A DNA stretch of 61,353 nt from Gemmatimonadota bacterium (GTDB taxonomy: Bacteria > Gemmatimonadota > Gemmatimonadetes > Longimicrobiales > Gaopeijiaceae): contig SKNW01000037.1 in NCBI GenBank assembly GCA_007120305.1, positions 1 through 61,353 on the forward strand. Reading direction: 5' to 3'. Of the stretch, positions 1 through 61,353 are shown piece by piece (within the stretch, counting starts at the first letter, position 1; each line of letters begins with the position of its first letter). The position numbers and the translations under genes were made by a program. The notes beneath the pieces were generated by a model, which saw only the letters and a list, made by a program, of their open reading frames with translations, did no database searches and had not been told where the DNA came from.

Positions 1-163
1 AGCATTCCCTTTCCCCTGTGGTGTCCCGCTCACCGGAGGGGTCGCTACGCCTCCGGGACCGCAGACCTCAATCCAGGTCCAACGATCCTGGAGACCGAAG
101 GGCGACACCATGGCCCGGAGGGAACCCCCTGGAAGGCCGTTGAAGAAGTAGAGGGGACTACCG

Positions 164-3100
164 CTACCGCGCGCGACTGCGGGCCGCCACGCCCTCGCCC
201 ACGGCCGTCTCGCCGCCAGGGGAGCTTGCGCCCCGGGCGATCTCCAGGGCCCGGTTCTTCACGGCTGCCGCCCACAGGCCCATGTCGTCGAACCAGGCGT
301 ACAGGGTCGGCGTGAGGGCGAGCGTGAGGATCGTCGACGTGGCAAGCCCGCCGATCACCGCCTGTCCGATGGGCGCGAACATCTGCCCCATTCCCTCGGT
401 AGCCAGGAAGGCCATGGGGACCAGCCCGAACAGGGTGGTGAGACTGGTCATCAGGATCGGTCGGAGGCGAGCCGTACACCCGGTCAGGAGCGCCTCCCTT
501 CGCTCCATCCCCCGCTGCCGGAGCTGGTTCACGAGGTCGATCATCACGATGGAGTTGTTCACCACGATCCCCACCGTGATCAGGACCCCGAGAAAGGAGA
601 GGATGGAGAAGGTGGACCCGGTCAGGAGAAAGATGAGCCCGAGCCCGGGGACGGCGAAGAAGATGGAGAAGTAGATGATGAGCGGGAGGAGCAGACTCTC
701 GAAGAGGGCCGCCAGGATCAGGTAGATCAGGATCAGGGCCAGCCCCCCGGCCATGGCCATGTCGCCGAACTGCTCCTGCTCCTCGGCAAAGCCCCGCCCC
801 AGGTCCCAGCGGTAGCCGGGGGGGAGCTCGAAGCCCGCCATGGCGAGCTGCACGTCGGCGAGCACGTCCTCCCGGTTGCTCCCCACGGAAAGCTCACCCG
901 ACACGGTGACCGCCGTCTGGCGGTTCTCGCGCTGAATGTCCTGCGGGCCTCCCACCACGAGGATATCGGCCACCGTCCCAAGGGGAACGCTGACGCCATC
1001 CACGGAGCCGACGGCCAGGTTCCCCATCTGGGCGATGGACACCCGGTCCTCGTCGCGGAGCTGGAGGAGGACGTCCACCTCCCGCTCCCCGGCTCGGAAG
1101 CGTGTGGCCACCTGGCCGCGGAGGGCCCCGGAAACCGCCTGGGCCACCTGCTCCGAGGTCAGCCCCTGCCGCTCCGCCGCCCGACGGTCCACACGGACTC
1201 GGACCTCCTCGTTCCCCGACTCCAGGCTGTTGTCCAGCTGCGAGATGCCGGGGACGCTGGCCTGAAGGTGGAGTTCCACAGCCTCCGCCAGGCGGGCCAG
1301 CTCGCTCGTGCTCTCGCCCACGATGCGGACCTGAACCCCCGAGACGCGACCGAACCCGCGGCGCTGCCGCCACTCGACGCCGGGGATCACCGGCAGGACG
1401 TCCTGGATGGCCTCCGAGATCTCCGCCGTCGACCGCGTCCCTCCTTCCGAGAAGGGCTTGAGGGTCATGAAGAGGCTGGAGAAGTTGCCCCCGGAGAAGG
1501 CCGAGACGTTCGTGATCTCGAACTCCTCGGTCCGGTCCAGGAGGATGCGCTCGGCACTGGCAAAGATCTCGCTGCGCTCCTCTACCGAGATGCCCCGGGG
1601 CGTGGAAATCCCCATCCGGATGAAGCGGTTGTCCTCTTCGGGCATGAGCTCCCGGGGGAGTTCGGCCAGCACCCAGCCTCCGGCGGCGAAGAGGGCGATG
1701 CCAAAGGCCGCGGTGGCCAGGCGGTGATCCAGCACCCGGTCCAGGAGGTTCCGGTACCGCTGGTTGAGCCACTTCATGGCGCGACCCGGCGCCGGCATCT
1801 CCCCGCGGAGGAGGCGCACCGCCAGAAGGGGGACCAGGGTGAAGGCGATGACCAGGGAGCCGATCATGGTGAAGGAGATGCTGGTTCCGAAGGCCCGGAA
1901 CTGGGTCCCCATCTGGTTGGGTGGCAGGAAGAAGAGGGGCGTGAAGACGATGATCGTCGTCAGCGTCCCCGACAGGATGGCGAGCCCCACCTCGTTTGCC
2001 CCGTCCGTGGCCGCCTTTTCGGGCTCCGAGCCCATTTCCCGGTGGCGGAAGATGTTCTCCACCACCACCACGGCGTTGTCGATGAGCATCCCCACAGCCA
2101 GCATCAGCCCCGAGAGGGTGATGATGTTGAGGGAGTCCCCGGCCACAAAGAGGATGATGACGGCGAAGATGAGCGAGACGGGGATCGCCGCCGCCACGAT
2201 GAAGGTGGGGGTGATGCGGCGGAGAAAGATGAAGAGCATGAGCACGGCGAGTGCTCCGCCGAAGGCTCCCGCCTGCGTCAGGAGCTTCAGGACCTCGAGG
2301 ATACCGTCGGACTGGTCCTGCCAGGTCCGGAACTGGACCCCCTCGAGGCCAGGCTGCCTCGAGATCTCCTCCATGGTGGCCTTCACCGCCCGGGAGACCT
2401 CCACGATGTTGGCGTCCGATTCCTTGTAGATCTGGGCCTGCCGGGCGTTCACCCCATTCTGCCGGAAGAAGAAGTCCCGCTCGGGGAAGTCATAGGTCAC
2501 CTCGGCCACATCACCGAGCCGGACCCCGGCCGTGGTCAAGGGAAGTCGCTCGATGGCCTCCACGGAGGTGAGCTGCCCCTCCGCCCGGATCAGGAAGCGG
2601 GTGCCGTCCACCTCCAGCTCTCCGGCACTGTAGTCCTGGTTCCCCCGGCTCAGCGCCTGGGAGATCATGGCGATGGTGACGCCCTGGGCCCGCATCCGGT
2701 CCTGGTCCAGCTCGATGGCGACCTCACGGGACTCGAGCCCCGAGAACTCCACCTGGGCCACCCCCGAAACCTGGAGCAGGGCCGGCTCGATCCGCCGCTC
2801 CACGAGCTCGGTAAGTCGCGCCGGGTCCCCGTCCCATGACACGGCCGCGCGAAGGACCGGCTGCTCGTCGGACGAGAACCTGCGGATGTTGACCCGCTGG
2901 ACGTCGGCAGGGAGGTCCCTCCGCACCTGTTCCACCCGCTCCCTCACCTCGAGAGATGCCAGGTCCATGTTGGTACCGGGCTGGAACTCCAGTTCGATCC
3001 GACCCTGTCGTGCGGATGCCGTGGCACGGATGGTCTCCAGTCGCCGCACCGTTCCCAGCGCTTCTTCCAGAGGACGGACGATCCGTCGCTCGACTTCGGC

Positions 3101-3268
3101 CGGCGAGGCATCGGGATACGGCACCGTCACCTGCAGGACCGGCCGCTCGAAGGACGGGAACATGTCCAGCGAGATTCGCGTGAGCGAAAGGAGACCCATG
3201 ACCACCACGGTGACCACCAGCATGCCGGTGGTCACGGGGTTTCGAACGGAGAAGCGTGGGAGGGACAT
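164..3268 (-). CDS. RND family efflux transporter permease (AcrB/MdtB-like)
   Basis: 1034 aa ORF; N-term MSLPRFSVRNPVTTGMLVVTVVVMGLLSL, GMLIDNAVVVVENIFRHRE and GIVVNNSIVMIDLVNQLR motifs typical of the RND superfamily. Confidence 0.95.
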   Translation of the reverse strand: MSLPRFSVRNPVTTGMLVVTVVVMGLLSLTRISLDMFPSFERPVLQVTVPYPDASPAEVERRIVRPLEEALGTVRRLETIRATASARQGRIELEFQPGTNMDLASLEVRERVEQVRRDLPADVQRVNIRRFSSDEQPVLRAAVSWDGDPARLTELVERRIEPALLQVSGVAQVEFSGLESREVAIELDQDRMRAQGVTIAMISQALSRGNQDYSAGELEVDGTRFLIRAEGQLTSVEAIERLPLTTAGVRLGDVAEVTYDFPERDFFFRQNGVNARQAQIYKESDANIVEVSRAVKATMEEISRQPGLEGVQFRTWQDQSDGILEVLKLLTQAGAFGGALAVLMLFIFLRRITPTFIVAAAIPVSLIFAVIILFVAGDSLNIITLSGLMLAVGMLIDNAVVVVENIFRHREMGSEPEKAATDGANEVGLAILSGTLTTIIVFTPLFFLPPNQMGTQFRAFGTSISFTMIGSLVIAFTLVPLLAVRLLRGEMPAPGRAMKWLNQRYRNLLDRVLDHRLATAAFGIALFAAGGWVLAELPRELMPEEDNRFIRMGISTPRGISVEERSEIFASAERILLDRTEEFEITNVSAFSGGNFSSLFMTLKPFSEGGTRSTAEISEAIQDVLPVIPGVEWRQRRGFGRVSGVQVRIVGESTSELARLAEAVELHLQASVPGISQLDNSLESGNEEVRVRVDRRAAERQGLTSEQVAQAVSGALRGQVATRFRAGEREVDVLLQLRDEDRVSIAQMGNLAVGSVDGVSVPLGTVADILVVGGPQDIQRENRQTAVTVSGELSVGSNREDVLADVQLAMAGFELPPGYRWDLGRGFAEEQEQFGDMAMAGGLALILIYLILAALFESLLLPLIIYFSIFFAVPGLGLIFLLTGSTFSILSFLGVLITVGIVVNNSIVMIDLVNQLRQRGMERREALLTGCTARLRPILMTSLTTLFGLVPMAFLATEGMGQMFAPIGQAVIGGLATSTILTLALTPTLYAWFDDMGLWAAAVKNRALEIARGASSPGGETAVGEGVAARSRAR

Positions 3269-3309
3269 GTCGAACGACCTCGGGGATCAGTTCAGGGAGA
3301 GCAGGTGAA

Positions 3310-6300
3310 TCAGGCGGGACCGGGAGCAGGCTCCCCCGACCGGGAGGACGCTGGTGACCCGGAGGACGTCGGCGCCATGGCCATGGCTTCCCGTCGTGCC
3401 CGCTCGCCCCGGATCTCGAACACCTGGTACAGGACGGGCACCACGATCAGGGTGAGCAGGGTGGACACGATGAGCCCACCGATGACGGGGATCGCCAGCG
3501 GGACGCGCAACTCGGCTCCCTCGCCGGGAATGAGGGCCAGGGGAAGGAGGCCCAGCACGGTGGTCAGGGTGGACATGAGAATGGGTCGCAGACGAACCCG
3601 CCCGGCCTCCACCACGGCCTCGTCCAGCGCCATTCCCTCTTCCCGGCGCAGGACGTTGATGAAGTCGACGAGGACAATGGCATTGTTCACCACGATCCCC
3701 ACCAGCATGACCATCCCGATGAGCGCCACCACCGAGATGGTGTTCCCCGTGATCCAGAGGGCCGCCAGCGCTCCCGGAAGGGCAAGGGGCACCGACACCA
3801 GGATGACCCCCGGGAGCTTGAAGGATTCGAACTGGCTGGCCATGACCAGGTAGACCAGGAAGACGGCCAGAAGGAGCGCCAGCTGCATGGACTCCACCGA
3901 CTGCTGCAGATCCCGGGACTGCCCGGCCACGGCAATGTTGATGTCGTCAGGGACCGGGACGTTCCGCATCTCGGTCTCGATCCGCGAGATGATCCCGGCC
4001 AGGTCCGTCCCTACCGGACGGGCCTCGACCAGGGCGACCCGGGAGCCGCCCCGCCGGACGATCTCCGCAGGACCGTCCTGGAAGCCCAGCTCCGCCACCG
4101 CCGAGAGCGCGATGCTCCCGCCTCCGCCCGGCACGTCGAGGCGAAGGTTGGCGAGGTCGGCCAGCGTCGCTCGCTGTTCTTCGCGTGCCCGAACGAGGAC
4201 CGTCAGGTCGCGGTCCCGCTCGGTGAACTCCGTGGCGGGTGCCCCGCGGACCCGGGTCTGGATGGCCTCTGCCGCATCCCCTACCGTGAGGCCCAGCCGG
4301 GCCAGGCGCTCCCGGTCGAAGCGGATGGAAATCTCGGGGGTTCCCTGGCGGCGCTCTTCTTCCACACCCGTGACACCGGGCATGGCCCGAAGGGTGGCCC
4401 GCACGTCGGCGGCCACCTCGTTCAGGCCCCGGAGGTCGAAGCCGCGGACCTCCACTTCCACGGGCGCGTTGACGGTGAAGAGCTTGGGACGGTCCACCCG
4501 GACCTGGAGCCCGGGGAGATCCCCCAGGCGCTCCGTCATCCGGGCGGCCAGTCGGTCCTCATCGCGTGAGAGCCCTTCGAGGCGCACGAGCAGGGTCGCC
4601 GCATGGCGTTCCCGCTCCCCGGTCCGACCCAGCGTGCCGGCCCCACCCCGGACGCCCACGTTGGTGAAGATCTCCCGGGCCTCAGGGAACTCCCGCTCCA
4701 GGAGCGCCTCGGCCTGGCGGGCCAGCTCCTCCATCCGGAGGAGGCTCGTTCCCGGCGTGGCCTCGAGTTCCACCACCAGTTCCCCCTGCGAGAGCTCCGG
4801 CACAAGGGAGACGCCGATCCGGGGGAGCAGCAGTCCACCCGCGGCCAGCATGAGGACGGCCACGCCGACCACGATCACGGGTCGACGCAGCGAAGCCGAG
4901 AGGAGCCGGGGATAGCTGCGCTCCAGCCCCTGGTAGAGGCGATCAAAGCCGTCGACGAAGGCCCCGAACAGCCGGCCGGGCCCCTTCCCTGCCGTGCGAC
5001 CGGCGCGGAGCACCGATCCGGTGCCCAGGGCGACGGCCTCGCCGATTCGCCCGGGCCGCTTCGACCCCGCCTCGGCGGCACCCATGCGGGCCTGCACCCC
5101 TCCCCCCCGCCCCGCCAGCATGGGGATCAGGGTCAGGGATACGACCAGGGAGGCGAGCAGAGCAAAGGACACCGTCCAGGCCTGGTCCCCGAAGAGCTGC
5201 CCGGCGATTCCCTCCACGAACACGATGGGGAGGAAGACCGCCACGGTGGTCAGGGTCGAGGCCACCACGGCCCGTCCCACCACCGAGGTTCCGTGCCGCG
5301 CCGCTTCGGCGGGCGAGGCTCCGCGATCCCGATCCCGGGCAATGGACTCCAGCACCACGATCGCGCTGTCCACCAGCATCCCGATGCCCAGGGCCAGCCC
5401 CCCCAGCGACATGATGTTCAGCGTGATGTCGCGCGAGAACATGAGGACGAAGGTGGCCACCACGGAAATGGGGATGGCCGTCACCACGATCAGCGTGGTG
5501 GGGATGTGCCGGAGGAAGAGGAGCAGCACCAGCATGGCGAAAAGACCGCCGAAGATGGCGGCCTTCCCCACGTCGTCCACCGCATTCTCGATGAAGGTGG
5601 CCTGGTCGCTGATGACCGTGGTGGTGATCCCGCGCGGGAGATCCGACTCCACGAGCTCGATTCGTTCCCGGATCAGGCGCGAGAGGGCGACGATGTTGGA
5701 GGTGGACTCACGGAGCACCGCGACTTCCACCGCTTCGTTCCCGTTCACCAGGGTCACGGTCTCCCGTTCCTGCGCCCCGCGCCGGACCGTGGCCACGTCG
5801 GAGAGGAGAATGGGCTCGCCGGCCGCCGTCCCCACCACCACGCGGAGCATCTCGTTCACGTCGGTGAACTCGTTGACGGTCCGCACCACGTACTGGGCAT
5901 CCCCCTCCTCGAGGATGCCGCCGGCGAGGTTGATGTTCTCCGCCTCCAGCCGCCGGGCCACCTGGGCAAAGGGAATGCCCAGGTTCGCCAGGCGACCCTC
6001 GTCCACCTCCACCAGGATCTCCTCCTGGAGACCGCCGGTGACGCGCACCGCCGCCACCCCCTCCACGCCCTCGAGGGTCCGGCGCACCTGCTCCTCGGCG
6101 AGCCACCGGAGGGCGATGAGTTCCTGCCGATCCCCGGCGATGCGGGGATCCAGCGGGCGATCCGCCACGAGGGCGAAGCGGATCACCGGTTCGGAAGCGG
6201 GATCGTACCGGGCCAGGGTCGGACGACCTGCCGCCGGCGGGAGGTTGATCAGGTCGAGCCGCTCCCGGAGATCCAGGGCGGCGAAGTCCATGTCGGTTCC

Positions 6301-6591
6301 CCACCGGAACTGGATCGTGATGTCGGAGCGTCCCGGGCGGGACCGGGAGGTCACCTGCTGCACGCCCTGGACAATGGAGATGGCCTCCTCGATGGGGCGG
6401 GAAATCAGGTTCTCGATCTCCCGGGGGCCGACTCCGCCGTACTCGGTCTCGATGGACACCGTCGGGAACGACAGGTCCGGAAGGAGGTCCACCTGGAGGC
6501 GGGAAAAGGAAACCGCTCCGAAGACCAGCACCGCGATGAAGGCCATGGAGACCGCCACCGGGCGTGCTACCGAGAAGTCGACGACCTTCAC
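3310..6591 (-). CDS. RND family efflux transporter permease (second, tandem copy)
   Basis: 1093 aa ORF; FSVARPVAVSMAFIAVLVFG, GMLVDSAIVVLESIARDRDRG, VGIVVNNAIVLVDFINVLRREEG. Confidence 0.95.
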   Translation of the reverse strand: MKVVDFSVARPVAVSMAFIAVLVFGAVSFSRLQVDLLPDLSFPTVSIETEYGGVGPREIENLISRPIEEAISIVQGVQQVTSRSRPGRSDITIQFRWGTDMDFAALDLRERLDLINLPPAAGRPTLARYDPASEPVIRFALVADRPLDPRIAGDRQELIALRWLAEEQVRRTLEGVEGVAAVRVTGGLQEEILVEVDEGRLANLGIPFAQVARRLEAENINLAGGILEEGDAQYVVRTVNEFTDVNEMLRVVVGTAAGEPILLSDVATVRRGAQERETVTLVNGNEAVEVAVLRESTSNIVALSRLIRERIELVESDLPRGITTTVISDQATFIENAVDDVGKAAIFGGLFAMLVLLLFLRHIPTTLIVVTAIPISVVATFVLMFSRDITLNIMSLGGLALGIGMLVDSAIVVLESIARDRDRGASPAEAARHGTSVVGRAVVASTLTTVAVFLPIVFVEGIAGQLFGDQAWTVSFALLASLVVSLTLIPMLAGRGGGVQARMGAAEAGSKRPGRIGEAVALGTGSVLRAGRTAGKGPGRLFGAFVDGFDRLYQGLERSYPRLLSASLRRPVIVVGVAVLMLAAGGLLLPRIGVSLVPELSQGELVVELEATPGTSLLRMEELARQAEALLEREFPEAREIFTNVGVRGGAGTLGRTGERERHAATLLVRLEGLSRDEDRLAARMTERLGDLPGLQVRVDRPKLFTVNAPVEVEVRGFDLRGLNEVAADVRATLRAMPGVTGVEEERRQGTPEISIRFDRERLARLGLTVGDAAEAIQTRVRGAPATEFTERDRDLTVLVRAREEQRATLADLANLRLDVPGGGGSIALSAVAELGFQDGPAEIVRRGGSRVALVEARPVGTDLAGIISRIETEMRNVPVPDDINIAVAGQSRDLQQSVESMQLALLLAVFLVYLVMASQFESFKLPGVILVSVPLALPGALAALWITGNTISVVALIGMVMLVGIVVNNAIVLVDFINVLRREEGMALDEAVVEAGRVRLRPILMSTLTTVLGLLPLALIPGEGAELRVPLAIPVIGGLIVSTLLTLIVVPVLYQVFEIRGERARREAMAMAPTSSGSPASSRSGEPAPGPA

Positions 6592-7754
6592 GGGGTATCC
6601 CCGCCCGTTACCGGTTGGCCGTCACGCTGCATGACCCGCACAGGGGCCATGGGCCGGAGATTGTCCTGCCCCACAATGACCACGGTATCGCCGGGGGCGA
6701 CTCCGGTACGGATCTCCACCTGGTCCCCGCGGGAGTACCCCAGGGTCACTTCCCGCTCCATGGCCACATTCTCCTGGATCACGAAGACCCGGGGAGCGGC
6801 GCCGTCCACCAGGACCGCGGTGCGGGGGAGGGTGATGCGGTCCTCCAGCGTCTCCGTAACCAGGTCCACATTCACGAACTGGCCTGGACGGAGCACCACA
6901 CCACCCGTGTTGGCGGCGACCGTGACCGTCACCTGAACGGTCCCGCTCGATGCATCCACCACCGGGCGGATCCGCTCCACGCGGCCGCTGGCCACCGGGG
7001 CCGCCCCCTCCTGGATGATGACGCGGGCCAGCTGGCCCACCTGGACACGTGCGGCCTCCCGCTCGGGTACGGCTACCAGGGCCTCGAGACGGTCCAGGTC
7101 GGCGAGCCCGAAGGCCGCGGCGGCCGTGGTCACCTGCTGACCCCGCTCCACGTAGCGGTGCGTGATGGTGCCGGCAAAGGGGGCCCGGATCACGGCGTTT
7201 TCGACACGGAGGCGCGCCAGGCCAAGGTCCGCCTCGGCGACCCTGGCCTCGGATGCCAGGCGCTCCACCTCCTGCTCCGAGATCAGGTCCATGGCGGCCA
7301 GGGCCCGAGCCCTCTCCACCGCGTCCTTGGCGGACTGGGCACGGGCGTCGGACTGCTCCGCCTGGAGCACCCACTCGGCGTCATCCAGACGCGCCAGGGC
7401 CTGCCCCTCGGAGACCCGCGCCCCTTCCTGCACCATGATCTGGGCGAGGATCCCCCCCTGCTTGGGAAGAACGTCCACCTGCTCCCGGGCCCGAAGATTC
7501 GTGGAGCCGCGGAGCGTGACTTCGAGATCCCCGGGCTGGACCACCTGCACGGAAACCGGCGTGGCCCGGGCGGCGCCGCCGCCAGGGGGCCCACCCGCAC
7601 CTGGAGGTCCCCCCCCCGGTGCTCTCGCCAAGGCTTCCCCAGCCCCATCGTCACTCCCCCCGCAGCCCGCGGCGAGGAGCGTTGTCGCTCCCGCCATGGC
7701 CGTCAACAGGAGGGTGCGTCCCCTCCGGTTCGACCTCCCGATCCAGTGTTTCAT
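6588..7754 (-). CDS. RND efflux periplasmic adaptor (HlyD/AcrA family), likely lipoprotein
   Basis: ORF 6588..7808, start placed at MKHWIGRSN; lipobox-like TTLLAAGCGG; VSVQVVQPGDLEVTLRGS, biotinyl-lipoyl-like and VIRAPFAGTITHRYVERGQQV motifs; overlaps the downstream permease by 4 nt. Confidence 0.9.
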   Translation of the reverse strand: MKHWIGRSNRRGRTLLLTAMAGATTLLAAGCGGSDDGAGEALARAPGGGPPGAGGPPGGGAARATPVSVQVVQPGDLEVTLRGSTNLRAREQVDVLPKQGGILAQIMVQEGARVSEGQALARLDDAEWVLQAEQSDARAQSAKDAVERARALAAMDLISEQEVERLASEARVAEADLGLARLRVENAVIRAPFAGTITHRYVERGQQVTTAAAAFGLADLDRLEALVAVPEREAARVQVGQLARVIIQEGAAPVASGRVERIRPVVDASSGTVQVTVTVAANTGGVVLRPGQFVNVDLVTETLEDRITLPRTAVLVDGAAPRVFVIQENVAMEREVTLGYSRGDQVEIRTGVAPGDTVVIVGQDNLRPMAPVRVMQRDGQPVTGGDTP

Positions 7755-7814
7755 GCTCGCGTCCTCGACTATGTGAAGGTCCGGACGCCGAACGCGCCCG
7801 AGCCGCAAGATTCT

Positions 7815-9353
7815 TCAGGGGCGGAGAGACCCACCCACCAGTGATTCCAGCCCTGCCATGGCCCGCTGCATCTCGTACCGGGCGTTGATCTCGTCCCGCT
7901 CCGCCTGGGAGAGGTTCGTCTGTGCGTCGGCCACCTCGATGGATGAGGCAAGGCCCAGGCGGAACCGTTCCTGGGCGAGCCGAAGTTCGTCGGCGGCGGT
8001 GCTCCGGATCCTCACCTGCAGCTCCACCACCTGCTGCGAGGTCTCCACGTCGCGGACCGCCGTGGTCACTTCGGCCCGAAGGCGGAGTTCCTCGGCCCGG
8101 AGCTGCTCCCGGGCGTTGGAGGCGTCGAGTTCGGCCTGCTCCACGCTCCGTCGGCGCTGTCCCCCGGTGAAGACCGGGACGGAAAGCGACATGGAGAGGC
8201 TCAGGGGCTGCCGGCGGTAGCTGAACGGGAAGCCCGAGTTGTTCGCCTCCACCCGGTCCCGGATCTGGGCCTCGACGCTCGGAAGGGCCGGGTTGAGCAC
8301 CGCGCAGTCCCGAGGGGGGTCCCCCAGCAGCTCCCGGATCCGATTGTCCTGGAGGCAGGCCGAGAACCGACCGGCCTGGGAACCCATCTCCTGGCTGATC
8401 AGCGGGTCCAGGTCACCGGCCACGAAGACCGACCCCGAAAACCCGGCCGAGAGGGACAGGTTCGGCAGGAAGGCCGTCCGGGCCGAACGCGCCCCGACCC
8501 GGGCGGCGTCCACGCCGGCGCGGGTCGCCCGAATGACCGGGTTTCCTTCGAGGGCGCGGACCAGGAGGGCCTCGGCGTCGAGGGCAGGGATGGCCTCATC
8601 AAAGGTGGTGGTCAGCGCCACATCCTCGGCCAGGGTCACCCCCAGGAGCCTCGCCAGGTTCAGCCGCGTCGCCCGGGCCTGGTTCCGGCCCTGGACAAGC
8701 TGGACCTCGGCCTGGCCCGCCTGGACCTCGGCCCGTCGGATGTCCAGGGGGGTGGCGACACCCACCTCCACCTGGGCCTCGGCCAGGCGTACGGTGAGCG
8801 CCGCCCGCTCCAGCGCCGTCTCCGACTGGGCCACCTGGGCGTCGGCCTGGAGCACCGAGAGGTATGCGTTCGTGACCTCGGCGCGGAGTCCCAGCGATGC
8901 ACCCTCGACCCGGGCCCGGGCGGCGCTCGCCTCGGCCCTGGCCTGGCCCGGGCGCAGGAGGGTGGCCCCGTTCAGGGAATAGGACATGTTCACCGAGTAC
9001 GACGAGTTGTAGAACTGGGGCTGATTCCCCAGCACCACCGAACCCGCCCGACGCTCCCCGGAGGCCTGGTAGCCGTAGGAGTTGGAGAGGTTCAGCGAGG
9101 GGAGGAAGTCCCCACGGGCGGCACGCTGCTGGCGGTCTGCGGTCTCGATCTGGGTGGACTGGACCCGGAAGTCCGGGTTGTTCCGCTCCGCCAGCTCGAT
9201 GGCCTCCCCGAGCGAAAGTGCGGCCGGGCCCGGCTCGGTGGGGAGCTGTCCCACCAGAGGGGTTCCCGCAGAGAGACCGAGGAAAAGGAGGAGGATCGGC
9301 AGCGCGGAGATGGGGCGTGCCCGCCCCCTCTTGCCGATGATATCGTGTCGCAT
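7815..9353 (-). CDS. TolC family outer membrane efflux protein
   Basis: ORF 7815..9461, start placed at MRHDIIGKRGR with signal peptide; LSLGEAIELAERNNPDFRVQSTQIETADRQ and coiled-coil repeats; adjacent to RND genes. Confidence 0.9.
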   Translation of the reverse strand: MRHDIIGKRGRARPISALPILLLFLGLSAGTPLVGQLPTEPGPAALSLGEAIELAERNNPDFRVQSTQIETADRQQRAARGDFLPSLNLSNSYGYQASGERRAGSVVLGNQPQFYNSSYSVNMSYSLNGATLLRPGQARAEASAARARVEGASLGLRAEVTNAYLSVLQADAQVAQSETALERAALTVRLAEAQVEVGVATPLDIRRAEVQAGQAEVQLVQGRNQARATRLNLARLLGVTLAEDVALTTTFDEAIPALDAEALLVRALEGNPVIRATRAGVDAARVGARSARTAFLPNLSLSAGFSGSVFVAGDLDPLISQEMGSQAGRFSACLQDNRIRELLGDPPRDCAVLNPALPSVEAQIRDRVEANNSGFPFSYRRQPLSLSMSLSVPVFTGGQRRRSVEQAELDASNAREQLRAEELRLRAEVTTAVRDVETSQQVVELQVRIRSTAADELRLAQERFRLGLASSIEVADAQTNLSQAERDEINARYEMQRAMAGLESLVGGSLRP

Positions 9354-9781
9354 TCCAGAACCCACGGAAGACCTCGTGAACCTTTCACCGGCAAGCCGCA
9401 CCCGGTGCTCAACATGGAAGGAGCCGCGGTTCGAACGCCCTCTCCGAATCGTCGGCTCCACGAAAAACCCGCCCCGAACGGAAAAGGTTCAGGGCATCCC
9501 TGCGGCCTTCGCCTGCCTTCACGGACGCCGCACCCCCGCCACGACGTCCTTCAGGTTCCCGCGGGAATCTCGAGGACGGGGTTCACGAAGGAAGATGCGC
9601 GGACCCCGGAAAACGTTAGGATCCTGCAAGCCTCGCCGGTGAGGATCTCGAGCCCGGCTGAGGATCTCGACCCCGACTCCGGGAGGCGCACATTCGGGGG
9701 GCGCAACGCCACCCGACCATCACCTCCAGGATCCGCCGGGCCCCGGAACGGGGTGGCCGGCAGCCCTGACCGAGGACGTTG

Positions 9782-11524
9782 TCAGGCGAAGCGGGAGGGG
9801 CGGGCTCGGTGGTGCGGGGTAGTCGCCTGCCAGAGAAAGGCGAGGCGTGCAGCCTCCGCATCCCGGAACAGCCCCGCCACGAAGCTCAGGGACACGGGGG
9901 TGCCGTCCTGACGGAAGCCGCTGGGCACCACCACCGCCGGATGCCCCGTGAGGTTCGTGGAGAGGAGGAGGTCCTGGGCGAAGGAGGGCGCGACGAGGAC
10001 GTCGATCTCCTGGAAGAGACGGTCCATTTCCACCATCAGGAGAGACCGGGCGCGGTTGGCCTGGATGTACTCCACCGCCGGGATGAACCGGGCGGTCCGG
10101 AAGGTGTTGGGCCAGGCACCGGCACCCTGACTCACGAGGAGGTCGTCCCGCCGGCTCCGGGTCAGGTCGTCGAAGGCCGCGGCCGCCTCCGCCGTGAGAA
10201 TGGACCGGAGGCTCCCCAGGGGAAGGGTGGAAGGGAGGCTCACGGGGGTCGGGTCCACGCCCAGCGCCCGGAGGGAAGCGAGGGCGGCCCGGTTCAGGTC
10301 GCCCTCCTCTCCCTCGGCCTCCCACGCCCCCTCAAGGATCCCCACCCTGAGCCCTTCGGGTACGACGGGGCCGCCGCCCCCACCCGGGACGAGGCGGCCG
10401 GCCAGGTCCGGCCCGTCCCACAGGAGCGAGGCCTCCCGAACCGTCGGATCCCGGTCGTCGGGTCCACGAATGGCTTCGAAGACCAGGACCGCGTCCTCCA
10501 CCGACCGCGTGAGGGGGCCCAGCTTGTCCATGGACCAGGAGAGGGCCATGGCGCCGTGCCGGCTCACCGCCCCGAAGGTGGGCCGGAGCCCCGTGACCCC
10601 GCAGCGCGAAGCAGGCGAAACGATGGACCCCAGCGTCTCCGAGCCAATGGCGAAGGGGAGGAGGCCGGCCGCCACCGCCGAGGCCGACCCCGCCGAGGAT
10701 CCGCTGGAACCCTGCTCCAGGTTCCAGGGGTTCCGTGTGCGTCCACCGAACCAGACGTCGCCCTGCGCCAATGCCCCCAGCGTCAGCTTGGCCACGAGGA
10801 CCGCGCCGGCCTCGTCCAGGCGCCGGACCGCGGTAGCGTCCTCGTCGAGGCGCTGGTCCCGGTAGGGCATGGCGCCCCAGGTGGTGGGCGCCCCGGAGAC
10901 CGCCAGCAGATCCTTGGCCCCCCAGGGGATGCCATGAAGCGGCCCCCGGTCCTCCCCCCGGGCCAGCGCGGCATCGGCGGCCTGGGCCTGGGCCATCGCC
11001 CGCTCGTCCAGCAGGGTCACGACGCACTCCAGCTCCGGGTCATGCCGCCGCAGCCGCTCCAGGGCCAGACGCGTCAACTGGACGCTGGTGACCCGGCCGG
11101 AACGAAGGAGAGCTCCGAGTTCCGGAATGGAAGCAAAGGCCAGGTCCCCCCTCTCGTCCGGATCCGGAAGGACGGTGGGCACCGACGGGGTGATGCGGCT
11201 GGGGCCCCCGGGGACGCGGGCCCCGGGCAGAAGGGGGTCGAAGTGCAGGGCAGGCGGAACCGCGTTGGGGATCTCCACCTCCCGAAGTGCCACGTAGCGT
11301 TCACGCTGGGTGCGAAGCCCCTGGAGCATCATCTCCCGCTGCTCGGGGGTGAAGGTCAGCCCCGCCAGGACCTCGGCCTCCCGGATCGTTGCCTCCGTGA
11401 TCTCGGGCTCCGCCTCCACCCGGCCCCACAGCACCCCGGGAAAGAGCCCGGTCCCGGCCCCGGCGGCGGTGCAGAGGGCCAGGAAGTTGCGGCGATCAGG
11501 CCGGAAGCCGGGTTCGATGGTCAT
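9782..11524 (-). CDS. amidase (amidase signature family, GatA-like) with Tat-like signal
   Basis: 580 aa; DRRNFLALCTAAGAG Tat motif; GIPWGAKDLLAVSG and GSSGSSAGSASAVAAGLLPFAIGSETLGSIVSPASRCGVTGLRPTFGAVS amidase signature. Confidence 0.93.
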   Translation of the reverse strand: MTIEPGFRPDRRNFLALCTAAGAGTGLFPGVLWGRVEAEPEITEATIREAEVLAGLTFTPEQREMMLQGLRTQRERYVALREVEIPNAVPPALHFDPLLPGARVPGGPSRITPSVPTVLPDPDERGDLAFASIPELGALLRSGRVTSVQLTRLALERLRRHDPELECVVTLLDERAMAQAQAADAALARGEDRGPLHGIPWGAKDLLAVSGAPTTWGAMPYRDQRLDEDATAVRRLDEAGAVLVAKLTLGALAQGDVWFGGRTRNPWNLEQGSSGSSAGSASAVAAGLLPFAIGSETLGSIVSPASRCGVTGLRPTFGAVSRHGAMALSWSMDKLGPLTRSVEDAVLVFEAIRGPDDRDPTVREASLLWDGPDLAGRLVPGGGGGPVVPEGLRVGILEGAWEAEGEEGDLNRAALASLRALGVDPTPVSLPSTLPLGSLRSILTAEAAAAFDDLTRSRRDDLLVSQGAGAWPNTFRTARFIPAVEYIQANRARSLLMVEMDRLFQEIDVLVAPSFAQDLLLSTNLTGHPAVVVPSGFRQDGTPVSLSFVAGLFRDAEAARLAFLWQATTPHHRARPSRFA

Positions 11525-11535
11525 GGGAGATCCCT

Positions 11536-13143
11536 TCAGGCAGGTTTCGACGAGGTCGAAATGGGGGACGGAATGGACGCGGGCGAGCCCGGAGAACCAA
11601 CGGCCCCGTGCTCGGTGACGTCGCCGGCGGAGGCGATCTCCTGCTCCAGCCGCCGGGCTCCATCCTGGAGCAGTTCCCAGCTCCGCGCCAGGTGTCGGGC
11701 CTCGGTCCGGAGGTTTCCGATGGAGAGGCGAAGTGCGATGCGTCCGTTGAGCCGGGTGTGGGAGAGGAAGACCTCACCGGTGTCGTTCACGGCGTGCATC
11801 AGCGCCATGTTCAGCGCATCCTGGGCCTCCGGCAGGAGGGTCGGGGACGTTCGCCGGAAGACCACCGTGGAAAAGGGGACCGGGGCCACCAGCTCCCACC
11901 CCTCCCCTTCCTCCACCTGAACCGCCAGGTCGCGGGCCAGGCGCACGTGCTCGCGGATCCGCTCGCGGATCCCCTCGGCCCCGAAGGCCCGCATGACGAA
12001 CCAGAGCTTGAGGGCCCGGAAGCGCCTCCCCAGCGCCACCCCGTAGTCCATCAGGTTGATGCTCTCCCCCTGCTCCGGGGTCACCAGGTACTCGGGCACG
12101 AGGGAGAACGCCTGCTTCACGGTGCCCGGGTGGCGGGTGTAGAGAACGGAGCAGTCCACCGGTGTGAAGAGCCACTTGTGAGGATTGAAGACAATGGAGT
12201 CGGCTTCCTCCCACCCGGCAAAGAGGGGGCGGAGTTCCGGGACCGAGGCGGCGGCGCCGGCATAGGCCGCGTCCACGTGGAGCCAGAGGCCGTGGTCCCG
12301 GGCCACCCGGGCAATGGCGCGAACCGGATCCGGGCTGGTGGTGGAGGTGGTGCCCACGGTGGCCACCACGGCCACGGGGCGGATCCCCGCCGCCAGGTCC
12401 TCCTCGATGGCGGACCGGAGCGCCTCCGGGTCCATCCGGAAGACGTCATCCACCGGAATCTTCCGAACCCCCTCCAGCCCGAACCCCAGCGTGATGCCCG
12501 CCTTCTCGATGGAGGAATGAGCCTCCTGGGAGGCGTAGATGCGGCCTCGAGGGAGCCCGAAGAGTCCCGTCTCCCGGACCTCGGGGTAGGCCTGCTGCCG
12601 CGCCGCTGCCAGGGCTACGAGGGAGGAGCTGGAGGCCGTGTCCTGAATCACGCCGAAGTACGCCTCGGGGAGGCCCAGGAAGGCCCGGATCCACCCGAGA
12701 ACGTGCTCCTCGAGCTCGGTTCCCGCCGGAGAACTCCTCCAGACCATGGCGTTGATGTTCAGCGTGGAGGCGAGCATTTCCCCCAGGATCCCCGGAGCCG
12801 ATCCCGTAACCGCGAAGTAGCCGTGGAAGGAGGGGTGGTTCCAGTGGGTGATGCCCGGAACGATGAGGTCCTCGAAGTCCTGGAGGACCTGGGCCATGTC
12901 CTCGGCTTCCTCGGGGGCCGCGGCGGGGAGGGCGGCCTTCAGTTCCCCCGGGCGCACCCGGGCCAGCACCGGGTAGTGTTCCACGCCGGCCAGGTAGTCG
13001 GCCATCCAGTCCACCGCGGCGTGGGCCTGGACTCGGAAGTCCTCGGGGGGAAGGTCCCCGGTTGCAGCGCCCGCGGGGCGGGGGTCGATCTCGGTGCTCA
13101 GGGGCGGGAGGTCGGAAGGAGAAGGCGTGGAACGGGTGGACAT
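11536..13143 (-). CDS. pyridoxal-dependent decarboxylase (aromatic-L-amino-acid decarboxylase-like)
   Basis: 535 aa; WNHPSFHGYFAVTGSAPGILGEMLASTLN, LWLHVDAAYAGAA, DSIVFNPHKWLFTPVDCSVLY (PLP lysine motif). Confidence 0.94.
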   Translation of the reverse strand: MSTRSTPSPSDLPPLSTEIDPRPAGAATGDLPPEDFRVQAHAAVDWMADYLAGVEHYPVLARVRPGELKAALPAAAPEEAEDMAQVLQDFEDLIVPGITHWNHPSFHGYFAVTGSAPGILGEMLASTLNINAMVWRSSPAGTELEEHVLGWIRAFLGLPEAYFGVIQDTASSSSLVALAAARQQAYPEVRETGLFGLPRGRIYASQEAHSSIEKAGITLGFGLEGVRKIPVDDVFRMDPEALRSAIEEDLAAGIRPVAVVATVGTTSTTSPDPVRAIARVARDHGLWLHVDAAYAGAAASVPELRPLFAGWEEADSIVFNPHKWLFTPVDCSVLYTRHPGTVKQAFSLVPEYLVTPEQGESINLMDYGVALGRRFRALKLWFVMRAFGAEGIRERIREHVRLARDLAVQVEEGEGWELVAPVPFSTVVFRRTSPTLLPEAQDALNMALMHAVNDTGEVFLSHTRLNGRIALRLSIGNLRTEARHLARSWELLQDGARRLEQEIASAGDVTEHGAVGSPGSPASIPSPISTSSKPA

Positions 13144-13248
13144 GGAAGGGGGCCGAAGGGGAAAGGTGGGTGGGATGCGGAGGGGAAATGCGGAGGGGAA
13201 GGGTCAGCCCCTCTCGTCGACCAGGCGGCCGGAAGATCCGTTCCCGGG

Positions 13249-13839
13249 TCAGTTCCGGGGAAGGACCGGCTGTTGCTCGTCCTGGGGGCGCACATCGTCC
13301 AGTTCCTCCTGGAGGTGTGCGAGTTCGGACGTCAGTTCCTCGAGACGCTCCTCGCCCGGCACCTCCGACACGCCGGAGCCATGCAGGAGGTTGAAGAAGA
13401 GCGCGTCGATGTGGCCCACGTTGGCATGGGTCACCAGCTGGTCCACCACGCGGCTGACCCGCAGAAGTTCGCGGAGACCTACGCCGGCTCCAGGATCGGC
13501 GGGGGCTCCCTCCCGGAAAAGAAAGCGGAGGAGGATCTCCCGGAGCAGCTGGACTTCTTCCACCACATCGCCGGCCGCGAGACCCCGCAGAAAGGCCACA
13601 TTCCCGTAGAGGGCGGCGATCTGGTGGACGAAGGGCTCCGCCTGATCCCGCCAGGGGCCCAGCGCCGGGGCAAGGGAGCGGGCCATGGCGTGGAGGAGGG
13701 CCTCGCGAAGCGCCTCGACGGGGCCATCTTCCCGATTGGACCGGGCCCGCAACTCCACGCTCCACCGCTGGGCCACATCCGTCGCACGGGCTTCAAGCCA
13801 GTGGCAGAGTTCGACTTCGCTGAGGTTTCCTGACACCAA
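13249..13839 (-). CDS. small protein resembling the RsbRD/RsbT co-antagonist N-terminal domain
   Basis: 196 aa helical protein; ELCHWLEARATDVAQRWSVELRAR...VVEEVQLLREILLRFLF pattern resembles RsbRD_N-type domains; annotation tentative. Confidence 0.55.
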   Translation of the reverse strand: MVSGNLSEVELCHWLEARATDVAQRWSVELRARSNREDGPVEALREALLHAMARSLAPALGPWRDQAEPFVHQIAALYGNVAFLRGLAAGDVVEEVQLLREILLRFLFREGAPADPGAGVGLRELLRVSRVVDQLVTHANVGHIDALFFNLLHGSGVSEVPGEERLEELTSELAHLQEELDDVRPQDEQQPVLPRN

Positions 13840-13969
13840 CCAGCCCTCCGATGGACGGACCGTGCACCGACCCTGGGCGAACCCTGGGCGGACCCTGGAA
13901 CGCCGTCGAGGCCAGCGTCGGGTGACGCATCGACCGGCGGCGCTCTGCGAGCATCTTCAGAGCTTGAAT

Positions 13970-16900
13970 CTACCCCGAACCGGGGGGCGAGGCACCCCCC
14001 CCGGGAGGGGCAGGCGGGGCAAGCGGGGGATCTGCCGGCGACGTGGAAGGCGGATCGACCGGCTCCCGGTCTCCCCGGGGGAGGGAGAGGTGGATGGTGG
14101 TGCCCCGGCCAACCGCGCTCTCGGCCCTTGCCGCTCCTCCCCACGACTCCACGAGCCTCCGTACGATGGCGAGTCCTAGCCCCGTTCCGGAACTGCGGGT
14201 GGAGAAATGGGGCTCGAAGACGCGGGGGAGGAGTTCCTCCGGGATGCCGACGCCGTCATCCACCACCTCGAGTTCGACGGATCCCTCGCCGGCCCGGGCC
14301 CGGATCTCGACCCGGCCTCCGTCGGGGAGGGCCGTGCGGGCATTCTCGAGGAGGTTCACCAGCACTTCCTTGAGTTCATCCCGACGAGCCCGCACCGGGG
14401 GCAGATCCGGATCCAGCACCGCCCCGAAGTCGATGATTCCGTTTCCGGCATCGTAAAGAACCAGCACCTCGCCGACCACCTGTTCGAGATCCACGACACC
14501 GGGCGGCGCCGAGGCCAGCGGCCCAGGAGCGGCAAAGCGCGAAAACGAGCTGGAAATGGCTGCCAGCCGGTCGATCTCGGCCAGGATTGCGGTCACGTTC
14601 CTCTCGAGGATCGCGTCGTAGTCCGGGCTACGATCCAGCCATGCCCGTCGAATGTGCTGGATGCCCAGCTTGATGGGGGTGAGGGGGTTCTTGACCTCGT
14701 GGGCGACCTGCTGCGCCATCTCTCCCCAGGCCAGGATGCGCTCCGTGCGGAGTTCGTCCGTCACGTCCTCCAGCGCGATCACCACACCGGAAGGGGACCC
14801 TCCTCCGGCGATGCGCCGCGCCCGGAACCGGATCCTGCGGCCGTCGAGCGTGAACTCGGCGGAGGCCTCGGCCACGCCGTCCCGCAGGAAGCCGGTGACC
14901 CACCGGGCCACCTCGCCGCGCCCGCTCCCCTCCAGCCCCACCTCCCGGATGGAGTGGCTCCGGGGAAGCCGAATCCCGAGAAGAGCCTCGGCCCTGGGGT
15001 TGGCCAGGGTCACCCGACCCAGGGGGTCGACGGCAATGACCCCGGTGGCCACCTCCTCCACGATGGCCCGTGTTCGCCGGGAGCTCCGCACCAGGGCTCG
15101 TCGCGTCCGCGCCAGGCGGTCCACCATGCGATTGAAGGCCTCGAACACGGCGCCAAACTCGTCGGTGCGGTCCGAGGGGAGATGCACCCCCATGTTTCCC
15201 GACCCGACCCGCTCCGACGCCACCTGAAGGGTCTGGATCGGCCGGGCCAGCGCACGACCCACGAGGAGGGCGAGGAGAACCGAGAGCCCGGCCCCCAGGA
15301 GCAGGGTGAACGCCAGGAGATCGGCCACCTCCCGCTGGCGGACGGCCGTGGCGCCGGCCTGGAGCGCGGCCGGTGCCGCAAGCACGCGCCCTCCGGGGAT
15401 GCGTCGGTAGGCCACCACGTAGTCCAGCCCGCCCAGCGAAGCCGTGGTGGTCGTCAGGATCTCCGACCCCGACGAGATGGTCCGGTGCACGGCGGGAGGG
15501 AGCCATCCCTGGTACAGCCCCAGTTCCACCAGCTCCCGCTGCGATCCCCCGACCAGCTGTCCTCCCTCGTAGAGCAGAAGGTCCGAGCCGACCCGCGCCG
15601 CCAGGAGATCCATGGCCTCGTCCGTGTCGGTAAAGCCGGCGGCGGCGTCTTCGGCGGCCCGGGCGGCCAGGGCCTCCGCCGTCCGGAAGGAGGCCGAGGA
15701 CAGCGTCCGGTAGGCCAGCATCCCGAAGAGGACGGTGGGGAGCAGGAAGAAGGCGAAGAGCGCCAGGGTGACCCTCCCCCGGAAGGAGCCGACGACCGCG
15801 TAGCCACGACGCCAGGGAAGGCGGGTGGGCGCAGCCAGGCGGCGCCCCAGAAACCAGAGCAGCAGAAGACTCCCCACCGAGGCCATGAGCAGGAGTGCCC
15901 CACGGGCCATCACCAGGAGGGGCCTCGGAAGGAGCACGGCGTACTGCGCCAGGTAGACCTGGTCAGGAAAGGCGAGGGCGGTCTCTCCCCGCCACCCGTC
16001 CTCGGTCAGAATCCAGCGTACCTCATCCTCGGTCCAGGTGGCTTCAGGGGTCCCCGCACGGGCCCCCGCATCCAGCCCCGCATCCAGGAACAGGGGGGTG
16101 TCTCCGGGCATCAGGGGAATGAGGGAGACGGGGTCGGGATCAAAGCGGGCGGGAGAGAAGAGGGGCCCCAGGGGGGAGTCCCCGGCGAACCCTCGGCGGG
16201 GAGGCACCACGGCGGTCAGGGTGGCCCCCCGGGCCAGAGGGGCCGCCACGACGTAGTGGGCTTCGGCCATTGCGGTGCGCACGAGCCGAACCTCTCCTTC
16301 GATGAGGGCCGCCATGCGCAGATCGGGAGGGATGGGCGGGCGCGGCGTGGCCACGCCGATCCTGAGTTCCTCCTGGGCAAAGCCGTCCGGGGACCACCAG
16401 GTCAGCCAGACGGGCACCCCCTCCCGGGCCAAGCCGCTCTCGGCCCAGGCTCCGTAGAGGACCTCCACGGGGTTCCGGTCGACCAGCGAGAGATCCCGGG
16501 CCTCCTCCCCCGTGCGAAGGAGGAGGAACTCGAGGAAGGGATCGGGGCGCGTCCCCAGGCGCTCGATCCGGTCCTCCGCCTCCGCGATGCGGGCTTCCAC
16601 CCGCCCACCCCAGGCCCACGGGAGCACGAGGGTCGCGCTGAGGATCCCGATGGCCGTCCAGCGGAGAATGGATCCCCCGAAGGCCTCCTCCCGACCCGCG
16701 GCCCGGAGCAGCGCCAGAAGGGGCAGCCCCCACAGGAGGACGAGCCATGCAGGGAACGTGGCAGCACCACGCACGAGCCAGGCGGCGAGTACGGCCAGGA
16801 AGAGAGACGACCCGACGGCCACCGCCACCCAGTGCCGGGGCGCCCGCCCGTCGACGCGGCGCCCAACCCGGACGGCCAGCGAAAACGCCAGGGCGACCAG

Positions 16901-18151
16901 GAGAAAGGGGGCTCCCTGGTAGAGGGCCCATAGCGCCTCGGGGCCGGCCAGGAGGTCTCGGGATGTTCCCCGTTCCACCAGGCCGAGGATCGCTGCCGCC
17001 GCGCTGACTCCCACGACGGCAGCCAGGGGTCCGGGGAGATGAAAGGGCCGCGCCCGGTGACCCGGGGGGCTGAAGCCAAGGAGAAGAATGCCGGCGCCCG
17101 CCAGCACCAGGAGGTCGCCCAGGGTCAGGAGCAGGGGTCCGGGAAGGAGGAGGTCCGCCGGCGAAAAGATCCGCGGGTCCCCCCACAGGCGCCCCAGGGG
17201 GAGGAGGACCAGGAGGCCCACCAGCCCGGCGGCGGCCACGAGCCCCCCCCCACGGGCCTGCCGGGTTGCCCGCGCCACCACCACCCAGAGCGCCAGCAGC
17301 AGCAGGACGACCAGCCCCTGCCAGCGCATGATCGCCCGGTCCCGGACCTCCGCCTCGGATGCGGGGACGACGGCGACCGAGAAGAGGATTTCCCGCTCCC
17401 AGGTGAGCCCCCAGGCAACCTCGCCCTCGACCCGATCCTCCCGTCCCACCTGGATCCGGGCCCCGGACCGTGCATGGAAGCGGGAAACGAAGTCGTCCGA
17501 CGCCCCCTCCAGGGTGGCGGGAAGGTCCGAACGAAGGAGGCTCATGGCCACCGCCGTCCCCGTCCCCTCCGGAAGCGGACGCGTGACGTAGAGGTAGCCG
17601 AAGAGCGCCGACTCGTCGTAGAGGTAGGGGGAAAGCCCGAGCCGGGCACTGCGGGGCACCGGACCCTGGTGGCTCCCCTCCCAGGCCAGCAGTTCGCCTC
17701 CCGGACCGAAGACCGCCAGCGCGTCCACCCCGCCGGTGAGGAGGTCCGGCGGGAGCGCCCCCCGGGGCAGCGGGGAACCGGGGTCGTGGCGGCCGACCAG
17801 GCGGGCGGCCGCTTCCTCCCCCGCTGTCAGAAGGCGGTCCAGCTCGTCGGCCAGTTCCTCCCGCACCTGGACCTCGCGCATCCGCGCTCGATCGTCCCAG
17901 GTCGCCGAGATGCGGGAGGTGTGCACCTCGGCTCCGATCCCGGCCAGAATCGCGCCCCCCAGCACGACGGCACCCCAGGAGGGCCATCGACCCGCCCGCC
18001 CCGAGGCTCCGGACCGGTGCGCAGCGACCGCGGCGGCGACAAGGAGAAAGGTGGCCACGCCCAGGGCCCACACCCCACCCACCCCGATCCAGAGGGCCAC
18101 GAAGAGTGCACCCCCAAGGAGGGGAAGCGCGGGAAGGGGGAGGGGAATCAC
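13970..18151 (-). CDS. large multi-TM sensor histidine kinase (HAMP-PAS-HisKA-HATPase, NtrY-like C-terminus)
   Basis: ORF 13970..18436; the low-complexity N-term (GPRHGPRHGPR) reads through the 12-bp repeats, so the GTG at 18151 (VIPLPLPALPLLGG) is a more plausible start; MAQQVAHEVKNPLTPIKLGIQHIRRAW H-box, NLLENARTALPDGG N-box, GTGLGLAIVRRLVESWGG G-box. Confidence 0.9.
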   Translation of the reverse strand: MIPLPLPALPLLGGALFVALWIGVGGVWALGVATFLLVAAAVAAHRSGASGRAGRWPSWGAVVLGGAILAGIGAEVHTSRISATWDDRARMREVQVREELADELDRLLTAGEEAAARLVGRHDPGSPLPRGALPPDLLTGGVDALAVFGPGGELLAWEGSHQGPVPRSARLGLSPYLYDESALFGYLYVTRPLPEGTGTAVAMSLLRSDLPATLEGASDDFVSRFHARSGARIQVGREDRVEGEVAWGLTWEREILFSVAVVPASEAEVRDRAIMRWQGLVVLLLLALWVVVARATRQARGGGLVAAAGLVGLLVLLPLGRLWGDPRIFSPADLLLPGPLLLTLGDLLVLAGAGILLLGFSPPGHRARPFHLPGPLAAVVGVSAAAAILGLVERGTSRDLLAGPEALWALYQGAPFLLVALAFSLAVRVGRRVDGRAPRHWVAVAVGSSLFLAVLAAWLVRGAATFPAWLVLLWGLPLLALLRAAGREEAFGGSILRWTAIGILSATLVLPWAWGGRVEARIAEAEDRIERLGTRPDPFLEFLLLRTGEEARDLSLVDRNPVEVLYGAWAESGLAREGVPVWLTWWSPDGFAQEELRIGVATPRPPIPPDLRMAALIEGEVRLVRTAMAEAHYVVAAPLARGATLTAVVPPRRGFAGDSPLGPLFSPARFDPDPVSLIPLMPGDTPLFLDAGLDAGARAGTPEATWTEDEVRWILTEDGWRGETALAFPDQVYLAQYAVLLPRPLLVMARGALLLMASVGSLLLLWFLGRRLAAPTRLPWRRGYAVVGSFRGRVTLALFAFFLLPTVLFGMLAYRTLSSASFRTAEALAARAAEDAAAGFTDTDEAMDLLAARVGSDLLLYEGGQLVGGSQRELVELGLYQGWLPPAVHRTISSGSEILTTTTASLGGLDYVVAYRRIPGGRVLAAPAALQAGATAVRQREVADLLAFTLLLGAGLSVLLALLVGRALARPIQTLQVASERVGSGNMGVHLPSDRTDEFGAVFEAFNRMVDRLARTRRALVRSSRRTRAIVEEVATGVIAVDPLGRVTLANPRAEALLGIRLPRSHSIREVGLEGSGRGEVARWVTGFLRDGVAEASAEFTLDGRRIRFRARRIAGGGSPSGVVIALEDVTDELRTERILAWGEMAQQVAHEVKNPLTPIKLGIQHIRRAWLDRSPDYDAILERNVTAILAEIDRLAAISSSFSRFAAPGPLASAPPGVVDLEQVVGEVLVLYDAGNGIIDFGAVLDPDLPPVRARRDELKEVLVNLLENARTALPDGGRVEIRARAGEGSVELEVVDDGVGIPEELLPRVFEPHFSTRSSGTGLGLAIVRRLVESWGGAARAESAVGRGTTIHLSLPRGDREPVDPPSTSPADPPLAPPAPPGGGASPPGSG

Positions 18152-18348
18152 GAGTCGGGGTGCGCCTCGGCACGGGTTGCGCCCATGGGACAGGGCGGGG
18201 AGATTGCGAAGATCGAGTGGGGGCACCGCCGGGGAGCACTCGGCGCCAGGGACCAGCCGCGTGTTCTCCCGTGTATGGGTGAAGGGGTGGGGATCGAGGA
18301 AACGGGGGCGCATGCCTGCGCGTAGAGTACCATGGGCCCGAGGCTCCG

Positions 18349-18420
18349 GTCCATGCCGTGGTCCAGGCCGTGGTCCATGCCGGGGTCCATGCCGGGGTCC
18401 TTGCCGGGGTCCTGGCATCC
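18349..18420. repeat. 12-bp imperfect tandem repeat, about 6 units (gtccatgccgtg/gtccatgccggg)
   Basis: Units 18349-18360, 18361-18372, 18373-18384, 18385-18396, 18397-18408, 18409-18420 read directly. Confidence 0.9.
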
Positions 18421-18495
18421 TCGCGGAAGGATCCACACCGCCACTCCTCCCCTCCCCTCCCGCTCTTCCAACCCCTTCTCCACGAGAACTCCACC

Positions 18496-19200
18496 ATGCT
18501 TCGATCCACCCTCTCGCTTCTTGCCGCCGGTCTTCTCCTGTCCGCCGCCGCCCAGGAAGGAGCCGCCCAGGGCGTCACCGTCGACCAGGGGACCTTCCGG
18601 ATCCTTTCGGAAGGCACCGAAGTGGGAACGGAGGAGTTCGTCATCCGCCGGGCTGGAAGTGGTGCGGACCAGCAGGTGATCGCCACGGCCGAGATCCAGC
18701 TCCGGGTTCCGGAGGGGAACACCAGCCTGGTCCCCCTGCTCCAGGCCACGGGTGGGGACATGGCCGTGTCCGCCTACCAGATCAAGGTGTCGGGAGCGAC
18801 CCAGGAAGAGGTGATGATGGAGCTGGGCGCAGGCCGGTACCTGAGCAGGGTCCGATCCGAGCGTGGGGAGCGGGAGCGCGAGTATCGGGCCGCCACGGGG
18901 ACCATCCTGCTGGACCCCGGCGTGGCCCACCAGTACTACTTTCTGGCGGCCCGCCTTTCCAATGGGTCGGCCACCATCCCCGCCATCTCTCCCCGGGAGG
19001 GCCGCCAGTTCGAACTCCGGGTCACCACTGTGGCCACCGCCACCACCGTGACCCTTGTGGAGGGATCGGTGCAGGGACGCCATCTGCGGATCGAGGGTGA
19101 CGGGCGCGTGCGCGAACTCTGGCTGGACGCGTCGGACCGGGTCCTGCGGGTCGAAGATCCGGATCGGGGGTACACGGCCATTCGGCTGCGGGCGCCCTGA
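18496..19200 (+). CDS. secreted protein of unknown function
   Basis: Start placed at MLRSTLSLLAAGLLLSAAAQEGAAQG signal peptide within ORF 18358..19200; no recognised domain. Confidence 0.75.
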   Translation: MLRSTLSLLAAGLLLSAAAQEGAAQGVTVDQGTFRILSEGTEVGTEEFVIRRAGSGADQQVIATAEIQLRVPEGNTSLVPLLQATGGDMAVSAYQIKVSGATQEEVMMELGAGRYLSRVRSERGEREREYRAATGTILLDPGVAHQYYFLAARLSNGSATIPAISPREGRQFELRVTTVATATTVTLVEGSVQGRHLRIEGDGRVRELWLDASDRVLRVEDPDRGYTAIRLRAP

Positions 19201-19251
19201 AGATTTTTCACCCTCCGCTGCGTAGGGGGAGGGAAGGACGGATGACGGTCA

Positions 19252-20553
19252 ATGGATGCGGGGGGATCGCCCTGCGCCATGGCCCTGAACCTAGACCAGG
19301 TGGAGTACATGACGGGGATGCGGAAGCTGGGGATCGGGGTCGGGGTGATCATCGTCATCGGTCTCGCGGGATGGCTGGCGGTTCGGGGGGCCCGCGACCG
19401 CCCCGTGGAGGTCCGGACCGAGGTGGTGGAGACCCGAGACCTTGCGGCCACCATCACCGCCACCGGGAGCGTGCGCCCTCGACGCCAGGTGAACATTTCC
19501 TCCGACGTCATGGGTCGGGTGGTGGAGCTCAACGTGGAGGAGGGCGATGAGGTGGAGCGGGACATGCTCCTGCTCCGCATCGACCCCACGGCCTCCCAGG
19601 CCCAGGTATCCCGGGCCGAAGCCGCCCTTTCCCAGTCTCAGTCCCAGGTAGCCCAGGCCCGGGCCAACATGGTCCAGGCCCAGCGGGACCTGGAGCGACT
19701 GGAAACCCTCCGGGTACGGGATCCGAACCTGGTGAGTGGCCAGGCCCTGGAGGAGGCCCAGACCCGGGTCCAGGTCCAGGAGTCTACCCTCCGGTCCGCG
19801 GAGTTCGGCGCCGCACAGGCCCGGGCGCAACTGGAGGAGGCCCAGGAGCAGCGCTCCCGCACCACCATCACCGCCCCCATCTCGGGGCGGGTCACCCGCC
19901 TCAACATCGAGGAGGGAGAAACCGCGGTGGTGGGGACCATGAACAACCCGGGGAGCCTCCTCCTCACGGTCAGCGACCTCTCCGTCATCGAGGCCGTCCT
20001 CACCGTCGACGAGACCGATGTCCCCCGCATCTCGCTCGGGGATTCGGCGGTGGTGGAGATTGACGCCTTCCCCGGCCAGCCCTTCGCCGGCCGAGTTTCC
20101 CGGATCGGGAACTCGGCCATCCAGTCGGCGACGGGGCAGGCCCGGGCCTCGGTGGACTTCGAGGTCGTCCTCACGCTCCTGGATCCCCCTGCCACCCTCC
20201 GGCCCGACCTGTCGGCCACGGCGGACATCGTGGTGGAACGTCGGCCCGGAGCTCTCTCGGTCCCCATCATCGCCGTCACCGTCCGCGAGGATTCCGCGGC
20301 CGTCGGCCCGGCGGGCGGGACCCGCACCTCCGCGGAGGCAGCCCGCCGGAAGGAGGGCGTCTTCGTCGTGCGCGACGGGCGAGCCCACTGGACCCCGGTG
20401 GAACTGGGCATCACCGGGGAAGAGCACTTCGAGGTACGCTCCGGGCTGAACCGGGGGGACATCGTGGTCAGTGGCCCCTACCAGCTGATCCAGAACCTCA
20501 CCGACGGTGCGGCCGTGAGCACGCAGTCGTCCGCGAACCCGGCCACGGAATGA
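19252..20553 (+). CDS. efflux periplasmic adaptor subunit (HlyD/MacA-like)
   Basis: TATGSVRPRRQVNISSDVMGRVVELNVEEGDEVERDMLLLRID; ITAPISGRVTRLNIEEGETAVVG; alternative start at 19309 (MTGMRKLG). Confidence 0.9.
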   Translation: MDAGGSPCAMALNLDQVEYMTGMRKLGIGVGVIIVIGLAGWLAVRGARDRPVEVRTEVVETRDLAATITATGSVRPRRQVNISSDVMGRVVELNVEEGDEVERDMLLLRIDPTASQAQVSRAEAALSQSQSQVAQARANMVQAQRDLERLETLRVRDPNLVSGQALEEAQTRVQVQESTLRSAEFGAAQARAQLEEAQEQRSRTTITAPISGRVTRLNIEEGETAVVGTMNNPGSLLLTVSDLSVIEAVLTVDETDVPRISLGDSAVVEIDAFPGQPFAGRVSRIGNSAIQSATGQARASVDFEVVLTLLDPPATLRPDLSATADIVVERRPGALSVPIIAVTVREDSAAVGPAGGTRTSAEAARRKEGVFVVRDGRAHWTPVELGITGEEHFEVRSGLNRGDIVVSGPYQLIQNLTDGAAVSTQSSANPATE

Positions 20554-20639
20554 ATCGCCCCCTGGCCCGCGGCCGCGGTCGCGGCCCCGCGGCCTCCTTC
20601 GCCTTCGCCGCCCCCTTCGCCTCGCCCTGATCCCGGTTC

Positions 20640-21881
20640 ATGCACCTCCACGAGGGAATCCGGCTCGCGCTGATGCAGCTGCGCCAGGAGAAGCTGAAGA
20701 GCGCCTTCAGCCTCATTGGCGTCATCATCGGCGTCATGTTCCTCATCGTGGTGGTCAGCGTCGTCGAGGGGATGGACCGCTACATCCAGGAGGACTTCGC
20801 CCAGGAAGTCTTCGGGGTCAACACGGTGCAGGTCCGAAGAACCCCGTCGGTCCAGGTCAACGTCTCGGGACAGCAGCGTCGGGACCTTGCCCGGCGCCCC
20901 CGCACCAGCCTCGCCGACGCGGAAGCCATCCAGCGCAACCTTTCGGTGCCGGGCCGGGTGGGCGTGGAAACGTCCGCCTCTACGGACATCCGCACCGACG
21001 CCGGACGGGTGGCGAGCGGGGTCCAGTTGACCGCCATGTCGGAAGAGATCCTCACGATCCGGACGCTCCGGGTGGAAGAGGGTCGTCCGTTCTCGGCTCA
21101 GGAGGCGGCCCGGGGCGTCCCGGTGGCCATCCTGGGCATGAGCGTGGCGGAGGCCCTCTTTCCCGACGGCATCGTGCTGGGGGAGCGGGTTCGCATCCGG
21201 GGATTCCCCTACCGGGTGGTGGGGGTTCTCGAGGACCAGGGGTCGGTGCTCGGCGTTCCCCTGAACAACCGGGTCCTGATCCCCGATCGGTCCCGTGCCG
21301 GGCGCATCCTCCCCGAGCGGGGCGCCGTGGGGAACATCATCCTCCAGGTGGACAACCCGGCCCACCTCGCCGTCGCCATGATGGACGCCGAGGCCGCCCT
21401 CCGGGTGCACCGACGCCTGCGCCCCACGGAGCCCAACAACTTCGAACTCGAGACCGCCGAGTCCTCCCTCGCCTTCTGGGACCGGATCTCCACGATCCTC
21501 TTCGTGGCCCTCCCCGCGCTGGTGGGGATCTCGCTGGTGGTGGGCGGGATCGTGATCATGAACATCATGCTGGTCTCCGTGATGGAGCGGACCCGGGAGA
21601 TCGGCATCCGCAAGGCCCTGGGTGCCCGCCGCAGGGACATCGTGGGGCAGTTCCTGGTGGAAGCCACCACGCTTTCGGCGGCCGGGGCCATCCTGGGCGT
21701 GGCCATCGGCGTGGCGCTGGCGGCCCTGGTCCGGGCATTCACCCCGCTCCCCGCCGCCGTCGCCCCCCAGTGGGTGCTTCTGAGCGTGGTGCTGGGGATG
21801 TCGGTCGGCGTCCTGGCCGGCGTCTACCCCGCCATCCGCGCGTCCGCCATGGACCCCGTGGTGGCCCTGAGCCATGAGTAG
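20640..21881 (+). CDS. ABC transporter permease (MacB/FtsX-like)
   Basis: 413 aa; LRQEKLKSAFSLIGVIIGVMFLIVVVSVVEGM; MNIMLVSVMERTREIGIRKALGARRRDIVGQFLVEA. Confidence 0.93.
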   Translation: MHLHEGIRLALMQLRQEKLKSAFSLIGVIIGVMFLIVVVSVVEGMDRYIQEDFAQEVFGVNTVQVRRTPSVQVNVSGQQRRDLARRPRTSLADAEAIQRNLSVPGRVGVETSASTDIRTDAGRVASGVQLTAMSEEILTIRTLRVEEGRPFSAQEAARGVPVAILGMSVAEALFPDGIVLGERVRIRGFPYRVVGVLEDQGSVLGVPLNNRVLIPDRSRAGRILPERGAVGNIILQVDNPAHLAVAMMDAEAALRVHRRLRPTEPNNFELETAESSLAFWDRISTILFVALPALVGISLVVGGIVIMNIMLVSVMERTREIGIRKALGARRRDIVGQFLVEATTLSAAGAILGVAIGVALAALVRAFTPLPAAVAPQWVLLSVVLGMSVGVLAGVYPAIRASAMDPVVALSHE

Positions 21882-23268
21882 CTCCCCGGAAACACGCCGC
21901 AGTCCCCCCGGGAGAGACCACGCCGGGAGAGACCACGCCGGGAGAGGGCACCTTCGGGAGCCGTCGAAGGCACAGCTCCTGGGCCGCTTCCTCTTCGGAG
22001 CCCGGGAGGGGGTGAGGATCGCCCTGGACTCCATCCGGGCCAATCCCTTTCGGTCGGGGCTCACCGTGCTCGGGGTGGGGATCGGGGTCTGCGTGGTGGT
22101 GCTCATGGCCGGCCTCATTTCCGGGATCCGGGGATCCATCCAGGAGGGGATCGAGGCGTCGGGACCCCGGAATTTCATGGTCATGACCTTCGACCCGGAC
22201 GAGATTCAGCTCGTTGGGGACGGCTCCACGCCGGAGTGGCTTCGGCGTCCCCCCTTCACCCCGGCGGAGGCCGCCCGCGTGGCCCGCGTGGACGGGGTGG
22301 ACGAGGTCCTGGTCTCCCATGCGCTCAGCGACCCCGCAAGCCAGGAAGGAGGCGCCACCTTCCGCCTGGGCAGCGTGGAGGTGAGTGGCGTCCCGACCCG
22401 CGGCCAGAGCCGGGGGTGGGCGGTCCCCCTGGGGGTGGAGTTCCTCGAGGGGCGGGATTTCGTGGATGCGGAGTTCTCCGACGCCCGGCCCGTGGCCCTC
22501 CTCTCCCGTCGGCTGGCCGAGGATCTGATCGGAGGCGAGACGGGCAACAGGGTGGGCACCCGGGTCCACCTGAGGGCCGGGCCATCGGGCGGCCTTCCGG
22601 TCACGGTCATCGGCGTCTTCGAGCCGGCGGACCAGCCCTTCGGCGAGGGATCGCCCTACCTGGCCGTGATCCCCGAGACCACGGCAACGCGGCGGTTCAA
22701 GGCCGCCCCGAATGTCGGCGAAATCACGGTGGTTCCGGCGGCGGACCGGGACCCCTTCGAGGTGGAGGACGGCGTGGTGGGGGCCCTCCGTACCCTGCGG
22801 GGGCTCCAGCCCGGAGAGGCCAACAATTTTTCCATTGTCCGTGCCACCCAGCTCCTGGAGCTCTTCGACCGGTTCACCGCCGTCTTCTTCATCGTCATGA
22901 TCGCTCTTTCCTCGGTGGGGCTCCTTGTGGGGGGCGTTGGCGTGGTCGGGATGATGATGATCTCGGTCACCGAGCGGACCCGCGAGATCGGCGTCCGAAA
23001 GGCCCTGGGTGCCACCCGGGGCGAGATCCTCTGGCAGTTCCTGGTGGAGGCCGGCGTCCTCACCCTCCTTGGCGGTGCCACAGGCCTCCTTCTCGGCGGG
23101 GGCCTGGCGGCCCTGGTGGCCTGGATCTCCCCGGTTCCCGCTTCCATTCCCCTCTGGTCGGTGGCCGTATCGCTGCTGGCTGCGGCCGTCACCGGCATGC
23201 TCTTCGGTCTCGTCCCCGCACTTCGAGCTGCCCGGATGGCGCCGGTGGACGCCCTTCGCCACGAATGA
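21874..23268 (+). CDS. ABC transporter permease (MacB/FtsX-like), second copy
   Basis: 464 aa; NPFRSGLTVLGVGIGVCVVVLMAGL; MMMISVTERTREIGVRKALGATRGEILWQFLVEA; overlaps the previous gene by 8 nt. Confidence 0.93.
   Translation: MSSSPETRRSPPGRDHAGRDHAGRGHLREPSKAQLLGRFLFGAREGVRIALDSIRANPFRSGLTVLGVGIGVCVVVLMAGLISGIRGSIQEGIEASGPRNFMVMTFDPDEIQLVGDGSTPEWLRRPPFTPAEAARVARVDGVDEVLVSHALSDPASQEGGATFRLGSVEVSGVPTRGQSRGWAVPLGVEFLEGRDFVDAEFSDARPVALLSRRLAEDLIGGETGNRVGTRVHLRAGPSGGLPVTVIGVFEPADQPFGEGSPYLAVIPETTATRRFKAAPNVGEITVVPAADRDPFEVEDGVVGALRTLRGLQPGEANNFSIVRATQLLELFDRFTAVFFIVMIALSSVGLLVGGVGVVGMMMISVTERTREIGVRKALGATRGEILWQFLVEAGVLTLLGGATGLLLGGGLAALVAWISPVPASIPLWSVAVSLLAAAVTGMLFGLVPALRAARMAPVDALRHE
21909..21953. 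repeat. 15-bp tandem repeat (cgggagagaccacgc), 2 perfect + 1 degenerate unit
   Basis: 21909-21923 and 21924-21938 identical, 21939-21953 degenerate; encodes GRDHAGRDHAGRGH in the permease N-terminus. Confidence 0.9.
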
Positions 23269-23334
23269 CCCTTCCACGAATGACCCCTCGCCACCAATGC
23301 CCCCCCGCCACGAACGAATCCCGGAGTCCCGATC

Positions 23335-24069
23335 GTGACCGCTTCGTCGCCTGAGCTGGATGTCCTCGCCGTCTTCGCCCACCCCGATGATGCGGAGCTT
23401 CTCTGCGGCGGGGCACTGGCCGCAGGCGTGGACCGAGGGGAGCAGGTCGGGATCCTGGACCTGACCCGGGGGGAAACCGGAAGCAGGGGCACGCCCGAAC
23501 TCCGGGCCCGGGAAGCTGCCGCGGCCGCGGAGATCCTGGGCGTGGCCGTGCGCCGGAACGCGGGGCTCCCTGACGGAGCACTCGAGGACAGCCCCGGGGC
23601 CCGCCGCCACCTGGCCGGACTCCTGCGGGACCTGCGGCCCCGGGTGGTGGTCACCCACTGGAGGGAGGGCCGGCACCCGGATCATCGGGCCGCCTCCGCC
23701 CTGGTCACCTCGGCCTGTTTCCTGGCCGGTCTCCGCAACCTGGACGCAGAGGGAACGCCCTTTCGTCCCCTCAAGGTGGTCTACGCCACCGCCTTCCGTG
23801 AGGACGCGCCGCCCCCGACGCTGGTCGTGGATGTGACCGCCGTGGTGGAGCGGAAAATGGCCGCCCTGGCCTGCTACGCCTCCCAGTTCGAGGGGAACGC
23901 CGCGGCCGGAGAGGTGCTGCCTGGAGGGGACCGCCCCCTCTTCGACCAGATTCGCGCCCACCTGGCGGTGGACGGGTCGAGGATCCGGGTCCGGGCCGGA
24001 GAACCGTTCCTTACCGCCGAGACAACCGCCGCACCCTCCCTGGGCGCGCTGGGGGTCGCGACCTTCTGA
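23335..24069 (+). CDS. bshB1: PIG-L family deacetylase, bacillithiol biosynthesis BshB1-like
   Basis: LDVLAVFAHPDDAELLCGGALAAGVDRGEQVGILDLTRGETGSRGTPELRAREAAAAAEILGV; HPDHRAASALVTSACFLAGLRN. Confidence 0.88.
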   Translation: MTASSPELDVLAVFAHPDDAELLCGGALAAGVDRGEQVGILDLTRGETGSRGTPELRAREAAAAAEILGVAVRRNAGLPDGALEDSPGARRHLAGLLRDLRPRVVVTHWREGRHPDHRAASALVTSACFLAGLRNLDAEGTPFRPLKVVYATAFREDAPPPTLVVDVTAVVERKMAALACYASQFEGNAAAGEVLPGGDRPLFDQIRAHLAVDGSRIRVRAGEPFLTAETTAAPSLGALGVATF

Positions 24070-24109
24070 CCCGATGACCCGGTGACCCGGGGACTTCGTG
24101 GACCTCGGA

Positions 24110-24125
24110 CCCCGCCGAGGCGGGG
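24110..24125. terminator. hairpin between convergent genes (possible bidirectional terminator)
   Basis: CCCCGC-CGAG-GCGGGG perfect stem between bshB1-like (+) and HIRAN-like ORF (-); no clear U-tract. Confidence 0.35.
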
Positions 24126-24126
24126 A

Positions 24127-24543
24127 TCACCCCTGCCCCGACCCGTTGGGTACCTCCCCCTCGCAGGCCACCTCCACCAGGAGCCGGCGCCAGCTGGGCG
24201 TGTCGGCCCCCGACACCCGGAGGACCCGGGCCCTGGCGACGCCGCCCTGGAGGAGCCAGGGCGCGAGCCAGTCCCCGATCTCGATGGGCAGGTACCCCAC
24301 CGGCTCACCGGTGGGAAGATGCACCCAGACCCGGGGCTCCTCCTCCACCGGGGGGTCGGGGATGAGCACCACCTCGTCCCCCGTCCCGAGGTGCGACAGC
24401 GCCAGGGCCCGTTCGGCGAAAACCGTCCCGTGGACCGTGGACCGGAACCGGGCGGGCCGATCCTCGGGAAAGGGAGGGAGGCGGCGCCCCGAGACCTCGG
24501 GATGCGATGGGGATGCGGGTTTGTCGGGTTCGTGAGGGGTCAT
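24127..24543 (-). CDS. small HIRAN-domain-like protein
   Basis: 138 aa; FRSTVHGTVFAERALALSHLGTGDEVVLIPDPPVEEEPRVWVHLPTGEPVGYLPIEIGDWLAPWLLQGG resembles the HIRAN pattern (L-x-G-x-x-V-x-L...G-x-x-V/L-G-Y-L-P). Confidence 0.6.
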   Translation of the reverse strand: MTPHEPDKPASPSHPEVSGRRLPPFPEDRPARFRSTVHGTVFAERALALSHLGTGDEVVLIPDPPVEEEPRVWVHLPTGEPVGYLPIEIGDWLAPWLLQGGVARARVLRVSGADTPSWRRLLVEVACEGEVPNGSGQG

Positions 24544-24710
24544 GGCGTACGGAGGTGGTTCGACGGAGGAGGATCCAGGGCTACATTACCCCCGGGCAGT
24601 CAAAGGTAGCACGCCGCACCCACGACGGGGGTAGCGTTCTTCCGGCGTCCCGCCCCCCTCTCCCGGATGCATCCTCGATCCGTCCCGCTCCCGATCCGTC
24701 GCCCTGCCGC

Positions 24711-25892
24711 GTGCCCTCCACCACCGCTGACCGCATCTACCTGGACCACGCCGCCTCCACCTCGGTCCGCCCCGAGGTGATGGAGGCCATGGTGCGGACC
24801 CTTGCCGAGACGCCGGGAAACCCGTCATCCCCCCACCGGGAGGGCCGCGCGGCCCGACGCGTCCTCGAGGGTGCGCGCGCGAGGGTGGCGGCAGCCCTGG
24901 GGGTGGATCCTTCGCACGTGATCTTCACCCGCGGAGGCACCGAATCCGACAACCTGGCCATCCTCGGTCGCGCTCGCGCAGAGCCCCGGGGAGCGGTGGT
25001 GATCTCGGCACTGGAGCACTCGGCCGTTCGGGAGCCTGCCCTCCGCCTGCAGGCGGAGGGGCGGCCGCTGGTCGTCCTCCCCTTTCACCCGAGTGGGGCC
25101 CCGGACCTCGAGGCTCTGATGGCGGCCACGGAGGCCTCTCCTCCGCCCGCGCTCCTCTCGGTCCAGGCCGTGAACTCCGAGACGGGCCTCGTTCTGGACG
25201 TCGACGCGGTGCTGGAGCAGGCCGCAACCCGGGGGATTCCCGTCCACATGGACGCGGTGCAGGCGCTCGGCCGTCTCCCCCTCTCCGGGACGCCCGCTCT
25301 TCTCACCCTCTCGGCTCACAAGGTCGGCGGCCCCCGGGGGTTCGGGGTCCTGGTCCGCGACCCGGCCGTGGCGTTGATGCCGCTGCAGCTCGGCGGGAGC
25401 CAGGAGCGTGGACTCCGCCCCGGCACAGAGGACGTGGCCGGGGCCGTGGGAGGCGCGCTCGCCGTCGAGCTGGCGGTGGCGGAGCAGGCCACGGAAACCC
25501 CCCGTCTCGAAGCCCTCCGCAGCTGGCTCGAGGCGGCGCTGGTGGAGGAGGTCCCGGAACTGCGCGTTCACGGCCGCGAGGGGCGGCGGGCCCCCCACAT
25601 CCTGAGCGTGGGGCTCCCGGGCGTACCTCGGGACCTGCTACCCGGGGCTCTGGACCTGGAGGGGGTCGCGGCGTCGGCGGGGTCGGCCTGCCGAAGCGGA
25701 GCCTCGGAGCCCAGCCCCGTCCTCGTCGCCCTCTACGGGGGGGAGGCCGCGGGCGTGGCTCCGGTTCGGTTCTCCCTCGGACGAACCACCACGCGGTCCG
25801 AGGTGGAGGCGGCGCTTCCACGGATCCTTCAGGTGCTCCAACGAGTACGTACCGGGTTCACCCCTCCCCATGGTCCGCCGACCCCCGCCTGA
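24711..25892 (+). CDS. cysteine desulfurase (NifS/IscS family)
   Basis: ORF 24507..25892, GTG start at 24711 precedes RIYLDHAASTSVRPEV; GTESDNLAILG, MDAVQALGRLPL, LSAHKVGGPRGFGVLV (PLP Lys), AGSACRSGASEPSPVL. Confidence 0.93.
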   Translation: MPSTTADRIYLDHAASTSVRPEVMEAMVRTLAETPGNPSSPHREGRAARRVLEGARARVAAALGVDPSHVIFTRGGTESDNLAILGRARAEPRGAVVISALEHSAVREPALRLQAEGRPLVVLPFHPSGAPDLEALMAATEASPPPALLSVQAVNSETGLVLDVDAVLEQAATRGIPVHMDAVQALGRLPLSGTPALLTLSAHKVGGPRGFGVLVRDPAVALMPLQLGGSQERGLRPGTEDVAGAVGGALAVELAVAEQATETPRLEALRSWLEAALVEEVPELRVHGREGRRAPHILSVGLPGVPRDLLPGALDLEGVAASAGSACRSGASEPSPVLVALYGGEAAGVAPVRFSLGRTTTRSEVEAALPRILQVLQRVRTGFTPPHGPPTPA

Positions 25893-25916
25893 ACAAGGCC
25901 GTCTCGACCGCCCGTC

Positions 25917-27194
25917 ATGCCCACCTCCATTCCGCTCCAGCCCTCGACCCCACCCCGCCCCGCTTCCCTGCCCTCGGCCGGGGTGCCGCAGCGGCGGGAG
26001 CGCGTCCTCGTGGCCATGTCGGGAGGCGTGGACTCGTCCGTTGCGGCGGCCCTCCTGGTGGAGGCCGGGCACGAGGTCGTGGGTGTGACCATGAAGACCT
26101 TCTGCTACGACGAGAACCAGGGTCCCACGCGGACGTGCTGTGGGCTTGACGGGATCCTGGATGCGAAGCAGGTGGCGGAGCGCCTCGGCATCGCCCACTA
26201 CGTGTTCGACGTGGAAGAGGAATTCACGAGGGACGTCATTGACGACTTCGTGGCCGAGTACGCGCAGGGGCGCACGCCGAATCCGTGCGTCCGGTGCAAC
26301 TCCACCACGAAGATCCGGGACCTGATGATGCGAGGCCGTGCCCTGGGATGCGACGCCATCGCCACCGGGCATTACGTTCGCATCGAGCACCCGCCAGAAG
26401 GCCCGCCGCGTCTTCACCGGGGGGCGGACGCCGAGAAGGACCAGGCGTACTTCCTGTGGGGGCTCCCCCGCGAACTCCTCCCCCAGCTCCGGTTTCCCCT
26501 GGGGGCGCTGACCAAGTCCCAGGTCCGTGACCTGGCCCGGGAGAGGGGGCTCGTCACAGCGGAAAAGCCCGAGTCCCAGGAGATCTGCTTCGTGCCCACC
26601 GGCGACTACCGGGGGTTCCTGGCGAAGCGCCTCGCCCCCCGGCATCCCGCCCTGGAGCCCGGCCCCATCGTGACCCTCGATGGGGAGCGCGTGGGGGAAC
26701 ATCGGGGCTACGCGGGCTTCACCGTGGGGCAGCGACGCGGGCTCGGCGGGGGTTTCTCCGAGCGCCTCTTCGTGGTCGAGGTGCGCCCGGAGACCCGGGA
26801 GGTGGTGGTGGGACCCCGGGAGGCTCTGGATGCCGCCGGGATGGTCGTGGAGGAGGTCCACTGGCTCGGCGACCTGCCCGGGGATCCGGGAAGCCCCGAA
26901 GGCGTGGCCGTCGGAGTGCAGATCCGTCACCGCGCAGGCAGCGTGCCCGGTCGGCTTTTTCTGGACCACGAACGTCCGAGGCCGACGGAGGCTCCGGGGG
27001 AATCGGAGGCTCCCGGGGAATCGGGGGCACCGGGGGCATCGGGGGCATCGGCCATGGATTCGAACGGACCACCGTCCCGGGTCCGGATCCGGTTCGACAC
27101 CCCGCAGCCGGCCGTCACGCCAGGGCAGTCGGCGGTGTTCTTCCAGAAGGATCAGGTGCTGGGTGGCGGCCGGATCAGTGCCGCAGGTTGCTGA
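25917..27194 (+). CDS. mnmA: tRNA-specific 2-thiouridylase MnmA
   Basis: RVLVAMSGGVDSSVAAALLVEAGHEVVGVTMKTF; NPCVRCN; ATGHYVRIE; DQAYFLWGL; SQEICFVPTGDYRGFL. Confidence 0.96.
   Translation: MPTSIPLQPSTPPRPASLPSAGVPQRRERVLVAMSGGVDSSVAAALLVEAGHEVVGVTMKTFCYDENQGPTRTCCGLDGILDAKQVAERLGIAHYVFDVEEEFTRDVIDDFVAEYAQGRTPNPCVRCNSTTKIRDLMMRGRALGCDAIATGHYVRIEHPPEGPPRLHRGADAEKDQAYFLWGLPRELLPQLRFPLGALTKSQVRDLARERGLVTAEKPESQEICFVPTGDYRGFLAKRLAPRHPALEPGPIVTLDGERVGEHRGYAGFTVGQRRGLGGGFSERLFVVEVRPETREVVVGPREALDAAGMVVEEVHWLGDLPGDPGSPEGVAVGVQIRHRAGSVPGRLFLDHERPRPTEAPGESEAPGESGAPGASGASAMDSNGPPSRVRIRFDTPQPAVTPGQSAVFFQKDQVLGGGRISAAGC
26987..27056. repeat. 18-bp imperfect tandem repeat in mnmA 3' region
   Basis: ggaggctccgggggaatc / ggaggctcccggggaatc / gggggcaccgggggcatc / gggggcatcggccatg; encodes EAPGESEAPGESGAPGASGASA. 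Confidence 0.9.
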
Positions 27195-28329
27195 CCCGGG
27201 CGAAGGTCTCCATGGCCTCACGGGCCTCGTCATTCAGGTCCTCCGGGACGTTGACGGTGACTTCCACGTACTGATTTCCCGTCCGGTCTCCCTTCTTGAC
27301 ACCCTGATCCCGGATGCGAAAGCGAGTACCACCCTGGGTTCCCGGGGGAATCCTGAGGACCACCTGCTTTCCTCCCACGGTCCGGACCCGGACCCGGGAG
27401 CCGAGCGTCGCCTGCGCCAGGTTGAGCGGGACGGTCACGTGGATGTCGAGGCCCTCTCGACGGAAGAATCGATGGGGTTTGACCTGGAAGACGAGGATCA
27501 CGTCGCCGGGTGCACCTCCGGCGGCGCCTCGCTCGCCCTGTCCGGCGAGGCGGAGCCGGGACCCCGTCTCTACGCCAGGGGGCACGGTGACCTGAAGCTT
27601 CCGCACCTGCCGGACCGACCCTGAGCCCTGGCACGACGGGCACGGTTTCTCCGGGACACGGCCCCGTCCCATGCAGGCCGGACAGGGGCGGTTCACCGCG
27701 AACCCTCCCTGCCCGAAGGACACGGTGCCGGACCCCCGGCATTCGTCGCACCGTTCAAGGGCGGACCCCGGCGCCGCCCCGCTCCCTGTGCAGGTGGCGC
27801 AGGTATCCGTGATGGGGATCTGGAGGCCGATCTTCCCCCCGGCGACCGAGGTCTCGAACGAAATCTCCGCCTGGACCTCGATGTCGCTACCGGGCGTCGG
27901 GCCCTCCCGGGTCCCGGCTCCGCCGGCGGCGCGCCGGCTCCCCCGGTCAAAGAGGGTGGAGAAGAGGTCGCCGAGCCCCCCGAGCCCCCCCAGGTCCTCG
28001 AAAGAGAAGTCCTCGGTTGCCCCGCCGGCACCGGGACGCGACCCCGCTTCGGGGGGGCGGCGTCGGCCTGGACGGCTCCCTCCAGCCCCCGGAAAGCCGA
28101 ACGCGCCCAGCTTCCGCATTCGGTCGTACTGCTTGCGCTTCTCTTCGTTGGAGAGCACCCCGTAGGCCTCCCCCACCTCCTTGAAGCGTTCCGCCGCTGC
28201 CGGATCGCCCTGGTTGGCATCCGGATGAAACTGCTTCGCCAGCTTGCGGTAGGCCTTCCGGATCGCCGCGTTATCGGCATTCTCCGGGACCCCCAGTGTC
28301 CGGTAGTAGTCCTTGCCTTGTCCGTTCAT
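27175..28329 (-). CDS. dnaJ: molecular chaperone DnaJ
   Basis: J domain DYYRTLGVPENADNAAIRKAYRKLAKQFHPDANQGDPAAAERFKEVGEAYGVLSNEEKRKQYD; four CxxCxGxG zinc repeats. Confidence 0.96.
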   Translation of the reverse strand: MNGQGKDYYRTLGVPENADNAAIRKAYRKLAKQFHPDANQGDPAAAERFKEVGEAYGVLSNEEKRKQYDRMRKLGAFGFPGAGGSRPGRRRPPEAGSRPGAGGATEDFSFEDLGGLGGLGDLFSTLFDRGSRRAAGGAGTREGPTPGSDIEVQAEISFETSVAGGKIGLQIPITDTCATCTGSGAAPGSALERCDECRGSGTVSFGQGGFAVNRPCPACMGRGRVPEKPCPSCQGSGSVRQVRKLQVTVPPGVETGSRLRLAGQGERGAAGGAPGDVILVFQVKPHRFFRREGLDIHVTVPLNLAQATLGSRVRVRTVGGKQVVLRIPPGTQGGTRFRIRDQGVKKGDRTGNQYVEVTVNVPEDLNDEAREAMETFARVSNLRH

Positions 28330-28408
28330 TCACGTTCTCCCGGTTGCCGGCCCTCCCTGGTGTGACCGATCCCGCAAAGAGGCGATCACGATGCGCGTCG
28401 TCCGGGCG

Positions 28409-28987
28409 TCAGTCCACCTTCCGGACGGCCACGCGAGCCGGGCGAACCAGATGCCCCTTGAACACCACGCCGCGCTGGAAAACCTGGTCCACCCGGTCAT
28501 CTTCCTCCGGATCCACCACCGGGACGCGGGCCACCGCTTCCATCCGCTCGGGATCGAACACTTCCCCCACGGGCTCGACGAGTTCAAGACCGGCCTCGGC
28601 CAGGACGCGCTGGAGCTTGCGATCCACCAGCTCTACGCCCTCGAGGACCGAGGCCACGGTGGCCTGGTCCGGGACGAGCTCGTGCATCCGCTGAAAATCG
28701 TCAAAGACGTCGAGGAGGGATCCGACCAGGGCCGCCTGGGCCCGTGAGCCGGAGGAAATCAGCTCCTCACGGGTCCGCTTCCGGTAGTTCTCGAATTCGG
28801 CCACCAGTCGAACGTGGCGGTCGTGGAGTTCCGCCAGCTCCGCCGCCAGGGGGTGCTGATCTCCCTCGCCGCCCCCGGAGGCCTCGTTCTCTTCGGAGTC
28901 CGACCGCACGCCAATGTCGGGATCCACGGACATCTCCCCTTCACCCCGCGACGTCCCCATCTCGTTGTGCCTCTTGTCGTGTTCCAT
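28409..28987 (-). CDS. grpE: nucleotide exchange factor GrpE
   Basis: RHVRLVAEFENYRKRTREEL; LLDVFDDFQRMHE; GEVFDPERMEAVARVPV; QRGVVFKGHLVRPARVAV; start placed at MEHDKRHNE. Confidence 0.93.
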   Translation of the reverse strand: MEHDKRHNEMGTSRGEGEMSVDPDIGVRSDSEENEASGGGEGDQHPLAAELAELHDRHVRLVAEFENYRKRTREELISSGSRAQAALVGSLLDVFDDFQRMHELVPDQATVASVLEGVELVDRKLQRVLAEAGLELVEPVGEVFDPERMEAVARVPVVDPEEDDRVDQVFQRGVVFKGHLVRPARVAVRKVD

Positions 28988-29076
28988 TTCGTGTCTCGCT
29001 TCCTGGTCTGGCGTCCTGCGACTCGTGAATTCTCCCGAAAGGGGTCCCGCTTGGGTCGTCCCTCCCACGTCTCTCC

Positions 29077-30423
29077 TCACCCCTGGCCGAAATCGCCGCC
29101 CTCGCGGCGGAAACCGCCATGGCCAAGGGCTTCCTGGCGCACCCACTGGAGGGCGTACTGCACCGCTCGGCGGCGGATCTCGTCCCGGTTCCCGGGGAAG
29201 ACGGCCTGCCGACTCCGGACATCGGCACCGGCACGGTCCAGACCGAACCAGACGGTGCCCACGGGCCGATGCTCCGACCCGCCGCCGGGACCCGCCACCC
29301 CGGTGATGGAGACGCCCACCTGAGCCCCCAGCCTCCGGCGGACCCCTGAGGCCATGGCTTCCGCCACCGGGGCGGATACGGCGCCGTGGTCAGAGAGAAG
29401 CTCGTCCGGAACCCCCAGGAGTTCGGTCTTTACCCGGTTGTGGTAGGCCATCACGCCCCCCAGGACCACGTCCGAGCTTCCCGGGACCGAAGTGAGCCGG
29501 GCGCCCAGCATCCCTCCCGTGCAACTCTCGGCCACCGCCAGTTGCCATCCGGCTTTGCGGCACGCCTTGAGGGTGGCGCCCTCGAGGGTGCTCTCCCGCC
29601 CCCCATAGCGCCACCGCGCAAGGACCGGATCCACGGCGTCGAGGGCCATGGCCAAACGCTCCGAAGCCGCCAACCCAACGGCCGAGAACCGGAGTTCCAC
29701 CCCCTCTACGGCGGGACGATACCGGAGATTCACACCAGGGATGCCCTCCAGGCAGGCCTCCAGCTCCTGAGCAAGGCGCGACTCCGGGATCCCGGTGGTC
29801 CGGACGATCTCCACCACCGGCGGCGCGGGGCGGTCCGGGAAGTGGACATCCAGTCGTTCCATGACCGTGCCGGAGAAGATGGCCTTCATCTCGGCGGGCA
29901 CGCCGGGAAGGAGGAAGACGCGGGCCCCGCCCGGTTGGGGAGGGAGTTCCAGTCCCGGAGCCGATCCCACGGGATTCGGCAGCACGCGGGCGCCACGGGG
30001 GACCCGGGCGATCCGGCGGTTGAGCGGGGGAAGCTCCGGGTAGCCCCGGGCCAGGAAGCGGGCCGTGAGAATCTCCAGCACCGCCGGATCTTCCTCGAGG
30101 TCAAGGTCGCGGTGCTTCGCCACGGCTTCGCGCGTCCGATCGTCCAGCGTCGGACCGAGGCCGCCGGTCACCACCAGGACCCCCCCCGACCCCCGGGCAT
30201 CGGCGCGGGTCAGCGCCTCCCGGATCTCTGCCTCGTCGTCGCCCACGGACAGGATCTCCACCACCCGGAAGGAGGCGGCGGTGAGACCTTCGGCCAGCCA
30301 CCGGGCGTTGGTATCGGCCCGATCCCCTACCAGGAGCTCGTCGCCGATGGTGAGAAGCACGGCGGGCGGGTGGCGGTCCACGCGGGTCGCCATGGGGTCG
30401 GTCACCGTGGGGCGGGTCGCCAT
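29077..30423 (-). CDS. cinA: CinA family protein (competence/damage-inducible, NMN deamidase domain)
   Basis: LLTIGDELLVGDRADTNARWLAEGL; VTGGLGPTLDDRTREAVA; AVAESCTGGMLGARLTSVPGSSDVVLGGVMAYHNRVKTELLGV; ITGVAGPGGGSEHRPVGTVW. Confidence 0.94.
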   Translation of the reverse strand: MATRPTVTDPMATRVDRHPPAVLLTIGDELLVGDRADTNARWLAEGLTAASFRVVEILSVGDDEAEIREALTRADARGSGGVLVVTGGLGPTLDDRTREAVAKHRDLDLEEDPAVLEILTARFLARGYPELPPLNRRIARVPRGARVLPNPVGSAPGLELPPQPGGARVFLLPGVPAEMKAIFSGTVMERLDVHFPDRPAPPVVEIVRTTGIPESRLAQELEACLEGIPGVNLRYRPAVEGVELRFSAVGLAASERLAMALDAVDPVLARWRYGGRESTLEGATLKACRKAGWQLAVAESCTGGMLGARLTSVPGSSDVVLGGVMAYHNRVKTELLGVPDELLSDHGAVSAPVAEAMASGVRRRLGAQVGVSITGVAGPGGGSEHRPVGTVWFGLDRAGADVRSRQAVFPGNRDEIRRRAVQYALQWVRQEALGHGGFRREGGDFGQG

Positions 30424-30436
30424 GCGCGCAGCGCCT

Positions 30437-31090
30437 CTAGCCGTGCGCCGACCGGAAGACGTTCCGGTTCTGTGCCACGTATACGCCAAGCGAGTACACG
30501 GTGAGGAGGAGGGCGGCAAGCAGAGTCAGTCCCGTCACGGCGCCGTGAAACGCGGCCCAGGCCTCCCACGCCGGCATCCCTCCCCACCCCCTCTCCGCGG
30601 CCACCCGTACAAGGGCATACCAGAGGAGCAGGCTTCCGGAAAAGATGTTCTGGATGAACGCCTTGATCTTGCCCGATGCACCGGAGGCGATGACCGAGCC
30701 CCGTCGGGCTGCCCAGCTGCGGAGGACGGTCACGAGGAGCTCCCGGCCGAAAATCACCACCACCACCCAGAGGGGAAGCGCTCCCCACCAGGGGATCTGA
30801 CCCAGCGGATCGGGCCCCTGCGAGACGACATAGAACGGGATGAAGGTGGAAACCAGGAGGAGCTTGTCAGCCAGGGGGTCGAGGAGCTTCCCCATGTTGG
30901 TGATCCACCCGTGCTTCCGGGCCAGGTAGCCGTCCCAGAGGTCGGAGACGGCCGCGGCCAGGAAGAGGAGGAAGGCCACGAAGAGATGGCCCGGATCTGG
31001 TGACAGGGCAAGGAGAAAGACACCGGGGCAGGCCAGGATGCGGGCCACGGTGATGGCGTTGGCCAGGTTGAGCCGCGAGGGAGGGGCCAT
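30437..31090 (-). CDS. pgsA: CDP-diacylglycerol--glycerol-3-phosphate 3-phosphatidyltransferase
   Basis: LNLANAITVARILACPGVFLLAL; SDLWDGYLARKHGWITNMGKLLDPLADKLLLVS (CDP-alcohol phosphatidyltransferase motif). Confidence 0.93.
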   Translation of the reverse strand: MAPPSRLNLANAITVARILACPGVFLLALSPDPGHLFVAFLLFLAAAVSDLWDGYLARKHGWITNMGKLLDPLADKLLLVSTFIPFYVVSQGPDPLGQIPWWGALPLWVVVVIFGRELLVTVLRSWAARRGSVIASGASGKIKAFIQNIFSGSLLLWYALVRVAAERGWGGMPAWEAWAAFHGAVTGLTLLAALLLTVYSLGVYVAQNRNVFRSAHG

Positions 31091-31099
31091 GCGGGGGGC

Positions 31100-31678
31100 T
31101 CAGCTGAGCGTCTTGACGACGAGCTTGCTCACGGCACGAAGGGTTTCGAACACACCGGTTCCGTCGATGGCCACGGCCTCGAAGTCGGGTACCCCGCCCG
31201 GGTTCAGTTCCTGCCGGAGTGCCTCCAGGGGAAGCGCGCTGTCCAGGTCTCGCTTGTTGTACTGGATGGCAAAGGGGATCTGGTCCAGGTCGATCTTGTA
31301 GGAGGACAGATTCTCGTAGAGGTTGTGCATCGCCTCCACGTTGGCCTCGGCACGGTGAGCCTGGGAGTCGGCCACGAAGATGATGCCGTCCACTCCCTTC
31401 AGGATGAGCTTCCGGGAGGCATTGTAGTAGACCTGGCCCGGCACCGTGTAAAGCTGGAACCGTGTCTTGAACCCCCGGATCTCCCCGAGGTCCACGGGAA
31501 GGAAGTCGAAGAAGAGCGTCCGGTCGGTCTCGGTGGAAAGCGAGATCATCTTCCCCCGCGAGTCAGGATCGACCCGGGAGTGGATGTGCTCCAGGTTGGT
31601 GGTCTTGCCCCCGAGCCCGGTCCCGTAGTAGACGAGCTTGCAGGTGATTTCCCGGGATGCATAGTTGATCATGGACAT
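31100..31678 (-). CDS. MglA-like small Ras-superfamily GTPase
   Basis: [23 protein letters not shown] (P-loop), [39 protein letters not shown]. Confidence 0.93.
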
Positions 31679-31681
31679 CGT

Positions 31682-32167
31682 TCACACCCCTCCCCGGAAG
31701 ATCTGGTCGATGCGGGAAGCCGCCTCGTCCGACCACCCTTCGGTCACCTGACTTCCCCCTGCGGTCTCATGCGCCTTCGCCTTCCCGACGAGCCGCTTCA
31801 GATCTGCCTGCAAAGCCGCCACCTTGTCCCCGCGTGGATGAGGCCGGACCCCCTGGCCCGGCAGCGTGTCATGAAGAGATGCCAGGATCCAGCCGTCCCC
31901 GAGCCCGGTCACCCGGACCGTGGTTCGGCCACCCTCCTGGGTCATCTCGGAAAACTCCTCCCCGCAGACCAGCGGGGCAAGCGAAGCGGCGGCGGCGGCC
32001 TGGGCGGAAACCAGCGAGACGAAGCTCTCCGCATCCACGCCGGCAACGTCTCCCGCCCACATGGATACCATTCCGGCGTCCGATACCACATACCCGGCGC
32101 GGGCGCCCTCGCCTTCGAGAAGACGATCGAGTTCTCCCCGGAGATCGGGGCGGGACTCGGGGCTCAC
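31682..32167 (-). CDS. Roadblock/LC7 domain protein (MglB-like)
   Basis: GYVVSDAGMVSMWAGDVAGVDAESFVSLVSAQAAAAASLAPLV...RTTVRVTGLGDGWILASLHD; adjacent to MglA-like GTPase. Confidence 0.8.
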   Translation of the reverse strand: MSPESRPDLRGELDRLLEGEGARAGYVVSDAGMVSMWAGDVAGVDAESFVSLVSAQAAAAASLAPLVCGEEFSEMTQEGGRTTVRVTGLGDGWILASLHDTLPGQGVRPHPRGDKVAALQADLKRLVGKAKAHETAGGSQVTEGWSDEAASRIDQIFRGGV

Positions 32168-32526
32168 GAGGCCAGGTCACCCGACGTCGGAGATCCCGAC
32201 GGTGCGGGACGGAGCGGCGGCGTCGGGGCATGACCCGTGACCTCTTCGCTCATGCGCTCCATGACGACGCGGGCCCGATTGCGGAGAAGCCGGCGGGGCT
32301 CCCAGGCCAGGTAGTCCCGGAGGAGGTTCAGGTAGTCCACCGATCCCCCCTGTCGGGAAACATGCTCCAGGGCCGCCATGCGCCGAAGCGCCGAAGGGTG
32401 AAAGAGGTTCCGCTGCTGGCGATGGATCTGGTCACGGACCAGGAGCGCCGCCACCGTGCCGGCCACCCCCACTGCCGCTGCAGCGATCACCGTAACCCTC
32501 AGCCAGCGCTTTGCATCCGGTCCCAT
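32164..32526 (-). CDS. small membrane-anchored protein of unknown function
   Basis: Start placed at MGPDAKRWLRVTVIAAAAVGVAGTVAALLVRDQIHRQQ; one TM helix; 4-nt overlap (ATGA) with MglB-like gene. Confidence 0.7.
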   Translation of the reverse strand: MGPDAKRWLRVTVIAAAAVGVAGTVAALLVRDQIHRQQRNLFHPSALRRMAALEHVSRQGGSVDYLNLLRDYLAWEPRRLLRNRARVVMERMSEEVTGHAPTPPLRPAPSGSPTSGDLAS

Positions 32527-32602
32527 CTCCCTTCCCCCTCGTTCCAGAAACGACCAACCCGATCCCCCGGGGAACCAACCCCGGGACTCCTCTACCCTGA
32601 CC

Positions 32603-33250
32603 TCAGAAGTCCAGGTCCTCCCCGATCCCTTCCCGACCACCGCCCCCTTGCGCTCCATGCACCTCGCGCCGGCCTGCCAGCGCCTCGGCCAGCGTGGAGC
32701 CATCCACGTATTCGAGGTCGCTCCCCACCGGAATCCCCCGAGCCAGGCGCGTGACCCGAACACCGAGGGGGCGAAGTACACCCTCAAGGTAGACTGCCGT
32801 CGCCTCGCCTTCAACGGATGGGCTGGTCGCGAGAATGACCTCCTCGATCCCTTCCGGCTCCACCCGGACCCGCTCCACGAGAGGCGCCACGTTCAGCGCC
32901 TCGGGCCCCACGCCGTCCAGCGGGGAGAGCCGACCTCCGAGAACATGGTACAATCCCCGGTAGCGGCCGGTGGTCTCGATGGACTGGACCTCGAAGGCTC
33001 CCTCCACGATGCAGACCACGGAGCGGTCCCGGGAAGGGTCACGGCAGATGGCGCAGACCTCCGCCTCGGCGAAGGTTCCGCAGAGCACGCAGGGGTGCAC
33101 GCGGTCAGCCAGCGCCTCGATGGCACCCGCCAGCCGACGCGCCTCTTCCCGGCTTCCCCGGAGGAGGTGGTAGACGAGGCGGGTGGCCGTGCGGGGTCCG
33201 ATCCCGGGAAGCCTTCCGAACTCCTTGACGAGCTGGTCCAGGGCGGACAT
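32603..33250 (-). CDS. recR: recombination protein RecR
   Basis: LVKEFGRLPGIGPRTATRLVYHLL; CVLCGTFAEAEVCAICRDPSRD zinc motif; Toprim CIVEGAFEVQSIETTGRYRGLYHVLGG. Confidence 0.96.
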   Translation of the reverse strand: MSALDQLVKEFGRLPGIGPRTATRLVYHLLRGSREEARRLAGAIEALADRVHPCVLCGTFAEAEVCAICRDPSRDRSVVCIVEGAFEVQSIETTGRYRGLYHVLGGRLSPLDGVGPEALNVAPLVERVRVEPEGIEEVILATSPSVEGEATAVYLEGVLRPLGVRVTRLARGIPVGSDLEYVDGSTLAEALAGRREVHGAQGGGGREGIGEDLDF

Positions 33251-33260
33251 GCGTGTGAGG

Positions 33261-33590
33261 TCAGAACCCCGGGATCTTGAAGGGAAGCGGAAGGCCTCCC
33301 GTGAGGCCACCCGCCGCCTGCTTCATCTCGGCCTCCTGGGCCTCCCGGGCCTTCTTCTGTGCTTCCCCGACGGCCGCCAGAACCAGGTCCTCCAGCATCT
33401 CCACATCGGCTCCATCCACCACGGACGGATCGATGGTGATGCGCTTGAGCTGGCCCTTGCCGTCCACCATGGCCGTGACCATCCCGCCCCCGGCTCCGGC
33501 CGTGACCTCCATCCTCTCCAGGGTTTCCTGTACCTCGTTCATCTTCGCCTGCATCTGCTGTCCCATCTGGAGCAGCCCGCGCATGTCCAT
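33261..33590 (-). CDS. YbaB/EbfC family nucleoid-associated protein
   Basis: MRGLLQMGQQMQAKMNEVQETLERMEVTAGAGGGMVTAMVDGKGQLKRITIDP; conserved between dnaX and recR. Confidence 0.95.
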   Translation of the reverse strand: MDMRGLLQMGQQMQAKMNEVQETLERMEVTAGAGGGMVTAMVDGKGQLKRITIDPSVVDGADVEMLEDLVLAAVGEAQKKAREAQEAEMKQAAGGLTGGLPLPFKIPGF

Positions 33591-33615
33591 GCTCAGCCTC
33601 GGTTGATTCGAAGGT

Positions 33616-35376
33616 TCATCCGTCCATGAATTCCAGGTCGAGGGTCTCGACGGCGACCCGCATCGCCGGCTCCCTCCCCAGAAGGTCTTCCATCCTGCCC
33701 TGTCGTACGGCTCCGGGAGAAATCCGGCTCCCTCCCGGGCCCGCCACCACCTCGGAGGAGAGCTCCACGAAGGTGAGTTCCACGGTCTGCCCCATCCGGA
33801 GGCGAAGGGCTTCCCTCAGGCGCTCCCGCACCTCAGGGTCCCGAAGCCGCTCCAGGGCAGGGCCGGGAGGAAGAGCCACCTCCAGTCCTCCCCGCACGCT
33901 TCGTGCCTGCGCCCCGTGGAGGAACGGCGACACCCCCGACGGAAGTCCCTCCCCGGACGCTACCAGCTCGCGCCAGGCCCCCACGACGTCGATCTCGGCG
34001 ACGGAAGCCGCTGGCGCCGGGGTAGCCATCGACATGCCCCCATGGAGTGGATCCGACGGTGGCTTCGACGGCGGAACCGCCGCCGGTCCGGCCTTCGGCA
34101 TCGCGGAACGCACGGGAGAGGCCGGGCTGGACAGAGGCGCAGGCGCCGGGTCTCGAGGAGGCGGGCCTGGGGGCGGGCCTGGAGGGAGTGGCGTCGGACC
34201 CGGGCGCTCCGATTCGGGAGGCGGAGGGCCCTCCCCGCCCAGGGCTCGAATCATGGCCTCGAGGTCCAGCGTTCGGTCGAGCCAGGCAAACCGCAGGAGG
34301 AGAAGCTCCAGCAGGACCCTGGGCTGCTGGGTCCGGCGGAGGCTCCCGTTGACCTCGAGTTCCGCCGCCATTCCAAGCATGCGGAGAAGGTCGGCCGGCT
34401 CGAAGTTCGCGGCCCGGGAACGCCAGTCCTCCACCCGTTCTTCCGCCACCTCGCTCTCCCCTCCGCCGACCCGAAGGCGGAGGAGAGCTCGAAGGGCCTC
34501 CACCAGTCCATGGTAGAACTCCACCAGGTCGAACCCCTGGTCCAGAAGGGCCTCCACCAGATGGAACACGCCCGCCCGGTCTCGGGCTGCGAGGACGTCG
34601 AAGAGATGCAGATAGTGGTCGTCCCCCACCACGCCCAGGATCCGCCGAACCGTGTCGGCCGTGACCGGCCCGTCGGAGAGCGCGAGTACCTGGTCCGTAA
34701 GGGAAAGCGCATCCCGCATTCCCCCGTCGGCCTTCCGGGCCACCAGGCGCAGGGCCTCGTCGGAGGCTTCCACACCCTCCCGCTCCAGCAACTCCCGCAC
34801 CCGGGCCGTGATATCCAGGACCCCCACCCGACGAAAGTCGAAGCGCTGGCAGCGCGAGAGGATGGGCGCGGCGGTCTGCTCGATCTTCTGTGGTTCGGTG
34901 GTGGCGAAGATGAAATGGACCCGGGGGGGCGGCTCCTCCAGCACCTTCAGGAGGGCGTTCCAGGCCTCCCGGGTGAGCATGTGGGCCTCGTCGACGATGT
35001 AGACCTTGTGCCGGTGCTCGTCGGAGGGCGCGTACATGGCCCGCTCCCGGAGGTCCCGGGCATCCTCCACTCCCCGGTTCGATGCGGCATCGATTTCCAC
35101 CACGTCCAGGGACGTGGACCCGCTCCAGATCCGGGTACAGTCGCCGCAGGTGCCGCAGGGCTCCCCGTCTTCCGTCCGGTTGGGGCAGTTGAGAGCCATG
35201 GCCAATACCCGGGCCAGGGTCGTCTTTCCCACACCCCGGGGACCGCTGAAGAGGTAGGCATGCCCCACCCGCCCGGTGGCGACGGCCCGCCGGAGCGTCT
35301 CGGAGACGTGCTCCTGGGTGGCCACCTCCGAGAAGGTGAGGGGCCGGTACTTGCGGGCTAGGGCGGTGTGGGTCAC
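33616..35376 (-). CDS. dnaX: DNA polymerase III subunit gamma/tau
   Basis: ALARKYRPLTFSEVATQEHVSETLRRAV; AYLFSGPRGVGKTTLARVLA; VYIVDEAHMLTREAWNALLKVLEEPPPRVHFIFATTE; GTG start at 35376. Confidence 0.95.
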   Translation of the reverse strand: MTHTALARKYRPLTFSEVATQEHVSETLRRAVATGRVGHAYLFSGPRGVGKTTLARVLAMALNCPNRTEDGEPCGTCGDCTRIWSGSTSLDVVEIDAASNRGVEDARDLRERAMYAPSDEHRHKVYIVDEAHMLTREAWNALLKVLEEPPPRVHFIFATTEPQKIEQTAAPILSRCQRFDFRRVGVLDITARVRELLEREGVEASDEALRLVARKADGGMRDALSLTDQVLALSDGPVTADTVRRILGVVGDDHYLHLFDVLAARDRAGVFHLVEALLDQGFDLVEFYHGLVEALRALLRLRVGGGESEVAEERVEDWRSRAANFEPADLLRMLGMAAELEVNGSLRRTQQPRVLLELLLLRFAWLDRTLDLEAMIRALGGEGPPPPESERPGPTPLPPGPPPGPPPRDPAPAPLSSPASPVRSAMPKAGPAAVPPSKPPSDPLHGGMSMATPAPAASVAEIDVVGAWRELVASGEGLPSGVSPFLHGAQARSVRGGLEVALPPGPALERLRDPEVRERLREALRLRMGQTVELTFVELSSEVVAGPGGSRISPGAVRQGRMEDLLGREPAMRVAVETLDLEFMDG

Positions 35377-35504
35377 AGGCCGACGGGACGGGGAAGGTCG
35401 GCGGGGCCGGGCACGTCGAAGACCGGTGGCCTTGCGGCTTCTCGGTTCCTCGGCGTCCTCGCGCGCCCCGTTGGGATGCGGAGGGAGGCGTGGGGGAATA
35501 AAAA

Positions 35505-35602
35505 TGCCCCAGGTTGACCGCAGCAACGATCACCACACTTACCGCTGCTACCGGCGAGGTCCTGACGGGATTCGTGGGCTTTCGTTCTGCGAACCTGGGG
35601 CA
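35505..35602 (-). ncRNA. ffs: bacterial small SRP RNA (4.5S-like)
   Basis: Minus strand: closing helix UGCCCCAGGUU/AACCUGGGGCA (11 bp), second helix CGCAG/CUGCG, core GUCAGG-ACC-UCGCC-GGU-AGCAGCGGUAAG matching the conserved CAGG/AGCAG SRP helix 8; followed by U-rich UUUUUAUU; located just upstream of dnaX as scr is in Bacillus subtilis. Confidence 0.88.
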
Positions 35603-35641
35603 CGTCTGAAGCTACCGAGGTCGACGCGACGCGTCAACGCG

Positions 35642-36076
35642 TCAGCGCGCCCGACCCGCCGGGCCGTCCTGGCGGACCCACCCGGACTCCCGGTCTCCTC
35701 GCACCCAGGCGCCCTCCACCCATGCGAGAGCAGGCTCCACCCCGGGGAGAAGGTGCACGGCAACGACATCGAACCGGACACGGCGGAACGGGTGGGTGGC
35801 GCGAATCCGCACTCCTTCGGTTCGAAGCCAACCGGCAGCGGCCCGTTCGACTTCCCGACGCTTGGCCGGGGTCACGGCCGCGAGAGCGTCACCCAGCGTA
35901 CCTCCACGCCGGGTCTTCACCTCCACGAAGAGGAGCGTGTCGCTCCTCACCGCCACCAGGTCCAGCTCCCGGGGGCCATCCCGCCAGCACCGGGCGAGCA
36001 CCGTCCACCCCTTCCCTTCCAGCATTTCCGCCGCCAGCGCCTCCCCGCGCCGACCGGTCCGCATCCTGTGGCCCAC
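35642..36076 (-). CDS. YraN family (UPF0102) putative endonuclease
   Basis: [50 protein letters not shown]. Confidence 0.93.
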
Positions 36077-36161
36077 ATCGCCTCCCCTTCCGGTTCCATG
36101 GCCGGGTGATGCACACTTTCGCCCTCCCGGACCCCGGGGATCCTCACGTCACCCGGGAGAC

Positions 36162-37220
36162 TCAGGATGCCGAGATGGCGGAGGCGGTTCCATGGAGGGA
36201 GGGGACGACGTGGCGGTCAAGAGCCCGGGCGATATGCCGAATCTGGTCCATGAGATCCCCGAACTGGGGCAGGTACAGGGACTGGGCACCGTCGGAGAGG
36301 GCTTCCTCCGGGCGCGGGTGTACCTCGATCATCAGGCCGTCCGCTCCCGCAGCGACCGCCGCCCGGGCCATGGGGGTGACCTTGGCCCGGATCCCCGTCC
36401 CGTGGCTGGGATCGGCAATGATGGGCAGATGAGAGAGAGACTTGACCACCGGAATGGCGGTCAGGTCGAGGAGATTCCGGGTGTGGGTGTCAAAGCTGCG
36501 CACCCCTCGCTCGCAGAGAATCACCTGATCGTTCCCCTCGGCCAGGAGGTACTCGGCCGACAGGAGGAGCTCCTTGATGGTGGCCGACATGCCCCGCTTC
36601 AGGAGAACGGGCTTGCCCGACTGGCCGGCCTTCCGGAGAAGCGCGTAGTTCTGCATGTTGCGCGCCCCGATCTGGATGATGTCGGCATATTCCGCCACCA
36701 CCTCCACGTCCTCGGTTCCCAGCGCCTCCGTGACCACCGCCATCCCGGTGGCCTCGCGGGCCTCGGCCAGGTACCGGAGACCCTCCAGGCCCAGCCCCTG
36801 GAACGAGTAGGGCGAGGAGCGGGGCTTGAAGGCCCCGCCGCGCAGAATGGTGGCTCCCATCGCCTGCAGGGCATGCGCCGTCTCCAGGATCTGTTCCCGC
36901 GACTCCACGGCACAGGGCCCGGCCATGAGGGCGATCTCGCTCCCCCCGATCCTGGTTCCGTTGGCCAGGGTGACAATCGTGTCTTCCTCCCTCCACTCCC
37001 GGGAGACCTGCTTGTAGGGGTGGCTGACGACAATCACCTCCAGCACCCCGGAAAGCCCTTCGAGGCGAGCGGAGTCCACCCTCCCGTCGTTCCCGATCAG
37101 CCCCACGGCCGTGCGCTGGTGTCCGGGGATGGGCCGGGCATCATAGCCCATGACCCGGATCTGTTCCACGACGCGCCCGATCTCCTCCTCGGTGGCGCTC
37201 TGCTTCATGACAACGAGCAT
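36162..37220 (-). CDS. aroF: 3-deoxy-7-phosphoheptulonate synthase (AroF/KDO8PS-like class)
   Basis: [111 protein letters not shown]. Confidence 0.95.
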
Positions 37221-37281
37221 GATTTCATCTCTGAAGGGATTTTCGGGAAGGCCGCCGGCGCGGGGCCGACCCACAACGCCC

Positions 37282-37326
37282 GGATTCGAGCCGCATGGAC
37301 TCGAACCGCACGGAATCGAGCGACCG
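37282..37326. repeat. 15-bp imperfect tandem repeat, 3 units, upstream of DAHP synthase gene
   Basis: GGATTCGAGCCGCAT / GGACTCGAACCGCAC / GGAATCGAGCGACCG. Confidence 0.75.
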
Positions 37327-37346
37327 ATCCTGGCCGGGCCGCTGCC

Positions 37347-38231
37347 TCAGGGCGAACTGTGGGGGGACGATGGAATTCTCACGTCGGACGACCCCACCGC
37401 AAGGGCCAGCCCATCTCGTCCCATCTCCACCCGCCCCGTATACCCCGCCTGCCGCAGGAGGTCCGGGAGCTTGTCCGGATGGACCTCGGGATAGAGATGC
37501 ACCGGAATCAGGACCTCCGGTGCCGCCGTCTGGGCCATCTCGGCCAGGCTCACCGGCGAGAGGTGAAGACCTGCGTCATCCGGAGCCCGGAGGGCGCACT
37601 CGGCCACCAGCACCCGGACTCCCTGAAAGAAGGCACCGAGTTCGGGGAAGGGGCCCGTGTCCCCGGTATACCCCACGCCCACCCCGCGGGCCTCCAGCCT
37701 CCAGGCAAGGGCCTCGGGGGAGTGCCGAGCCGGATGGGCGACCAGTTCCAGACCCGCCGCCTCGTCCCTCCATCGCTCCCCTGGCTCCACCTCGTGCACC
37801 GTCAGCGGGAATCCCGGACCCAGGATCCAGTCCCCGAAGGCAGCGGCCAGACCTTCCATCCGCCGCAGGAGTCCCACCGGCCCCAGGATGCGGAGCGGAA
37901 GTCCGCGAGCGTCCCCGTCCTCGCCCCGTGCCCCCCACCGCAGCGCCCAGAGGACAGGGGCCAGGTCGCCGATGTGGTCGGCATGAAAGTGGCTGATCAC
38001 CACGTGAGTGAGCTCCCGCCAGGGAAGGCCGTCCCGCCCCATTCCATGCAGGGTCCCGGATCCGCAGTCCAGGAGAAGCCGAAACGCCTCGGCCTCCGCC
38101 TCGACCTTTGCCTCCCCGGTGGCCTCGGCCGAGACCCAGTGGCCGGAGGAGCGGCGAGTGTCGTCAGGGAGGAGCACGCCGGAGCCGATGATCCCGACGC
38201 GGACGGGCAGGACGGGAGGTGACCGGTTCAT
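37347..38231 (-). CDS. MBL-fold hydrolase, ribonuclease Z-like
   Basis: LLLDCGSGTLHGM; THVVISHFHADHIGDLAPVLWAL; VGYTGDTGPFPEL; VLVAECAL. Confidence 0.9.
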   Translation of the reverse strand: MNRSPPVLPVRVGIIGSGVLLPDDTRRSSGHWVSAEATGEAKVEAEAEAFRLLLDCGSGTLHGMGRDGLPWRELTHVVISHFHADHIGDLAPVLWALRWGARGEDGDARGLPLRILGPVGLLRRMEGLAAAFGDWILGPGFPLTVHEVEPGERWRDEAAGLELVAHPARHSPEALAWRLEARGVGVGYTGDTGPFPELGAFFQGVRVLVAECALRAPDDAGLHLSPVSLAEMAQTAAPEVLIPVHLYPEVHPDKLPDLLRQAGYTGRVEMGRDGLALAVGSSDVRIPSSPHSSP

Positions 38232-38241
38232 GCGGGAAGCT

Positions 38242-41200
38242 TCATGCCGGCGTGATTCCGGCGACCTCGAGGGCATCCTCCAGCTTCACCCCGACGATCC
38301 GGCTGACGCCCGGCTCCTCCATGGTCACCCCGTAGATCCAGTCCGCGGCCTCGATGGTGCGCGGGTTGTGGGTGATGACCACGAACTGGGTGTCGGCCTT
38401 GAACTCCTGCAGGAGATGGATGAACCGCCCGATATTGGATTCGTCGAGGGGGGCGTCCACCTCGTCCAGCACGCAGAAGGGCGAAGGCTTGACGAGGTAG
38501 ATGGCGAAGAGGAGCGCCAGCGCCGTGAGCGCCCGTTCGCCACCGCTCAGCAGGTCAATGCGCTGGGTCTTCTTCCCCCGGGGAGATGCCTGGATCTCGA
38601 TGAGAGAGTCCAGGGGATCCTCGGGGTCCTCCAGCCGGAGATCGCATTCTCCGCCCTGGAAGAGTCGGAGGAAGGTGGAACGGAAGTTCTCCCGGATCTT
38701 TTCGAACGTCTCGTTGAAGAGACGGGTGGCGGTGAGGTTGATCTCGCGAATGGCGGCCCGGAGGTCGTTGCGGGCCTTGACCAGGTCCTCGTGCTGCTCC
38801 TTCAGGAAGGCGAGGCGGGCACTCTCCTCCTCATGCTCTTCCACGGCCAGCTGGTTCACCGGACCCAGCCGTTCCAGGGCCTCGGCGACCTCGCGGGCCG
38901 CGGTCCGCAGCTCCTCCTCGGACCCTTCCACCTCGGCGGCCTCCTGGAGGAGCTGGGGCATGGGGCGTCCCCATTCCCCCTCGAGGCGCTCCTGGATGCG
39001 ACCGATACGACCGTCCAGCTCGCCGGCCTCGAGCTCAAGACGGTGTCGGCGGTCCGACGCCGCCCGCTCCGCGTCCCGAGCCTCCCTGGCCGCGCGCTCG
39101 GCCGCCGTCGTGGTCTCGTCCAGCTCCACCCAGGCTCGATCCAGCCCCGCCAACCTCGCCTCCGCCGCCTCCCGCTTTCCGAACAGGGCCTCCAGGGCCA
39201 CCTGACCCTCCCGTCGGGTTCGCGTGGCAGCCTCCACCTGCGACCGGAGATCCGTCTCTTCCCGGTCGAGGGCCTCCAGGCGGCGTTCCGCCGCGGCAGA
39301 GGCAGCCTCCAGGTCGCGAAGCCGCTCCGCGAACCGGGTTCGATCCGCCTGGAGCCGCGCCTCCTCTACCCCGAGGCGGGATTCCTCGGCTCGAGCGGAT
39401 TCCCACGCGGCCTGAATCTCCTCCACACGGCCCCGGGCCGCCGTCCGTGCGGCCTCCAGTTCAGCCCGCTCGGTCTCGAGTCCGGCCTGCTCGCGACGCG
39501 CCGTATCGGCCCGTTCGGAGGCGCGAGCCAGCGCGGTGCGGGCCATTTCCGTCTGTCGGCCCACGTCCTCGAGAACCCGGAGGATCCGCTCCCGCCGGTG
39601 CGTGCGGGCCGCCTCCTCGGCGCGGGCCTCCCGGTGGGCATCCTCGGCGTCGCGAAGGGCACGCTGGGCCTGCTCCAGAGCCTCCTCGGCCGCACGGAGC
39701 TCGGCCTGGGCGGCCTCTCGGCCCTCCCGGGCGTCGCGGGTATGCCGCTCGGCTTCGTCGGCTTTCGTTCGGAGGGCGCGAAGTTGCGCCTTCCGCTCCA
39801 GGAGTCCACTCGAGCCCTCCGGGTTCCCGAGGCGCACCACCCCCCGGGCATCCACCACCACGCCTCCCCGGCTGACGCGGAACCCGGAGCCCGAAGGGAG
39901 GTCGTCCGCTTCTTCCCCGCCCTCGGCCTCGGCCAGCTGGACCCCCGCGAGGAGGGCGCGGATCCAGGAGGCGCCGGCTCCCCGTGGCTCCACCTGGGCG
40001 AGCAGACCCCTGCGCCCTTCGGCTGGCGCCTCCGCGGGAAGCTCGGACTCCGGAGGCAGGGCATCCAGGGGGAGGAGCACGAGCCCTCCCCCCTTCTTCC
40101 ACGCGGTCCGGAACCAGCGGGTGGCCCGCCGCGCCGCCTCCGCATCCTCGACCACCACGGCCCGGGCCAGCGCCCCCAGCACGCGCTCGACCGCCTCCGC
40201 CAGTTCCACGGGAGTCGAGACGGCCTCCAGCAGGATCCCGTGAACACCGGCCACCTCGGCGGCCAGGAGGGCACGAACCACCGGATCCATCCCTTCCCTG
40301 TCCGATTCCATCCGCTCCAGCGCAGATCGACGACCCGCCAGGGTGGCACGCTGCTCCTGGGCGGCGTGCTCAGCCTTCCGCGCCCGGTCCACGGCCGTCC
40401 GGAGCTCGTCGAGCCGCGTCCTGCTGGCCTCTACCGCGGTCCTCGCTCCCTCCGCCTCCGCGGCCAGTTCAGTGATCCGGTCCGTGAAGAGGTCACCCTG
40501 GCCATCCATCTCGGCCAGATCGGATCGGGCCAGCGTCTCCTCCTCCTCCAGAAGCCGGATGCGGGTGCGCATCTCGTCGCTTCGCGCGTCGGCCCCCTCG
40601 GCATCTCCCCCGAGCTGGGCGTGGCGACGGGCAATCTCCCGCTCCCTTCCCTCCACCCGGTCCAACTCTTCCCGGGCCCCGGCCAGCCGGTCCCGAACCC
40701 GGGCCCCGACCTCCCGGGCCTCCGCCAGTGACGCGGCCAGGGCGGCAAGGCCCTCCTCCACCCCTTCATCCCGCCCATCGAGCCCCTGGCGTTCCTCCAG
40801 GGCCTCCCCCCGGCGGCGGCGGGCCTCCTCCCGCTCGCCGTGAAGCCGGCCCAGCCGCTGCTCCGCATTCTCTCCGCGCTCCGCCGCCACGGCCAGTTCC
40901 CGTTCCCAGGTCACCAGCTCGGACCGAAGGGCGTCCAGGGACCCGGCGGCCTCGCTTCGGCTTCGCTCGAGCCGGACCCGCTCCACGCGTAGCGTTTCCA
41001 GGCGGGTCTCGGAAGCCTGCAGGCCGGAGGACCGGGCCGTCGCGCTGGAGTCGTCGGACGCCAGCCCCGCAAGAATCTCCCGGCGGCGGGTCTCCAGGGT
41101 GTCGAGCTGGCGTCGGGCCAGCGACACCTCCGCTTCAAGGCGCCGACGACGAAGTTCCCCCCACCGCTCCGCCTTCCCCTTCTGTCGCGCCAGGGACCGA

Positions 41201-41805
41201 ACCTTGCTCTCGACTTCGCCCATCAGGTCCTCGAGACGCTGGAGGTCCACCTCCGCACGCTCGAGCCTCCTCCCCGCCGATCTCCGCCGATCCTTGTACT
41301 TCCCGATCCCCGCCGCCTCCTCGAAGAGCCCCCGACGCTCGTCGGCCCGCTCCGAGAGGATCGTGTCGATCATCCGGCTTTCGATGATGGAGTAGCCGCC
41401 GGATCCCAGCCCCGTGTCCCGGTAGAGGTCCTGGATGTCCCGGAGGCGGCACGGCGTTCGGTTCAGCCTGTACTCGCTTCCACCGTCGCGATAGACGGTG
41501 CGCGCGATCTCCACCTCGCCGAAGGGAACGGGAAGGGCCCCATCCTCGTTGGAGAGCTCCATGGCCACCGTCCCCCGGCTCACCGGGCGGCGGTGCACCG
41601 TTCCCTGGAAGATGGCCTCTTCCATCCGCGCCCCGCGGATTGCCGAGGCCCGCTGCTCACCCAGGACCCAGCGGATGGCGTCGGAGATGTTGGACTTGCC
41701 GCACCCGTTGGGCCCCACGATGGCCGTCAGACCGTCGTGAAAGAGAACCTCGGTACGGTCTGCAAACGACTTGAATCCGTGAAGTCGGAGCGCCCGAAGC
41801 TTCAT
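38242..41805 (-). CDS. smc: chromosome segregation protein SMC
   Basis: MKLRALRLHGFKSFADRTEVLFHDGLTAIVGPNGCGKSNISDAIRWVLGEQ; C-term LLSGGERALTALALLFAIYLVKPSPFCVLDEVDAPLDESNIGRFI. Confidence 0.97.
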   Translation of the reverse strand: MKLRALRLHGFKSFADRTEVLFHDGLTAIVGPNGCGKSNISDAIRWVLGEQRASAIRGARMEEAIFQGTVHRRPVSRGTVAMELSNEDGALPVPFGEVEIARTVYRDGGSEYRLNRTPCRLRDIQDLYRDTGLGSGGYSIIESRMIDTILSERADERRGLFEEAAGIGKYKDRRRSAGRRLERAEVDLQRLEDLMGEVESKVRSLARQKGKAERWGELRRRRLEAEVSLARRQLDTLETRRREILAGLASDDSSATARSSGLQASETRLETLRVERVRLERSRSEAAGSLDALRSELVTWERELAVAAERGENAEQRLGRLHGEREEARRRRGEALEERQGLDGRDEGVEEGLAALAASLAEAREVGARVRDRLAGAREELDRVEGREREIARRHAQLGGDAEGADARSDEMRTRIRLLEEEETLARSDLAEMDGQGDLFTDRITELAAEAEGARTAVEASRTRLDELRTAVDRARKAEHAAQEQRATLAGRRSALERMESDREGMDPVVRALLAAEVAGVHGILLEAVSTPVELAEAVERVLGALARAVVVEDAEAARRATRWFRTAWKKGGGLVLLPLDALPPESELPAEAPAEGRRGLLAQVEPRGAGASWIRALLAGVQLAEAEGGEEADDLPSGSGFRVSRGGVVVDARGVVRLGNPEGSSGLLERKAQLRALRTKADEAERHTRDAREGREAAQAELRAAEEALEQAQRALRDAEDAHREARAEEAARTHRRERILRVLEDVGRQTEMARTALARASERADTARREQAGLETERAELEAARTAARGRVEEIQAAWESARAEESRLGVEEARLQADRTRFAERLRDLEAASAAAERRLEALDREETDLRSQVEAATRTRREGQVALEALFGKREAAEARLAGLDRAWVELDETTTAAERAAREARDAERAASDRRHRLELEAGELDGRIGRIQERLEGEWGRPMPQLLQEAAEVEGSEEELRTAAREVAEALERLGPVNQLAVEEHEEESARLAFLKEQHEDLVKARNDLRAAIREINLTATRLFNETFEKIRENFRSTFLRLFQGGECDLRLEDPEDPLDSLIEIQASPRGKKTQRIDLLSGGERALTALALLFAIYLVKPSPFCVLDEVDAPLDESNIGRFIHLLQEFKADTQFVVITHNPRTIEAADWIYGVTMEEPGVSRIVGVKLEDALEVAGITPA

Positions 41806-42725
41806 TCCGCGAGGGCAGTCCGTCCCGGCAGGTCGAGGCCCGGAATCTCGAGCCATCCCAGCCAGAGCGCGCCGACGAGAATCAGCAGCAGGAGCAGGAG
41901 AACGAGGAGGAGCGACGCCAGAGAACGACGACGCGGCGATGCGCCTGCGGTCCCGGGGCCGGTCTCCCCCTCGGTCATCGATGAGGGTGCGAGAGGTCGG
42001 GTGACGGGAGTCCGCTTCTCCGCCAGGGACGTCTGGTCCGCCCGGGTGAGGCCGTCGACCGGACGCGCGGAACGGCGGGGTTCCTCGACGTTTCCGAAGG
42101 GCTGGGGCTCCGCCTTCGGCGCCACGGCCGACTCCGGGGTGAGAGCCGGATCCGCGGCCAGGGAATGGGAGGCGGGGTGGATCAGAGGATACGCCTCGAG
42201 GCCCTCCGCCGGATCGAGCCCCAGGCGGAAGACGCGGTCGGCCCGGGCGAGGAGAGGGGTCACGCCCTCCCGGTTCCCCGGGACAAGCAGGAGGACCACG
42301 CGGTCTTCAGAGCGAAACTGGGCAAGGAGGTGGGTCCACGCGCCATGGACCCAGGCCTGGGCTGCGTCCGGGACCACGGTGCCGGCTGGAATCAGGTCAA
42401 AGGGCTGGGAGGGGAGATCCATGGTCACCCGCTCCACCGAGGCGCCGTAGAACAGCGCGTCGGACAGTCCCTCCCGGGAGGTGACTCCGGATCCGGGAGG
42501 GAGGGAGGGGCCGCCGAAGTCCGCATCCACCACGAGGCAGGCCCGCCCACGATGGGACCAGCCCCGGGCGAGCGAGAAGACGGCCGACGGCGCCCATTCC
42601 CGCAACCGGGGGTCAACGACGAATGCCACGACCTCCCCGCCCTGCTCGGGGGGGAGGAGAAGTCCCTCGGGAAGCGTGCCGGCGTCGGGATCAAGCGCGA
42701 TGGTGCGACGCGAAGCTTCGGGCAT
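41802..42725 (-). CDS. ParA/CpsD-like degenerate P-loop protein with C-terminal TM helix
   Basis: Start placed at MPEASRRTIALD (ORF to 42815); ACLVVDADFGGPSLPPGSGVTSREGLSDALFYG...FDLIPAGTVVP resembles CpsD/BcsQ-type ATPases but Walker A (GKGGxGKS/T) is absent; C-term LASLLLVLLLLLLILVGALWLGWL. Confidence 0.65.
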   Translation of the reverse strand: MPEASRRTIALDPDAGTLPEGLLLPPEQGGEVVAFVVDPRLREWAPSAVFSLARGWSHRGRACLVVDADFGGPSLPPGSGVTSREGLSDALFYGASVERVTMDLPSQPFDLIPAGTVVPDAAQAWVHGAWTHLLAQFRSEDRVVLLLVPGNREGVTPLLARADRVFRLGLDPAEGLEAYPLIHPASHSLAADPALTPESAVAPKAEPQPFGNVEEPRRSARPVDGLTRADQTSLAEKRTPVTRPLAPSSMTEGETGPGTAGASPRRRSLASLLLVLLLLLLILVGALWLGWLEIPGLDLPGRTALAE

Positions 42726-42815
42726 CAGGGGGCGTCCGGCAGGAAGGTGGAACCGCTCCGGGCGCGGATTCGCGCCCACCGGCCGAAAGTAGGGCAGGCA
42801 GCCGGGAGCAGGCAA

Positions 42816-43250
42816 TTACCCCGAACGGGAAGGCGCGTCGTCGGGGGCAGACGAAGGGGTCTCATCTTCGAAGAATTGCACCGGGGCGTCGCCCCAGAGG
42901 CGTTCGAGCTGGTAGAATTCCCGCGCCGCCGGGTGGAAGATGTGAACGACATAGTCCACGAAGTCCAGGAGGACCCAGCGCCCCCCCTGGAGACCTTCCA
43001 CGTGATTGGGCCGATGTCCCTCGGCGCGCATGCGCTCCAGGACATGATCGGCGATGGCCCGGACCTGGATGTCCGAGTTCCCGGTGGCCAGAAGGAACCA
43101 GTCGGTGGCCGTGGAGATCCCCCGCAGGTCCATGGCCAGAACGTCCCCAGCCTTGCGCTCAAGGGCAAGTCCGGCGGCACGGGCCAGCACCTCGGGGAGA
43201 TCCTCGATGCGCTGCTCGCTCGATGGCGTGGAGGCTTCGTGCTCGTTCAT
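42816..43250 (-). CDS. rsfS: ribosome silencing factor RsfS
   Basis: ALERKAGDVLAMDLRGISTATDWFLLATGNSDIQVRAIADHV; VEGLQGGRWVLLDFVDYVVHIFHPAAREFYQLERLWGD. Confidence 0.95.
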   Translation of the reverse strand: MNEHEASTPSSEQRIEDLPEVLARAAGLALERKAGDVLAMDLRGISTATDWFLLATGNSDIQVRAIADHVLERMRAEGHRPNHVEGLQGGRWVLLDFVDYVVHIFHPAAREFYQLERLWGDAPVQFFEDETPSSAPDDAPSRSG

Positions 43251-43329
43251 GGCAACCTGGGCATGGAAGACGGGTGGAAACAGGAGGCCGGGCGCCGGAC
43301 CGTACCCGACCCGGTGCCCCGCTTCTGCC

Positions 43330-43794
43330 TCACCCCTCCTCGCGCTCGACCCGGACCTCGATCTCCACCTCGACTTCACCGTGGAGACGGAGGGGGACCT
43401 GGAAGGAGCCGAGGGTCTTGATGGGCTCCTCGAGGTCCACGCTCCTGCGCTCCACCTCGAAATCCAGCCCCCGGGCGTTCAGTTGATCGGCGATGTCTGC
43501 GCTGGTGATGGACCCGAAAAGCTTCGCATCCTCCCCTTCGCCACCGGCGCGAGCCTTGAAGGTCAGCACCACCGCGTCGAACTGGGAGGCACGGCGACGC
43601 GCTTCGAGGTAGTCGCGCTTGGCGCGCTCCCCTGCGCGAAGGTTCTCTTCCTCGATGCGCTTGAGGTTCCCCGCCGACGCCACGTAGGCCAGCCCCTGGG
43701 GGAGCAGGTAGTTCCGCCCGTACCCCGGCTTCACGGTCACCACGTCCCCGGCGTCGCCAAGATTTGCCACGGCCTGCTTCAGAATCAGCTTCAT
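43330..43794 (-). CDS. rplI: 50S ribosomal protein bL9
   Basis: MKLILKQAVANLGDAGDVVTVKPGYGRNYLLPQGLAYVASAGNLKRIEEE. Confidence 0.96.
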   Translation of the reverse strand: MKLILKQAVANLGDAGDVVTVKPGYGRNYLLPQGLAYVASAGNLKRIEEENLRAGERAKRDYLEARRRASQFDAVVLTFKARAGGEGEDAKLFGSITSADIADQLNARGLDFEVERRSVDLEEPIKTLGSFQVPLRLHGEVEVEIEVRVEREEG

Positions 43795-43811
43795 GTCGTA
43801 CTCCTTCGAGT

Positions 43812-44765
43812 CTATTCGGGCGCGGAACCCGCGTTCCGCGCCGCCCGAGCCCGGAGATCCAGCCATGCATCTCCGATCCCCACGGCCATGGCACCCGCCA
43901 GCACGACGGGCGCCGCCACCACCATTCCCACCACCAGCAGAAGCCCTCGCAGCCATGAGAGCCCTCCCCAAAGGTAGAGGAGGACTCCCGCGCCCCGAAG
44001 GGCAAAGAGCGCCCCCATGAATACCACCAGATTGGCGCCGGCACGCCCCCACCCCTCGCCCCAGCCAAAAACCAGGGCCAGGGCCAGCCCCGCGATCAGG
44101 ATCCAGATCATGGGATCCGGAAAACGGAACTCCTCCAGCCGCCCCAGACCCACCGAACGTCTTCCTTCGGCGTCACCACTTACCTGCAGATGCAGCCACC
44201 ATGCTCCACCCAGCCCCAGAAGGGTGGCGATCCCCGCCTGCGCAGGGAAGAGGAGGCGCTGAACCTCTGCCGTTCGCTGCGCCGCCTCGCGGAACCCGGC
44301 CCCACCTCCCTGCCACCCCTCGGTGAGCTCCAGGGTGGCGGCCATGCCGGCGTCAATCCGGGCGCCCACCAGGGCCTCCAGCGTCGCCCAGCCTCCGCTT
44401 CCCGCGAGCACCATTCCTGCCCATCCGGCCCCGACGAGGAGCCCGATCAGCGCCCGGTCCATGAAGGGTCGTCCCGGGCCTGCCAACGTCGCTGCCACGA
44501 ACCCTCCGGCCACCATCAGCGACCACCCCCGGTCCACATCGGGCAGTCCGCCGCCTCCTCCCCCGAGAAGAACGAGGGCCAGCAGGACCGCGCCGACCAC
44601 GAGGCTCCTGGCAGGGACCCCCGGAAGAAGGAGACCGAAGAGCGCCAGCGGGAGCAGGACCGGAAGTACCGGGCTCCCCACCGATAGCACCAGGCAGCCT
44701 GCCAGCAGGGCCAGGCCGCGGAGGCCGGGACGCCCCCCGGGCGAGGAGGGCGCCCCTGCCTCCAT
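43812..44765 (-). CDS. DUF2232/YybS-like membrane protein
   Basis: Multi-TM, start placed at MEAGAPSSPGGRPG; located between S18 and L9 as is typical for DUF2232 proteins. Confidence 0.7.
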   Translation of the reverse strand: MEAGAPSSPGGRPGLRGLALLAGCLVLSVGSPVLPVLLPLALFGLLLPGVPARSLVVGAVLLALVLLGGGGGGLPDVDRGWSLMVAGGFVAATLAGPGRPFMDRALIGLLVGAGWAGMVLAGSGGWATLEALVGARIDAGMAATLELTEGWQGGGAGFREAAQRTAEVQRLLFPAQAGIATLLGLGGAWWLHLQVSGDAEGRRSVGLGRLEEFRFPDPMIWILIAGLALALVFGWGEGWGRAGANLVVFMGALFALRGAGVLLYLWGGLSWLRGLLLVVGMVVAAPVVLAGAMAVGIGDAWLDLRARAARNAGSAPE

Positions 44766-44775
44766 CGTCGCTCCG

Positions 44776-45423
44776 TTACCGCTCGTGGTTCTGAACGTAC
44801 GGCAGAAGCGCCAGGAAGCGGGCCCGCTTGACCGCAACGCCCAGGTCGCGCTGGAACCTGGCCGTGACCTTGGTGGTCCGCTTGGGGAGGATCTTCCCCT
44901 GCTCGGTGATGAAGCGGGACAGGGTCGAGACGTCCTTGAAGTTCAGGAGCTCGATGCGGGGTCCCTCGACCCGGCGACGCTTCCCGCGCCCCCCGGAGAA
45001 CTCCGGCGGCGAGCCGTCGTGCGACCCGTACTCGTCGTCGTCCTCCTCCTCTTCGTCATCGTCGTCGTCGTCGTCGTCGCGCTTGCCGGCGGATTCGTGG
45101 ACCTCCGCCAGGATCGACATCCCTGAGGTGGGCTCGCCCTCGCTGAGAACGAGCAGGTACCGGAGAAGCTCGTCGTCGAGCTTGAGGATCCGCTCGAACT
45201 CGGGAAGAGCCTCGGCCTCGGCGAGGAACTGGGCCACCACGTAGCGCCCCTGGGACTGGTCGGCGATGGCGTAGGCCAGCTGCCGGATCCCCCAGTCGTC
45301 GACGGCGGTGATTTCGGAGCCTTCTGCCCCGGTCAGGAGTCCGTGGAACCGCTCGAGGCGGGCCTGGACGCCATCGTCGTCGAGGGCAGGGTGGAAGATG
45401 TAGACGACTTCGTAAGTGCGCAT
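44776..45423 (-). CDS. rpsF-rpsR: fused ribosomal protein bS6-bS18 with Asp/Glu-rich linker
   Basis: Single 215-aa frame: [30 protein letters not shown]...[34 protein letters not shown] (S6) - [21 protein letters not shown] - [54 protein letters not shown] (S18); junction re-read by reverse complement, no stop. Confidence 0.93.
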
Positions 45424-45460
45424 GGAGCGTTGTCCCATGGTCCGTTGGAGAACACGGGCC

Positions 45461-45478
45461 CCGTCCGGAGGTGGACGG
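45461..45478 (-). promoter_or_regulatory. hairpin in the 5' leader of the bS6-bS18 gene (candidate S6:S18 leader element)
   Basis: CCGUCC-ACCUCC-GGACGG on the minus strand; lies between a candidate promoter and the start codon. Confidence 0.4.
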
Positions 45479-45495
45479 AGCGGGTCTAGCCGATG

Positions 45496-45524
45496 AAAAT
45501 AGCCCCGGCGGCCCGGAAGTTCAA
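45496..45524 (-). promoter_or_regulatory. candidate sigma70-like promoter for the bS6-bS18 gene
   Basis: Minus strand TTGAAC (45524-45519), 17-nt spacer, TATTTT (45501-45496); each hexamer 4/6 to consensus. Confidence 0.45.
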
Positions 45525-45544
45525 TGTCGGAGCCGCCGTCGACC

Positions 45545-46645
45545 TCAGACGTTGAAGCGGAACAGCATGATGTCCCCGTCCTTCACCAGGTACTCCTTCC
45601 CCTCCGACCGCATTTGCCCCTTCTCCCGGGCCGCCTTCAGCGAGCCCAGCGCCTCGAAGTCGGAGGTGTGAATCGTCTCGGCGCGGATGAAGCCGCGCTC
45701 GAAGTCGGAGTGGATGACCCCGGCGGCCTCAGGCGCCAGCGCCCCCTTCCGCACCGTCCAGGCGCGGGCCTCCTTCTCGCCCGCCGTGAAGAAGGTGATG
45801 AGTCCGAGCAGGTCGTACGTGGTCCGGATGAGGCGGTGGAGCCCCGGCTCGGCGAGCCCCAGATCGGCGAGAAACTCGCGGCGCTCCTCGGGATCCAGCT
45901 CGGCCAGCTCGGATTCGATGGCGGAACAGACGGCCACGATCTGCGCGCCCGGTTCCTCGGCCGTCACCACCTCCCGGAGCCTGGCCACGTGGGCATTCTC
46001 CCCGTCGGGCAGGTCGGACTCCGCCACGTTGGCGAGGTAGAGCACGGGCTTCGACGTGAGAAGGTGGAAGGACCGGAAAAGGGCCTGATCCTCGGCATCC
46101 ACCGTCACATCCCGGGCCGGACGCCCTTCCGCCAGCACGTTCAGTGTGCGATCAAGAAGAGCCAGCTCCCGGACCGCCTCCTTGTCTCCCCCCTTCGCCT
46201 TCTTGGCCACGCGGTCCCGCCGGCGCTCCACCGTGTCCAGGTCAGCCAGGGCAAGCTCGGTGTTCACCACGTCCCGATCCCGTGCCGGATCGACGTCGCC
46301 AAGCACGTGGGTGATGTCAGAATCCTCGAAGCAGCGAAGGACGTGGACGATGGCGTCGACCTCCCGGATGTTGCCCAGGAACTTGTTGCCAAGCCCCTCT
46401 CCCTCTGACGCCCCCTTGACCAGACCGGCAATGTCAACGAACTGCACCACGGTGGGGAGCCGGGCCCGTGCGCCTACAAGCTCGAAGATCCGGTCCAGGC
46501 GGGGGTCCGGCACCTCCACCGTCCCGACATTGGGATCGACGGTGCAGAACGGGTAGTTTTCGGAAGGAGCACCCTGGGCGGTCAGGGCATTGAAGAGGGA
46601 GGACTTCCCCACGTTGGGGAGCCCCACGATGCCGGCCTTGAGCAT
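45545..46645 (-). CDS. ychF: redox-regulated ATPase/GTPase YchF
   Basis: [52 protein letters not shown]-term [35 protein letters not shown]. Confidence 0.97.
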
Positions 46646-46866
46646 GGTTGTTCGCTGGAAGGAAGCGGAGCGGCAGGGGAAAGGGCCCGCCGCGTGGGAG
46701 CGCGTGCCCGGAGCCCTGAAAGGTAGAGGGGCCCGGGGGAGGGGTCAAAGGGTCCGCCCCTGCAGATGCGCGGGGTTGCGGCCACGCATCGGAAAGGAGA
46801 CCTTTTCCCGGTTATCGAGCGACGTTACATCCTCGTTTCCTGGATTCCCCTGCAGGTACGGAGCTG

Positions 46867-47958
46867 ATGGACTTCTCCTTTGCTGGTCATCACGACGACG
46901 AACGCTTCCGCTGGGTCCGCACCGGGATCCACAAGGCCATGGAGGCCCACGGCCATCGCTTCGTGGAGGATCCCGACCAGGCCTCGCTGGTGGTGAACGT
47001 CTTCCCGCGGGAGAGCCCCCGGTCGTTCCGGCGGCGGGCCCAGGCCGTTTTCGTCGTTTCGGTCACGGAGATCCAGGGAGGGGACCAGACGATCCGCGAG
47101 GCGATCCCGCGGGGATACCCTCTCCTGGTGCGATCCCTGTCCAACCTCCTCATCGGGCTGACCGGACCCGATGCCCAGAACCCCGACGCGCACTTCATCA
47201 CCCCTGAACAGGGGCACTACAAGGTGCACGGAGGCGAAGACCGGGACGACTTCTTCGAAAAGGTCTACCGGCGCATCGAGCCGCTCGCCACGTCCCGGCT
47301 CATCATCGACAATGTGTTCGACACGGACCTTCCCGAAGATCTCTGGGAAGGCGACGACATCACCGCGTCCATCCGGAGGGCCGGCGAGCGTCTCGACGCC
47401 ATGAACCTGCTCCCTGCCCCGTTTCCCATCGAGGACATCCTTTCGGACCGGGACCTGCGACAGCTGAAGCGGCTCTACGGGATCGGAGGTCTCTCCTACG
47501 GGAACATCTCCGCCCGCCTTGACGACACCCGTTTCTGGATGAGCGCCTCGGGGGTGGACAAGTCGAAGCTGGTGGAGATCGGCCGGGACATCCTTCTGGT
47601 CAAGGACTACGACGCGGGCACGGGCTCCATGATCCTTTCGGTCCCGCCGGAGGTGGAGCCCCGCCGCGTATCGGTGGATGCCATCGAACACTGGATGATC
47701 TACCGTGAGCATCCCGAAGTGGGCGCGATCCTGCACGTTCACGGCTGGATGGACGGGGTCCGTTCCACCGAGTTCAACTACCCGTGCGGGACCTACGAGC
47801 TGGGGAAGGCCGTGGCCGACATCGTCCGCGATGACCCGGAACCCGGGCGCGCCGTGGTTGGCCTCAAGAACCACGGACTCACCATCACCGGGGCCTCCCT
47901 GGACGAGATCTTCGAGCGCATCGACGGCCGTCTACTCAAGTATGTCCCCATGACCTGA
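46867..47958 (+). CDS. class II aldolase/adducin-domain protein with an additional N-terminal domain
   Basis: C-term half RLYGIGGLSYGNISARLDDTRFWMSASGVDKSKL...GAILHVHGWMDGV...VVGLKNHGLTITGASLDEIFERID; N-term about 190 aa not recognised. Confidence 0.85.
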   Translation: MDFSFAGHHDDERFRWVRTGIHKAMEAHGHRFVEDPDQASLVVNVFPRESPRSFRRRAQAVFVVSVTEIQGGDQTIREAIPRGYPLLVRSLSNLLIGLTGPDAQNPDAHFITPEQGHYKVHGGEDRDDFFEKVYRRIEPLATSRLIIDNVFDTDLPEDLWEGDDITASIRRAGERLDAMNLLPAPFPIEDILSDRDLRQLKRLYGIGGLSYGNISARLDDTRFWMSASGVDKSKLVEIGRDILLVKDYDAGTGSMILSVPPEVEPRRVSVDAIEHWMIYREHPEVGAILHVHGWMDGVRSTEFNYPCGTYELGKAVADIVRDDPEPGRAVVGLKNHGLTITGASLDEIFERIDGRLLKYVPMT

Positions 47959-48006
47959 GGCGGCCCTCCGCCCCCACGGTGGCCCCTCTACTTCTTCAAC
48001 GGCCTT

Positions 48007-48570
48007 CTACCGGTTGAAGCGGTCCATGGCCGCCTGGATCCCCTCGGCGATCCAGGTCTCCGCGGCCGGCACCAGCTCCGAAAGGAGGTCGAGGACCGTG
48101 TCCTCGTCCTCCGGCTCCATGGCGGAAAGCACCCACGCCGCCAGGTCCTGGCCCGAGGGAGGTCGTCCCACCCCGATCCGGAGGCGGGAGTAGTCCCGGG
48201 AGCCCAGGATCCCCTCGATGGAGCGGAGCCCATTGTGCCCACCGGCGCTCCCCCCCGGACGGAACCGGACCCCGCCCACCTCCCGCGTGGCGTCATCCAC
48301 GACCACAAGGAGGTCGGTAGCAGGGTCCATGCCCGGCCGGGCGAGGAAGGGGAGGAGCGCCGCCCCGCTCCGGTTCATCCAGGTCAGCGGCTTGACCAGC
48401 ACCACCTCATGCTCTCCCACATGGCCTGCGGAAACGAGAGCGGGCCCTTCCTGTCGGAAGGACCCGAATCCCCAGTCATGGGCGAGGCGGTCCAGCAACC
48501 ACCACCCCACGTTGTGCCTCGTGCCGTCGTACTCGGGGCCAGGGTTTCCAAGCCCCATCACGACCTTCAT
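48007..48570 (-). CDS. pth: peptidyl-tRNA hydrolase
   Basis: MKVVMGLGNPGPEYDGTRHNVGWWLLDRLA; LVKPLTWMNRSGAALLPFL; GGSAGGHNGLRSIEGILGSRDYSRLRIGVGRP. Confidence 0.96.
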   Translation of the reverse strand: MKVVMGLGNPGPEYDGTRHNVGWWLLDRLAHDWGFGSFRQEGPALVSAGHVGEHEVVLVKPLTWMNRSGAALLPFLARPGMDPATDLLVVVDDATREVGGVRFRPGGSAGGHNGLRSIEGILGSRDYSRLRIGVGRPPSGQDLAAWVLSAMEPEDEDTVLDLLSELVPAAETWIAEGIQAAMDRFNR

Positions 48571-48580
48571 CGGAGAAGGC

Positions 48581-49231
48581 TCAGCCTTCCGCTTCCTCGC
48601 TACTCGAGGGCTTGCCGATGACCGCCGGCTCCTCGGTCTCCTCGCTCACCTCGACGTCCTCCGCGAGGCGCGGCGGGTGCACCGCACAGATCGTGACCAC
48701 TTCGTCCAGAAGGAGTCTCACCCCCTCGGGGCGGGCCACCTGGTCCGAATGGATCGAGGCGCCGATGGCCAGCCCCGAGATGTCCACCCGGAGTTCCTCC
48801 GGAATGGCCGAGGGAATGCATCGCACGGGGAGCTCGTAGACCATCTGCTCCAGAACTCCAGCCTCGTCACGGACACCCGTCGCCGTGCCCTGGAGGGCGA
48901 TGGGAACGGTGAGTTCCAGCTCCACGCCCTTCTCCACCCGGAGAAGATCCACGTGGAGGATCTGGTTCTTGAAGGGGTGGGCCTGGACCTCGCGAACGAG
49001 TGTGGCCACGGGTGCGGACTCGCCATCCACCTTGAGCTGGATCAGCGTGTTCTCCACGGAAATCGCCTGGAAGAGGAGGGTGGCCTCATGGGCATCGAGC
49101 ACCAGCGATACGGGCTCCTCATGTCCGCCGTAGAGAACCGCGGGAAGCTTCCCCGCCTGCCGGAGCTTCCGGGCCACACCCTTGCCGGTATCCTGACGGC
49201 GCTCCGCCTTCAACGTTGCTTCAGTTGCCAT
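48581..49231 (-). CDS. rplY: 50S ribosomal protein bL25 (CTC form)
   Basis: LKAERRQDTGKGVARKLRQAGKLPAVLYGG; PFKNQILHVDLLRVEKG; CTC-type C-terminal extension. Confidence 0.94.
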   Translation of the reverse strand: MATEATLKAERRQDTGKGVARKLRQAGKLPAVLYGGHEEPVSLVLDAHEATLLFQAISVENTLIQLKVDGESAPVATLVREVQAHPFKNQILHVDLLRVEKGVELELTVPIALQGTATGVRDEAGVLEQMVYELPVRCIPSAIPEELRVDISGLAIGASIHSDQVARPEGVRLLLDEVVTICAVHPPRLAEDVEVSEETEEPAVIGKPSSSEEAEG

Positions 49232-49300
49232 GTCGTTCCTTCCTTCGGGCGGCCCGGAGGCCCGTGGATCCCACCCTGACCACCGGTGGGCATTGCTGGT

Positions 49301-50267
49301 TCAGGTGTTCTCTCCGCGAATCTCGAAGAGCTGACTCACGGAGTCATTGGAATTGATGTACTCGATGGCGCGAGCCAGGAGCTCGGCAACCGACAGCACG
49401 GTGAGGCGATCGAAGATGCGCTCCTCCGGAATGGCGATGGTGTTCGTCACCACCAGTTCCTCCAGGGGTGACGCCTCGAGGCGCTTCCTGGCCTCGCCCG
49501 AAAGAAGGGCGTGGGTCGCACAGGCGAACACCCGCTTTGCTCCCCGCTCCTTCAGGGCGACGACGGCGGACGCCATGGTCCCCGCCGTGTCGATCATGTC
49601 GTCGGCGATGATGCAGTTCTTTTCGCTCACATCCCCCACAACCGTCAGAACCTCGGACTGGTTATGGGCGGGGCGCCGCTTGTCGATGATGGCGAAGGAG
49701 GCCCCGAGACGCTTGGCAAAGCCTCGCGCCATCTTGGCCGACCCCACGTCCGGCGCCACCACCACCAGGTCGTCCAGCCCCTTGTCCAGGAAATACCGCG
49801 TGAGGACAGGCGCAGCATACAGGTGGTCCACCGGGATGTCGAAGAACCCCTGGATCTGGTGCTGGTGGAAGTCCACGCCCAGCACCCGGTCCGCCCCGGC
49901 CGTCACGATGAGGTTGGCGACCAGCTTGGCCCCGATCGCCACCCGCGGCTGGTCCTTCCGGTCCTGCCGGCCGTAGCCGAAGTACGGAATCACCGCCGTG
50001 ACCCGGGCCGCCGACGCCCGCTTCGCCGCGTCCACCAGGAGCAGGAGCTCCATCAACGTATCGGCCGGCGCCACCGTCGGCTGCAGGATGAAGACATCCC
50101 GGCCCCGGGCGTTCCGGTCGATCCGGACGAAGATTTCGCCATCGGCGAAGTTCTTGATCGTCGCGGCGTCGCACCGCACGCCCAGGAGATCTGCGACCTC
50201 CCGGGCCAGCGACTCGTTCGCCCGCCCGGAAAGAAGGAGTAGGGGACCCTGTCCGTACGTCTCGGCC
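49301..50267 (-). CDS. prs: ribose-phosphate pyrophosphokinase
   Basis: LLLSGRANESLAREVADLLGV; FADGEIFVRIDRNARGRDVFILQPT; VVAPDVGSAKMARGFAKRLGASFAIIDKRRP; IIADDMIDTAGTM. Confidence 0.96.
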
Positions 50268-50337
50268 ATGCGTCGTCCGCCGCGGGTGGCTGTGAACATG
50301 TTACAGCCCCGAAAACTAGGCCCCGGGAGCGGGACCG

Positions 50338-52152
50338 TCAACGGAGCACCACCCGAGTCTCTGCCGAGATCTCGCCGCCGTCAGGCAGGGGGAGGCGAAC
50401 CCGGAGGATCCAGCTCCCGGCCCCGAGTCCACTCAGGTCCAGTTCGACCCGACGGAAGTAGACCGGAACGGGCGTCGCGGCCTCGGGATCGTCGGGGGGA
50501 AGAACCCGCTCCTCCCACCCGATCTCCACGGGTTCGAGAGGAGAGAGAATCCGGAGGGCCTCGCCGGCACGGCGGAACCATCCCCGCTCCTCCCGTTCCA
50601 CCCCCAGGACGAAGCGGAGGCGGTCCGGGTCCGGAGGATCCCCGTAGACCTCCCAGGCCACTTCGACGGGTCCCGCGTCCAGCGTGTCGGTGGCCAGCGC
50701 CCGGGCCAGATGGGCCTCGAGGCGGTCTCCGTCCGTCTGGGTGCCGGTGCTCCCCTCGAGGCCCGGAGGAGCAAGGAGGAGGAGGTCCGACATCTCCACG
50801 CTCCCCGGAGCCAGGGGATCACGGCGGGAACCCTCCCGGTGGCGCCATCCCCGCCCGCCCACACTGTCCACGGCCTCCAGCGAGAGCCACCAGTCTCCGG
50901 CGGGAACCCGAGCCGTCCCCACCCCCCGAACCCATCCCCCGGGGAGGGCGTCCTCGGGGGCGCTCTCGGCGAAGTCGAAGCGGACCGGAGGTGCACGCCC
51001 TCCCTCCAGGAGGAAGAGGGCCACCCGGTCCACGGTCATGGCTGGAACGGTATCCCACGGCGGAGGCGCCGGGACCTCCCAGGCCGCCACCACGAGGAGG
51101 GAGTCCCCGCGGAGGAAGCGGGCCGTTCGGGCTTCGAGCCTCCGAATCCTGGAGACGAGGGGCGTGGCGTGGCGGGAGCGGGCCCGGTAGACCACCGCAG
51201 GAAAGGCCTCAGGCGCGGCCTCCGTGGCCATCAGGATCCCTTCCAGCGTGGGGAAAACCCCCTTCGCATCCCAGGAGTAGCGCCCCGTCACGGGGGCCGG
51301 GCCCAGGACGAACGTCGGCTCCCGGCTGCGCTCGTAGGCAACTTCAGGACCGAAGCGGACCAGGATTTCCGTCATGTCGTCCCCCCACCGGAGCCCGTGG
51401 GGATTCCGTGCGTCGGTGCGGGTGCGGGCCGCCGTGTGCCGGGCGAAGTGCTCCGTGCGGAGCGCGTTGCCCCCCGCGAGGAAGAGGGGGTTCCCCAGGG
51501 CCCAGATCCGGGCCTCGAAAAACGCCCGCTCCTCGCCCCGCAGACGCCGGAGAGCCTGTCCCACCTCCAGCTCCACCAGGGGCTCCAGGTCGAGCCACGC
51601 GGCTCGTTCCTCGGGAGGAAGGGCCGCAAGGCCCCGCTCGAAGCTCCGCTCTGCCTCGGCCACCTGGCCTGCGCCGTGCAGTGCATAGCCTTCCAGGAGA
51701 GAACACCAACCCGGCTCCGGACTTCGGCAGGCCCTCGCGGCCGTCAGAGCCCCGGCCCAGTCGCCTGCCTCTCCCCGGTACCAGGTTCGCTGTCCCGCCA
51801 CCCAGGCATCTCCTGGATGCAGCTGGGCTGCCTCGGCAAGAACCGAATCCAGCACGGCCCGGGCGGTTTTCACCGCCTCGACCTCGGCCGGGGGACGGTA
51901 GGGCGGCGTCAGGTCGTCCTCCCGCTCGGAGGAGTAGCGGAGGCAGAAGCGCCCGATCCGCTCGTCGCAGGGTCCACTGGATGCCCATTGCCCCCAGGGC
52001 GCGTGGAACACCCGAACCCGCTCGAACCTCGCCTGCGCCTCCCGCGCATCGGCGGCCACCCGGAGGGAATCGGCAGGTGGCACCGGGCCCGCGCCAGCGA
52101 GACCGGGGACGAGGGCCAGGAGAAGGAGGATGCGCCACATGGCCGGCTCCAT
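50338..52152 (-). CDS. secreted GWxTD-domain-like protein
   Basis: Start at MEPAMWRILLLLALVPGLAGAG (after the tRNA gene); RNPHGLRWGDDMTEILVRFGPEVAYER resembles the GWxTD family; C-term beta-rich. Confidence 0.6.
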   Translation of the reverse strand: MEPAMWRILLLLALVPGLAGAGPVPPADSLRVAADAREAQARFERVRVFHAPWGQWASSGPCDERIGRFCLRYSSEREDDLTPPYRPPAEVEAVKTARAVLDSVLAEAAQLHPGDAWVAGQRTWYRGEAGDWAGALTAARACRSPEPGWCSLLEGYALHGAGQVAEAERSFERGLAALPPEERAAWLDLEPLVELEVGQALRRLRGEERAFFEARIWALGNPLFLAGGNALRTEHFARHTAARTRTDARNPHGLRWGDDMTEILVRFGPEVAYERSREPTFVLGPAPVTGRYSWDAKGVFPTLEGILMATEAAPEAFPAVVYRARSRHATPLVSRIRRLEARTARFLRGDSLLVVAAWEVPAPPPWDTVPAMTVDRVALFLLEGGRAPPVRFDFAESAPEDALPGGWVRGVGTARVPAGDWWLSLEAVDSVGGRGWRHREGSRRDPLAPGSVEMSDLLLLAPPGLEGSTGTQTDGDRLEAHLARALATDTLDAGPVEVAWEVYGDPPDPDRLRFVLGVEREERGWFRRAGEALRILSPLEPVEIGWEERVLPPDDPEAATPVPVYFRRVELDLSGLGAGSWILRVRLPLPDGGEISAETRVVLR

Positions 52153-52175
52153 GCCGGGGAAAACGGTCCCACGAG

Positions 52176-52246
52176 TTGGCCCGGGTGGATTCGAACCACC
52201 ACCGCCGGTTCCAAAGACCGGTGTCCTGCCATTAGACGACGGGCCA
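52176..52246 (-). tRNA. tRNA-Gln (anticodon TTG)
   Basis: Minus strand TGGCCCGTCGTCTAATGGCAGGACACCGGTCTTTGGAACCGGCGGTGGTGGTTCGAATCCACCCGGGCCA; 7-bp acceptor stem, anticodon loop CTTTGGA, T-loop TTCGAAT; CCA not encoded. Confidence 0.95.
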
Positions 52247-52319
52247 GCAGGGCAGTGCGCGCCCCTCGGGGAGCCAAGGCTCCCCTCGTCCCCTACGGTA
52301 GCCTGGAGGACCGGGGCTC

Positions 52320-53318
52320 TCAACCCCGGACGCCCCCTTCTCCCCCCTGCCCCGGGTCTGTTCGGCTCCGGGTCGCAGTTCGAATCACCGTGAGCGCCGT
52401 CTCCGGCGTCGGCGTCGCCGGAAGCGGGCCCGGATGCCACGACGAGGGGGGCTCCGAGCCATCGGGGAAGACGCCGAAGACCGCCGAGCCGCTCCCCGAG
52501 AGGAGGGCGGGTCGGGCTCCGGCCTCCTCCAGCACCCGTCGCAGGTGGACCAGCTCCGGGTAGGCCGGGGCCAGCGCGACCTCGAAGTCGTTCTCTGCCT
52601 CCCGGGCCACGGCGGGCCAGTCGAACCAGGGGGCCGAGTCGGGGGCAAAGACCCGGGCAGGCGGCGCCGCGCGGCCGGCATCCGCTTGCGACCGGGCCAG
52701 GACGCCGTACGCCTCCGGCGTGGAAATCCGACGGGCAGGAAGGAGGAGGACCACCGGCACGCGGGGGAGGGGCGGGAGGGGGAGGAGCCGGTCTCCGCGC
52801 CCCCAGGCCAGGGCCAGAGGGGAACCGCAGAGGAAGAACGCCACGTCGGCGCCGAGCCGCGCCCCCAGCGTCGCCAGCGCCCCCGCATCCAGGGGATTCC
52901 CCAGGAGTTCGTTCAGCCCCCGCAGCACCGTGGCCGCATCGGAGGACCCTCCCCCGAGACCGGCGCCATGGGGGATCCGTTTGTGCAGGTGGATGCGGAG
53001 GCCGGGAAGGGTGTCCCTGACTCCGGGAAGCGCCTCGAAGTAGAGGCGTGCGGCCCGCACGGCCAGGTTGGCCTCCGGGGGGCCCAGCGCCTCGGCCGGC
53101 ACCCCTCCCACCTCCAGCTCGATCCCCGGCGGGTCAGGGGAGCCCGAAGCGAGCGAGGTGGGGAGGCGAAGCCACTCCAGCGTCACCTCGTCCGCCAGTT
53201 CCAGCGCCTGGAAGAGGGTTTCGAGCTGATGATATCCGCTCTCTTCCCGCGCCAGCACCCTCAGAAAGAGGTTCACCTTGGCCGGCGCCTGCCCCGTCCA
53301 GCACGCCCCCGGAATCAC
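52320..53318 (-). CDS. ispE: 4-diphosphocytidyl-2-C-methyl-D-erythritol kinase
   Basis: GQAPAKVNLFLRVLAREESGYHQLETLFQALELAD; IPHGAGLGGGSSDAATVLRGLNEL; ALLSGSGSAVFGVFPD. Confidence 0.95.
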   Translation of the reverse strand: MIPGACWTGQAPAKVNLFLRVLAREESGYHQLETLFQALELADEVTLEWLRLPTSLASGSPDPPGIELEVGGVPAEALGPPEANLAVRAARLYFEALPGVRDTLPGLRIHLHKRIPHGAGLGGGSSDAATVLRGLNELLGNPLDAGALATLGARLGADVAFFLCGSPLALAWGRGDRLLPLPPLPRVPVVLLLPARRISTPEAYGVLARSQADAGRAAPPARVFAPDSAPWFDWPAVAREAENDFEVALAPAYPELVHLRRVLEEAGARPALLSGSGSAVFGVFPDGSEPPSSWHPGPLPATPTPETALTVIRTATRSRTDPGQGGEGGVRG

Positions 53319-54382
53319 TTTCGCTTCCCGTCATCGCCCGGACCCTCTCCGGAGGCGTAGGTCCTCGCCACCTCCACCTCCTCTTCGGCCTGCCCCAGGT
53401 TCCGCATGGAGAGCCCCATCCGTGCAGCGTACCAGAGCCCCAGCACGGTGACGGGGATGAACCCTCCCAGGTGGTACCCGAACGCGAAGGCGAGGGTGGC
53501 GCTGTCTCCGATGCCGTAGACCTCCACCAGTGCCACCACGGCGGCGGCGTGGAACGTTCCGAAGAAGCCCGGAGCCGAGGGTACGGCCACCCCCAGGGCG
53601 ATGATGCCCTGGACAAACAGGGCCGTGACGTAGCCTTCCTGGATCCCGAAGGCGTGCATCGCCACCCAGAAGGACACGGCGTTCCACCCCCAGAAGAGGT
53701 AGGACCACGCCAGCGCACCCAGGAGGAGCCGGGGATTCTGAAGCGCAGTGAGCCCCCCGAGGAAGCTCCGAAGCCCGTCGACCAGGAGGCGGGCCGCCCG
53801 GTCCGGGAGGAACCGCGCCATGCCATCGGCAATGCGGAGAAAGAGCTTCGGAGCCAGGAGGAGGGCCATGACCCCGCCCAGGAGGATGCCCACCACCACC
53901 ACCAGCGTCCCCACCAGGGCCCCGATGGGCCGCCCCGCCACCGTGGCGTCGGCAGGGAACGACGGATGGAGGAGTGCAACGGCCAGAAGCGAGAAGATGG
54001 CCACGGCGTCCAGCAGGCGTTCCACCACCAGCGACCCCAGGGCCCCGGTGACCGTCACCGGCTCCAGCCGGGAAATGGCCCAGGCGCGGGCGAATTCGCC
54101 CACCCGGGCCGGAAGCAGGTTGTTGGCCGCGAACCCGATGTTCACGGCCGCGAACCGGTTCCCCAGCGACGTGTCGGGCTTGAGCGGATGGAGGAGGAGT
54201 TTCCACCGGAGCGCACGGAGGAGAAACCCGGAGGTCGCCACCGCCACCGCCGCCAGAAGGAGTCCCCACCGGGCCCCTCGGATCTCGGCCCAGACCAGGG
54301 CGAGCTCCACGTCACGGAGGACCCAGTAGATCAGGACCGCGCTGATCCCGATCCCCAGCACCGCCTTCCAGTCGAGTTTCAC
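53315..54382 (-). CDS. lysylphosphatidylglycerol synthase TM / UPF0104 flippase-like protein
   Basis: MKLDWKAVLGIGISAVLIYWVLRDVELALVWAEIRGARWGLLLAAVAVATSGFLLRALRWKLLL; NIGFAANNLLPARVGEFARAWAISR. Confidence 0.88.
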   Translation of the reverse strand: MKLDWKAVLGIGISAVLIYWVLRDVELALVWAEIRGARWGLLLAAVAVATSGFLLRALRWKLLLHPLKPDTSLGNRFAAVNIGFAANNLLPARVGEFARAWAISRLEPVTVTGALGSLVVERLLDAVAIFSLLAVALLHPSFPADATVAGRPIGALVGTLVVVVGILLGGVMALLLAPKLFLRIADGMARFLPDRAARLLVDGLRSFLGGLTALQNPRLLLGALAWSYLFWGWNAVSFWVAMHAFGIQEGYVTALFVQGIIALGVAVPSAPGFFGTFHAAAVVALVEVYGIGDSATLAFAFGYHLGGFIPVTVLGLWYAARMGLSMRNLGQAEEEVEVARTYASGEGPGDDGKRK

Positions 54383-54389
54383 GTGCCCC

Positions 54390-55157
54390 TCACCATCCCA
54401 GGGGCGGGACCCAGCCGCCCGGCTCCTTCACGCGTCCCGGGGCCTCCCGGAGCAGTTCCCGCATCTCGCGCACCGCCCGCTCCATCCCCACGAGAATGGC
54501 CCGCGACATGATGCTGTGGCCGATGTTGAGCTCCTCGATCTCGGGAAGGGCCGCCACCGGGATCACGTTCTCGTACGTCAGCCCGTGCCCGGCGTGGATG
54601 GCGAGCCCCAGCTCCCGCCCCAGCACCGCCGCCGCCCGGAGCCGCCCGAGCTCCTCGGCCCGGGCCTCCCCTCCGGTGTTGGCGTATTCGCCCGTGTGGA
54701 ACTCCACGGCCTCCACCCCCAGGTCGTGGGCATGGCGCACCGTCTGGGGATCAGGATCCACGAAGAGGGCGACGCGGATCCCGGCGTTCTGCAGGCGGCG
54801 GACGGCCCGATCCACCCGGTGCCGGGAGACTTCGGTCTCGAGGGAAAGCCCTCCCTCGGTGGTCACCTCATCGCGCCGCTCGGGGACCACTGTCACCTGG
54901 AAGGGGCGCAGCTCCGTGGTGATGGCCACCACCTCCTCCTCCACGGCGATCTCCAGGTTCACCCCGGTCCGGACGGTTTCCATGAGGAGGCGGACGTCCC
55001 GGTCCTGGATGTGCCGGCGATCCTCCCGGAGATGGACCGTGATCCCTTCGGCGCCCCCGAGTTCGGCCAGCACGGCAGCACGCACCGGGTCGGGCTCACT
55101 GGTCTTCCGGGCCTCCCGCAGGGTGGCCACGTGATCGATGTTGACGTACAGTCGCAT
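54390..55157 (-). CDS. pdxJ: pyridoxine 5'-phosphate synthase
   Basis: [88 protein letters not shown]. Confidence 0.97.
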
Positions 55158-55161
55158 AACG

Positions 55162-56022
55162 TCAGTGCCTCCGAAGGAGTTCGTCGAGGGACCCGGCCGT
55201 ATCGGGATCCAGGCGGGACCGCGCCATCTCCAGGGCGCGCCGGCCAAGGAGGGCGTAAAGATCCCGATCCTCCGGCTTCAGGGTCCGGAGATGCAGGTCC
55301 ACCACGTCAAGGTCACCGCGGGAGACGGGTCCGGTGAGTGCGCGGTCCAGTCCCAGCGCCGCGGCGTTCTCCAGGGTTCCGCGGGCCAGCGCGGTGAGGG
55401 CGGCCTCCGCCTCTTCGGGAGACGCCCCTGCCTCCTCGAAGAGCCGCGCGGCCGTCTTCAGGAGCACCACCAGGTAGTTGCTGGCCAGGACCGCCGCCGC
55501 GTGGTAGAGGGGGCGCCGGGCCGTCGGCACGGTGATGGCCCGGCCTCCCAGCTCCCCCACCAGGCGCCGCGCCGCCGCCAGGGCCCCCGGCTCCCCCGAA
55601 ATGGCATACGAGGCTCCGAGGAGGCGATCGGCCCCCGAGAGGGGATGGGCCACCGCCTGGAGGGGATGGATCGTGCCCACCTGGTACCCCCGGACATGGA
55701 GCGCCGCCAGGGGATCGGCCCCCAGCGCACCGGAGCAGTGCAGGACGGGCGTTCCTTCCGGCGGAGCCCCTCGGGCCGCCAGAACCTCGGCCATCTCGGC
55801 CAGGACCCCGTCCGGAACGGTGAGCAGCACCGCCGTGGTCCCCTCCGGAGGCCGCTGGAGACCATGGCGGTAGGTGGCGACGCCTTCGAGAAAGAGCGGA
55901 TGCGCCGGAGGCTCGGCGGATCGCCCCCAGTACTCGAGGGACCCCACCGCGTCCACCTTCACGAGGGCCGCCCCGAGCGAGAGCCCCACCCGGCCAGGGC
56001 CGATGATGATCAGACGTTCCAT
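55162..56022 (-). CDS. Rossmann-like and DUF2520 domain protein
   Basis: [91 protein letters not shown]. Confidence 0.88.
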
Positions 56023-56034
56023 GGCGTGCCCTCT

Positions 56035-57300
56035 TCAGAGCTCTTCCAGGAGGATCCCGTCCGCCTTGCGGAGGCGCCCCAGAAGGGGAACCGGGACCCT
56101 GGCGGTCACGTGCATGCGCGTGTTCTCTGCCTTCAGATCCAGCACCTCGCCCTCCCGGTGGAGGGCCGCCAGCCACTCACCCTCTCCGGCGGGAAGCTCC
56201 ACCCGGATGCGGGGGAACCGGGACCGAACCCGCGCGCGAATGGCCTCCAGCAGGTCGTCGAGCCCCCCCTCCTCCACCGCCGACACGAAGACCGAGGGCG
56301 TGGGGTCGAAGGTGCGGACCCTGAGGCGGAGGGACTCCTCCTCGTCGTGGGTCAGACGATCCACCTTGTTGAAGACCAGGATCCGAGGCCCCTGGTCCAG
56401 CTTCAGGTCGGCCAGGACCTCGTCCACGACCTGCATCTGCTCCTCCCAGTCGGGGTGGGAGGCGTCGATGACATGCACCAGGATGTCTGCCTCCCGGGCC
56501 TCCTCGAGGGTGGAGCGGAACGAGGCCACCAGGTGGTGGGGGAGCTTCCGGATGAACCCCACCGTGTCGGTGAGGAGGGCCTGGTAGCCCAGCCCGACAT
56601 CGATCTGCCGGGTGGCCGAGTCCAGCGTGGCGAAGAGCCGGTCCTCCACCAGGACGTCCGCCCCGGAGAGGGCACGGAGAATCGAGGACTTGCCGGCATT
56701 CGTGTAGCCCACGAGTGCCACGCGGTATTCCCCACCACGCCGCTGCCGCTGGGTCTCACGGGCCTTGGCCACCTTCACCAGCTTTCGCTTGAGGTCCGCG
56801 ATGCGCTGGCCAATAAGGCGACGGTCCGTCTCGAGCTGGGTCTCTCCCGGGCCCCGGAGCCCGATCCCCCCGCGTATCCGGGAGAGGTGGGTCCACATGC
56901 GCTGGAGACGGGGAAGCAGGTACTCGAGCTGCGCCAGCTCCACCTGCATGCGAGCCTCCCGGGTCCGGGCCCGCGAGGCGAAGATGTCGAGGATGAGTTC
57001 GGAGCGGTCCATGATCCGGACGTCCAGCTCCCGCTCCAGGTTCTTGGCCTGATCCGGCTTCAGGTCGTCGTCGAAGATCACCAGGTCCGCTTCCCTCTCC
57101 TTCACGAGGTCCCGGACCTCGGCCACCTTCCCCTTCCCGATGAAGGTGTGGGCGTTGGGGGAATCGAGGCGCTGAATCACGGCGCCCACCATCTCGCCCC
57201 CCGCCGTGTCCAGGAGGCGCTGGAGCTCGTCCATGTGTTCCTGCACGGCCCGGGGGGACACTTCCTTGAGCGGTGCCCCCACGAGGACGGCGCGCTCCAC
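56035..57300 (-). CDS. hflX: GTPase HflX
   Basis: LDNRAPVERAVLVG; IFASRARTREARMQVELAQLEYLLPRLQRMWTHLSRIRGGIGLRGPGETQLETDRR; VALVGYTNAGKSSILRALSGADVLVEDRLFATLD. Confidence 0.97.
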   Translation of the reverse strand: MERAVLVGAPLKEVSPRAVQEHMDELQRLLDTAGGEMVGAVIQRLDSPNAHTFIGKGKVAEVRDLVKEREADLVIFDDDLKPDQAKNLERELDVRIMDRSELILDIFASRARTREARMQVELAQLEYLLPRLQRMWTHLSRIRGGIGLRGPGETQLETDRRLIGQRIADLKRKLVKVAKARETQRQRRGGEYRVALVGYTNAGKSSILRALSGADVLVEDRLFATLDSATRQIDVGLGYQALLTDTVGFIRKLPHHLVASFRSTLEEAREADILVHVIDASHPDWEEQMQVVDEVLADLKLDQGPRILVFNKVDRLTHDEEESLRLRVRTFDPTPSVFVSAVEEGGLDDLLEAIRARVRSRFPRIRVELPAGEGEWLAALHREGEVLDLKAENTRMHVTARVPVPLLGRLRKADGILLEEL

Positions 57301-57406
57301 CGGCGCCCGGTTGTCCAGAAGCTGCGTCGGAATGGCTCGATCCCTCGGGTTGATGGGTGTGGAAGACGGTCGTCTCAGAAGATGCGAGAGGCCCGGAATT
57401 CCCGGC

Positions 57407-57970
57407 TCACGGGGTCAGCGATCCCCGGGACCGGAACGGGAGATCCCGCTGGAGTCCGGCCCCCCGGGCCCGGACCTCGCCCTCGAGCCGATAGGGAATC
57501 TCGCCTCCCTGCATCCAGGCGCGAAGGGCCGTTCCAAGGGCCCCGTAGCGGAACGGGATGCGAAGGGGCACCACGCTGGAAGCCCGCCGGTCCAGAATGA
57601 GCGTGTCGGCGGTCACCCCCACGGCCAGGGTGTCCCACTGCTCCGGCCGGGAAGGATCCGCAATCTCCAGGAGATAGCTGAACTCCCGGACCTCGAGGTT
57701 GAAGCGGTTGGGGTTGTCCACACGGAGGAGGATCTCGGCGGTCCCTCCGGTGATCCCGAGACCGACCACCCGGACGTCCACGATGGCCACCTCCGGAGAA
57801 CGGACGAAGAGGCCGCACGCCGGGACCGTGGCGAGAATCCCCAGGAGCAGGGTCAGGGCAGCCAGGGGCCGGACGGACCGGGGTCGCCGGGTCTCGGGAC
57901 ACCGGGAAGCGGACGGGCGGAGGCGCCCTTCGGATCCGGGACCGGGCCCGGGAGGAATCGATGCGATCAT
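57407..57970 (-). CDS. LEA type 2-like lipoprotein
   Basis: Lipobox-like ILATVPACGLF; VAIVDVRVVGLGITGGTAEILLRVDNPNRFNLEVREFSYLLEIA (water stress and hypersensitive response domain pattern). Confidence 0.8.
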   Translation of the reverse strand: MIASIPPGPGPGSEGRLRPSASRCPETRRPRSVRPLAALTLLLGILATVPACGLFVRSPEVAIVDVRVVGLGITGGTAEILLRVDNPNRFNLEVREFSYLLEIADPSRPEQWDTLAVGVTADTLILDRRASSVVPLRIPFRYGALGTALRAWMQGGEIPYRLEGEVRARGAGLQRDLPFRSRGSLTP

Positions 57971-57978
57971 TTCGGTCT

Positions 57979-59463
57979 CTACCCCGCGGAGTCGGATCCG
58001 GTTGCCTCTTCCTGCGACACCTCCTGGGACGCTTCATTCGACGCTTCCTGCATCCCGGCCCGCATCTCGGCGCGCCGCGCGTCCCACCACGCCAGGCGCT
58101 TCCCGATGTCGCGCTCGAACCCGTAGGGCCCCGGCTCGTACCACCGGTTCCCCCGGAGATCGTCGGGGAGGAAGTCCTGCGCGGACACGCCCTCCGGTTC
58201 GTCGGGGTCGTACCGGTAGCCTGCGCCGTAGCCCCACGCCTTCATGGGCGCCGTCGGGGCATTGCGGATGTGGAGCGGAACCGGGGCCGAGGCCGTCTCG
58301 GCGGCGGCGCGTCCCACCTCCTTCCAGGCCCGGTAGACCCGGTTGGACTTGGGCGCGGTAGCCAGGTAGACCACGGCCTGGGCCAGGGCGAGATCTCCCT
58401 CCGGGGACCCGAGCATCTCGAAGGCGTCCCGGGCTGCCACGGCCTGGGGGAGGGCCGCCGGATCGGCCATTCCGATGTCCTCCACGGCCATGCGGATCAG
58501 GCGTCGGGCCAGGTACCCGGGATCCTCCCCCCCCCGAAGCATCCGGGAGAGCCAGTAGAGGGCGGCATCGGGGTCGCTTCCGCGAACCGACTTGTGGAGC
58601 GCCGACACCAGATTGAAGTGCTCCTCCCCCCCCTTGTCGTAGATGGCAAACCGGTGCTGGAGCGCGTCGGCGGCCACCTCTGCCGTGATCCGTCCACCCG
58701 GGCCCACGAGGCGGGCCGCCCCCTCCAGCCCCCCCAGGGCACGTCGGGCGTCGCCGTCGGCCGCCCGCCCGAGAAAGGCGAGCGCCGCAGGGTCGGCCGA
58801 GATCCCGGCATCTCCCAGGCCCCGCTCGGGGTCGGCGAGAGCCTCGGCCAGCAGCTCCGCCAGGGCATCCTCGTCCAGGGGCTCCAGAATGAAGACCGGC
58901 GCCCGGGAGAGGAGGGGGCGATTGACCTCGAAGGACGGGTTTTCGGTGGTGGCCCCCACGAGGACGATGGTACCGTCCTCCACGTGGGGGAGGAAGGCGT
59001 CCTGCTGGGCGCGGTTGAAGCGATGGATCTCGTCGCAGAAGAGAATCGTTCCCCGCCCCGTGGCCTTCCGGCGGACCCGGGCCTCGGCCAGGATCTCCCG
59101 CACCCGGGGGACACCTTCGGTGACCGCGGAGAAGGGGACGAAGTGGGCGTCAGCCCGCTCTGCAAGGAGACGGGCCAGCGTGGTCTTGCCGCTCCCCGGA
59201 GGCCCCCAGAGGATGCAGCTCTGAAGGCGCCCTCCCTCGAGCATCCGGCGCAGCGGCTTTCCCTCGTCCAGCAGATGGGTCTGCCCCCTCACCTGTTCGA
59301 GGCCACGAGGTCGCATCCGGGCGGCCAGGGGGGCGTCCGGGGCCAGCGGAGGCTCGGGCGAAGCGGCAGGGCCTCGCGGCGAGGACAGACCTCGCCCGGA
59401 CTCCCCGGATTCGCCGGACTCCCCGGATTCGCCCGCGAAGAGGGAGAGATCGGGCCCCGTCAT
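57979..59463 (-). CDS. rarA: replication-associated recombination protein A (RarA/MgsA AAA ATPase)
   Basis: Start at [106 protein letters not shown]-type C-term. Confidence 0.96.
59397..59432. repeat. 18-bp perfect direct tandem duplication (cggactccccggattcgc x2)
   Basis: 59397-59414 and 59415-59432 identical; encodes the (GES)n tract near the RarA N-terminus. Confidence 0.92.
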
Positions 59464-60818
59464 GGCTCCTCCCCCGTGGGCACCCCTTCCTCCAGGAGTT
59501 CCTCCGCCCGGCGAAGGAGCCAGACGGGGTCGTTCCGCTCGGGACGGGCCACCACCTGCTGGAGGAGATGGTCCAGCACCCGGCCGAAGGCGGGGCCCGG
59601 GCGGTGACCTGCGCGGATCAGGTCGCGGCCGGAGATGGCCAGTTCCGCCGGGGCCAGGGGGATGCCGGCCCGGAGATCGGCCCTGACCGCGCGGATGAAG
59701 CGAGCGGCCTCCCGAACAATACGCGAGGAATCGGACGCCAACGGGTCGGGCTCCAGCGGGTCCGGCTCCAGCGCCTCGGCGTGGGCCCGGGCCGCCACGA
59801 GCCGAAGCGCCCGGGGGACCAGATCTCTTCCCAGTGCCATCATCCAGCGTCGGCGGGACACCGGTGCGTCGGCGTCCCCCTCTCCGTAAAGCCCGGGGGC
59901 GGTGGCCACGCTCCCCGCCAGCGCACCCACCTCGCTGATCCGACGATTCGAGGACCGGAGGCGAACGAGGATGGCCACGGCCGAGGCGGTGGAGTCCGCC
60001 GCCGAAAGGAGGGCGGCCAGGCGCAGTTCGATCCGGGCCGGCGGCAGCGTCTCCACCATCCGGAGGGTGACCGCCCATCGGGCCCGGGCATTCGGGGTGT
60101 CCAGCTCGGGATGGAAGAACCCGAGGACGCCGGACGCGGCATAGAGGGCAAGGGAGGCCGCAGCCCCGGATTCGCTCCCCAGGACCTTGTCCAGTTCCTC
60201 CCGAACGCGTTCGGGGGACAGGTTGCCGAGCTCGGGTACGGCCGCACAGAGGGCCTTCCACGTGGGCGCATCCACCTGCATCCGGAAGCGCCCCGCGAAG
60301 CGAAGGGCGCGGAGGACCCGGAGGTAGTCCTCGGCAAAACGCTCCGCTGGAGGCCCCACGGTCCGGAGGACCCTGCGCTCCATGTCTCCTGCGCCTCCGA
60401 AGGGATCATGGAGCACCTGCCGGAGGGGATGCCATGCCACCGCATTGATGGTGAAATCCCGACGCGCCAGGTCGTCATCCAGGGTGTCGGCAAACGCCAC
60501 GACGGCGTGCCGCCCCGTGGTCTCCACGTCGCGCCGAAAGGTGGTGACCTCGAACATGGTGCCGTCCCGGGCAAGAACGCCCACGGTGCCGTGATCGATC
60601 CCCACGGGGACGGTTCGCTGGAAGGCGCGTCGTACCTGTCCCGGATGCGCCCGGGTGGTCAGGTCCCAATCCTCGGACGGATGACCGGCAAGGGCGTCCC
60701 GGACCGCTCCCCCCACGGCCCAGGTCTCGAAGCCCCGTTCCTCAAGCGTCCGGCAGATCCAGCGCACCGGGCCGGGAGGCCGGACCTGGAGGAGGAACTC
60801 CGGGGCCTCGGTCATCAT
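59460..60818 (-). CDS. cca: CCA tRNA nucleotidyltransferase / poly(A) polymerase family
   Basis: [83 protein letters not shown]. Confidence 0.95.
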
Positions 60819-61353
60819 CCCACCCGGACCGCGCCGCCGTTCACGTTCAGGATCTCGGCGGTGACGTGGCGAGCCAGGGGGGAGCAGAGGAAGACGATGG
60901 GTCCGGCCACGTCATCGGGGCTGGCGATCCGGCCCAGGGGGATTCCTGCCACCGCCTCCCCGTGCGCTTCACCCGCCAGCGCGCCGGCCACCATCTCGGT
61001 GTCCACCCATCCGGGGGCCACGGCATTCACGGTGATCCCCTGCGGCGCTAGCTCCACCGCGAGTCCCTTCACCAGGGAGATCAGGGCGCCCTTCGAGGCG
61101 GCATAGTCTCCGTGGAACGCCTCGCCGCGCTGCCCGGCCGTGGAGCTCACGAGGACGATGCGGCCGTCCCGGGAAAGGCGGCGGGCGGCCTCGCGGCACA
61201 CGTAGAAAAGGCTTTCCACGTTGACCACGTGGGTGGTTCGCCACTGCCGGGTGGACATCCGGGCCAGGGGAACATCGTCGGAGGGCCAGATCCCGTGGTT
61301 CCCCACCACCAGGTCCACGCCGCCAAGCTCCTCCTCCACGGCATCAAATACCA
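60815..61353 (-). CDS. SDR family oxidoreductase (truncated by window edge)
   Basis: LVSSTAGQRGEAFHGDYAASKGALISLVKGLAVELAPQGITVNAVAPGWVDTEM; frame continues past 61339 to the edge without a stop. Confidence 0.93.
   Translation of the reverse strand, partial: VFDAVEEELGGVDLVVGNHGIWPSDDVPLARMSTRQWRTTHVVNVESLFYVCREAARRLSRDGRIVLVSSTAGQRGEAFHGDYAASKGALISLVKGLAVELAPQGITVNAVAPGWVDTEMVAGALAGEAHGEAVAGIPLGRIASPDDVAGPIVFLCSPLARHVTAEILNVNGGAVRVG

Follow-up and report, generated by a model that had tools for sequence, protein, structure and literature searches.

In one family of Gemmatimonadota, the ribosomal proteins bS6 and bS18 are encoded by a single uninterrupted reading frame, in which two complete domains are joined by an acidic linker. 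The two are normally separate, essential ribosomal proteins that form the S6:S18 heterodimer on the 30S platform. The joint explanation which best fits the observations below is that of a genuine fusion of single origin, likely due to the loss of a stop codon, yielding one polypeptide that probably regulates its own synthesis; we give it a probability of about 0.8.

The fused gene

The gene lies on the reverse strand of the window, i.e. the whole stretch of 61,353 nucleotides that was analysed. The open reading frame 45438..44776 contains no internal stop and leads from a complete bS6 through a linker into a complete bS18 (Table 1), so that the window protein has no free bS6 C-terminus. Both domains exceed the cut-offs of their profiles, be it in Pfam (PF01250, Ribosomal_S6, E=4.9e-24, 84.8 bits vs. 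27; PF01084, Ribosomal_S18, E=4.8e-19, 68.6 bits vs. 21) or in NCBIfam (S6 equivalog TIGR00166, 77.4 bits vs. 42.9; S18 equivalog TIGR00165, 73.0 bits vs. 38.75), and these searches together place bS6 at residues 6–97 and bS18 at residues 161–216, the Pfam matches spanning residues 8–97 and 165–212, respectively. The single-frame fusion described in the earlier note is thereby confirmed. A PDB sequence search with the window protein retrieved bacterial bS6 and bS18 chains, and the bS6 fold was confirmed by the top Foldseek matches of the structural model, which are PDB bS6 chains (TMt about 0.9).

As for the translation start, Met 45423, which the earlier note had also chosen, is likely a better candidate than the in-frame ATG further upstream (MGQRS-) that opens the 45438 frame, because the latter belongs to a conserved leader RNA and the MR-YE- position is where almost every aligned relative has its start. 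In the surrounding region (42816..46645, reverse strand), the window carries ychF, the fused rpsF-rpsR, an ORF for a likely membrane protein, rplI and a probable rsfS-like ORF. Rfam searches also found a bacterial small SRP RNA (35504..35600) and a tRNA gene (52176..52246) in the window, both on the reverse strand.

Table 1. Position of the fused gene, its parts and its upstream elements in the window
Feature	Position	Strand	Basis and remarks
Fused bS6-bS18 CDS	44776..45423	-	Start Met 45423, stop included; frame reading, Pfam/NCBIfam and recurrence in the family
bS6 domain	45148..45417	-	PF01250
Linker between the domains	44956..45138	-	Domain limits; 61 residues, ending VEGPR; 53–197 in relatives
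Acidic tract inside the linker	45031..45078	-	Translation; corresponds to the acidic tail encoded at the end of bS6 in unfused relatives
Conserved linker segment	44959..45012	-	Alignment; 18 residues (family consensus 17); not seen in unfused relatives
bS18 core domain	44803..44946	-	PF01084
Structured 5' leader, three helices	45433..45484	-	Alignment and covariation; resembles rpsF_leader (PMC4647458)
TATA-like -10 element CTATTTT, upstream of the leader	45496..45502	-	Conserved columns (CTATATT in relatives); putative promoter function

Distribution of the fusion

In the source genome (103 contigs, 75.6% complete), the profile search returned exactly one S18 and one S6 match, both within the window ORF. 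The separate rpsR that the earlier note had named as evidence against a fusion was not found elsewhere in these contigs, and neither was a separate rpsF. The survey was extended to 121 genomes of the same family, 116 of which gave a match. One uninterrupted frame over both domains was present in 109 of these 116 (a manual count of the matches listed; in two of them the gene is cut by a contig end), representing 37 of the 40 genera and including five single-contig genomes (G005, G022, G025, G040 and G127). The fusion is thus close to fixed in the family, with no general stop or frameshift among the relatives. An S18 match was found in 69 of the 70 relatives that are at least 90% complete, with one per genome among the matches listed, except for G035, where it is split by contig ends. 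Likewise, one S6 was found per family genome, except for G017, split in the same way.

A sequencing or assembly error, i.e. a stop or frameshift missed in the GAC/GAT-rich linker, was a concern of the earlier note. The linker is indeed a low-complexity repeat in which one relative (G042) shows a frameshift, but the same fused frame recurs in 109 genomes of 37 genera, always in frame and with linkers of many different lengths. Because of this recurrence across the family, error or chance can be excluded, the probability left to an artefact being negligible.

Concerning the seven matching family genomes in which the frame is not continuous, only G036 and G038 have a genuine TAG between the two genes and are truly unfused. 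The sequence of G042 is frameshifted relative to that of its sibling G007, which is fused. In G141 and G146 the linker is interrupted by runs of N, and the sequence of G143 begins only within the linker, where its contig starts. In the seventh, G031 (locus L045), bS6 and bS18 lie about 0.4 kb apart and the bS18 is unlike that of the other family members; its contig is possibly a contaminant or foreign, or the genome is misplaced.

Outside the family, the two genes are separate in those members examined of the two other families of the same order and of the rest of the class. Among the matches listed for 395 Gemmatimonadota, of which about 301 do not belong to the family, no uninterrupted full-span fusion was found beyond the family, very long linkers being able to escape this search; the full-span matches listed for other Gemmatimonadota all carry an in-frame stop.

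Origin of the fusion

In unfused relatives, no more than a few bases separate the rpsR start from the rpsF stop, and in some cases the two overlap. The two genes share the same frame in 11 of the unfused loci examined, usually with the stop followed by one codon and then by ATG, an arrangement also present in G036 and G038, which occupy a basal position in the family. With the rpsF stop lying next to the rpsR ATG and in frame with it in many relatives, the loss of one stop codon would suffice to fuse the genes, and the fusion probably arose in this way. A single change of state accounts for the fused genes on a tree built from S6, L9 and YchF without S18, and a single fusion event is proposed in the ancestor of most of the family. 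A small tree of L9 and YchF placed G036 and G038 inside the family, with weak support.

After the fusion, both the start codon and the Shine-Dalgarno sequence of rpsR would have been lost. In 32 of 55 fused genes, that of the window included, the 22 codons leading up to the S18 core contain no ATG, GTG or TTG, and no Shine-Dalgarno sequence was seen before the candidate start codons of the remaining genes of this set. These counts bear on whether bS18 is also made separately, by initiation inside the fused gene: some members do have Met or Val codons that could be used as starts, at RRRR[M/V]EGP, yet with such codons absent from most of the set and not preceded by a Shine-Dalgarno sequence where present, internal initiation is very improbable.

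The Glu codons GAGGAGGAG of the acidic tail sit at the expected position of the rpsR Shine-Dalgarno sequence. The acidic tail of bS6 may have been shaped in part by this role of its codons. A general loss of Shine-Dalgarno use in the fused genomes was considered and rejected in view of rplI, which is preceded by a strong Shine-Dalgarno sequence in 73% of them vs. 20% in shuffled sequences; the sequence before the fused gene is weak, but general use is probably kept in the fused family. bS21 was found in almost all genomes, with no contrast between fused and unfused members.

Loss of the bS18 zinc motif

Alignment of bS18 revealed a difference that goes beyond the earlier note, as do the conserved linker segment and the leader RNA. 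Unfused relatives, with few exceptions, have a bS18 with a CX2C...CX2H motif (CPLCE...CARH), which binds zinc in the bS18 of M. tuberculosis and M. pneumoniae (PMC11791143). All four ligands are replaced in every fused bS18 aligned; in the window protein, the corresponding residues, counted from the conserved N-[YF]-K-D, are R and E, which precede the core by a short distance, and T and F. The loss of the zinc finger and the fusion fall on the same branch. The unfused family members G036 and G038 keep the motif. Secondary fission was considered for these two genomes and is less likely, given the retained zinc finger and their basal position.

A general loss of ribosomal zinc was rejected, since bL31 and bL36 of the fused genomes keep their cysteines. 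In G096 (locus L024), a member of another Gemmatimonadota family, the motif is partly lost (CPVTE, DARH) and the genes are unfused; ligand loss therefore does not require fusion. In the fused family, the tether could partly replace the stabilising role of the lost zinc site.

Composition of the linker

The linker measures 53–197 codons in the fused genes measured, always in frame, and consists of three parts: a start of the form GEPTSGxSI, a variable acidic tract and a conserved Arg-rich segment. Its start is shared with unfused bS6 (GEPTAPMSI), and the linker as a whole has a median of 22 Asp and Glu residues; that of the window carries the poly-Asp/Glu tract described in the earlier note. 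The linker of G022 (locus L064), a single-contig genome, has 197 residues, with Ala, Gly, Asp and Glu abundant, and exceeds by far those of the other family members.

In unfused relatives throughout the order and class, bS6 ends in an encoded Asp/Glu-rich tail (median 25.5 residues, 40% Asp and Glu), and the acidic tract is therefore older than the fusion. In a number of unfused loci (L004, L053, L041 and others), the terminal codons of rpsF, such as GAGGAGGAG, specify acidic residues and at the same time a likely rpsR Shine-Dalgarno sequence.

In E. coli, S6 receives a post-translational poly-glutamate tail from RimK, and the earlier note had suggested that the acidic tract might stand in for it. 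Compared with RimK-type polyglutamylated bS6, the tract of the window protein is encoded and internal, not C-terminal. RimK-type addition to the bS6 C-terminus would be impossible in a fused chain, and the source genome, itself 75.6% complete, gave no match to TIGR00768 above the cut-off. Against a substitution stand the encoded acidic tail that unfused relatives already possess and the full-score RimK-family proteins of some fused genomes, even if paralogues acting on other substrates also belong to the RimK family. With a tail that predates the fusion and Glu codons (GAGGAGGAG) placed at the rpsR Shine-Dalgarno site, the suggestion is weakened, and it is improbable that replacing RimK-added glutamates was what the tract does and why the fusion was selected.

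The product of the fused gene

Residues of functional weight in bS6 and bS18 are retained. KRAR and KD are invariant in 46 fused bS18 sequences, and in the alignment the equivalents of E. coli S18 K60, R61 and R63, which form the rRNA-binding set, and of K24, the interface lysine (PMC4647458), as well as the RQLAY loop of bS6, are invariant or largely conserved. With the residues for contact and RNA binding preserved, the fused chain would most likely sit where bS6 and bS18 are normally found, as far as can be judged from sequence. AlphaFold2 predicted both domains as folded (pTM 0.71), with low confidence for residues 107–150; the arrangement of the domains comes from one of five models, the others having a mean pLDDT of about 60. 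In the proposed product, bS6 and bS18 would take up their usual neighbouring places on the 30S platform, with a long acidic linker, for the most part disordered, running between them.

The chain could also be a precursor, which a protease would cut in the linker or in its conserved Arg-rich segment to release bS6 with an acidic tail and a separate bS18. The segment is conserved despite its mostly low AlphaFold confidence, it could be a processing site, and a cut there would restore the ancestral tails almost exactly. On the other hand, the basic run can also be explained as an ordinary basic N-terminus of bS18 (MARxxRK-C in relatives), and we know of no dedicated bacterial protease for such a site. 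Eukaryotic fusions of ubiquitin with ribosomal proteins are cleaved; for the bS6-bS18 chain we nevertheless consider processing unlikely. The likeliest product is a working single-chain bS6-bS18 that escapes cleavage. The locked 1:1 stoichiometry put forward in the earlier note depends on this point: the covalent fusion itself is supported, and a fixed bS6:bS18 ratio follows from it trivially, but only if the chain stays uncut.

The platform is close to the 3' end of 16S rRNA, and there, in Bacteroidia, the anti-Shine-Dalgarno sequence is occluded by bS6 together with bS18 and bS21 (PMC9976891). A more far-reaching and tentative picture, which we regard as possible rather than expected, is that an uncleaved single chain is used in the ribosomes of the whole family, that its tether structurally replaces the zinc finger, and that its acidic linker, close to the mRNA exit and the anti-Shine-Dalgarno sequence, tunes initiation.

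The leader RNA

A leader of ~52 bases precedes the gene in both fused and unfused members. Its three helices are paired in 99.6% of cells, vs. 28.6–51.6% when the structure is slid along the alignment, and 16 cells show changes on both sides of a pair, vs. 3.3 in shuffles. The GGG of a Shine-Dalgarno-like stretch is paired, while a conserved CC is unpaired. In E. coli, the S6:S18 complex binds rpsF_leader and represses rpsF, conserved cytosines mimicking the 16S site (PMC4647458). The leader found here, which gave no match in Rfam, is a probable bS6:bS18 autoregulatory element that resembles rpsF_leader in these features. Through it, the fused protein would probably control its own synthesis, as the S6:S18 complex does in E. 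coli. A three-helix leader of related form occurs in other families of the class.

Comparison with known systems

No published description of a bS6-bS18 fusion was found in a literature search, with subscription journals mostly outside its reach, in line with the earlier note, whose author was aware of none; automatic database annotation of such fused proteins probably exists. The fusion apparently represents an undescribed arrangement of known parts and an unusual change to a very conserved machine. The way in which bacterial ribosomal proteins are divided into chains rarely changes, and here the joined pair is the only copy across a family. It offers a natural test of how covalent coupling affects the assembly of the 30S subunit, of whether zinc at the bS18 site serves structure or storage, and of the effect of a permanent acidic arm near the anti-Shine-Dalgarno region. 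On the practical side, such genomes may be misread by marker-gene pipelines and by proteomics in which rpsF and rpsR are assumed to give two products.

With the separate rpsF and rpsR of other bacteria, the fused gene shares the domains, the interface and RNA-binding residues, the order rpsF-rpsR-...-rplI and a structured leader RNA; it differs from them in yielding one polypeptide, in lacking an rpsR Shine-Dalgarno sequence and mostly an rpsR start, and in its new conserved linker segment. With regard to the zinc-binding (C+) and zinc-free (C-) bS18 of mycobacteria (PMC11791143, PMC9976891), the fused bS18 is free of zinc ligands like the C- form, and its unfused relatives are C+. In mycobacteria, however, C- bS18 is an extra paralogue, whereas in the fused family the zinc-free bS18 is the only one, is joined to bS6 and coexists with bL31 and bL36 that are still C+.

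In the human mitoribosome, the same pair, bS18m-bS6m, is also held by an extra link, there a [2Fe-2S] cluster ligated by cysteines of both proteins (PMC11791143), in contrast to the peptide linker of the fused family, which has no such cysteines. In the ubiquitin-ribosomal protein fusions of eukaryotes, a ribosomal protein is likewise made within a fusion. There, the partner is ubiquitin and the product is cleaved, whereas the fused family joins two ribosomal proteins to each other.
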